Virus record (IMG/VR): IMGVR_UViG_3300034375_006496
Span: 1 to 27,869 of that record
DNA length: 27,869 nucleotides
Strand: one strand, 5' to 3'
Origin: a virus
Part shown: one piece after another, positions 1 through 27,869 of the stretch
Position numbering within the stretch: position 1 is the stretch's first letter
Layout: each line of letters begins with the position of its first letter
Notes under the pieces: model-generated
What the model was told of the DNA's origin: nothing
Database searches by the model: none
The model's input: the letters and a program-made list of their open reading frames with translations, nothing else
Program-made: the position numbers and the translations under genes

Positions 1-1134
1 AGACGAATAAAGTCTTTTGCTTACATTCTCATATTTAGTAACCACGAATGGATACTTACCATGAGCGTAATCCATAAGTTCATGCTTGGCATACAACTCA
101 GGAATATCGGGATGGAATATTGTGCAGTAGATACCGGGGACTCCATCCTCATCGAGCAGTCTTTGATAACAGTACACTATTCTAATAGTCTCATCATCAT
201 CACGAATGACCGCATCTTCCTGCCTGATGTTATACAAACTATTGTCCGCCTGTGTGTGCTTGGCTAGGTCTTTTGCCCTTTCCACAAAATCTGCATCCCA
301 CCCTTCCGTACTCATCTTTGACTCCAACTGCTCCGGAGTCATGTGCAATACATGGAAGCAGTATGGTGCCTCCTGTGGATCGATTGTATAGTTGGGCCAA
401 ATAACATCCTCATCCGGTGCCAACGCTTTGATGCGTGGTCGATTTACGACCTGGCGGGTAACGGGGACTGTGGTTGTGCCATCCTTGCGAAGCTCGCGGA
501 GCATCGCTTTTGCTTTGGCCTTGGATACTTTAAATTGATCTTTTAGTGCGGATGATAACTCCTCATCCATACTGCCATCCTGAATCGCTTGTGCGATCTG
601 CGGGAGTGCTTGTGCAATCTCCTCCAAGCGGATGGTTTGTTGCTGTTTAAGTTCTTTGGAATCCCAATAAACATAGTGGACCATCAGGCCCTTCTCGAAA
701 AAGTGGTTAAGTCCGAGTTCCAATTGATCGTAAAACTCCTCCATCTTGGAGTTCATTAACCATCGCAGGAACATCGATATCACATTTGCACGCTCGATAT
801 CACCTGATTCCACAGGGGTAGCCACGATATGTGCGGATCTTACCGCATTGCAGGACATCGCCACGCACTTATTTATCTGATTATCCACCATGCGGATCTC
901 CTGATCGGAGGCCCCATCCCACGGAAATACATCTCCGGTGGAACTTAGGTGGGAGTGCTTTTTAAAATCATCCGACTTCCCTGCCCATAAGCAGTTCCTT
1001 ACATCGTAATCTCTTTGTCTACGGTCTAACCATTCGCCCAACTCCGACTGAGTCCTGCGATAAGTTTCCGCAAGATAGTCAACATCAGGCTCCTTACTGA
1101 CATATAAAAGTTCGGGATCGGCGGCAGACTGCAT
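1..1134 (-). CDS. Phage portal (head-tail connector) protein, C-terminus missing
   Basis: The frame is open from ATG at 1134 to the left edge, giving about 378 residues of N-terminal portal. I translated it by hand. The N-terminus has a charged helix (LAETYRRTQSELGEWLDRR), followed by a WDGASD-type segment (WDGASDQEIRMVDNQINKC). Further on come a long K/A-rich helical stretch and a YCYQRLLDEDGVPGIYCTIF segment with HP and PFVVTKYE. This arrangement is typical of P22/podovirus-type portals, which form the dodecameric ring at the capsid vertex through which DNA enters and leaves. It lies 42 bp after the terminase stop on the same strand, the usual terminase-portal order. No Shine-Dalgarno is obvious before 1134; an out-of-frame ATG at 1145 is not used. 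The family call is good; the exact subfamily is open because the C-terminus is outside the window. Confidence 0.8.
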   Translation of the reverse strand, partial: MQSAADPELLYVSKEPDVDYLAETYRRTQSELGEWLDRRQRDYDVRNCLWAGKSDDFKKHSHLSSTGDVFPWDGASDQEIRMVDNQINKCVAMSCNAVRSAHIVATPVESGDIERANVISMFLRWLMNSKMEEFYDQLELGLNHFFEKGLMVHYVYWDSKELKQQQTIRLEEIAQALPQIAQAIQDGSMDEELSSALKDQFKVSKAKAKAMLRELRKDGTTTVPVTRQVVNRPRIKALAPDEDVIWPNYTIDPQEAPYCFHVLHMTPEQLESKMSTEGWDADFVERAKDLAKHTQADNSLYNIRQEDAVIRDDDETIRIVYCYQRLLDEDGVPGIYCTIFHPDIPELYAKHELMDYAHGKYPFVVTKYENVSKRLYSS

Positions 1135-1176
1135 ATGCGTAGCATAATGTAGCGTTCTGTAGCCTATTTGGCAAGA

Positions 1177-2856
1177 TTAATATCCTCCACCACCTGTACA
1201 CATAAGGCTTCCACCGCCCACATAGTCAGGTCCGCTGACCATTAGGTATCTGATAGTATCAACAAAGTCCTTAAAATGCTCCTGACGGGAACTGCCCGTA
1301 TATTCAAGCATCGAGGTAATAAAGTTATCACACCTGTCAGACACAAAGAGTTTTGGCTTATTCTTCTCCGACATCGGCTCCGTATCATCCCATGCCAGGG
1401 CATCGTTGATCTTCGCAATACCCGCCTCCACTTCCACGCCCGGTGCAGGTCGCATAACAAAGTCAAGGTTCGCCATCGTGTTAATTATATTACTCTCCCC
1501 CTCCTTTTCGCGCACCGTGGCGGCTCCCATGCGGGGGTCAACAATTCGCTCAAAGATATCCTCGCCTTGCTCTAATGCCTCGAAATGCTCCTTGTATGCG
1601 GCATATCCCCATCCAAGCGGACGCTGTGCAGGACCCGGTTTACCCACGCTCTTGCCCAACCCATTCACATGTGGTAATGCCCATTGGCCCATCGAGGAAT
1701 CAGGGAACTCGCGGTACACATAGATCGTACCATCCTCCAGGACTGCCGCCCATATCGCCACCCACGGTTTACTCCCACCGGGATCGCACACGAAGTACCG
1801 GGTAGTCCGTACCGTAGGATCGGCGATGAAGGGGATTCGTTCATGGGGGACGACATTGGTGTCGCGGTTGAACTTAGGGAATCTCCCCTCCATCGCCTTG
1901 CTAGGGATGCCATATAGGCGAGCGAGTTTTACCTCTTGTGGTTGCTTGGAGTAGGTTCGGATCAGTTCGCTGTAGTCAACAAACGGGGACATCTCGGACC
2001 AAAAATAATAAATTCTACAATCAGGCCAATTGGTGGATATCTGCTCTACCGGTAACTCGCGCCCCATCAATTCGCTGTATCGCGACTCCACAGTCTCCGC
2101 TCCTTTCAACAGACTATTAATCAATGGGGTCCACCCCTGCAATGTCGTGAAGGTTAACAGCACCCGTCCGTGGTAATCCACAGTTCTACCACCTACCAAT
2201 GTTTCAAAGATACTCTCAGGTGCCTCCTCATCCATATGGATACAATGTGCTGACCATCCCTCAAATATCTGCGGATCTGCCTGATACTGCCTATAGTTAT
2301 TAAAAGATATTGTACTCCCCCGTTCCGCACCTGGTGTGGTTGGCGGTAGGATCGCCTTGGCGGAGTTGAATCCATTCTTCTGTGTATACTGCAAGGAATG
2401 ATTCTCGCTCTTCTTCTTTGCCCGTTTGTACCTCATGGGAAGTGCTTCCCATATGTACCTTTGGGCATCCGAAATACTTCGCTCCTCCGATACATGCAAA
2501 GAACGAATCTCTGCTTCAGGGATAGTCTGTGCCATATGCACAAGCAGACGGGACGCGAAAGTTGTTTTGGAACTTCGGTTTCCACCAAGCACCACATGGA
2601 TCTTCGTATCCTTCCAATTATCCATCACCCGTCTCCACCCCGGAAGAGTCCAACCCCATTGGATTGGATCTTCCTTCTCCGACTCCGGTTGGTCCAAAAT
2701 CAAACGGGACAAGGTTTCTGCGCGCTCCTGCGGTAAGGCATCGATCTCCTCGCTCGATAATGCACACGCAAGCTCGCCCTTCTCATACTTTAAATCATTT
2801 ATCCAAGGAATACCAAAGTGGGCATCTACCTCATCTGCGTAAGTTATCTTAGGCAT
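1177..2856 (-). CDS. terL: Terminase large subunit (packaging ATPase-nuclease)
   Basis: A 559-residue protein of normal length for a large terminase, which drives DNA into the prohead and cuts it. A Walker A variant GGNRSSKT lies at about residues 91-98, and Walker B IHMDEE at about 206-211, followed by a coupling segment LLTFTTLQGW at about 233. The C-terminal RNase H-fold nuclease shows acidic candidates at D358 (YFVCDPGG), D440 (IVDPRMG) and D530/D533 (FKDFVDTIRYL). The C-terminus ends in a glycine-rich tail. Its ATG overlaps the stop of the upstream nuclease-like gene by 8 nt, so the two are probably translated together. The portal follows directly downstream. Seen: ATPase and nuclease motifs in the right order. 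Known: this architecture defines TerL. Whether packaging is headful or site-specific cannot be read from here. Confidence 0.95.
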   Translation of the reverse strand: MPKITYADEVDAHFGIPWINDLKYEKGELACALSSEEIDALPQERAETLSRLILDQPESEKEDPIQWGWTLPGWRRVMDNWKDTKIHVVLGGNRSSKTTFASRLLVHMAQTIPEAEIRSLHVSEERSISDAQRYIWEALPMRYKRAKKKSENHSLQYTQKNGFNSAKAILPPTTPGAERGSTISFNNYRQYQADPQIFEGWSAHCIHMDEEAPESIFETLVGGRTVDYHGRVLLTFTTLQGWTPLINSLLKGAETVESRYSELMGRELPVEQISTNWPDCRIYYFWSEMSPFVDYSELIRTYSKQPQEVKLARLYGIPSKAMEGRFPKFNRDTNVVPHERIPFIADPTVRTTRYFVCDPGGSKPWVAIWAAVLEDGTIYVYREFPDSSMGQWALPHVNGLGKSVGKPGPAQRPLGWGYAAYKEHFEALEQGEDIFERIVDPRMGAATVREKEGESNIINTMANLDFVMRPAPGVEVEAGIAKINDALAWDDTEPMSEKNKPKLFVSDRCDNFITSMLEYTGSSRQEHFKDFVDTIRYLMVSGPDYVGGGSLMCTGGGGY

Positions 2857-3280
2857 ACCCCTCCACTATCGTGCAATCCTTTGGATCTATACGGAAGATA
2901 GGTTCTATATCCTGGGGATCACGGGTTGCTCGCGTCCTGCCTCCTAGTTCAAACTTATAATCCCTACTGAAATCCCATGTATGAAAACATAATGCATCCT
3001 TGCATCTGAAAATCAGAGTAAACTTCTTACCGCTTGTCTCGTATAACTGCTTTGCCGCCTCGATCTTCTTGTACGAAATCATAAACGGGAACTGCCCATA
3101 ATTAATATTTAAACACTTTAACTCCGCCCATCCGTAGTGGTCTCCCTTCTCAATCAGGAAATCCACCTTGTACTTAATCGGATTAAGCTTATGGAACACA
3201 CAATCCCATACCTTGCTCAGAAATCCACATACCTCCTTCTCATTATCGAGGTCAGCCTGTGTCTCGTACTTGGGTCTCAT
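2849..3280 (-). CDS. PD-(D/E)XK-like nuclease or nuclease-fold protein
   Basis: The 143-residue protein is called from ATG 3280, which forms a TAATG overlap with the stop of the upstream PP-loop gene; a 14-residue extension upstream in frame is unlikely. Residues around 38-55 read YKVDFLIEKG then WAELKCLN, giving D40 and E53-x-K55, the spacing expected for a PD-(D/E)XK active site. Such domains occur in phage resolvases, VRR-NUC-type nucleases and packaging-associated endonucleases. It sits between a PP-loop enzyme and the large terminase, with overlaps on both sides, so it could act in DNA processing linked to packaging. The role is an inference; only the putative catalytic triad and the position are visible. 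It contains several cysteines but no zinc-binding CxxC pair. Confidence 0.55.
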   Translation of the reverse strand: MRPKYETQADLDNEKEVCGFLSKVWDCVFHKLNPIKYKVDFLIEKGDHYGWAELKCLNINYGQFPFMISYKKIEAAKQLYETSGKKFTLIFRCKDALCFHTWDFSRDYKFELGGRTRATRDPQDIEPIFRIDPKDCTIVEGYA

Positions 3281-4122
3281 TATACCCCGCACATCCCTTC
3301 GCACTCTGCCATAAAATCCCAAGTCTCTTGTCCTTTATCTTCATCATTATCAAAATCTATTTCCCCAAGTGGCTTGCATGAGCGATGGAGGAATGCTTCC
3401 ATTTTCATACCTTGGTCTTGTTTTGACAATTCTCTTACTTGGGAATCAAACTCTATTGCCTTTTGAAAAAACTCAGGCTCATCATTCCGCAATCTCCGCC
3501 ACTCTTCATCACTATGAAAAGGGCAGTAATAACAGGCAGATCTCGGAGGCTCAGGATAACCATGTTTTTTCATCCATTGCTTGCAATGATACCTGTGCAT
3601 TTTCAAATCCACCAATGGGTATCTTAATTCAGTCCAAGGTTTTCGAGATTCCTTCATTCTTTGTAATTCATCATAAGATATGCCTATCCATTGAATTACC
3701 TTTACCTCTTTCTCGCCTCTTTTTATTCCTGCCAATTCAAGTATCTTTTTTTCTATTGGCCTTATCTTATAGTCTGCTGTGCAATTCCTCCCTAGTGCGG
3801 CTACCACTTCACCATCAGGCATCAAACCAAAGACAGGGATAATACGCTTCATGTATTTCTCGCCTTTCTTTCCCCACTTTCCATCCTTAGAACGCTCAAC
3901 CAACTGCAAAGATTTATCGGTAAGACTACCCTTAGTCACTCGATAAACAGGGAATGGAAGCTCTTTCTCAAGCCAATCTAACCATTCATAAACAGAGTCA
4001 GGCTCGGCTTGTGTATCTGCAAAGATCGCACAATCGGGCATCGGAGTAATCTCTCCCTTTGCCGCCATCAACGCCATTGTGGATGACTGCACACCCGCAC
4101 CTAAATTAATTACATTAATCAT
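3280..4122 (-). CDS. PP-loop ATPase, PAPS-reductase-like phage protein
   Basis: A 280-residue protein starting at ATG 4122 with an ATGA overlap to the gene before it. The N-terminal GAGVQSST (residues 8-15) is the PP-loop of the adenine nucleotide alpha-hydrolase fold, followed by FADTQAEPDSVYEWL at about 34-48. Later cysteines C114 (GRNCTADYKIRP), C180, C197 and C200 (ACYYCPFHSDEEW) could bind a metal or Fe-S cluster. The family includes PAPS reductase, DndC-type sulfur-transfer enzymes and many uncharacterised phage proteins. These enzymes activate a substrate through adenylation and often move sulfur. It lies two genes before the terminase and next to a nuclease-fold protein, which fits DNA or nucleotide modification, but no partner such as a cysteine desulfurase is visible. 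The function is unassigned beyond the fold. Confidence 0.75.
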   Translation of the reverse strand: MINVINLGAGVQSSTMALMAAKGEITPMPDCAIFADTQAEPDSVYEWLDWLEKELPFPVYRVTKGSLTDKSLQLVERSKDGKWGKKGEKYMKRIIPVFGLMPDGEVVAALGRNCTADYKIRPIEKKILELAGIKRGEKEVKVIQWIGISYDELQRMKESRKPWTELRYPLVDLKMHRYHCKQWMKKHGYPEPPRSACYYCPFHSDEEWRRLRNDEPEFFQKAIEFDSQVRELSKQDQGMKMEAFLHRSCKPLGEIDFDNDEDKGQETWDFMAECEGMCGV

Positions 4123-4364
4123 GCCCTCGCTTGTATCTCCATACCCACCACTATTGCTTCTTTGAGCGTTTGGACCGGGATTTGCGCTTCTCCGACACAG
4201 AAGCCTTCCGTATCCGTTCCAATGTTTCTTGGTCGAATTTCGATGGTGGGGGACCCAGGCTTTTCAAGTCGGGTCGTGGTAAGTTTTGAACAGATAGTGG
4301 TATTGCTCGCCCATACTTTTTCCAAAAAATCGGATTCCATCCCGGTGGTACTTTCACTTTGCAT
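4119..4364 (-). CDS. Small unknown protein, 81 aa (one of two competing frames)
   Basis: This frame starts at ATG 4364, inside the end of the upstream coiled-coil gene, and its TGA overlaps the ATG of the PP-loop gene (ATGA), which matches the coupling seen throughout this operon. The C-terminal half (IEIRPRNIGTDTEGF, AQIPVQTLKEAIVVG) looks like a folded beta/alpha protein. A second frame on the same strand, 4151-4357, begins with GTG overlapping the upstream stop (GTGA) and encodes a 68-residue lysine/serine-rich basic protein ending SRSKRSKKQ. Both are open across the same DNA. I prefer this frame because its stop is coupled to the next start, but the basic frame could also be expressed. 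No family is recognised for either. Confidence 0.5.
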   Translation of the reverse strand: MQSESTTGMESDFLEKVWASNTTICSKLTTTRLEKPGSPTIEIRPRNIGTDTEGFCVGEAQIPVQTLKEAIVVGMEIQARA

Positions 4365-4542
4365 GACTCGCCTTTGCCTCGATTACCTCGCTAAATAAAT
4401 CACAGCATCTCTTCTTAAGTTCCGCATTCTCCCTCTCCAACTGCTCCACCCTCTTCTTCAGTTCGAGATTATCCTCGGATAAACGACCCACCCATTGGGG
4501 CCAACTCTCCATCTTCTCCCCCGTTGGTTTATACACATTCAT
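4354..4542 (-). CDS. Small coiled-coil protein, 62 aa
   Basis: Residues 22-45 or so form a clear heptad pattern (LSEDNLELKKRVEQLERENA), predicting a coiled coil, with two adjacent cysteines after it. The start at 4542 overlaps the stop of the upstream acidic gene by an ATGA-type junction. It is a member of the tightly packed minus-strand operon that leads into the terminase. No family is recognised; the likely property is dimer or oligomer formation. It could be a structural accessory or a small regulator, but the sequence gives no way to decide. Confidence 0.6.
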   Translation of the reverse strand: MNVYKPTGEKMESWPQWVGRLSEDNLELKKRVEQLERENAELKKRCCDLFSEVIEAKASHAK

Positions 4543-4730
4543 TCTTCCTCTTCTTCCTCGTCATCCACCAACTCGATATCACTATCAAAAGAGATCACCT
4601 GCTCATCGTAGTATTCCCGTAATGCCTTCTTGCACGCATCGATAATACTATCATCGAACAAATCACTCTCCTCTTCCCATCTATGGAAAGTATTCTTTAA
4701 TTCATGAATTAATTTTCTTTTTGCGTTCAT
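4539..4730 (-). CDS. Small acidic-tailed protein, 63 aa
   Basis: It has an N-terminal basic helix (MNAKRKLIHELKNTFHRW) followed by acidic helices and a run of aspartate and glutamate at the C-terminus (DDEEEEEE). The strongly acidic tail could mimic DNA or bind a basic partner. Its end overlaps the start of the coiled-coil gene, and its start lies inside the end of the gene before it, a 29-nt overlap. No family is recognised. Its gene-like character rests on its position in the overlapping series and its coherent amphipathic composition. Confidence 0.55.
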   Translation of the reverse strand: MNAKRKLIHELKNTFHRWEEESDLFDDSIIDACKKALREYYDEQVISFDSDIELVDDEEEEEE

Positions 4731-4947
4731 TTTTAAAATCTAATTCCGTTCGTGCCTTGGGCATCTTGCGCTGAATATCCGTCCTCCAGGTATTGGGCGG
4801 ACAATCGGGATCTCGCTCACCCTCGCGGTAGCGTAACTCGCAATTCGACCAAAACCTTTGCCATCCACGGTTGATCTCTTCCGTGCTAAGAAGTGTGCCA
4901 TATAGATAATCCATGTCATCCATCGCATCCAAAAGGACATTTTCCAT
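4702..4947 (-). CDS. Small unknown protein, 81 aa
   Basis: The sequence is acidic at the N-terminus (LLDAMDDMDYLYG) and contains a tryptophan-rich centre (RGWQRFWSNCELRYREGE), ending with a basic tail (NERKKKINS). It begins inside the C-terminal codons of the tiny lipoprotein gene and ends inside the next gene, so it is embedded in the coupled series. Another frame over 4740-4964 is open but less protein-like and has no coupled junction. No family is recognised. Confidence 0.6.
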   Translation of the reverse strand: MENVLLDAMDDMDYLYGTLLSTEEINRGWQRFWSNCELRYREGERDPDCPPNTWRTDIQRKMPKARTELDFKNERKKKINS

Positions 4948-5047
4948 GACCGGGCTTCGGGCAACTCACACCAGGAATATGTTCGGGGTGCGGGTCTTTT
5001 GCACAGCCGCTAATGAGTAATGCTATCAGTAGTATCACTTTCCTCAT
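4916..5047 (-). CDS. Tiny lipoprotein, 43 aa
   Basis: Starting at ATG 5047, MRK is followed by a hydrophobic segment and a lipobox, LLIALLISGC, with the lipidation cysteine at residue 15, then a short mature part rich in proline, glycine, histidine and cysteine (CPKPGHGKCPFGCDG). This is a typical type II signal peptide. It overlaps both neighbours in other frames (38 nt with the gene before it, 32 nt with the one after), which resembles the way Rz1 outer-membrane spanin genes overlap their neighbours. No inner spanin is adjacent, so an o-spanin role is only a possibility; a superinfection-exclusion lipoprotein is an alternative. The signal peptide is seen directly; the function is inference. 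Confidence 0.65.
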   Translation of the reverse strand: MRKVILLIALLISGCAKDPHPEHIPGVSCPKPGHGKCPFGCDG

Positions 5048-5207
5048 ACCATTCACCCTCATTTAAATGCTCATCCAATAACCTTGGATGGAACCCTATA
5101 GCCACCAACGCACCCTTGAATACCTCGATGTAATCATGCACCTGTATGTACCCTCTGCGCTCAATCGTGACGGTCTGCTTATCGTCTGTCTCTATTGTAA
5201 TTCTCAT
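5010..5207 (-). CDS. Small unknown protein, 65 aa
   Basis: The N-terminus MRITIETDDKQTVTIER looks like a beta-hairpin, followed by a helix-rich part (VFKGALVAIGFHPRLLDEHL) and an acidic end. Its start forms an ATGA overlap with the stop of the 33-aa micro-ORF, so it is probably translated by coupling. Short proteins of this general shape are common in phage accessory operons, but no named family is recognised. The lipoprotein gene begins inside its C-terminal codons. Confidence 0.65.
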   Translation of the reverse strand: MRITIETDDKQTVTIERRGYIQVHDYIEVFKGALVAIGFHPRLLDEHLNEGEWYEESDTTDSITH

Positions 5208-5305
5208 ACTAAATGCAGAGCAATCCTTCCCCGCCGAGTGTCGCGGAGGTATCCTTGTTTTCCTAGCGCCGTTAAGCCCACAGGAAGGACTGCTCTTAAA
5301 GTCAT
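5204..5305 (-). CDS. 33-aa micro-ORF bridging two genes and containing a long hairpin
   Basis: ATG at 5305 overlaps the TGA of the HTH gene (ATGA), and its own TGA overlaps the ATG of the next gene (5207), so the frame exactly fills the gap by translational coupling. The peptide starts MTLRAVLPVGLTALG and ends RRGRIALHLV. It is basic and has no recognised family. A 14-bp stem lies inside it. The frame may be real coding sequence, or the coupling may simply carry ribosomes through a structured RNA. Support is the two perfect stop/start overlaps; there is no homology evidence. Confidence 0.5.
   Translation of the reverse strand: MTLRAVLPVGLTALGKQGYLRDTRRGRIALHLV
5217..5296 (-). ncRNA. Long hairpin in the minus-strand transcript (possible structured RNA)
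   Basis: Arms 5217-5230 and 5283-5296 are 14-nt inverted repeats with one mismatch. In the minus-strand RNA that mismatch is a G-U pair, so the stem is continuous at RNA level but not in the plus-strand sense (A opposite C). The 52-nt apical part contains a smaller CCGC/GCGG stem at 5231-5234 and 5243-5246. It lies wholly inside the 33-aa micro-ORF. No poly-U tract follows, so it does not look like an intrinsic terminator. I do not recognise a known riboswitch or ribozyme. It could control translation of the downstream gene, act as an mRNA processing site, or be a small mobile palindrome. Confidence 0.5.
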
Positions 5306-5745
5306 TTTATAATCTCCCACATATCCCTATCCAAATGCCTCACCTGCACACTCTCTCCCAACTTCAAATACTTACCGGGCTTGCACTTAAACTTACCATG
5401 CGAACCATCCCCAAACTCAATTAACCTCAGAAACCTATTCTTAGGCACTCCATATACCCTAGCCTCCTGCACAAGAGCATTCCCCGTACTCTGCCTTACC
5501 ATCCCCTCAATAATACTTACCCTCTTCTCCTGGGCCTTGTCTATCATCTCATCGACTTCCGCCAACTCCTGCTCAACCACCAACTCGCCCTCCAACTCCT
5601 CCAACTTGGCAACCATCTTCTTGCTAAACCTCTTCAGACTGAACGCCATCCTCGCGGTACTAGGCTTAACCCCCATCATATCAGCAAACGCCTTCTTCGT
5701 AAGACCATGCCTCTCCAAAATCTTTCCCGCCCTTTCCGTGTCCAT
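5302..5745 (-). CDS. N-terminal HTH DNA-binding protein, 147 aa
   Basis: Residues 10-38 (LTKKAFADMMGVKPSTARMA) form a helix-turn-helix of the XRE/phage-repressor type, followed by a charged coiled-coil region at about 40-75 (KLEELEGELVVEQELAEVDE) and a basic C-terminal domain with a beta-rich end (GKFKCKPGKYLKLGESVQV). It is the first gene of the left minus-strand run and faces the plus-strand pair starting at 5806, with a 60-bp divergent gap holding an inverted repeat and a copy of the TGTAGTT motif. A transcription regulator of this region, perhaps autoregulatory, is the best guess. A GGTGAC-like sequence precedes the start. It could be a repressor of the lysogeny switch, but the RHH protein at 15145 and the regulator at 11956 are rivals. 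Confidence 0.7.
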   Translation of the reverse strand: MDTERAGKILERHGLTKKAFADMMGVKPSTARMAFSLKRFSKKMVAKLEELEGELVVEQELAEVDEMIDKAQEKRVSIIEGMVRQSTGNALVQEARVYGVPKNRFLRLIEFGDGSHGKFKCKPGKYLKLGESVQVRHLDRDMWEIIK

Positions 5746-5756
5746 GTGTCACCTTC

Positions 5757-5763
5757 TGTAGTT
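5757..5763 (-). promoter_or_regulatory. Intergenic motif site 1 (AACTACA read on minus)
   Basis: Read on the minus strand as ATAAACTACAGAAGG, 12 nt before the start of the HTH gene and in the divergent gap to the plus-strand gene at 5806. It is one of seven exact copies at transcription-unit boundaries. Confidence 0.5.
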
Positions 5764-5769
5764 TATGCA

Positions 5770-5781
5770 TTGACCTGTCAA
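5770..5781. promoter_or_regulatory. Operator-like inverted repeat TTGAC-CT-GTCAA
   Basis: Perfect 5-bp arms separated by 2 nt, in the centre of the divergent gap between the HTH gene (minus) and the gene at 5806 (plus). The placement suits binding by a dimeric repressor such as the HTH protein. On the minus strand the sequence also reads TTGACA, but no -10 box stands at a proper distance. Confidence 0.4.
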
Positions 5782-5805
5782 CCCTTTTGTGCAAAAAAAT
5801 AAATC

Positions 5806-6324
5806 ATGGGTAATAAAGCCACCGTGAAAGCGCTCCGTAAGGACCTAAAAAACGATATCATCGATTCAGCCGCCAAAATAGCCATGAAGAAAGCAAATGC
5901 AGCTTCCGAAACCCGCAAGCTCCAGGCTAAGGCAAATGACCCCACAAAAAAACAAAAGGATATACAGGACTATACACGCCACTTCCTGCGCTACCGCCTG
6001 GAGATGACCGAGCAGGAATACCTAAACGCAGTATCCAACAAACTATCCGCCATAGTCGGAGACAATCTCAACCTCATCCACGAAAAACTCGATCAGATAC
6101 CTCCGCAAAACCTCGCCTATACCCTCTCAGTCCTCTTCGACAAACTCATGACCATTAACGGCAGACCCACAAACATCACCGCTTCTGCCAATGTCAAACT
6201 AGGTGCCTCCGATATGACCCCGGATAAGGTACGATCAATCCTCAAGGGTGCCAAGAAGGCCACAGATTCCCTCCCCAAGGAAGCCTCCGAGGATAAGGTC
6301 ATTGAAATATCCGATGAAGCGTAG
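5806..6324 (+). CDS. Small-terminase-like DNA-binding protein, 172 aa
   Basis: A lysine-rich N-terminus (about residues 1-50) is followed by a helical core with QEYLNAVSNKLSAIVGDNL and a segment LAYTLSVLFDKLMTINGRPT at about 104-123. The latter resembles the DKL-x-L-x-G-x-P-T pattern I associate with small terminase-like helix-turn-helix proteins of many phages, which recognise the packaging start. The C-terminus is acidic. It is unusual in being on the opposite strand and several kilobases from the large terminase. The leader is AT-rich with no Shine-Dalgarno. The next gene starts 11 nt before this one ends. Role uncertain; another DNA-binding accessory protein is possible. Confidence 0.45.
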   Translation: MGNKATVKALRKDLKNDIIDSAAKIAMKKANAASETRKLQAKANDPTKKQKDIQDYTRHFLRYRLEMTEQEYLNAVSNKLSAIVGDNLNLIHEKLDQIPPQNLAYTLSVLFDKLMTINGRPTNITASANVKLGASDMTPDKVRSILKGAKKATDSLPKEASEDKVIEISDEA

Positions 6325-6733
6325 AGGCTCCCTCTACGAACAAACTTTCTTCACCGAAGCCCTAGCCCGTAATCTCGAAGTATTTACACCCCTGGGCGAT
6401 TACCTCCCTCAGGATTGCCTAGTCATGAACCAAGCGGGCAAAATCTTTAAAGTACAAATAAAAGGCACTAAGGATAAAGTATTTGATAAACCAAATAAAG
6501 GACAGGGCAGATATATGGTCACCACCGCTTCAGGCACTTCCAAGAAAATGACCATAGATTGCACAAAGGTCGACATACTCGCCGCATATATAGAAGCCAT
6601 ACCCACCTGGTACATAATACCATGCCTCGAAATAAACCAGGCCGTGCGTATATCCCTCTACGCTCATAACCCCTCCTCCAAGGCAAAGCACGAAAAGTAC
6701 CGCGAGGCGTGGGATCTCTTTAAAACGCCCTAG
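6314..6733 (+). CDS. PD-(D/E)XK nuclease, resolvase/intron-endonuclease type, 139 aa
   Basis: Called from ATG 6314, because the longer frame from 6248 lies wholly inside the previous gene. The sequence reads GSLYEQTFFTEALARNLEVF, then PQDCLVM with D34, then KVQIKGT with Q48-x-K50, the D...QxK signature of small PD-(D/E)XK enzymes. E9 in the first helix is a further conserved-type residue. Such proteins include group I intron-associated endonucleases and Hjc-like resolvases. The C-terminal part (DILAAYIEAIPTWYIIPCLE) fits the strand-helix end of the fold. It is translated with the previous gene. An exact target or role is not visible; DNA junction processing or host DNA attack are both possible. 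Confidence 0.7.
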   Translation: MKRRGSLYEQTFFTEALARNLEVFTPLGDYLPQDCLVMNQAGKIFKVQIKGTKDKVFDKPNKGQGRYMVTTASGTSKKMTIDCTKVDILAAYIEAIPTWYIIPCLEINQAVRISLYAHNPSSKAKHEKYREAWDLFKTP

Positions 6734-6734
6734 A

Positions 6735-6741
6735 AACTACA
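6735..6741 (+). promoter_or_regulatory. Intergenic motif site 2 (AACTACA)
   Basis: It reads AAACTACATACGGATAC on the plus strand and starts directly after the TAG stop of the nuclease gene. The flank matches site 5 (GATGGATAC against TACGGATAC), so the conserved part is longer than the 7-bp core. Confidence 0.5.
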
Positions 6742-6993
6742 TACGGATACTGTGGGGCGCGAGGTGCGGGGGGCAGGATTGCGGGGAAACCATATGGCGA
6801 AAAAATTATGCGGGGTGGTGATGATAATACAGAATTAGCGCGGACGAGCGGCGACCCCCCTCCCCCCCTAGGTGTGGCTCGCGTCTCGATTTAGCGCGTG
6901 ATTCTAAGTCACATGCTATGCTTTGGCGTTGAATAGCAACGATTTACGAAAATGCACGCTAGAAAAGCGGGGAAACATGCTTGGTTTTTAGCG

Positions 6994-7042
6994 GGTTTGC
7001 CAGGTTTGCGGGGACCGGGTTTGCTTGGTTTGCCGGGTTTGC
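6994..7042 (+). repeat. Five GGTTTGC iterons
   Basis: Exact copies at 6994, 7003, 7018, 7027 and 7036, so with steps of 9, 15, 9 and 9 bp. Iterated words in a gene-free stretch are typical of replication origins or of slipped-strand expansion. No initiator target is known here. Confidence 0.7.
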
Positions 7043-7120
7043 GTGCAATCTGCTTTACATATGTATAGCAAATTCATTGATGGGGGAAGAAATGCATCAC
7101 ATTCGCATCGATTCTGCATT

Positions 7121-7164
7121 GGTTCCACTTTCCCGGCTTCCCAGGTTCCCGGTTCCCAGGTTCC
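7121..7164 (+). repeat. Four GGTTCC copies with matching inverted sequence nearby
   Basis: GGTTCC occurs at 7121, 7144, 7151 and 7159. The central CCCGGTTCCC (7148-7157) can pair with GGGAACCGG at about 7224-7232, which would enclose the 7212-7223 palindrome. This suggests RNA or cruciform structure just ahead of the Gp88-like gene. Confidence 0.55.
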
Positions 7165-7211
7165 GGCTCTTCCCTCTTTTTCGCTTGGTCCAGGTATTCG
7201 TTCAAACCGTT

Positions 7212-7223
7212 GGCCATATGGCC
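7212..7223. repeat. Perfect palindrome GGCCATATGGCC
   Basis: A 12-bp perfect palindrome in the gene-free region, 120 bp before the Gp88-like gene. It could be a dimeric-protein site or part of a local fold. It also resembles ACCATATGGC at about 6790. Confidence 0.5.
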
Positions 7224-7255
7224 GGGAACCGGCCCGTTGGCCCGCGTTAGTAGGG

Positions 7256-7267
7256 ACGCGCTTTTAT
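7256..7267 (+). repeat. Left copy of 12-bp direct repeat flanking the Gp88 cassette
   Basis: ACGCGCTTTTAT, exact match to 8689-8700 on the other side of genes 7345-8665. After each copy comes an AT-rich stretch (TATAGTT or TTATTTG) and then CTACA. A 9-bp part is present a third time at 8664-8672. Confidence 0.55.
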
Positions 7268-7324
7268 ATAGTTATAACCTACAAAACATTTTTTTGTTTT
7301 ATTTGCTTGCTATTTGTTCTCATG

Positions 7325-7331
7325 TGTAGTT
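7325..7331 (-). promoter_or_regulatory. Intergenic motif site 3
   Basis: TGTAGTTTATAGGG on the plus strand, 14 nt before the ATG of the Gp88-like gene (AACTACACATG on the minus strand). It is the only exact copy lying closely upstream of a plus-strand gene in the TGTAGTT sense, apart from site 6. Confidence 0.5.
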
Positions 7332-7344
7332 TATAGGGTACGGT

Positions 7345-8328
7345 ATGAAAGAAAAAACTATGATTCCACCTAAACTATCAACGCCGGGTAAAATCGATTT
7401 AGCGCGGGCCGCGCTTGCAAATGATTTACCCTTACTCTCAAAACTAGTTGCGGCTATTCCTGGGGACCCGAGCGCGACAAATACAACTAAGTACTTTGCA
7501 ACGGGATTTTTGACTTGGTTCGTGGACCAAAGCGGGCCAACGCCGTTTTCCGTATTTGCGGCGGCGGGAAATATGAAATTGCCATTTTACGCGTTTTCGA
7601 GTTTGCCCGGTTTTGATTGTCCGGGCGCGGGCGCTTGTTTGTACGGTGAAAATGAATTCACGCCGGATAACTTTGGCAAGGGATGGTGCTATTCATTTAC
7701 CGGGTGGCGCTACCCGGCGGCGTTTTTTCGTCAATTGCAAAACTCTATTTTGTTACGGTCAAAAGCGGGCCGAGCAATCGTTGCAAGTGAATTTGCGAAT
7801 ATACCCGCCGGGCGTACCGTTCGCTTATATGTAGACGGTGACTTTGCCAATTTAGCTATTTTGCGTTTTTGGATGGACCAATGCAAATCTAGAGATGACA
7901 TTACAATTGCGGGCCATAATGGAATTGCCGGCTACGGGTACAGTAAGTCATGGAAGCTTTTCCTTGAACTAGATAAGCAAGGGTATGAATGGCCCAAAAA
8001 CTATTTGCTAAATGTTTCGAGCGGGTCCCGGTACGGTTCAACCGTAAAAGAAAAGCTTTTGCAATTGGATTGCACGCGCGGCGAATTTGTGGCGGTACCG
8101 GTTGCGAGAAAGTGGATAACTAGCAAGGCCTACCAGGATAAAGACAATGAAGGGTCCAAAGAATACCGGAAAGAAGTATTACAAGCGCTAAAGGAAGCGG
8201 GCCACGAAAAGAGATTTGCTTGTCCGGGAGCATGTGGCAATTGCATTGCCAGGAAAAAACATGCTTGCGGCGAAGGCCGTTTACGCGGCGTTACAATTGG
8301 CATTGGAATACACAGCGTTAAAGGATAA
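7345..8328 (+). CDS. Gp88-like cysteine-rich protein, 327 aa
   Basis: The central part has AAAGNMKLPFYAFSSLPG followed by CPGAGACLYG (C92, C98), then WCYSFTGWRYP (C115), RLYVDGDFANL at about 160-170, GYGYSKSW and a late cysteine cluster CPGACGNC (C293, C297, C300) with C308. This order (GN-K-x-P, LP, CPGAxxC, then a D-G-D-F strand, a Y-S/T-K-S segment and a final Cys cluster) resembles the Gene product 88 family known from actinophages and plasmids, whose function is unknown. The cysteine spacing suggests an Fe-S or zinc site. Start may be M1 at 7345 or M6 at 7360. The word GCGGGCC occurs five times in this gene, and its use of GCG, TTT and TTG differs from neighbours, suggesting recent transfer. 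Two tiny genes follow in the same unit. Confidence 0.65.
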   Translation: MKEKTMIPPKLSTPGKIDLARAALANDLPLLSKLVAAIPGDPSATNTTKYFATGFLTWFVDQSGPTPFSVFAAAGNMKLPFYAFSSLPGFDCPGAGACLYGENEFTPDNFGKGWCYSFTGWRYPAAFFRQLQNSILLRSKAGRAIVASEFANIPAGRTVRLYVDGDFANLAILRFWMDQCKSRDDITIAGHNGIAGYGYSKSWKLFLELDKQGYEWPKNYLLNVSSGSRYGSTVKEKLLQLDCTRGEFVAVPVARKWITSKAYQDKDNEGSKEYRKEVLQALKEAGHEKRFACPGACGNCIARKKHACGEGRLRGVTIGIGIHSVKG

Positions 8329-8333
8329 GAGAA

Positions 8334-8510
8334 ATGAATTCAAAACTATTTAAGCAAATACCCGAACACGAAAAAAGCACTTGCCCGCATTGCAAGCAAA
8401 GTAAACCTAATTGGCTATTCTTTTATGATCGCGGGCAATGGAATTTTAATTTGTGCGATGAATGCGGAACATCTAAAGAGGTTAAAGAATATAGAAAAAA
8501 GAACAAATGA
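8334..8510 (+). CDS. Zinc-ribbon-like small protein, 58 aa
   Basis: It begins 6 nt after the Gp88-like stop. A CPHC (residues 17-20) and CDEC (41-44) pair separated by an aromatic stretch (NWLFFYDRGQWNFNL) is a classic zinc-ribbon or treble-clef arrangement, followed by a basic tail. The end is joined to the next gene by an ATGA overlap. Zinc ribbons of this size bind DNA, RNA or protein. No named family. The close placement suggests it works with the Gp88-like protein. Confidence 0.7.
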   Translation: MNSKLFKQIPEHEKSTCPHCKQSKPNWLFFYDRGQWNFNLCDECGTSKEVKEYRKKNK

Positions 8511-8665
8511 ATAAGGAACAAATACGCGCTTTGCTTGGTCAGCTCATAAGCTTGCAAGCCATGATAAGAGAAATGGAAGAAAAAGGATTTTCATGGGATA
8601 AGATGCAATCAATAAAAGATAATTTGCGGCTTATGATTATAGACATTGAGAAAACACTCGATTGA
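8507..8665 (+). CDS. Small helical protein, 52 aa
   Basis: ATG 8507 overlaps the TGA of the zinc-ribbon gene. The whole sequence is predicted helical (IRALLGQLISLQAMIREMEE, then DKMQSIKDNLRLMIIDIEK), like a two-helix hairpin. It closes the three-gene cassette. No family recognised; a small partner or regulator is plausible. Confidence 0.6.
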   Translation: MNKEQIRALLGQLISLQAMIREMEEKGFSWDKMQSIKDNLRLMIIDIEKTLD

Positions 8666-8688
8666 CGCGCTTCTAATCCAAACGAGAA

Positions 8689-8700
8689 ACGCGCTTTTAT
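8689..8700 (+). repeat. Right copy of 12-bp direct repeat flanking the Gp88 cassette
   Basis: ACGCGCTTTTAT, identical to 7256-7267. It lies 24 bp after the end of the last cassette gene and just before motif site 4. Together the copies bound about 1.43 kb of compositionally different DNA, as if duplicated or recombined at insertion. Confidence 0.55.
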
Positions 8701-8711
8701 TTATTTGAACA

Positions 8712-8718
8712 AACTACA
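8712..8718 (+). promoter_or_regulatory. Intergenic motif site 4 (AACTACA)
   Basis: CAAACTACATACACACACACATG on the plus strand is split here as the core and a CA repeat running into the ATG at 8730. It heads the unit of small early genes. Confidence 0.5.
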
Positions 8719-8729
8719 TACACACACAC

Positions 8730-8831
8730 ATGAATACACTATTTGAGTTAATACTATTTTTTCCCTGGGTTCCGGTTTTCGCAGTCATAGCCTGGGACCT
8801 TATCCAATACGAGAAAGGCGGGGACCTATGA
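8730..8831 (+). CDS. Membrane micro-protein, 33 aa
   Basis: MNTLFELILFFPWVPVFAVI gives a single transmembrane helix, followed by a short charged end (DLIQYEKGGDL). The stop overlaps the ATG of the next gene. A CA repeat precedes the start rather than a Shine-Dalgarno. Function unknown; phage early membrane peptides often alter host membrane functions. Confidence 0.55.
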   Translation: MNTLFELILFFPWVPVFAVIAWDLIQYEKGGDL

Positions 8832-9034
8832 AACACGCCAAAAACCTATTCGCGGAAGCGGTCAGTCAATTGATCGAGATGGGAGAGAAACAGCGGAAAT
8901 TACTCCAGGAGAAGGAGAAAGCGGTTGATCATTCCGATCGTGAAACGATCTCGCAGATCCGCGCTAAGGAGAAACGCGCACATGTGAGGCTTACGGAGAG
9001 GGAGAAAGTGCAATTACATTTTAACTTCAACTAA
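8828..9034 (+). CDS. Small coiled-coil protein, 68 aa
   Basis: Highly charged and helical throughout (EMGEKQRKLLQEKEKAVDHS; REREKVQ-like end), predicted as a coiled coil. ATG 8828 overlaps the stop of the membrane micro-protein and is preceded by GGCGGGGACCT. No family recognised. It belongs to the early small-gene unit. Confidence 0.65.
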   Translation: MKHAKNLFAEAVSQLIEMGEKQRKLLQEKEKAVDHSDRETISQIRAKEKRAHVRLTEREKVQLHFNFN

Positions 9035-9057
9035 ACCACAAAAGGGAAAGAAAAACT

Positions 9058-9372
9058 ATGATTACAACAAAAGAGAAACACGCCACACACACGCCAGGAC
9101 CTTGGAAGATCGAGGATTGCACTCCAGGAGAAAACACGGGGTTGCGTTTCGAGGTAGGCACAAAGGATAGCGTCATTGCACGCACAACGGACGGATGGAA
9201 GGAAGCGCGCGCCAACGCGCGTTTGATCGCCGCGGCTCCGGAGCTATTGGAGCAATGCAGGGAGTTCGAGAAATGCCTTACGCATCTAATCAATAGCGGG
9301 GATAGTGGAGCAGACCTGGAGCGCGATAAACTCCGCGAGGTCCTCGCCAAAGTAGAGGGGGGTGAGGGATGA
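9058..9372 (+). CDS. Common phage protein with THTPGPW and ANARLIAAAPELL, 104 aa
   Basis: Near the N-terminus is HTPGPWKIED, and at about 62-78 ARANARLIAAAPELLEQC, which together mark a very widespread family of small phage proteins of unknown function. Its arrangement (an N-terminal beta part, a helix, a variable C-terminus) is as usual. A GGGAAAG stretch precedes the ATG. The stop overlaps the next possible start by ATGA. Occurrence in early, non-structural regions fits. The family call is strong and the function unknown. Confidence 0.85.
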   Translation: MITTKEKHATHTPGPWKIEDCTPGENTGLRFEVGTKDSVIARTTDGWKEARANARLIAAAPELLEQCREFEKCLTHLINSGDSGADLERDKLREVLAKVEGGEG

Positions 9373-9587
9373 GACTTATTGAGGAGAAAGAGAAACCTAT
9401 GACTGATGAGATGAAACAAAGGGTTATTCGCGTCATTAATGAATTAAAGGATTACTCAATGATTGATGAGCAAATTGAGGATTGGAAGAAAGTTGATGAT
9501 ATGGATGGCCCTCTAAGTTGGGCTTTGGGGGTCCGTATTGAGGTCAATGAATTGCTTGCAGATTTGGAAGGAGAAACCCATGACTAA
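9369..9587 (+). CDS. Small acidic helical protein, 72 aa (or 62 aa from 9399)
   Basis: The ATG at 9369 overlaps the stop of the previous gene. A second ATG at 9399 stands after GAGGAGAAAGAG, similar to the leaders of its neighbours, giving a 62-aa protein. Helical segments include TDEMKQRVIRVINELKDYS and SWALGVRIEVNELLADLEGE. No family recognised. The start cannot be settled from the sequence. Confidence 0.65.
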   Translation: MRLIEEKEKPMTDEMKQRVIRVINELKDYSMIDEQIEDWKKVDDMDGPLSWALGVRIEVNELLADLEGETHD

Positions 9588-9714
9588 ACCAAACGAGTCC
9601 GACACAATTGCGCGCCTGGCGTTGGGCCTCCTCGTCTTTTTGGCGATGAGGTTCGCGCCCAGGGTGATTGAAGCTTGGCAAAAGAGAAAGAACATGAAAG
9701 GAGAAATGCGATGA
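9580..9714 (+). CDS. Membrane micro-protein, 44 aa
   Basis: ATG 9580 follows a good AAGGAGAAACCC site, and the frame overlaps its neighbours by 8 nt and by ATGA. IARLALGLLVFLAMRFAP gives one transmembrane helix with a basic C-terminal tail (QKRKNMKGEMR), so probably a cytoplasmic C-terminus. Function unknown. Confidence 0.65.
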   Translation: MTKPNESDTIARLALGLLVFLAMRFAPRVIEAWQKRKNMKGEMR

Positions 9715-9962
9715 AGATATATTTTGTCGATATAAGTGGAGCCGGAGAACTTAACTCACGCGGCATGGCTAAGTGCTTTGCAAACAAAGCGGAGGCCGTG
9801 AAGGCCGCAAAGCAATTTTGCAGAGAATCAGATGATACAGATTTCGAGCCTGAGATGATTAGGCCGATAGAATTTGAGAATACCAAGAAAGGTATCCTTG
9901 GTTTGATTGATTCGATTAAAGGCGATATCGTACAAAACTATGGCGGGGGTTATATAGAATAA
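9711..9962 (+). CDS. Small unknown protein, 83 aa
   Basis: The start at 9711 is chosen over an upstream ATG at 9675 because GAAAGGAGAAATGCG precedes it and it overlaps the stop of the membrane micro-protein. The N-terminus MKIYFVDISGAGELNS and the following helix with alternating lysine and alanine (NKAEAVKAAKQFCRES) look like a compact beta-alpha fold. Proteins of this look are frequent in early phage operons. No family recognised. It is the last gene of its unit, with a terminator after it. Confidence 0.7.
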   Translation: MKIYFVDISGAGELNSRGMAKCFANKAEAVKAAKQFCRESDDTDFEPEMIRPIEFENTKKGILGLIDSIKGDIVQNYGGGYIE

Positions 9963-10035
9963 GAGAAATCGCCAAGAAGGCACCTAGAAAGCGTTTTGAT
10001 GTAAAAATCTGTCTAATTTAGCATACCCTACACAC

Positions 10036-10080
10036 AAAAGCACGATTTGATGCCTTCCTGAGCTTCTATCGTGCTTTTTT
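10036..10080. terminator. Bidirectional rho-independent terminator
   Basis: AAAAGCACGAT (10036-10046) and ATCGTGCTTTT (10068-10078) form an 11-bp stem with a 21-nt loop, flanked by A and T runs so that it can end transcripts from both sides. It separates the plus-strand early unit from the convergent replication operon ending at 10096. Confidence 0.85.
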
Positions 10081-10089
10081 GTATCCATC

Positions 10090-10096
10090 TGTAGTT
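10090..10096 (-). promoter_or_regulatory. Intergenic motif site 5
   Basis: On the minus strand GGTAAACTACAGATGGATAC overlaps the TAA stop of the helicase gene. It stands at the 3' end of an operon rather than at its start, which argues against a simple promoter role for every copy. Confidence 0.5.
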
Positions 10097-11355
10097 TACC
10101 AAGTCTTTGATTCTTCTTTTTGACCTAGAGATGTTGTCCAATTGCCCGTACTCTTCTCAAATCCAAGCATGACCTTGAGATCAGTCTCTCCTCCACGGTT
10201 CTTTGCAATGTGGCAATTGATACGGTCTTTCGTTTCATCCACCTTGTCATCCACGGATAGGAGAAACACGCAATCGGCATCCTGCTCGATACTCCCGGAG
10301 TCTCTCAAATCGGAGAGCATGGGCTTTCTGTTATTGATCTCGCATTGTCTTGATAATTGAGAAAGGGCAAGCACGGGAATCTGTAGCTCCATGCTGATCT
10401 GTTTGAGGCTACGAGAAATGGCGGTGATCTCCTGCACGCGGGAGTCGTAACCCGGAGCGCTCACCAATTGGAGGTAATCGATCACCGCAAGCCCGACATC
10501 TCCTTTCACTCGCTCCTGGGCGAGAAAGGCGCGGATCGAGTCTAGCGTGGCCTTGTTGTCATCCTTGAAGGTTATGGGCCATCCCTGCATTCTCTTTGTG
10601 GCATCCTCGAGCTTCTTGCGATGGGCGGGGAGAAGATCCCCTTTCATGCGTGGGCGGGCAACCCCGCTCTCGCGGGAGAGTAACCGCCCGGAGCATTCCG
10701 AGGCACTCATCTCAAGGGATGCGTAGCTTGCACGGTATCCCCTCTTCGCAATCTCATGAGAGAAATGCAATGCGAGTCCTGACTTCCCTACTCCAGGTCT
10801 TGCGGCTAGGACATAAAGCTTACCCGGTTGGAATCCTCCGCTCAGACAAAAATCCAATCGTTTGAATCCTGTGCTTACTGCGGATGATTCTCCCGCATCG
10901 ATGGAAAGAAACTCAGAATGTGCTTCCTTGGTGGCGGGTCCCACTTTTACCTGTCCCTTGCCTGACGCTAATGCTTTGGCTACCCTCAGATTAAACTCTG
11001 AGGCAATCTCATCTGATTGTTTATTCTGTTTGAGCATATCCGAGGATACCATGATTGCCCGTTCCACTTCGCGTCTGTTTCGCGACTCCACCAATTGATC
11101 CACATATCTCTCCACCTGTCCTCCGCCATACTTCTCTGCGAGTTCAAGAGCTTCCGAGGAATACTCAGGTAGCTCAATTGCCACATCCACCTCGTTTAAC
11201 TCGGATCGCTCTGCGATCAAACGGAATATCGCTTGGTGCGCGGGCGAGGAGAAGTCATTCTCCGTTAAGCGCTCAACTGCGGTGGCGGTGGAGAGATTTG
11301 TGTCATCCCGGAGACATGCGGCTAGGACCGCTTGTTCTGATACCAAGAAATCCAT
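10096..11355 (-). CDS. dnaB: Replicative DNA helicase, DnaB family
   Basis: A 419-residue protein from ATG 11355 (TGATG overlap with the gene before it; a TTG three nt earlier is unlikely). The N-terminal helical domain begins SEQAVLAACL and includes the typical HQAIFRLI. The RecA-like domain has Walker A ARPGVGKS at about 185-192, LEMSASECSGRLL, Walker B VIDYLQLV at about 291-298, ALSQLSRQCE at about 330, LRDSGSIEQDAD, and the KNRGG arginine finger at about 386. DnaB unwinds the fork ahead of the replisome as a hexamer. It is the last gene of the replication operon and is next to a putative primosomal protein. Length is a little shorter than cellular DnaB, as usual in phages. Confidence 0.95.
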   Translation of the reverse strand: MDFLVSEQAVLAACLRDDTNLSTATAVERLTENDFSSPAHQAIFRLIAERSELNEVDVAIELPEYSSEALELAEKYGGGQVERYVDQLVESRNRREVERAIMVSSDMLKQNKQSDEIASEFNLRVAKALASGKGQVKVGPATKEAHSEFLSIDAGESSAVSTGFKRLDFCLSGGFQPGKLYVLAARPGVGKSGLALHFSHEIAKRGYRASYASLEMSASECSGRLLSRESGVARPRMKGDLLPAHRKKLEDATKRMQGWPITFKDDNKATLDSIRAFLAQERVKGDVGLAVIDYLQLVSAPGYDSRVQEITAISRSLKQISMELQIPVLALSQLSRQCEINNRKPMLSDLRDSGSIEQDADCVFLLSVDDKVDETKDRINCHIAKNRGGETDLKVMLGFEKSTGNWTTSLGQKEESKTW

Positions 11356-11840
11356 CAAAACTCTTCCTCGTCCTCATACTCAGGAATTGTGACCTCCTTG
11401 AGAATAGGATCGTTATTTCCCTGTGGCATCTTCTCCTTGATCCATCTCCTGCACGCATTCCGGTATGTGGCAATCCAATCAGCCTGGGTATGTCCCTTCC
11501 CTTTTGCCCAATCCACGAAGATGGAAACCGCTTTCTCATGATCAAGTCCTTCCTTCTCAGCAATATCTTTTGGGGGGGCAAAATTAGAGGGGATCTTTGA
11601 TGCCCTCGTTTTTGATTTCTTTTTTCCACTAACCGCGGATTTTTCGCTATATCTAATATTAAAACAATTGGAACAATTGTCGCGCACGCGCGAGGGATGC
11701 CGCAGATACTCCACCAGGAGTGGAGTAATGGTGGAAACTGCGGTAACTCCATAAAGATCACAATGCTCTTTCAAAAGATCACTTATCCATTGAGGAACCT
11801 TGATGCGCAGTTCTGTCTTTTTCTGTATTTCGTCTGTCAT
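11355..11840 (-). CDS. Putative primosomal/helicase-loading protein, 161 aa
   Basis: Start set at 11840 because it forms a TAATG junction with the membrane micro-ORF; an upstream in-frame extension of 20 residues is unlikely. The N-terminus (ELRIKVPQWISDLLKEHC) resembles a small DNA-binding or winged-helix segment. A lysine-rich linker at about 72-82 follows. The C-terminal DWIATYRNACRRWIKEK resembles the W-xx-A-x-R-NW ending of phage replication O/DnaT-type proteins, which bring DnaB to the origin. The position directly before dnaB supports this. A CSNC pair at about 56-59 is present. The assignment is by context and one motif, so moderate. Confidence 0.5.
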   Translation of the reverse strand: MTDEIQKKTELRIKVPQWISDLLKEHCDLYGVTAVSTITPLLVEYLRHPSRVRDNCSNCFNIRYSEKSAVSGKKKSKTRASKIPSNFAPPKDIAEKEGLDHEKAVSIFVDWAKGKGHTQADWIATYRNACRRWIKEKMPQGNNDPILKEVTIPEYEDEEEF

Positions 11841-11959
11841 TATAATCCTAAAATTGTGCAAACAAGTCCTATGATAATTGTGAAAAATACGATCCCACAT
11901 ATGGCAAATAACATGCCTTGGGCGAGTAATTTGAGTGCTAATTTTATCCCATCCATCAT
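11840..11959 (-). CDS. Membrane micro-protein in the replication operon, 39 aa
   Basis: ATG 11959 forms an ATGA overlap with the regulator stop, and its TAA forms TAATG with the next gene. A short amphipathic start (KLALKLLAQG) is followed by a strongly hydrophobic helix (FAICGIVFFTIIIGLVCTIL). Such a peptide inside a DNA replication operon is unusual; it may tether or signal to the membrane, or be an unrelated host-directed peptide. No family is recognised. Confidence 0.6.
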   Translation of the reverse strand: MMDGIKLALKLLAQGMLFAICGIVFFTIIIGLVCTILGL

Positions 11960-12579
11960 GCCACTTTCTCCTTTAATTCTTCCCTCGCTGTCATCACTTT
12001 TGCGTAAACATTCTCAGGGTAATTTTTACCAATATACATACCAAACTGCTCCGGGCAGGAAGCTCCATCCTTATTCATAAAGAACCTAAATCTCTCCAAC
12101 TTCTCTTCTAGTTCTTCTTTTACAATACACAGTGTACTCCTAGATTTTTCCCACTTCTCAGCTAACTTATTCAGGGATACACCATAAACCATGTTTGACA
12201 TTAAAATGTCAGCTTCAATTGGCGTAAGCTGATCCATGAGAATCTGAAGAGATTCCTTTTCCTCAATCGTCAATTGCTTGGTATGCGATAAGAGCCTATC
12301 AGTCTCAACATCCTTGTAGTATGTGAGATTATTCTGACGCATCTTAAACATCTCAGGCCATTCGCTAATAACATCCACAGATATTCCTGCATCGAGGAAT
12401 GCTAACTCCATCCTCTTTACCTCATTGTCTGTTGGCCTACGCTTTAAGTTTATAATCTCCCCTACTCGCGATGGCTCCATATTCATTTGCCTTGCAAGTC
12501 TCGATTGACTCCACCCAAGTTTCTGTAGCGCTTCCCATATCGCACCGTGCTTTATCTTTACTACTGCCGCTATCTTCAT
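11956..12579 (-). CDS. Regulator with an XRE-type HTH and a sigma-region-4-like HTH, 207 aa
   Basis: The start is at 12579 (ATGA overlap with the resolvase stop); a 76-residue upstream extension lies antisense-free but inside the resolvase gene and is rejected. Residues 15-45 (LQKLGWSQSRLARQMNMEPS) are an XRE-type helix-turn-helix. Residues 117-165 (LTPIEADILMSNMVYGVSLN then KLAEKWEKSRSTL) resemble sigma-70 region 4 or a similar helix-turn-helix. The C-terminus is charged and ends with KVMTAREELKEKVA. Two DNA-binding domains in one protein suggest transcription control of late genes or of the operon itself. The activity could be that of an activator binding near host polymerase, which is inference. 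Confidence 0.65.
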   Translation of the reverse strand: MKIAAVVKIKHGAIWEALQKLGWSQSRLARQMNMEPSRVGEIINLKRRPTDNEVKRMELAFLDAGISVDVISEWPEMFKMRQNNLTYYKDVETDRLLSHTKQLTIEEKESLQILMDQLTPIEADILMSNMVYGVSLNKLAEKWEKSRSTLCIVKEELEEKLERFRFFMNKDGASCPEQFGMYIGKNYPENVYAKVMTAREELKEKVA

Positions 12580-13040
12580 GACGCATTGTTTAGCATATGA
12601 TGCCTCAGAATTAGAATGGCATCTGCTGTTTTTAATGTGAGTCCCTTGGTTGAGGGAAAGAACTGCTTGGCGTGGTTCATGAGCGCTTTCTTGCGCTTGT
12701 TTGAGGTTAGCCCACTTAGTCCACTCAATCCCTTTTGCCACTCCTGTGGACGCACCAGGACAAACGGAATCTCCAATGCCCTGAGTACGCCTTCCAAGAA
12801 TCCGCATGATTTACCAAGCTTAAATGAGGTGGAACTAGGTATCGCCTTCCCCACAAAGGGAGGAACATGTTCCACCACAGCCTCGATGCTCGTCACATCC
12901 GGATGGTCTTTAAGGTCCTGCATATGCTCCACAAACTCGAAGTCCTCATCAAGAGTATGCAACGCAATCTTATGCTGTCCTCCCCATGCGATTGCGTACC
13001 CACCGGACTTACCGGGGTCTATCCCTATTGTAAGTCTCAT
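12576..13040 (-). CDS. RuvC/RNase H-fold Holliday junction resolvase, 154 aa
   Basis: Start at 13040, with a GGAGGAAAC site and an ATGA overlap with the previous stop; the 8 residues upstream are not needed. The sequence opens RLTIGIDPGKSGGYAI with D8, has E57 (AVVEHVP), and closes LKTADAILIL with D140, the expected acidic residues for a RuvC-type active site. A conserved-looking WQKGL segment precedes. Phage members resolve recombination intermediates before packaging. The position next to a RecE-like nuclease and SSB agrees. Length is normal for phage members. Confidence 0.85.
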   Translation of the reverse strand: MRLTIGIDPGKSGGYAIAWGGQHKIALHTLDEDFEFVEHMQDLKDHPDVTSIEAVVEHVPPFVGKAIPSSTSFKLGKSCGFLEGVLRALEIPFVLVRPQEWQKGLSGLSGLTSNKRKKALMNHAKQFFPSTKGLTLKTADAILILRHHMLNNAS

Positions 13041-13246
13041 GTTTCCTCCTCCTCGTCTCCGCAATCTTCCTCGAAGTGCAGGATGAGATCAGGATCGCTG
13101 ACCGCGTCCATGTCTTCCTTCTTTAAATAAGCCACCACTTGGCACACACATGCTTGCAGAACAGTAAGTGCCGCAAATGTATCTGCTTTACTCAAATGCT
13201 CCATACTCAATTGCAATGCCTTTTCCATATGTTCGATCTTATTCAT
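13037..13246 (-). CDS. Small unknown protein, 69 aa
   Basis: Predicted helical in the first 45 residues (MEKALQLSMEHLSKADTFAA; VLQACVCQVVAYLKK) with an acidic C-terminus (FEEDCGDEEEET). Joined by ATGA overlaps at both ends, between the RecE-like and resolvase genes, so probably a recombination accessory or simply a coupled passenger. No family recognised. Confidence 0.65.
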   Translation of the reverse strand: MNKIEHMEKALQLSMEHLSKADTFAALTVLQACVCQVVAYLKKEDMDAVSDPDLILHFEEDCGDEEEET

Positions 13247-14220
13247 GCTGCCTTTCCCTCCGAGTCGCGTCTCACCGCATTGGCGAAATCAGTTATGTCT
13301 ATGGTACGCCTGTTGCCTACCGTTACGCTATGTAGCTCGTATGATTCTATGATCCGGTAAACATAGGTACGACTAACCCCAAACTTATCCGCCAATTGCG
13401 AAATGTTTAATCGGTTATTCGTGATCTGCGATCCGAGATCCAAGGTTTCCACCATGTCGCTATACCCTGGCCATATGCCACTTGATTGGCAGGCGGCCCA
13501 CAATTGGCACGCTCTTTCCATGTTGGAGAATTGCTTATTAATATCGCTCTCCTTGATGGTGTAGGCCGCAGTAGCGTATGGTGCTGTCTTCTCAACCGCA
13601 ATGAATACGAACTGCTTGGGCTTTTCTCCGAGCAATCGCAAGGCGTGCATGTACCAACATGCCTGAAATAAGTACCCAAACTGACGCACACTCTTGGTGA
13701 ATCCACGATTAGATGCATCCTGTGTGCTTTTTAAATCAATCACCACACCCGCGCCGGGGATATACAAGTCAGGTCTTACCTTGCACTTGGCACCTTCCAT
13801 CTCAAAGTATCCCGTGCCTTCCACTACCTTATCAATATCCGCCATGTAGTGCCGAAGAACAGGATTATCCAATGCACTTCCCGCCATTTCGAGAATCAGA
13901 TCGTAATCCGCAGGAGCGAGCCATTGCTTATCCGGTTCACTCTTTTGCATAAGTTCAAACGATTCCTTGTAGTGCTTGGTTCTCGGACCCTGCCCGTCAA
14001 TCTCACTTGGTTTGACCGCAAACTCATCATCCAATTTCTCAGGCTCCAGGGTAGCAGTATGAAATCCACTCCCTATCACCAAGGCAGGACTGCTTGGTTT
14101 TGGATGATTCATATCATACCTCACCTTTGCGGGGCAGGTTTGTAAGAGACTCCACGCAGTCGAGCGAGATAACTCGCCCGACCCGTGGTACTCTGCGTTA
14201 GTAATACCATCCTTTAGCAT
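13243..14220 (-). CDS. RecE-like exonuclease (PD-(D/E)XK) with a C-terminal HTH, 325 aa
   Basis: The first 245 residues match the RecE/exonuclease VIII-like PD-(D/E)XK nuclease of many phages: an NAEYH start, a GSGFHTATLEP helix with H54, then RPDLYIPGAGVVIDLKST with D151, D162 and K164, and QACWY at 186-190 (QxxxY motif). Family members chew one strand of double-stranded DNA for single-strand annealing. Residues 271-318 (LNISQLADKFGVSRTYVYRI) add an excisionase-like helix-turn-helix, which is not usual for RecE. No annealase (RecT) is visible nearby; SSB-like and resolvase genes are. The start overlaps the DnaA-like gene by 7 nt. The fusion is in frame with no break. Confidence 0.85.
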   Translation of the reverse strand: MLKDGITNAEYHGSGELSRSTAWSLLQTCPAKVRYDMNHPKPSSPALVIGSGFHTATLEPEKLDDEFAVKPSEIDGQGPRTKHYKESFELMQKSEPDKQWLAPADYDLILEMAGSALDNPVLRHYMADIDKVVEGTGYFEMEGAKCKVRPDLYIPGAGVVIDLKSTQDASNRGFTKSVRQFGYLFQACWYMHALRLLGEKPKQFVFIAVEKTAPYATAAYTIKESDINKQFSNMERACQLWAACQSSGIWPGYSDMVETLDLGSQITNNRLNISQLADKFGVSRTYVYRIIESYELHSVTVGNRRTIDITDFANAVRRDSEGKAA

Positions 14221-14510
14221 GACAATCCTTTCAGTTGGGGATACTCGCCTTCGATGCCTTCAAGCATTGCACGAATCTCGTGGTCGCACTCACGCCATTG
14301 CTTAACCTTCTTCACCGCATGTGTCACATTGGTGTGGACTCGGTCAAACTTCTCAGCCACTTCCTCCTGGGTATTGCCCAACAGATACGAGTAGAACATC
14401 GCAATCTGACGAGCTAACGCCACATTCTTGAAACGATTACGGGAGTTGATCTCATCCACCGTGGTCCCCATGAAATCAGCCACTATCTTTTTTATGTCGC
14501 CAATCGCCAT
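14214..14510 (-). CDS. Stand-alone DnaA domain-IV-like protein, 98 aa
   Basis: Residues 20-70 read INSRNRFKNVALARQIAMFY then TQEEVAEKF and VHTNVTHAVKKV. This follows the DnaA C-terminal domain: SRxR, the ARQIAM helix and the signature that in DnaA is D-H-S/T-V-x-H-A. Here the H and the T are kept in HTNVTHAV, while the D is V. There is no AAA+ domain and no room for one. Known domain IV binds DnaA boxes, so this protein could mark the phage origin or compete with host DnaA. It is encoded between SSB-like and RecE-like genes with a TGATG overlap to the former. The function is inference, the domain match strong. Confidence 0.85.
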   Translation of the reverse strand: MAIGDIKKIVADFMGTTVDEINSRNRFKNVALARQIAMFYSYLLGNTQEEVAEKFDRVHTNVTHAVKKVKQWRECDHEIRAMLEGIEGEYPQLKGLSC

Positions 14511-15076
14511 CAGAATGGGTCCTCCTCTTTTGCGTTATCCTCAGGTGCAGGAGTAGGCTCCGCAAATGGATCATCTCCGGTGAACAAAGCTTCGAGGTTT
14601 ATCTTCATCGCTTTTACCGCCGCATTGATCTCATCGCTACGCTTCTTATGCGGGGATGGGGTCATCGCATAGGATGTTTCCAAACCTTCACCATTGCGGA
14701 CAATCTTCAAGTCATACTTGCGTGGATCTCCCCAATCCTCATCCTTCGCAAGCGTGATTAACTCCTGGCGTAACTTCGCCTGAGTCAACTCTAGTATCTG
14801 AATACGCTCCTCGTCATAGTTATATACGAGCATCGCTAAGAACTGCTTTGGTTTTTCCTCAAAACTCATCGGAGCATCCTCGCCAATCTTCCAACGATGT
14901 GGTCTTCTTCCACCATCAGCGGAACTCGCCCAACCTAGCATACCCTGAATTACTCCACCATCATCGGAAGATCCAACTATGCGAAACTGATTCGCACCTT
15001 GCGTTAATTTCATATAATTACCGCCTCCGCTCGAAGAGCTTTGCGGAACATCTTTTATATTATCTAAGAATCCCAT
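14510..15076 (-). CDS. Single-stranded DNA-binding protein (phage type), 188 aa
   Basis: A glycine/serine stretch (SSSSGGGNYMKLTQGANQFR) starts the core. A short beta-rich body follows with RPHRWKIGEDAP, FLAMLVYNYDEERIQILELT and SYAMTPSPHK. The C-terminus is an acidic, proline-rich tail ending EEDPF, comparable to the DDDIPF tip that recruits partners in bacterial SSB. It leads the replication operon, the common place for a phage SSB. The leader (15077-15110) is very AT-rich with no Shine-Dalgarno. Known: such proteins coat unwound DNA and bind helicase, polymerase and nucleases. A plain OB-fold cannot be proved by eye. Confidence 0.7.
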   Translation of the reverse strand: MGFLDNIKDVPQSSSSGGGNYMKLTQGANQFRIVGSSDDGGVIQGMLGWASSADGGRRPHRWKIGEDAPMSFEEKPKQFLAMLVYNYDEERIQILELTQAKLRQELITLAKDEDWGDPRKYDLKIVRNGEGLETSYAMTPSPHKKRSDEINAAVKAMKINLEALFTGDDPFAEPTPAPEDNAKEEDPF

Positions 15077-15144
15077 TATTATTTTTATATTATTTGTTAT
15101 TTTTTTGTTGTATTTGCATGTAGTTATCTGTTTTTATTGTCCAC
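15077..15144. promoter_or_regulatory. Divergent promoter region of the replication operon and the RHH gene
   Basis: A 68-bp gap, strongly AT-rich (runs of T and TATT), separates the start of the SSB-like gene (minus) and the RHH gene (plus). It holds motif site 6. Classical -35/-10 boxes are not clear in either direction. By position it should drive both units, and binding of the RHH protein here would make a genetic switch. Confidence 0.5.
15119..15125 (-). promoter_or_regulatory. Intergenic motif site 6
   Basis: AGATAACTACATGCAAATACAAC on the minus strand, cut here to its core. It lies 43 nt before the SSB-like start and 20 nt before the RHH start. The next A-rich leader resembles the flanks of site 5 (ATACAAA). 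Confidence 0.5.
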
Positions 15145-15351
15145 ATGGGACGACAAATACTTACAAAGCCTGTATCTCTGAGGCTTTCACCTTCAGTCAG
15201 AGAAAAAGTTAAAGCAGTTAGTGATAGCACCGGGCTTATGCAGGCCCAGGTATTTGATCTATTACTTCAGGCCGCCTGTAAGGCGCTTGATGAGGGGGCA
15301 GAAGAACATTCTCTCCCGCTACCCCTTCATTTAAAGATGGTAAAAAAGTAA
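15145..15351 (+). CDS. Ribbon-helix-helix (Arc-type) regulator, 68 aa
   Basis: Residues 8-45: KPVSLRLSPSVREKVKAVSD then TGLMQAQVFDLLLQAACKAL, i.e. a short strand that would insert in the DNA groove followed by two helices, as in Arc/CopG repressors. It is the only plus-strand gene between the replication operon and the integrase and faces the replication promoter, which fits a lysis-lysogeny or early repressor. The C-terminal tail (LPLPLHLKMVKK) is short. Its 3' end overlaps a minus-strand frame (15236-15478) by 116 bp. No Shine-Dalgarno is visible. Confidence 0.75.
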   Translation: MGRQILTKPVSLRLSPSVREKVKAVSDSTGLMQAQVFDLLLQAACKALDEGAEEHSLPLPLHLKMVKK

Positions 15352-15478
15352 GTAGCTCTTTAATCAGAACATCTATGCCCACCTTTGTGGGCGTTTCTGC
15401 TGTTATCGTAATTTCGTTCCCGCCTTCATGCTCCAAGCGAAGACCGTCCATTACCGATGTGGTATGTATTGTAGTCAT
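15236..15478 (-). CDS. Possible small protein, 80 aa, convergently overlapping the RHH gene
   Basis: The first 45 residues (GLRLEHEGGNEITITAETPT, then KVGIDVLIKELLTFLPS) look like folded protein, while the C-terminal part, antisense to the RHH gene, is proline-rich and less convincing. The ATG is 2 nt after motif site 7; an internal ATG at 15451 is an alternative start. Its neighbour upstream is the integrase on the same strand. Both overlapping genes could be real, or the end of this frame could be a shadow. Confidence 0.45.
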   Translation of the reverse strand: MTTIHTTSVMDGLRLEHEGGNEITITAETPTKVGIDVLIKELLTFLPSLNEGVAGENVLLPPHQAPYRRPEVIDQIPGPA

Positions 15479-15479
15479 C

Positions 15480-15486
15480 TGTAGTT
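15480..15486 (-). promoter_or_regulatory. Intergenic motif site 7
   Basis: AAATAACTACAGATGACTAC on the minus strand runs directly into the ATG of the frame at 15478. A related word (TGTGGTTTTAT) stands at 15495-15505, and TGTAGTC, one mismatch from the core, at 15469-15475. Confidence 0.45.
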
Positions 15487-15543
15487 ATTTTTTCTGTGGT
15501 TTTATAACGCATTGTTTCTTGGGCAAGAAATTTTAAGTCCTAC

Positions 15544-16500
15544 TTAAAAGCTCCGTTGGATCGTAGGCATTCCAACATACACACGGGAGGTGATCTCCAC
15601 GCTTGAGTGACCGAGCGCTTTACTCGCCACAAAAGCATTATTCCCATTATTCCTCATCACCCGGTGACCGCAGTATTTCCGCAGACGGTGTACGGGGCGA
15701 TCATCCACCACCCCGCACCTCCGCCTTAAAAAAGATGGAAACTCGCGCGTTATGCGGTCCTCCTGCACCGGAACGATTAAAGCATCGTTCGATGTTTTAT
15801 GGGAGTTGATAAGTTCCCACCACGATGGATCGCAGGGACGATCCTGGTATTCACCACCGCTTTTGGGACTATGTATCCTTATCAGTTTGTTTCCATCGAA
15901 GTCTTCGTGCAGATCATCAAACCTTGCCCGTTGGATTTCACTACTCCGAAGACCCAATCCGTACGCTAATGCGTACATCAAATACATGTGAGGGTCAGAC
16001 TCCTTCAGCGCTTCGCACGCCTCTCGGATCTTGTCCAACTCCTTACGGTTCGCATCAAATGGCGTGACCTGCACGCCCTCCAAACTCAACGCGATCCAAT
16101 TACTAAACCATGAGGTATCAATACCTAACTGCTTATACCTCTTTATCCACGCCTTACTGAAAATACTTCTCGCCTGACGCATCTCGTTACTCCCGCGCCG
16201 AGCTACCCAATCATCGCAGATCGGAATCCCCGCTCCCGTTTTACTAGCAAATGCGGATATGTCTGAATCCGCAGGATCGATTCCGTAATGTTTCAGGATC
16301 TGATCCATGCGCAGAACATTATTGCGCTTGGTGCGCTCATTCGCCTGTCGCTTTGCGACTAGCGTTTGCGTTATGTAAGTCTCGAAGAGTTCCGAAATGG
16401 GCAATTGTTTCCGTACACCTTCAAAGCGAATAAATCCGGTTTGAGATATCATAGGGGTGCCGGATTGTGCAACATCTTCGGAATCTTGTAAAGTATACAT
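15544..16500 (-). CDS. int: Tyrosine recombinase (phage integrase), 318 aa
   Basis: The C-terminal catalytic domain shows R185 (GLGLRSSEIQRARFDDL), H271-x-x-R274 (VHRLRKYCGHR), H298 (ALGHSSVEITSRVYVG) and the nucleophile Y308. An N-terminal core-binding domain covers about 35-150. It would integrate and, with a helper, excise the phage at the tRNA-derived site that begins 65 bp upstream. No excisionase is recognised nearby, although several small HTH or RHH proteins could serve. The start at 16500 is preceded by an AT-rich leader without Shine-Dalgarno, an inverted repeat and the degenerate motif site 8. Normal length for the family. Confidence 0.93.
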   Translation of the reverse strand: MYTLQDSEDVAQSGTPMISQTGFIRFEGVRKQLPISELFETYITQTLVAKRQANERTKRNNVLRMDQILKHYGIDPADSDISAFASKTGAGIPICDDWVARRGSNEMRQARSIFSKAWIKRYKQLGIDTSWFSNWIALSLEGVQVTPFDANRKELDKIREACEALKESDPHMYLMYALAYGLGLRSSEIQRARFDDLHEDFDGNKLIRIHSPKSGGEYQDRPCDPSWWELINSHKTSNDALIVPVQEDRITREFPSFLRRRCGVVDDRPVHRLRKYCGHRVMRNNGNNAFVASKALGHSSVEITSRVYVGMPTIQRSF

Positions 16501-16519
16501 GGCGTGAATTTTTTTAATA

Positions 16520-16526
16520 TGTGGTT
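16520..16526 (-). promoter_or_regulatory. Degenerate motif site 8 before the integrase
   Basis: ATGTGGTTAT against ATGTAGTTAT of site 6, one mismatch in ten. It lies 20 nt before the integrase start on the minus strand. Weaker evidence than for the exact copies. Confidence 0.3.
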
Positions 16527-16528
16527 AT

Positions 16529-16546
16529 TGCGTATTAAGTTACGCA
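16529..16546. promoter_or_regulatory. Operator-like inverted repeat TGCGTA-N6-TACGCA
   Basis: Perfect 6-bp arms with a 6-nt spacer, 28-46 bp before the integrase ATG. Position and symmetry suit a dimeric repressor controlling int. A related AACGCATT word stands downstream of the integrase near 15507. Confidence 0.45.
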
Positions 16547-16564
16547 TTCACGACCAATGCTACT

Positions 16565-16655
<91 letters not shown>

Positions 16656-16725
16656 ACATGCTCCTAATCACATGAAGCGATGGAGCAGTAAAAACAATAG
16701 ATTAATTTGATGTCAACATCTTTTT

Positions 16726-16761
16726 AAAAAAAAAGAACCGCCTCGGTTAAAAGACGGTCCT
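16726..16761 (-). terminator. Rho-independent terminator of the tail operon
   Basis: In the minus-strand RNA, AGGACCGUC pairs with GGCGGUUCU (9 bp, two wobbles; arms 16753-16761 and 16734-16742), and the stem is followed by U9. It is placed 64 bp after the last gene of the operon (16825), as expected. A second small inverted repeat AAGGTA/TACCTT lies just before it at 16772-16791. Confidence 0.85.
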
Positions 16762-16824
16762 TAAGAAAGAAAAGGTACTATGATATACCTTGTGCTAAGA
16801 CGCTACTTGCTGTCTTGGATTTTG

Positions 16825-19545
16825 TCAATCTTGCAGTAATCCTGCCTGTAGTAAATATGCGTTTATCCTAGTATCCAACTGCTTTTGTGGCTTTGGTCTT
16901 TTTTGTAAAAGGTATGCCATAAACTTAGGATCTTGTATTGCTTTTGTTAATACACCCTGGACTTTTAATGCGGGTACTTTCTCAAGCATTCTCTGCATAG
17001 CTCTTGATCCTGCTCCTGCCATCATTAAAGGTGCGCCTTGACCCGCAACAGTCTTTGCTCCCAATTGAGAACCTGACCATCTTGCAAGTAAGTTTATCAC
17101 GCCATCTCCTGTGCTAATTATGGTATCAAGCTTACGCGGATCTGTTGCGGCATCTTCAAATATCTTAGCTTTTTCCGCAATCTTTGTGAGGTTCGCAGAT
17201 TGTTCAGGAGTAATAAGCCCGGTATCTAACAAATTCTGTCTAAGCGTCTTATTGCCAACCTTATTATTCAATAATTGCTCCAGGTTATTACCACTAATCA
17301 AACCCTCAAGGTCACCTTTATTTATAGTTGCTCTTTTAGTTAACTCGTCAAATACGCCATGCCTTAATCCTTCAATTGCATCAGGATTTTTTGAGCGCTT
17401 TACGGTTCTTACTAAATCTTTAAAAGCGTCCGCTTGATAATTTGAGTCAAAAGCTTTTGTAAGCACTTCCGATAGATCGTCAGAACCTTTTGCAATCTGT
17501 GCGGCAAGACTCTTCTTCTCAATAAATGCCCTGCCCTTTTTAGCGGTATCCTGAAGTGTTGTGGCGAGTTTTACCTTCTTATCAACATCAGTAATATCAT
17601 CGAGCATACCAACCTCACGCAATGTAAGTTGATTATTATCCACGAAGCGAGACAAGGCCGCAGGCTTTATTTGATTCGTGAATGGATCGATTACTTCTGC
17701 CGCCGCAGACTCCATAAAGTCGCGCTGTAACTTGTTAAGGACTTCCGTAGTCCTTCCCGTCTCCATTGTATCTACGGTTCTTTCAGTTGCTCGTTTGAGC
17801 GCTTGAAAGTTAAATGCTCTTTGTGCATCAGATGCCTGTCCTGCTTTTTCGAGAAACACACCAGGTTCTGCCTCTCTCAATCCACGGATAAGCTTTGTAT
17901 TAAACTTCTCGTTTAATGACCGTGAGAACTCGCGAGCTACATTTGCAGTTGCATCAGTTACTTGATTTAAATCCTCAAGCATACCATCCGCTAATTTATT
18001 AAGCATTCTTGCGTCATTAAATCGCCCGGTGGCTTTAGCCTGCCTAGCTAAGTTTAACGCCACACTTCTTTTACGGAATAATTCTTTGGCACCAACTCTT
18101 ACAACAGGCTTAAATCCCTGCCTTTGTGCTGTAGCGATGAAACCTCTACCAGGACGCTGTTCCAGGGTGGCATCTTTCCTTTTGATCAATCCCTGTATGA
18201 ATCCTTCAAGTGGTTTCATTACTTGCTCATTGGGACTTATCTCATCCTTAATAGAGTTAAAAGCTTCAATAGTTTTCTTTGTTGGCGAATCTACGCCCTT
18301 ATCAACCTCATCCCAAAGACGGGTTTCCATATTTCGGGCAATCTTCAATTCGTCATCAATTATCTGACGGGCCTCGGCACTTGCCTTTACTGCGTCATCT
18401 TTGTTTTTAGTAAGCACGCGACTTACGGCATTTACTGCCCTGTCCTGTGCTTTTTCAACCATCCCATCAAGCTTCTTATTGGTAAACTCTATCCGCATTG
18501 CCTGCGCTTCTTTCACCACCAATGGGTTAGTCGAGTTATTTAGCTTACGAATCTTTTTATTAAATTCATCAGCCGCCTTTTTGGTTTGAGTATTAATCGC
18601 AGTCTTTAATTCATCTCCTAGATCAGCTATAAGTTTGTTTTCTGTTGCAGTAAAGGCTTGCCTTGCTTGAGGATCTAAAGTGACCTGGGCGGTAGTACCT
18701 GATCCCTCGGCTCCACGCAATTGTTCGACCAAGTCACTCATTTTGCGCTCATCCACTTCGGGATCTTTGGTAAGGAATTGGTTTTGCTCTAAAATATCGC
18801 GAATTTTACGGGATGCCGCATCCTCGCGACCTGATGGAGTAAAACCTTCTAGCAATCCCTTGGTTTTACCACCTATTGTTCTTGCAGTATTTATGGGATT
18901 TACAACCCCACCAATGATTTCGGCAGGCATTCCAACAAATTCGTTTCCAGGCGCAACCGCCTCTGCGATTGCTCTTGCCTGACCTGCCCCTACTAAAGTT
19001 CCACCTTCAAGTGCCGCCATCTTTCCAGGGCTACGGGCAGTAGATTTAACCATATCGCTAGTTAAGTTTTTTACGATAGAACCTTTAGGGACAGTCTGCA
19101 TTGCCGCTTGAGCAGGAGATAATCTGCTTGCCGCTCCAAATATAGGTGTCGCCATTCCAAGACCTTGACCTACAACCCGCCCGCCTTTTGCTAATGCTCG
19201 TTGATCAAAAGGTAACTCTTCCTCATCGCGATAACCCATACCTCCGGCAACCAAAGCTTCTTTAATTGACTCACTTCCCCCAAATGGTGCTTTAGTGTCA
19301 AGCCCCGCAAATGAAAGCAAACTATTTACAGCATCAACAGGGGCACCGATGATATCAGCTAAATACCCCGTATTGAAACCTTTTGCGGGAGCATCTACGA
19401 GTTGCAACATAGATGAAGGTCTATCTAATTGCTCGAATTTCCTTAAAGCAGATAAGGCTTTTGTTTTATTTTCGCCTACAATTTTACCTTCATCAATAAG
19501 TCTTACAACAGCCTTTGCTTCCTCTCTATTGTTAATAGTTGACAT
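16825..19545 (-). CDS. Large internal virion (ejection-type) protein, 906 aa
   Basis: A very long, helix-rich protein. The first 220 residues include glycine- and alanine-rich amphipathic stretches (GGRVVGQGLGMATPIFGAAS; EIIGGVVNPINTARTIGGKT) of the kind that can insert in membranes. The remainder is charged and predicted coiled or helical, and the C-terminus has GSQLGAKTVAGQG. This is the look of podoviral internal virion proteins ejected with DNA to form a conduit. It follows two other such proteins in an uninterrupted minus-strand run and precedes the terminator. No lysozyme motif is visible. The exact homologue is unknown; the assignment is by architecture and position. Confidence 0.65.
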   Translation of the reverse strand: MSTINNREEAKAVVRLIDEGKIVGENKTKALSALRKFEQLDRPSSMLQLVDAPAKGFNTGYLADIIGAPVDAVNSLLSFAGLDTKAPFGGSESIKEALVAGGMGYRDEEELPFDQRALAKGGRVVGQGLGMATPIFGAASRLSPAQAAMQTVPKGSIVKNLTSDMVKSTARSPGKMAALEGGTLVGAGQARAIAEAVAPGNEFVGMPAEIIGGVVNPINTARTIGGKTKGLLEGFTPSGREDAASRKIRDILEQNQFLTKDPEVDERKMSDLVEQLRGAEGSGTTAQVTLDPQARQAFTATENKLIADLGDELKTAINTQTKKAADEFNKKIRKLNNSTNPLVVKEAQAMRIEFTNKKLDGMVEKAQDRAVNAVSRVLTKNKDDAVKASAEARQIIDDELKIARNMETRLWDEVDKGVDSPTKKTIEAFNSIKDEISPNEQVMKPLEGFIQGLIKRKDATLEQRPGRGFIATAQRQGFKPVVRVGAKELFRKRSVALNLARQAKATGRFNDARMLNKLADGMLEDLNQVTDATANVAREFSRSLNEKFNTKLIRGLREAEPGVFLEKAGQASDAQRAFNFQALKRATERTVDTMETGRTTEVLNKLQRDFMESAAAEVIDPFTNQIKPAALSRFVDNNQLTLREVGMLDDITDVDKKVKLATTLQDTAKKGRAFIEKKSLAAQIAKGSDDLSEVLTKAFDSNYQADAFKDLVRTVKRSKNPDAIEGLRHGVFDELTKRATINKGDLEGLISGNNLEQLLNNKVGNKTLRQNLLDTGLITPEQSANLTKIAEKAKIFEDAATDPRKLDTIISTGDGVINLLARWSGSQLGAKTVAGQGAPLMMAGAGSRAMQRMLEKVPALKVQGVLTKAIQDPKFMAYLLQKRPKPQKQLDTRINAYLLQAGLLQD

Positions 19546-20925
19546 CTATCTGAACCTTTCCATCAATTCCTCATCTGAAAGACTACCCTGAGACATTGAT
19601 TCATCTTGTTTTAGTATCCGTTCTAAGTCTTGAATTAAGACAGGAAATTCTTCTAGGTTTCTAGCCATTCTTAATTGTTGTGCTTCTGTTCCTAATTTTT
19701 TTCCTAATGCAGAACGATCAACCCTCATTTTTTCTGCAAGCTTGTTTGGTAATTCTCGTAGAGTAGCCCTAAACTCACCATCAGTCATATTTTCATTAGG
19801 TATAATTTCTTCAGCAGTCTTCTTTGCCCACTCTGATCCTCTTTCGCTATATCCTTCAATAAAAGCAGGCAGTAAGGCATTTTTTAGAGACTTGACCTGC
19901 GCTTTAGCGTCTCTTGACTTGTCGAAAGGTGTACCTAGATTTAAAAAGTCACCAATAGCGTTAACGCTTGATTTGAATTTACCTGTAATATCTCCCTGTG
20001 CACCTTCCTCTATGCTGTCCAATTTAAATAATGTTGAGTCAGTTGTCGGAGACCCTTTTATAAGTGCATCCATCTGATCTGCCTGATTTTTAAAAAGGTT
20101 TGCCTCTTCTAGTTTATTTTTAGTGTCTGCCTCTAGATTACTTATTTGTGCCTCAAGTTTTCTTCTTTCTTCGGATTGATTAGCACCAAGAAGGCCTATT
20201 TCGGTATTTAATTTTTCTAATTGAGCGGAATTAAGAAGCACTCCTTGCATAGCTACTTGTGTTTTTAATTTATTCTGATTAACCAACTCGTCTTTTGTTA
20301 AATCAAAAATATCATTTTTTCCCTTAATGCCGCGTGTTTGCTCTCTTAGTTGAGCAATATTTAAATCATTTATTTCTTTTTCCTGACGAAGCTTATCTCT
20401 TGCGTTTTCACTCTTTGCGGTAGCAATAAGATTATTGAGCTCTAACCCACGATTCATCAAAGTTTTTGCAGTAAAATTAAGACCTGACATAGCAATTTCA
20501 TTATCTTTTGTCATTTCTCCTATAAGTGCTTGATTAGTGGCATCTTTTGCTTGGGCTTGTGCTAACTGCAGTTTGGGTAATTGAAACAATCTTTTTTCCT
20601 GCTCTTCAATGAACGCAACTTTCTCAACAGAGGATTTCTTAGGATCATTTAAAAACTCTTCCGCCATTGTTTTTTGCTCAGGAGATAATACTCCTGCCTG
20701 CACAAATTCACTCATGCCATTCATTGCAGACTTAATACGAGCATCAGCTTTCTTCTGCTTCTCCTTATTAAGCCCGTACTGCTGAATCATGCCTCCTATC
20801 TGCGCGCCCATGTTTGCGTACATTTGCCCTTGCTGTTGCCCTGCCCTCGCGATGAGGTTGGCGGCATTAGCGGTAGATCCGAGCGCGGATCCGTAGTTGC
20901 CTGAAAAGAATGGTCGTCTTGCCAT
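19546..20925 (-). CDS. Coiled-coil internal virion protein, 459 aa
   Basis: The N-terminus (MARRPFFSGNYGSALG) is followed by a Q/G-rich segment (ARAGQQQGQMYANMGAQIGG), then long helices with heptads over about 180-285 (LEKLNTEIGLLGANQSEERR, KLEAQISNLEADTKNKLEEA) and an acidic C-terminus. It is coupled to the 906-aa gene (stop and start directly adjacent). The start has AGGAGACAAATAATC before it. This fits an internal core or ejection protein. No enzymatic motif visible. Confidence 0.6.
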   Translation of the reverse strand: MARRPFFSGNYGSALGSTANAANLIARAGQQQGQMYANMGAQIGGMIQQYGLNKEKQKKADARIKSAMNGMSEFVQAGVLSPEQKTMAEEFLNDPKKSSVEKVAFIEEQEKRLFQLPKLQLAQAQAKDATNQALIGEMTKDNEIAMSGLNFTAKTLMNRGLELNNLIATAKSENARDKLRQEKEINDLNIAQLREQTRGIKGKNDIFDLTKDELVNQNKLKTQVAMQGVLLNSAQLEKLNTEIGLLGANQSEERRKLEAQISNLEADTKNKLEEANLFKNQADQMDALIKGSPTTDSTLFKLDSIEEGAQGDITGKFKSSVNAIGDFLNLGTPFDKSRDAKAQVKSLKNALLPAFIEGYSERGSEWAKKTAEEIIPNENMTDGEFRATLRELPNKLAEKMRVDRSALGKKLGTEAQQLRMARNLEEFPVLIQDLERILKQDESMSQGSLSDEELMERFR

Positions 20926-20927
20926 GA

Positions 20928-23246
20928 TTATTTGTCTCCTATTTTAGAGTCCATCCACTTGCGGATAATTCCTTTGAGGCGAGGTTTGTCGCTTATCCAG
21001 GATGCGAAGCGCTCGCCATATTTGCGGTAAAGCTCGAAGAACCATTGCGGAGATTCGGTGAACATCCACTCGCGGAACTGCATCCATGCGGGATTTGTGG
21101 GACCATACACTTCGCGTGCTACCCAACAGAAACCTCCGAATAATGTCCCACCTCCGCTTGCGGCGGCTCCGGCTCCACTTAATAAACCTCCTCCTAGTGC
21201 GCCTAGTCCGCTCATTATACCCGAACTTCTGCTTGCATCTGCGGCTACATTTGCGGCATACATATTTGCCTGATTAGCCGCCATGTTAGAGATGTATCCT
21301 AATCCCGCTTCCGGGTTAAGGTATTGCGGTCCTGAGTTTAGCCCGTAGCCCGCCTGTCCGAATACGGACTGCCCGGCTTGCAGACTACCTCCTCCACCCC
21401 GTCCAAGTAGCGCCTGGAATGGATCGAGCATATACTGATCTTCCATCCGTGCGAGGTTACCCACCGCATTGATGTAATTAGCTAATCCCTGCTGACGGAG
21501 TGTTTCGTTCAGACGCTCCGCATCCATTTCGGCACCAACGCCAAACTGATTAGCCTGTTGACGCTGTGCTTGGTTTGCCATTCGTGCCTGCTGAGTGGAT
21601 TGCGCACCAAATGCGTTAGCCTGTTGATCCATCTGTGCCTGTGTAAGGTCTGCTCTTTGCTGTAATCCTGCCTGCTCACTCTCCTGTGCCATACCGCGAG
21701 TAATGTCGCCCTGCTGTAATCCTGCTTCCTGCCCAAGTACAGATTGTGCAAATGAGCGGTTTTGCATACGGCGAGCATTATCCTCCTGGACGCGAGCTTC
21801 CGCTTCTGCGATAGCACCGCTTTGATCAAATGTTCTACCCATGAGAGTCTGTCTCGCACGGGCGGCATTTGCGATCTGTGCTTGCTCGCGATCCGTAAGA
21901 CCTGTGTCTAGTGAAGTCTTTGCATCTCCTAAAAGTTTAGAGCGTAGAGTGTCCTGATTATCTGCACCTGTTGCGAGTTGTCCCTGGAATTGTGTGTTTG
22001 CCGTTAACTTCAATGGATCTGCAACTTCTGCGGCATCCATCGTTGCGGCGGTTACATCGCCTCCATAGGTATCGGTTGTGGGTATTGTGACGGGTCCGCC
22101 TGATCCGCTACCTGTCTGAATCATCTCATCCACCTCTGTTGCCAACCCTTGATCCACATCCGCTTGTGTGGCTTTGCGTAATCCTGTGAGGTTTTCGCGC
22201 TGTTGCTCAAGCAGAAGACGGGCATCATCCAATCCGCTTGTAGCGGCGGGTCTGTAATCCTCCATTACTCCCTGATAGCGATCAGATAAGCGCTCAACAT
22301 CCGCCAGGTCTGCCTCGCGTTGACGGGATAAGTTACCTCGCTGTATATCCTCTGCAAGGGCGGAGAGTCCAAGGAAATTACCATCTGCATCAAAGCCTGC
22401 CTGGCGGTCTGAGGGTAACCCCGTTGCAGGATCAATCGCATTACGACTGTCGCCGAGAAGATTAATCATGCCGTCCCCTGAAAATGAGGCGGGTATTGTT
22501 TCCGTCTGTCCCGCTTTTGATTTATCTACGATTATGTTTCCGTTTGGATCTTTACCGTAAACAGGGACTGCGTCTTTGGGCGGGATTGTAGTTGTAGTTT
22601 CTATTTTATTTTTAACAACCTCCCCATACTTTAAAGTTGGATCTTTTTTTAGGAGTTGGACATCTTTTAAATCATCGGCATATCCCTTAATAGAAGATGA
22701 CTGTTTAAACATTTGTTCAGGTCCACCGGGGATGGCATCAAGCTCACGATTCAAGCCATTCATATTTAATGTGGATGTAACATATTTTTTATCAACTACT
22801 TTTCCACTCTTATCCTTAAACTCTAAAACACTAAGATGGTAATCAGTTCCTCTAGCCCCACCACCTATAAAGAAGCCACTTGTTCCTTTTTCCTGTGTTG
22901 TTGCATTTCTAAATCTTGCTTCAGGCTCAATTGTCCTAGTGGTAGTTGTCGCTTCCTTACCACCCTCGTATCCAACGACCAATCGACCTTGATCATCGTA
23001 AGTACCGCTAGTTGACTCCTGGCGTGTACCCAACAATGTCTGACGCAGAACATCCGTATCCGTCTGTGCTGTCTTCTTACGGATATTCTCTTCGAGCGGG
23101 AGGAGTCCTTCTAATCCGTCAGGAGCTATCTCAGCAAAATCTCCTGTACCCGTGAGTAGCTCGACCTGTGCTTTGAGAGCATCTGCCATGCCCTCGCCGT
23201 AGCTTGGTTGTTCAGGATAGTTGTAAGTTGGTGATCCGCCGCCCAT
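20928..23246 (-). CDS. Internal virion/tail protein with CWVAREVYG C-terminus, 772 aa
   Basis: An N-terminal MGGGSPTYNYPEQPSYGEGM, a long glutamine- and alanine-rich helical middle (about 420-680) and a glycine-rich stretch (SGLGALGGGLLSGAGAAASG) precede a C-terminal CWVAREVYGPTNPAWMQFRE and RKYGERFASWI. I know this C-terminal block from many phage virion proteins near tail genes, where it occurs as a short conserved end domain. A GGAGGAAATAAATA site precedes the start. It stands with two other large virion proteins and is separated from the next by only 2 nt. Function probably ejection or tail assembly; the family role is not experimentally known to me. Confidence 0.65.
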   Translation of the reverse strand: MGGGSPTYNYPEQPSYGEGMADALKAQVELLTGTGDFAEIAPDGLEGLLPLEENIRKKTAQTDTDVLRQTLLGTRQESTSGTYDDQGRLVVGYEGGKEATTTTRTIEPEARFRNATTQEKGTSGFFIGGGARGTDYHLSVLEFKDKSGKVVDKKYVTSTLNMNGLNRELDAIPGGPEQMFKQSSSIKGYADDLKDVQLLKKDPTLKYGEVVKNKIETTTTIPPKDAVPVYGKDPNGNIIVDKSKAGQTETIPASFSGDGMINLLGDSRNAIDPATGLPSDRQAGFDADGNFLGLSALAEDIQRGNLSRQREADLADVERLSDRYQGVMEDYRPAATSGLDDARLLLEQQRENLTGLRKATQADVDQGLATEVDEMIQTGSGSGGPVTIPTTDTYGGDVTAATMDAAEVADPLKLTANTQFQGQLATGADNQDTLRSKLLGDAKTSLDTGLTDREQAQIANAARARQTLMGRTFDQSGAIAEAEARVQEDNARRMQNRSFAQSVLGQEAGLQQGDITRGMAQESEQAGLQQRADLTQAQMDQQANAFGAQSTQQARMANQAQRQQANQFGVGAEMDAERLNETLRQQGLANYINAVGNLARMEDQYMLDPFQALLGRGGGGSLQAGQSVFGQAGYGLNSGPQYLNPEAGLGYISNMAANQANMYAANVAADASRSSGIMSGLGALGGGLLSGAGAAASGGGTLFGGFCWVAREVYGPTNPAWMQFREWMFTESPQWFFELYRKYGERFASWISDKPRLKGIIRKWMDSKIGDK

Positions 23247-23249
23247 TAT

Positions 23250-23588
23250 TTATTTCCTCCGATTAATTCGATTAAAGTCGTACCATTTAATTGGTCTTTT
23301 TTTCAGTTCACGCATCCATCCAACAAAAGGTAATGGGTATGGTATGCGTGAGATAAATTCTTTTATACTGTCCTCCCCTATAGCGGTTCGCACATACCAT
23401 GCATCCGCTCCAGGTGGATTCCATTGGTCGTCAGGATGTGTATCAATGTCCGTCCTTACTGCCTTACCAAGAAGTAGTGTGGTAGGGGTAATGAATACAT
23501 ATCCGTTGGCAGAGTATGCCGATATATCCGCAAACATATTACCGCCTGTCTTATCGTAAAACCTCTTAGCTTGTTCTAGTATGTTCAT
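23250..23588 (-). CDS. Small virion-region protein, 112 aa
   Basis: Start set at 23588 (ATGA overlap with the previous stop), as the 22-residue in-frame extension overlaps the neighbour in an unlikely arginine-rich run. A helix (ILEQAKRFYDKTGGNMFADI) is followed by a strand-rich part with TPTTLLLGKAVR and a W/P-rich end (PLPFVGWMRELKKRPIKWYD). It could be an acetyltransferase-like or structural accessory, but nothing specific is recognised. Confidence 0.65.
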   Translation of the reverse strand: MNILEQAKRFYDKTGGNMFADISAYSANGYVFITPTTLLLGKAVRTDIDTHPDDQWNPPGADAWYVRTAIGEDSIKEFISRIPYPLPFVGWMRELKKRPIKWYDFNRINRRK

Positions 23589-23896
23589 TCTGCCATTAGG
23601 TATTCGTCTGCATCGGTGGCGCTCACCGCACTTCCGAGGTTTACGCGCAACCAATTCGTGCCGTTATCGACGGCAAGGCACGGGTTGCCACCATCGCCAT
23701 CGCTGACATATATCATCCTGCCCGTTGTTCCATTTGCGGGTAGTGTGCTTACGGTGAAATTCTCCAGGGTAACGGAGGTGGCGGAGATGGAGTCTACGGT
23801 GACGGTAGGCTCGCCCAATTGATTAAGAGACGCGGCATCGGTCTCCACGCCTGTGGCGAAGGTAAAACCACGGGTAACTGTGGCGGTGATAGCCAC
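23585..23896 (-). CDS. Small fibre-like structural protein, 103 aa (GTG start)
   Basis: The frame begins with GTG overlapping the TAG stop of the tail protein (TAGTG). The first part resembles a beta-strand repeat (ATVTRGFTFATGVETDAASL), and the second part GRMIYVSDGDGG then LAVDNGTNWLRVN is a small module found in many fibre and appendage proteins, and in two other genes here. A short trimeric fibre or tail adaptor is the likely role. No ATG start is available in a coupled position. Confidence 0.65.
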   Translation of the reverse strand: MAITATVTRGFTFATGVETDAASLNQLGEPTVTVDSISATSVTLENFTVSTLPANGTTGRMIYVSDGDGGNPCLAVDNGTNWLRVNLGSAVSATDADEYLMAE

Positions 23897-25509
23897 TATG
23901 CAATCTCCCTCCTCGCATTCGCTCCGCCCGCTATCGCTTCTAGCGATACATGGCGAAAGCTAGGCCGCCCGGCTGTTACATCTACTTCTACGCTCGCGGC
24001 GTAACCTCTCGCTCTGCCACTGCCAAAGCGTATCAGTTTCTCCTCGCTCGTTGTCGCATTCTCGGTGTGTACCGTGTTCGTCCGATCCGGGTCTATTGTA
24101 TTGACCTTGATCGTGAACTGATCCCCGTTGCTCACTTCGCATCCCAACTGCCCCCTCTTCCAACTCTTTACATCGATATTTCCGAATGTGAAGGAGCGGG
24201 TCTTCAGCCTGGCACTTATCGCGGTGGAGGTGGTGCTTGCGCTCCCTACTGTTCCCGTGATATCGGTGGTGCCTTCCTCGATTAAATGCCATCCCTTGTC
24301 GTTGACTGCGAAGAGTCTGCGCTTGGTGGGATCGCTACCATGTAATACGGTGACGAAATCATCTATTACAAATCCTGCGGGAAAGGAATCTACTGAAGTC
24401 CATGCTGTATTAAGGATATCATATACTAAGATTTTATTATTATCGGTGGATGAACCTGTGGGGACTGCGAGGTAATACTTATTATCAAATACAATACCAC
24501 ACGCTTTGTCCGCAGAGGCGAAGTTTACTTCTTTGAACTGATCCTGTATCGGGCGGGATAGCGGGATTGCTTCTCCGCTTACCTTCGAGATTGCAACTCC
24601 TAGTCCTTTGGCGGGGTCTAAGCCTTGTTGCAGGGTAAATACACCATCATCGGATAGGAAGTATATCTGCGGACCACTCGCGGCTATGCTCTTACGGGCC
24701 ACGCATCCCCGTTGGCGGGTAATCTCAAAGACTCCTGCCGCAGATGATATTGCCACATTGTTAATCATGTGGATCGAGTTGCGAAAAAATACGAGTAACT
24801 GATTCTCCAGGTATGGAGTAAATCCTACCAAGCGATCTGCGGTTCCACGATTGATCCTGAACTGCGACTCTGCGGGGTAGAAATTATCCGTGTCCAAAAG
24901 GTCGGACATGATCACGGTGTACTGCGAATCGCTCGGCTGTGGTACGATCAAGCGGTTTGCAAAGAAGGTGCCAAAGTTTGTGCTAGGGCATTCCACTCTG
25001 CCTGCTGTGGGGGTTGCATTATTCTTGAGCGTAAATGCTGTGGGGGTGGTATAATCGCCATCCCATTCTAGTGGATCTTTACCGGTTCCGCGAAAAAGGA
25101 TGAGCTTCTCCATTGCCTGAACGAAGCTCGCATTGTCTCCACTTGCTACCGTCTGTCCGCCAGGGTACGCGATATCTATACCGCTGTTATTCTGATCATT
25201 CCATAGGATGACTTTATTCTTTGTGGCACAGGCGATAAATTCTGTCCCTGTGACAGGATCGGAAAATAAGGTGGATGCAAATACTTCCTCTGTGCCTGCG
25301 GAATAAGTAAGGGATACCCCGCCTGCTTTAAATTCTATGCCTTTGCGGACAGATGCGATATCCCCGTCTAAACGCATATTCTCCGATGCCTCAACGGTAC
25401 CCCCCTGTAGTGTGGTAGGCTCCAGGTAACTATCAATACCACGGAATCCACGATCTCCATCGGTGAGGATAGGGTCGTCCATTCTGCCCATTGGTTTGTA
25501 CCTAGCCAT
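23896..25509 (-). CDS. Tail/portal-stabilising protein, beta-propeller-like, 537 aa
   Basis: The protein is beta-rich with blade-like repeats of the type LFVDP/VYDILNTAWTSVDSF, FVITVLHGSDPTKRRLFAV and KYYLAVPTG, including IRQRGCVARKSIAAS-like segments. The early part has LQGGTVEASENMRLDGDIAS. This resembles structural proteins of the tail tube or P22 gp10-type stabilisation family that bind under the portal. It follows a holin-like gene by TAATG overlap and precedes small fibre genes. No catalytic motif is visible. A nozzle or gatekeeper role is inferred from fold and context. Confidence 0.6.
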   Translation of the reverse strand: MARYKPMGRMDDPILTDGDRGFRGIDSYLEPTTLQGGTVEASENMRLDGDIASVRKGIEFKAGGVSLTYSAGTEEVFASTLFSDPVTGTEFIACATKNKVILWNDQNNSGIDIAYPGGQTVASGDNASFVQAMEKLILFRGTGKDPLEWDGDYTTPTAFTLKNNATPTAGRVECPSTNFGTFFANRLIVPQPSDSQYTVIMSDLLDTDNFYPAESQFRINRGTADRLVGFTPYLENQLLVFFRNSIHMINNVAISSAAGVFEITRQRGCVARKSIAASGPQIYFLSDDGVFTLQQGLDPAKGLGVAISKVSGEAIPLSRPIQDQFKEVNFASADKACGIVFDNKYYLAVPTGSSTDNNKILVYDILNTAWTSVDSFPAGFVIDDFVTVLHGSDPTKRRLFAVNDKGWHLIEEGTTDITGTVGSASTTSTAISARLKTRSFTFGNIDVKSWKRGQLGCEVSNGDQFTIKVNTIDPDRTNTVHTENATTSEEKLIRFGSGRARGYAASVEVDVTAGRPSFRHVSLEAIAGGANARREIA

Positions 25510-25661
25510 TACTTACGCTTCCTTAATTCCTGCCAAACCTTAATTGACATGTATACAATTGTGATCGCTCCTGCGATACACCCGAATAAAGAATCTAATG
25601 TCGATAACCCAAAAGTAGCTAATGTGCCACTCACTCCGGTAACTGCGGCTCGATCAATCAT
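25509..25661 (-). CDS. Holin-like membrane protein, 50 aa
   Basis: ATG 25661 overlaps the previous stop (ATGA), and its TAA joins the next start by TAATG. The sequence has two hydrophobic stretches (AAVTGVSGTLATFGLSTLDS; LFGCIAGAITIVYMSIKVW) and ends with a basic tail (QELRKRK), the layout of small class II holins such as T7 gp17.5. It adjoins a 3TM holin-like gene. It might instead be an antiholin of the pair. Confidence 0.55.
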   Translation of the reverse strand: MIDRAAVTGVSGTLATFGLSTLDSLFGCIAGAITIVYMSIKVWQELRKRK

Positions 25662-26122
25662 CGCCTATTAGGTGATGGCCCGAAATAAAAGCCGAGGATT
25701 CCCATAAGGGCCGTTTGGCCCATGTACGAAAGGTGTCCGCTACTGAGCGTGATGGGGTCTTGGCTTGCAGGCCATGAGAAGAGTCCGAAGAGGAACTCCG
25801 TTCTCCCCTCTCCGTTTGCGTTGGTGATTGAAAGAAACTCGGCTTGCGGAAAGAGGGTACAGAGCAGGATGCAAAGGCAAAGAGTGCCAATGCCCATAAA
25901 AGCAATAATACGGCGAGAAAAATCCCTGAACTCATTATTACCTCCTTCAGCCAACTGAGCTTGGAGCTTAAGAAAATTTTCATTTGCACGACTTTCTCTT
26001 GCCACTTCGAGTTCGTGCTTTTGGCGGCGAGCCTCAAATAACATTCCAAACCCACCCTTGAGGATAGCACCCATAGCTGTACTACCGCCCCCTGTAAGTA
26101 ACATAAGCAAGATTTCACCCAT
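25658..26122 (-). CDS. 3TM holin-like protein (GTA type), 154 aa
   Basis: The first 25 residues (LLMLLTGGGSTAMGAILKGG) are a hydrophobic glycine-rich helix, followed by a charged helix (EARRQKHELEVARESRANEN) and then two transmembrane helices (IIAFMGIGTLCLCILLCTLF and ALMGILGFYFG). This order fits the three-transmembrane holin family found in gene transfer agents and phages. It would make holes for endolysin release. An endolysin is not seen in the window. Good GGAGAAGTG site before the start. Confidence 0.65.
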   Translation of the reverse strand: MGEILLMLLTGGGSTAMGAILKGGFGMLFEARRQKHELEVARESRANENFLKLQAQLAEGGNNEFRDFSRRIIAFMGIGTLCLCILLCTLFPQAEFLSITNANGEGRTEFLFGLFSWPASQDPITLSSGHLSYMGQTALMGILGFYFGPSPNRR

Positions 26123-26123
26123 C

Positions 26124-26468
26124 TCACTTCTCCACCTTGTCGCGAAGTCGATCCAACTCCTTTTCTATATACTTGAGCCTCTCAAACTGCTGATAGTCTG
26201 ATGTAATTGGAGCGTCCTGCATATTAACTAAATGTTCAAGATCCGCTTTTGCCTGCTCTGCGAATTTTTCCAAGTGCATCATCCTAGCAGATAAATCCCC
26301 AAGCAGAGTGCCTTCGTGTTGGACTCTCCCCAAACCATTGTCAAGTTCGTTAATTTTGTTCCAAATGACGGAGTAGCCCCAAACACAGGTGCCAACAATG
26401 GCGATAACTTTCGCCATAAATGCAAGGTTTGCTTTGACCTGTACATTATCTCCGACTTCAGTTGCCAT
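26124..26468 (-). CDS. Membrane-anchored coiled-coil protein, possible i-spanin, 114 aa
   Basis: A transmembrane helix at about 15-35 (AFMAKVIAIVGTCVWGYSVI) precedes a long helical region with heptads (ARMMHLEKFAEQAKADLEHL; FERLKYIEKELDRLRDKVEK). This matches the layout of inner-membrane spanins (N-in, periplasmic coiled coil). It is next to the holins. There is no adjacent lipoprotein, which a spanin pair would need; the only lipoprotein-like frame is at 4916-5047. TAATG overlap with the previous gene. Confidence 0.55.
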   Translation of the reverse strand: MATEVGDNVQVKANLAFMAKVIAIVGTCVWGYSVIWNKINELDNGLGRVQHEGTLLGDLSARMMHLEKFAEQAKADLEHLVNMQDAPITSDYQQFERLKYIEKELDRLRDKVEK

Positions 26469-26698
26469 TAAGGTCCGGCGTTAGGATCAGTCCACTCCTC
26501 ACCCGTAAGTATCGAAAGCATCTCGGAGTGTGTGTTGGCAGTCTTACCGTCTAGGAAGCTAGGTTTGTCTCCTTCGTACTTAACAAAAGTCTGTGTTCCT
26601 GAGACATTATATCTAAGCGTATCAGCACTTGTCTCAAGCACTTGGTCAAAATCTACGGAACTTACTTCCGATGCATCAATGATTACATAATTTCTCAT
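26468..26698 (-). CDS. Small protein of tail/lysis region, 76 aa
   Basis: It opens MRNYVIIDASEVSSVDFDQV and continues TSADTLRYN, TFVKYEGDKPSFL and EMLSILTGEEWTDP. Proteins of this pattern (IIdAsevss, ETSadTlRy) are common in the tail region of marine phages, in my recollection, with no known function. Translated with the spanin-like gene by TAATG overlap. Short beta-rich protein, probably structural. Confidence 0.65.
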   Translation of the reverse strand: MRNYVIIDASEVSSVDFDQVLETSADTLRYNVSGTQTFVKYEGDKPSFLDGKTANTHSEMLSILTGEEWTDPNAGP

Positions 26699-26703
26699 AG
26701 TTA

Positions 26704-27591
26704 TTATGGTACTGTTGTTGAAAAAGTAGGACCATTAGTGAGAGTACCGTTATTACCTCCGCTTCCCTGATCAGTTATAGTCGTGCCTGTACCACCGTCG
26801 TTGTCGCCCATTCTCCACCATAAAGCGGGAGAGTAGGAAGTTAAGTCGATAGGACCACTACCACTATTGTACATAGCTAATAGATCAGCCTCAGATACCG
26901 CAGAAGTAAAGATACCTAACTCATCTATCTTACCGTTAAAATTGTTATTTATACTTCCATTCCTGTTTCTCGCACCCGCTGTTAAGCGTTGTGTGGTTGC
27001 CTTAGAACCCGTTCCTGAAGTATAAACACCAAAACTATTACCCACCTTTGTGCCGTCTAGGTAAATATCATAACCAGCATTACCTGAGTTTGTAGCACTA
27101 CTAGAGGATTCCCAACGGATTCCCAAATGATGCCAAGTATTAGCTGAGATAGTCACACCACTACCTGCATAACTCCATACATGATTAACATTAACAACAC
27201 TTATTACTTCATCAGCGACAACACCAAACCAATCACCACCTAAAGCGATTCCTATATCAAGACCCCCGAGACCTAATAAGTAGCTTTTCACCCCTGAACC
27301 GTAAGCAAGATCAGGTCTAAACCAAACCGATATTCCTTCGACAGTTAATGAAGATGGACTTGACCCTGCGTCTATATAGTCATTAGCCCCGTCAAAGTCT
27401 ACGCTGTAGGTGTTACTAAAACCTGAACTATATTCATTAGCAAACGTTCTCCACGATCCGCTGTCATACGCAACAATAGCACCTGCATCGGTACTACCCG
27501 CAGCTTTCAAATATAACTCACCATTCTTAGCAAGTCCGTTAGTTACTAGCGATGATTGTTCGCTGTCGTTAATTACTGTAATATCGCTCAT
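26704..27591 (-). CDS. Tail fibre/receptor-binding protein with LamG domain, 295 aa
   Basis: Start set at 27591, 2 nt after the previous stop at 27596; a 19-residue extension to 27648 overlaps it. After an N-terminal adaptor part (GELYLKAAGSTDAG then VAYDSGSWRTF), residues about 62-245 form a LamG/concanavalin-like jelly roll: YSVDFDGANDYIDAG, then a carbohydrate-binding-like centre with NTWHHLGIRWES, YDIYLDGTKVG and GKIDELGIFTSAVSEADLLA. The glycine/threonine-rich end (DNDGGTGTTITDQGSGGNNG) probably closes the chain. LamG domains bind sugars, so this is the best candidate for contact with the host surface. Confidence 0.8.
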   Translation of the reverse strand: MSDITVINDSEQSSLVTNGLAKNGELYLKAAGSTDAGAIVAYDSGSWRTFANEYSSGFSNTYSVDFDGANDYIDAGSSPSSLTVEGISVWFRPDLAYGSGVKSYLLGLGGLDIGIALGGDWFGVVADEVISVVNVNHVWSYAGSGVTISANTWHHLGIRWESSSSATNSGNAGYDIYLDGTKVGNSFGVYTSGTGSKATTQRLTAGARNRNGSINNNFNGKIDELGIFTSAVSEADLLAMYNSGSGPIDLTSYSPALWWRMGDNDGGTGTTITDQGSGGNNGTLTNGPTFSTTVP

Positions 27592-27595
27592 GTGT

Positions 27596-27853
27596 TTAGC
27601 TGTTGTTATAGACTTGCCAGTTACTACCGTCAAATACGTAGAGATCATAAGTATCGCTTCCGTACATGATAGTGCCGACGTCGTCGCTTGTTCTTGCTGT
27701 TATGTTTGCTGCCGTGTCTACATCGGGTGCAACGGTATCTGCGGGGAAGCCAAGAACAGACTTTAAGAAGTCCGTCACAGCGTCCGTTTTATCTACCTTG
27801 TCATCCAACTTCGACTTAACGGTCTGTCCGATTTGTTGAAGTATGTTAGCCAT
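27596..27853 (-). CDS. Small fibre-base protein, 85 aa
   Basis: The N-terminus is helical (ILQQIGQTVKSKLDDKVDKT) with a hydrophobic collar (DFLKSVLGFPADT), and the C-terminus carries DDVGTIMYGSDTYDLYVFDG then SNWQVYNN, the fibre-adaptor type module. It lies directly before the LamG protein, so probably the proximal part or a trimeric joint of the same fibre. Upstream DNA is cut by the right edge 16 nt before the start. No Shine-Dalgarno visible. Confidence 0.65.
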   Translation of the reverse strand: MANILQQIGQTVKSKLDDKVDKTDAVTDFLKSVLGFPADTVAPDVDTAANITARTSDDVGTIMYGSDTYDLYVFDGSNWQVYNNS

Positions 27854-27869
27854 TAGTGATTATATTTTT

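Follow-up and report, generated by a model that had tools for sequence, protein, structure and literature searches.

Three adjacent genes in a phage described as marine raise the question of whether they are a recently arrived module or an established part of the genome and, with it, what the largest of them, which encodes a protein of the GP88 family, is doing there. The phage is represented in IMG/VR by a virus contig of 27,869 bases, here termed the window, with genes for an integrase, a DnaB helicase, an exonuclease and structural proteins; several contigs among its relatives are 34.6-36.6 kb. A search of 50,697 named phages with bases 1-25000 gave no near match for the window, and the nearest terL relative among them, also the sole one found, is that of Phage C75C1 at 31% identity. 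(CDS0001 of the latter phage, L136, is a very large ORF of >2,500 aa without a PHROG match or an informative PDB sequence match.) Terminase relatives are present in two assemblies of Verrucomicrobiota (one is named Opitutia), which makes a host from this phylum probable, though the binning could be in error. A PAPS-reductase-like gene at 3280-4122 of the window (PHROG 424, E 3.5e-48; SspD model, E 2e-18) is optional, with only some relatives having it.

As the initial annotation had it, the interval 7345-8665 has three ORFs, of 327, 58 and 52 aa. With their left-hand neighbor they are:

6248 to 6733, plus strand: PD-(D/E)XK endonuclease-like protein, the left flank of the slot (PF11645, E 1.9e-12; PADLOC homing endonuclease model, E 6.7e-07).
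7345 to 8328, plus strand: long GP88-family protein of 327 aa with seven invariant cysteines, from its PF17338 match, its relatives and cysteine counts.
8334 to 8510, plus strand: zinc-ribbon-like protein of 58 aa, CxxC...CxxC, optional; it has sub-threshold zinc-ribbon matches only and is present at a minority of gp88 loci.
8507 to 8665, plus strand: small helical-type protein of 52 aa, by locus comparison the regular downstream partner of long GP88.

Relatives of the window's long GP88 protein are encoded by 35 virus contigs, at 63-100% identity. Wherever both flanks are covered, gene maps place long gp88 between the PD-(D/E)XK protein and the genes upstream of dnaB, and the 52-aa gene is 3′ of it in every locus with its downstream side covered (L021 and L035 end inside gp88 and so are outside this count). 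The same place is taken in other contigs by a short GP88 of about 231 aa, complete and 80-100% alike in 18 of them and incomplete in a 19th, and short-GP88 loci never have the 52-aa gene. Comparison of the 35 long and 19 short cases gave no contig with both. Neither form is present in several relatives that are covered across the site; a DUF7249 protein is at the slot in some GP88-less relatives and, in L008, beside the long form too. The slot is a fixed accessory-gene position where the rightward gene block begins in this integrase-bearing phage group. The earlier proposal of an accessory module of undescribed function is supported. Of its two suggested partners, the helical mini-protein is confirmed at every covered locus and the zinc ribbon only at a minority, and it is long gp88 with the 52-aa gene, rather than all three genes, that recurs regularly in other phages.

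Identity of Gp88 between phages closely follows that of dnaB (r = 0.89, 210 pairs), with Gp88 the better conserved in 173 of the 210, yet in phages whose dnaB is 99% identical Gp88 identity can be as low as 86-89%. Because it tracks dnaB while showing such exceptions, gp88 has long been resident in the group, where some copies have been lost or exchanged, and is not a newcomer.

What is novel in the cassette is a variant of a known uncharacterized family in a swappable slot. The window protein matches PF17338 (GP88) with E 1.1e-10 and 42.3 bits, against a curated cut-off of 24.4, and all 31 of 31 relatives match it (E <= 1, best 3.4e-16); by sequence it is a divergent long member of that family. 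GP88 has 265 records, and hundreds of phage genomes contain it; in some Autographiviridae its genes are close to the left end and precede that for the RNA polymerase. No functional study of it was found among the literature titles and abstracts retrieved. BLAST from the window protein found no long GP88 in named phages, a more distant GP88 member used as query reached Synechococcus phages (E 1e-6 to 6e-4), and the long form was not found in bacterial genomes. Long and short GP88 both match PHROG 1392 and PF17338; the window protein gives no match to PHROG 1617, the short-form family, and profile-profile comparison of the two forms is weak (P 0.0013, probability 18%).

The initial annotation counted seven cysteines in the window protein; there are nine, two of which (C180 and C243) vary among relatives, and the seven that it named, C92, C98, C115, C293, C297, C300 and C308, correspond precisely to the cysteines conserved without exception in relatives. 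When 21 diverse GP88 proteins are aligned, which come from marine, soil, actinobacterial and archaeal viruses and include those of Mycobacterium, Streptomyces, Synechococcus, Pelagibacter, Xanthomonas (jumbo) and Methanomassiliicoccales, the invariant positions are C92, C98, C115, R160, D166, Y199, S225 and G286.

The function that we consider the most likely is as follows. The unit in this phage is long GP88 with its 52-aa helical partner, the zinc ribbon being an optional extra. GP88 would be a radical-SAM-like iron-sulfur protein in which a [4Fe-4S] cluster bound by C92, C98 and C115 cleaves S-adenosylmethionine, with the motifs around D164-D166 and Y197-S202 placed in the barrel and C293, C297, C300 and C308 holding a second metal center. 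Made early, as the position of its gene suggests, GP88 may act on a nucleic acid or protein, of the host or of the phage, modifying it to aid takeover or defense evasion; the 52-aa protein would then serve as its adaptor or regulator. We put the chances of a radical-SAM-like GP88 at about even: its position, pairing, exclusivity and conservation are observed, and we infer the cofactor, chemistry, timing and target. The metal cofactor chemistry that had been considered possible from the outset is still the best guess, whether with a metal or with iron-sulfur.

Several observations point towards radical SAM. Along GP88 the three cysteines are followed by a GD/SD strand motif and then by a TK/SK strand motif, an order of cysteines, GD/SD and TK motifs that we take to be shared with DUF5131 (Gp37/Gp68, PF07505), a family presumably radical-SAM-like itself. 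Two GP88 members match DUF5131 weakly, with E 0.0037 and E 0.0079, the latter being the GP88 gene of Streptomyces phage Gilgamesh, and depositors have named other GP88 proteins Gp37/Gp68-like. All these matches are below the curated cut-off of 28.9 bits, the best GP88 member reaching 17.2, and the window protein itself has no match to PF07505. The predicted model of the window protein (pLDDT 70, pTM 0.71) matches GP88-annotated viral models. In the second of the comparisons with solved structures, ranks 1-6 for this model are all spore photoproduct lyase, a radical SAM enzyme (Z 5.4-6.1, the next being 4.2), though Z below 8 can be chance and about 6 is inside the chance range for barrels. The alignments with the lyase extend over 184-191 residues at 5.1-5.9 A, and DesII and TsrM are also in the top ten structural neighbors. 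Foldseek with the same model gave no solved structure (best E 0.16), and a sequence-profile search of solved structures with GP88 gave nothing useful. The predicted model of short GP88, at pLDDT 38.5, is too poor for use.

The cysteines could instead be structural, in a zinc- or iron-sulfur-bound protein that binds nucleic acid or acts in host takeover without radical chemistry. No GP88 member matches Pfam Radical_SAM (PF04055), and the structural support for radical SAM is weak. The canonical CxxxCxxC is absent from the start of the barrel, where the spacing is the non-canonical C-x5-C-x16-C; letters fitting CxxxCxxC do occur at 293-300 of the window protein, but these are at the C-terminus and are not shared by other GP88 proteins, and the C-terminal CPGACGNC...C resembles a zinc knuckle. 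Against this, the three cysteines together with R160 and D166 are invariant even in proteins that do not have the C-terminal cluster, which reads more like a cofactor site, and it is spore photoproduct lyase that takes first rank. Structural cysteines are a real possibility, and one that we would on balance bet against. A locus at which the long and the short form take each other's place, with just one of the two accompanied by a small partner, lends itself to probing the role of GP88 and hints at a cofactor worth assaying.

An anti-defense or superinfection-exclusion locus, in which host pressure drives the swapping of the long and short forms of GP88 and of other small genes, would account for the gain, loss and exchange seen at one fixed site among close relatives, and a Gp88 identity of 86-89% between phages with 99% identical dnaB does suggest short-range exchange. 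PADLOC, however, gave no informative match here, a CARF model being hit at chance level only (E 0.01), and GP88 is present in very diverse viruses with no known link to defense, so that we regard such a role for the slot as rather unlikely.

There remains the recent acquisition of foreign DNA between direct repeats that had at first been proposed. The elements concerned are:

7243 to 7267, plus strand: repeat copy 1, a terminator-like hairpin CGCGT(TAGTAGGG)ACGCG followed by CTTTTAT (written whole, CGCGTTAGTAGGGACGCG-CTTTTAT), the 12-mer being its 3′ arm plus the T-run.
7325 to 7332, minus strand: AAACTACA motif (TGTAGTTT on the plus strand), within the putative promoter just before gp88.
8666 to 8700, plus strand: repeat copy 2, a terminator-like hairpin GCGC.TTCT...AGAA.GCGC followed by TTTTATTT, directly 3′ of the 52-aa gene.

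The description of exact 12-bp repeats, each followed by CTACA, was borne out. The 12-mer ACGCGCTTTTAT has exactly two copies in the window, at 7256 and 8689, and CTACA is 3′ of both, at 7279 and 8714. At least two matches with at most one mismatch were obtained in 1 of 100 shuffles, for a 12-mer that had been picked after being seen; likeness between the copies extends to 18 nt at 89%. The second CTACA is part of AAACTACA and the first is in the context ACCTACA. Copies of AAACTACA on either strand are beside the ends of transcription units, at 5757, 6734, 7325, 8711 and 10090, and it may be an operator or promoter element.

Among relatives the two repeats vary independently of the cassette. 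L040 has no cassette and yet has copy 1; its neighboring genes are mostly 97-100% identical to those of the window, and its slot is not empty, being filled by other genes. The cassette is present in L006, L007, L010 and L011 and copy 1 is changed, while in L005 and L009 copy 1 is present and copy 2 changed; at the position of copy 2 relatives often have a hairpin, and some variants do not fold. Because of this independence the 12-mers do not behave as a target-site duplication, and they fit two terminator-like or regulatory elements, one before and one after the unit, better than insertion scars. Insertion with target-site duplication was considered and rejected, as one copy at empty sites and two at filled sites is not the pattern in relatives; the single copy looked for in cassette-less relatives is there in L040, and elsewhere the repeats come and go on their own.

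Nor is the composition foreign. The G+C content of gp88, 47.5%, is similar to that of its neighbors, and its codon-usage z of -3.5 is no odder than the -3.1 and -4.6 of the core genes terL and g5806. Both small genes are rich in A+T (34-35% G+C) and have a codon z of about +0.4, which fits the phage. The 7-mer GCGGGCC does occur five times in gp88, spread over three reading frames, when synonymous-codon shuffles of the gene give a mean of 0.84 and none of 2000 reaches five, and although it had not been noticed elsewhere in the window, a further copy is close by at 7239 on the minus strand. Recent insertion of a mobile module between target-site-type repeats is very improbable and largely refuted: the two exact 12-mers that flank the cassette and the one copy in its close relative L040 speak for it, and against it are the hairpin to which each 12-mer belongs and their independent variation, the divergence of Gp88 in step with dnaB, normal codon usage, a fixed site, the lack of a recombinase in the cassette and the other genes at the site in L040.

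The intergenic region 6734-7250, ahead of the slot, has imperfect repeats (GGGTTTGCC and GGTTCCC types) that differ strongly between relatives, and base skew and gene direction change near it; it is a possible replication origin.

A rarer feature, and the most surprising one near the cassette, is a hairpin of 15 nt with a perfect 6-bp stem and a GNA loop:

7220 to 7234, plus strand: GNA-triloop hairpin GGCCGG-GAA-CCGGCC in the leader, inside a two-tier stem (outer arms 7212 to 7242).
8828 to 9034, plus strand: 68-aa ORF (MKHA...) bearing the conserved hairpin.
8936 to 8950, plus strand: hairpin of the same type, GATCGT-GAA-ACGATC, inside ORF 8828-9034 and coding DRETI.

A third case with a GAA loop is at 11665 (CAATTG-GAA-CAATTG), making three in the window when 0.1 are expected. 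Stems among relatives include GATCGT, GGCCGG, GACCGT, TGCCAT and CCTCGT, as well as others, with changes on the two sides matched. Ahead of the slot, 43 such hairpins were counted on the plus strand, spread over 30 of 48 distinct stretches, against 4 on the other strand. The outer stem of the leader also changes in step (GGCC/GGCC, GATC/GATC, CGTC/GACG). In relatives such as L007 and L073 the two-tier palindrome at 7205-7250 goes from GGCC to GATC at four positions at once.

In genes like 8828-9034, which were picked by their N-terminal motif alone, the hairpin is perfect in all 38 of 38 distinct copies; for comparison, 71 of 3227 other small ORFs, a set that holds near-duplicates, have one of this class anywhere. 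The peptide encoded across it varies (DRETI, DRETV, PRETR, GRETA, DHEMV, DREAI, DRGPI), and its retention despite these amino acid changes points to selection on a folded nucleic acid within the coding sequence. In 32 distinct gene copies 192 of 192 pair cells are paired, a percentage biased towards structure by the cutting of 33-mers at each gene's best-pairing position (the 38 of 38 is less biased), and five of the six pairs have two-sided changes. None of 500 shuffles and no slid control reaches the covariation score of these 32. One exact form, GATCGTGAAACGATCCGCG, is in 26 virus contigs, all with genes of this phage group. Different stems coexist in one genome, which argues against a protein that reads the letters of the stem and for reading of the folded shape or the loop. 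In L023, L024, L025 and L027 the dnaB 5′ region has additional GNA-triloop hairpins, which are on the plus strand and antisense to dnaB.

Tentatively, and with rather less than even confidence, the hairpins in the leader, in gene 8828-9034 and, in relatives, near the start of dnaB may be a new type of phage signal that is read as folded single-stranded DNA or RNA, such as a hairpin promoter or a replication or antitermination site, under selection strong enough to force paired changes of codons and amino acids in a protein gene. The proposal is directly testable. Rfam gave no match in the window.

With the Pfam GP88 family (PF17338; PHROG 1617, 1392) the window protein has in common three cysteines and the R...GD, YxYTK/YGYSK and N...S motifs, and differs in some 70 additional N-terminal residues, a four-cysteine C-terminus and the regular 52-aa partner. 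Spore photoproduct lyase and the radical SAM superfamily are the top structural neighbors of its model, a likeness that is statistically weak, and from them it differs in having no sequence match and in the non-canonical spacing of its cysteines. For the hairpin the closest parallel is phage N4, whose early promoters are short hairpins read by shape and some fixed bases, with variable stem bases tolerated as long as the hairpin is kept (PMC4496689). Sequence searches with the largest proteins, whether from the group or from its relative C75C1, found no match to a virion RNA polymerase, a divergent enzyme being possible, so that for now an N4-type promoter is just a lead. Compared with the promoters of the N4 virion RNA polymerase, the GNA-triloop hairpin has other conserved bases and is also located within coding sequence.
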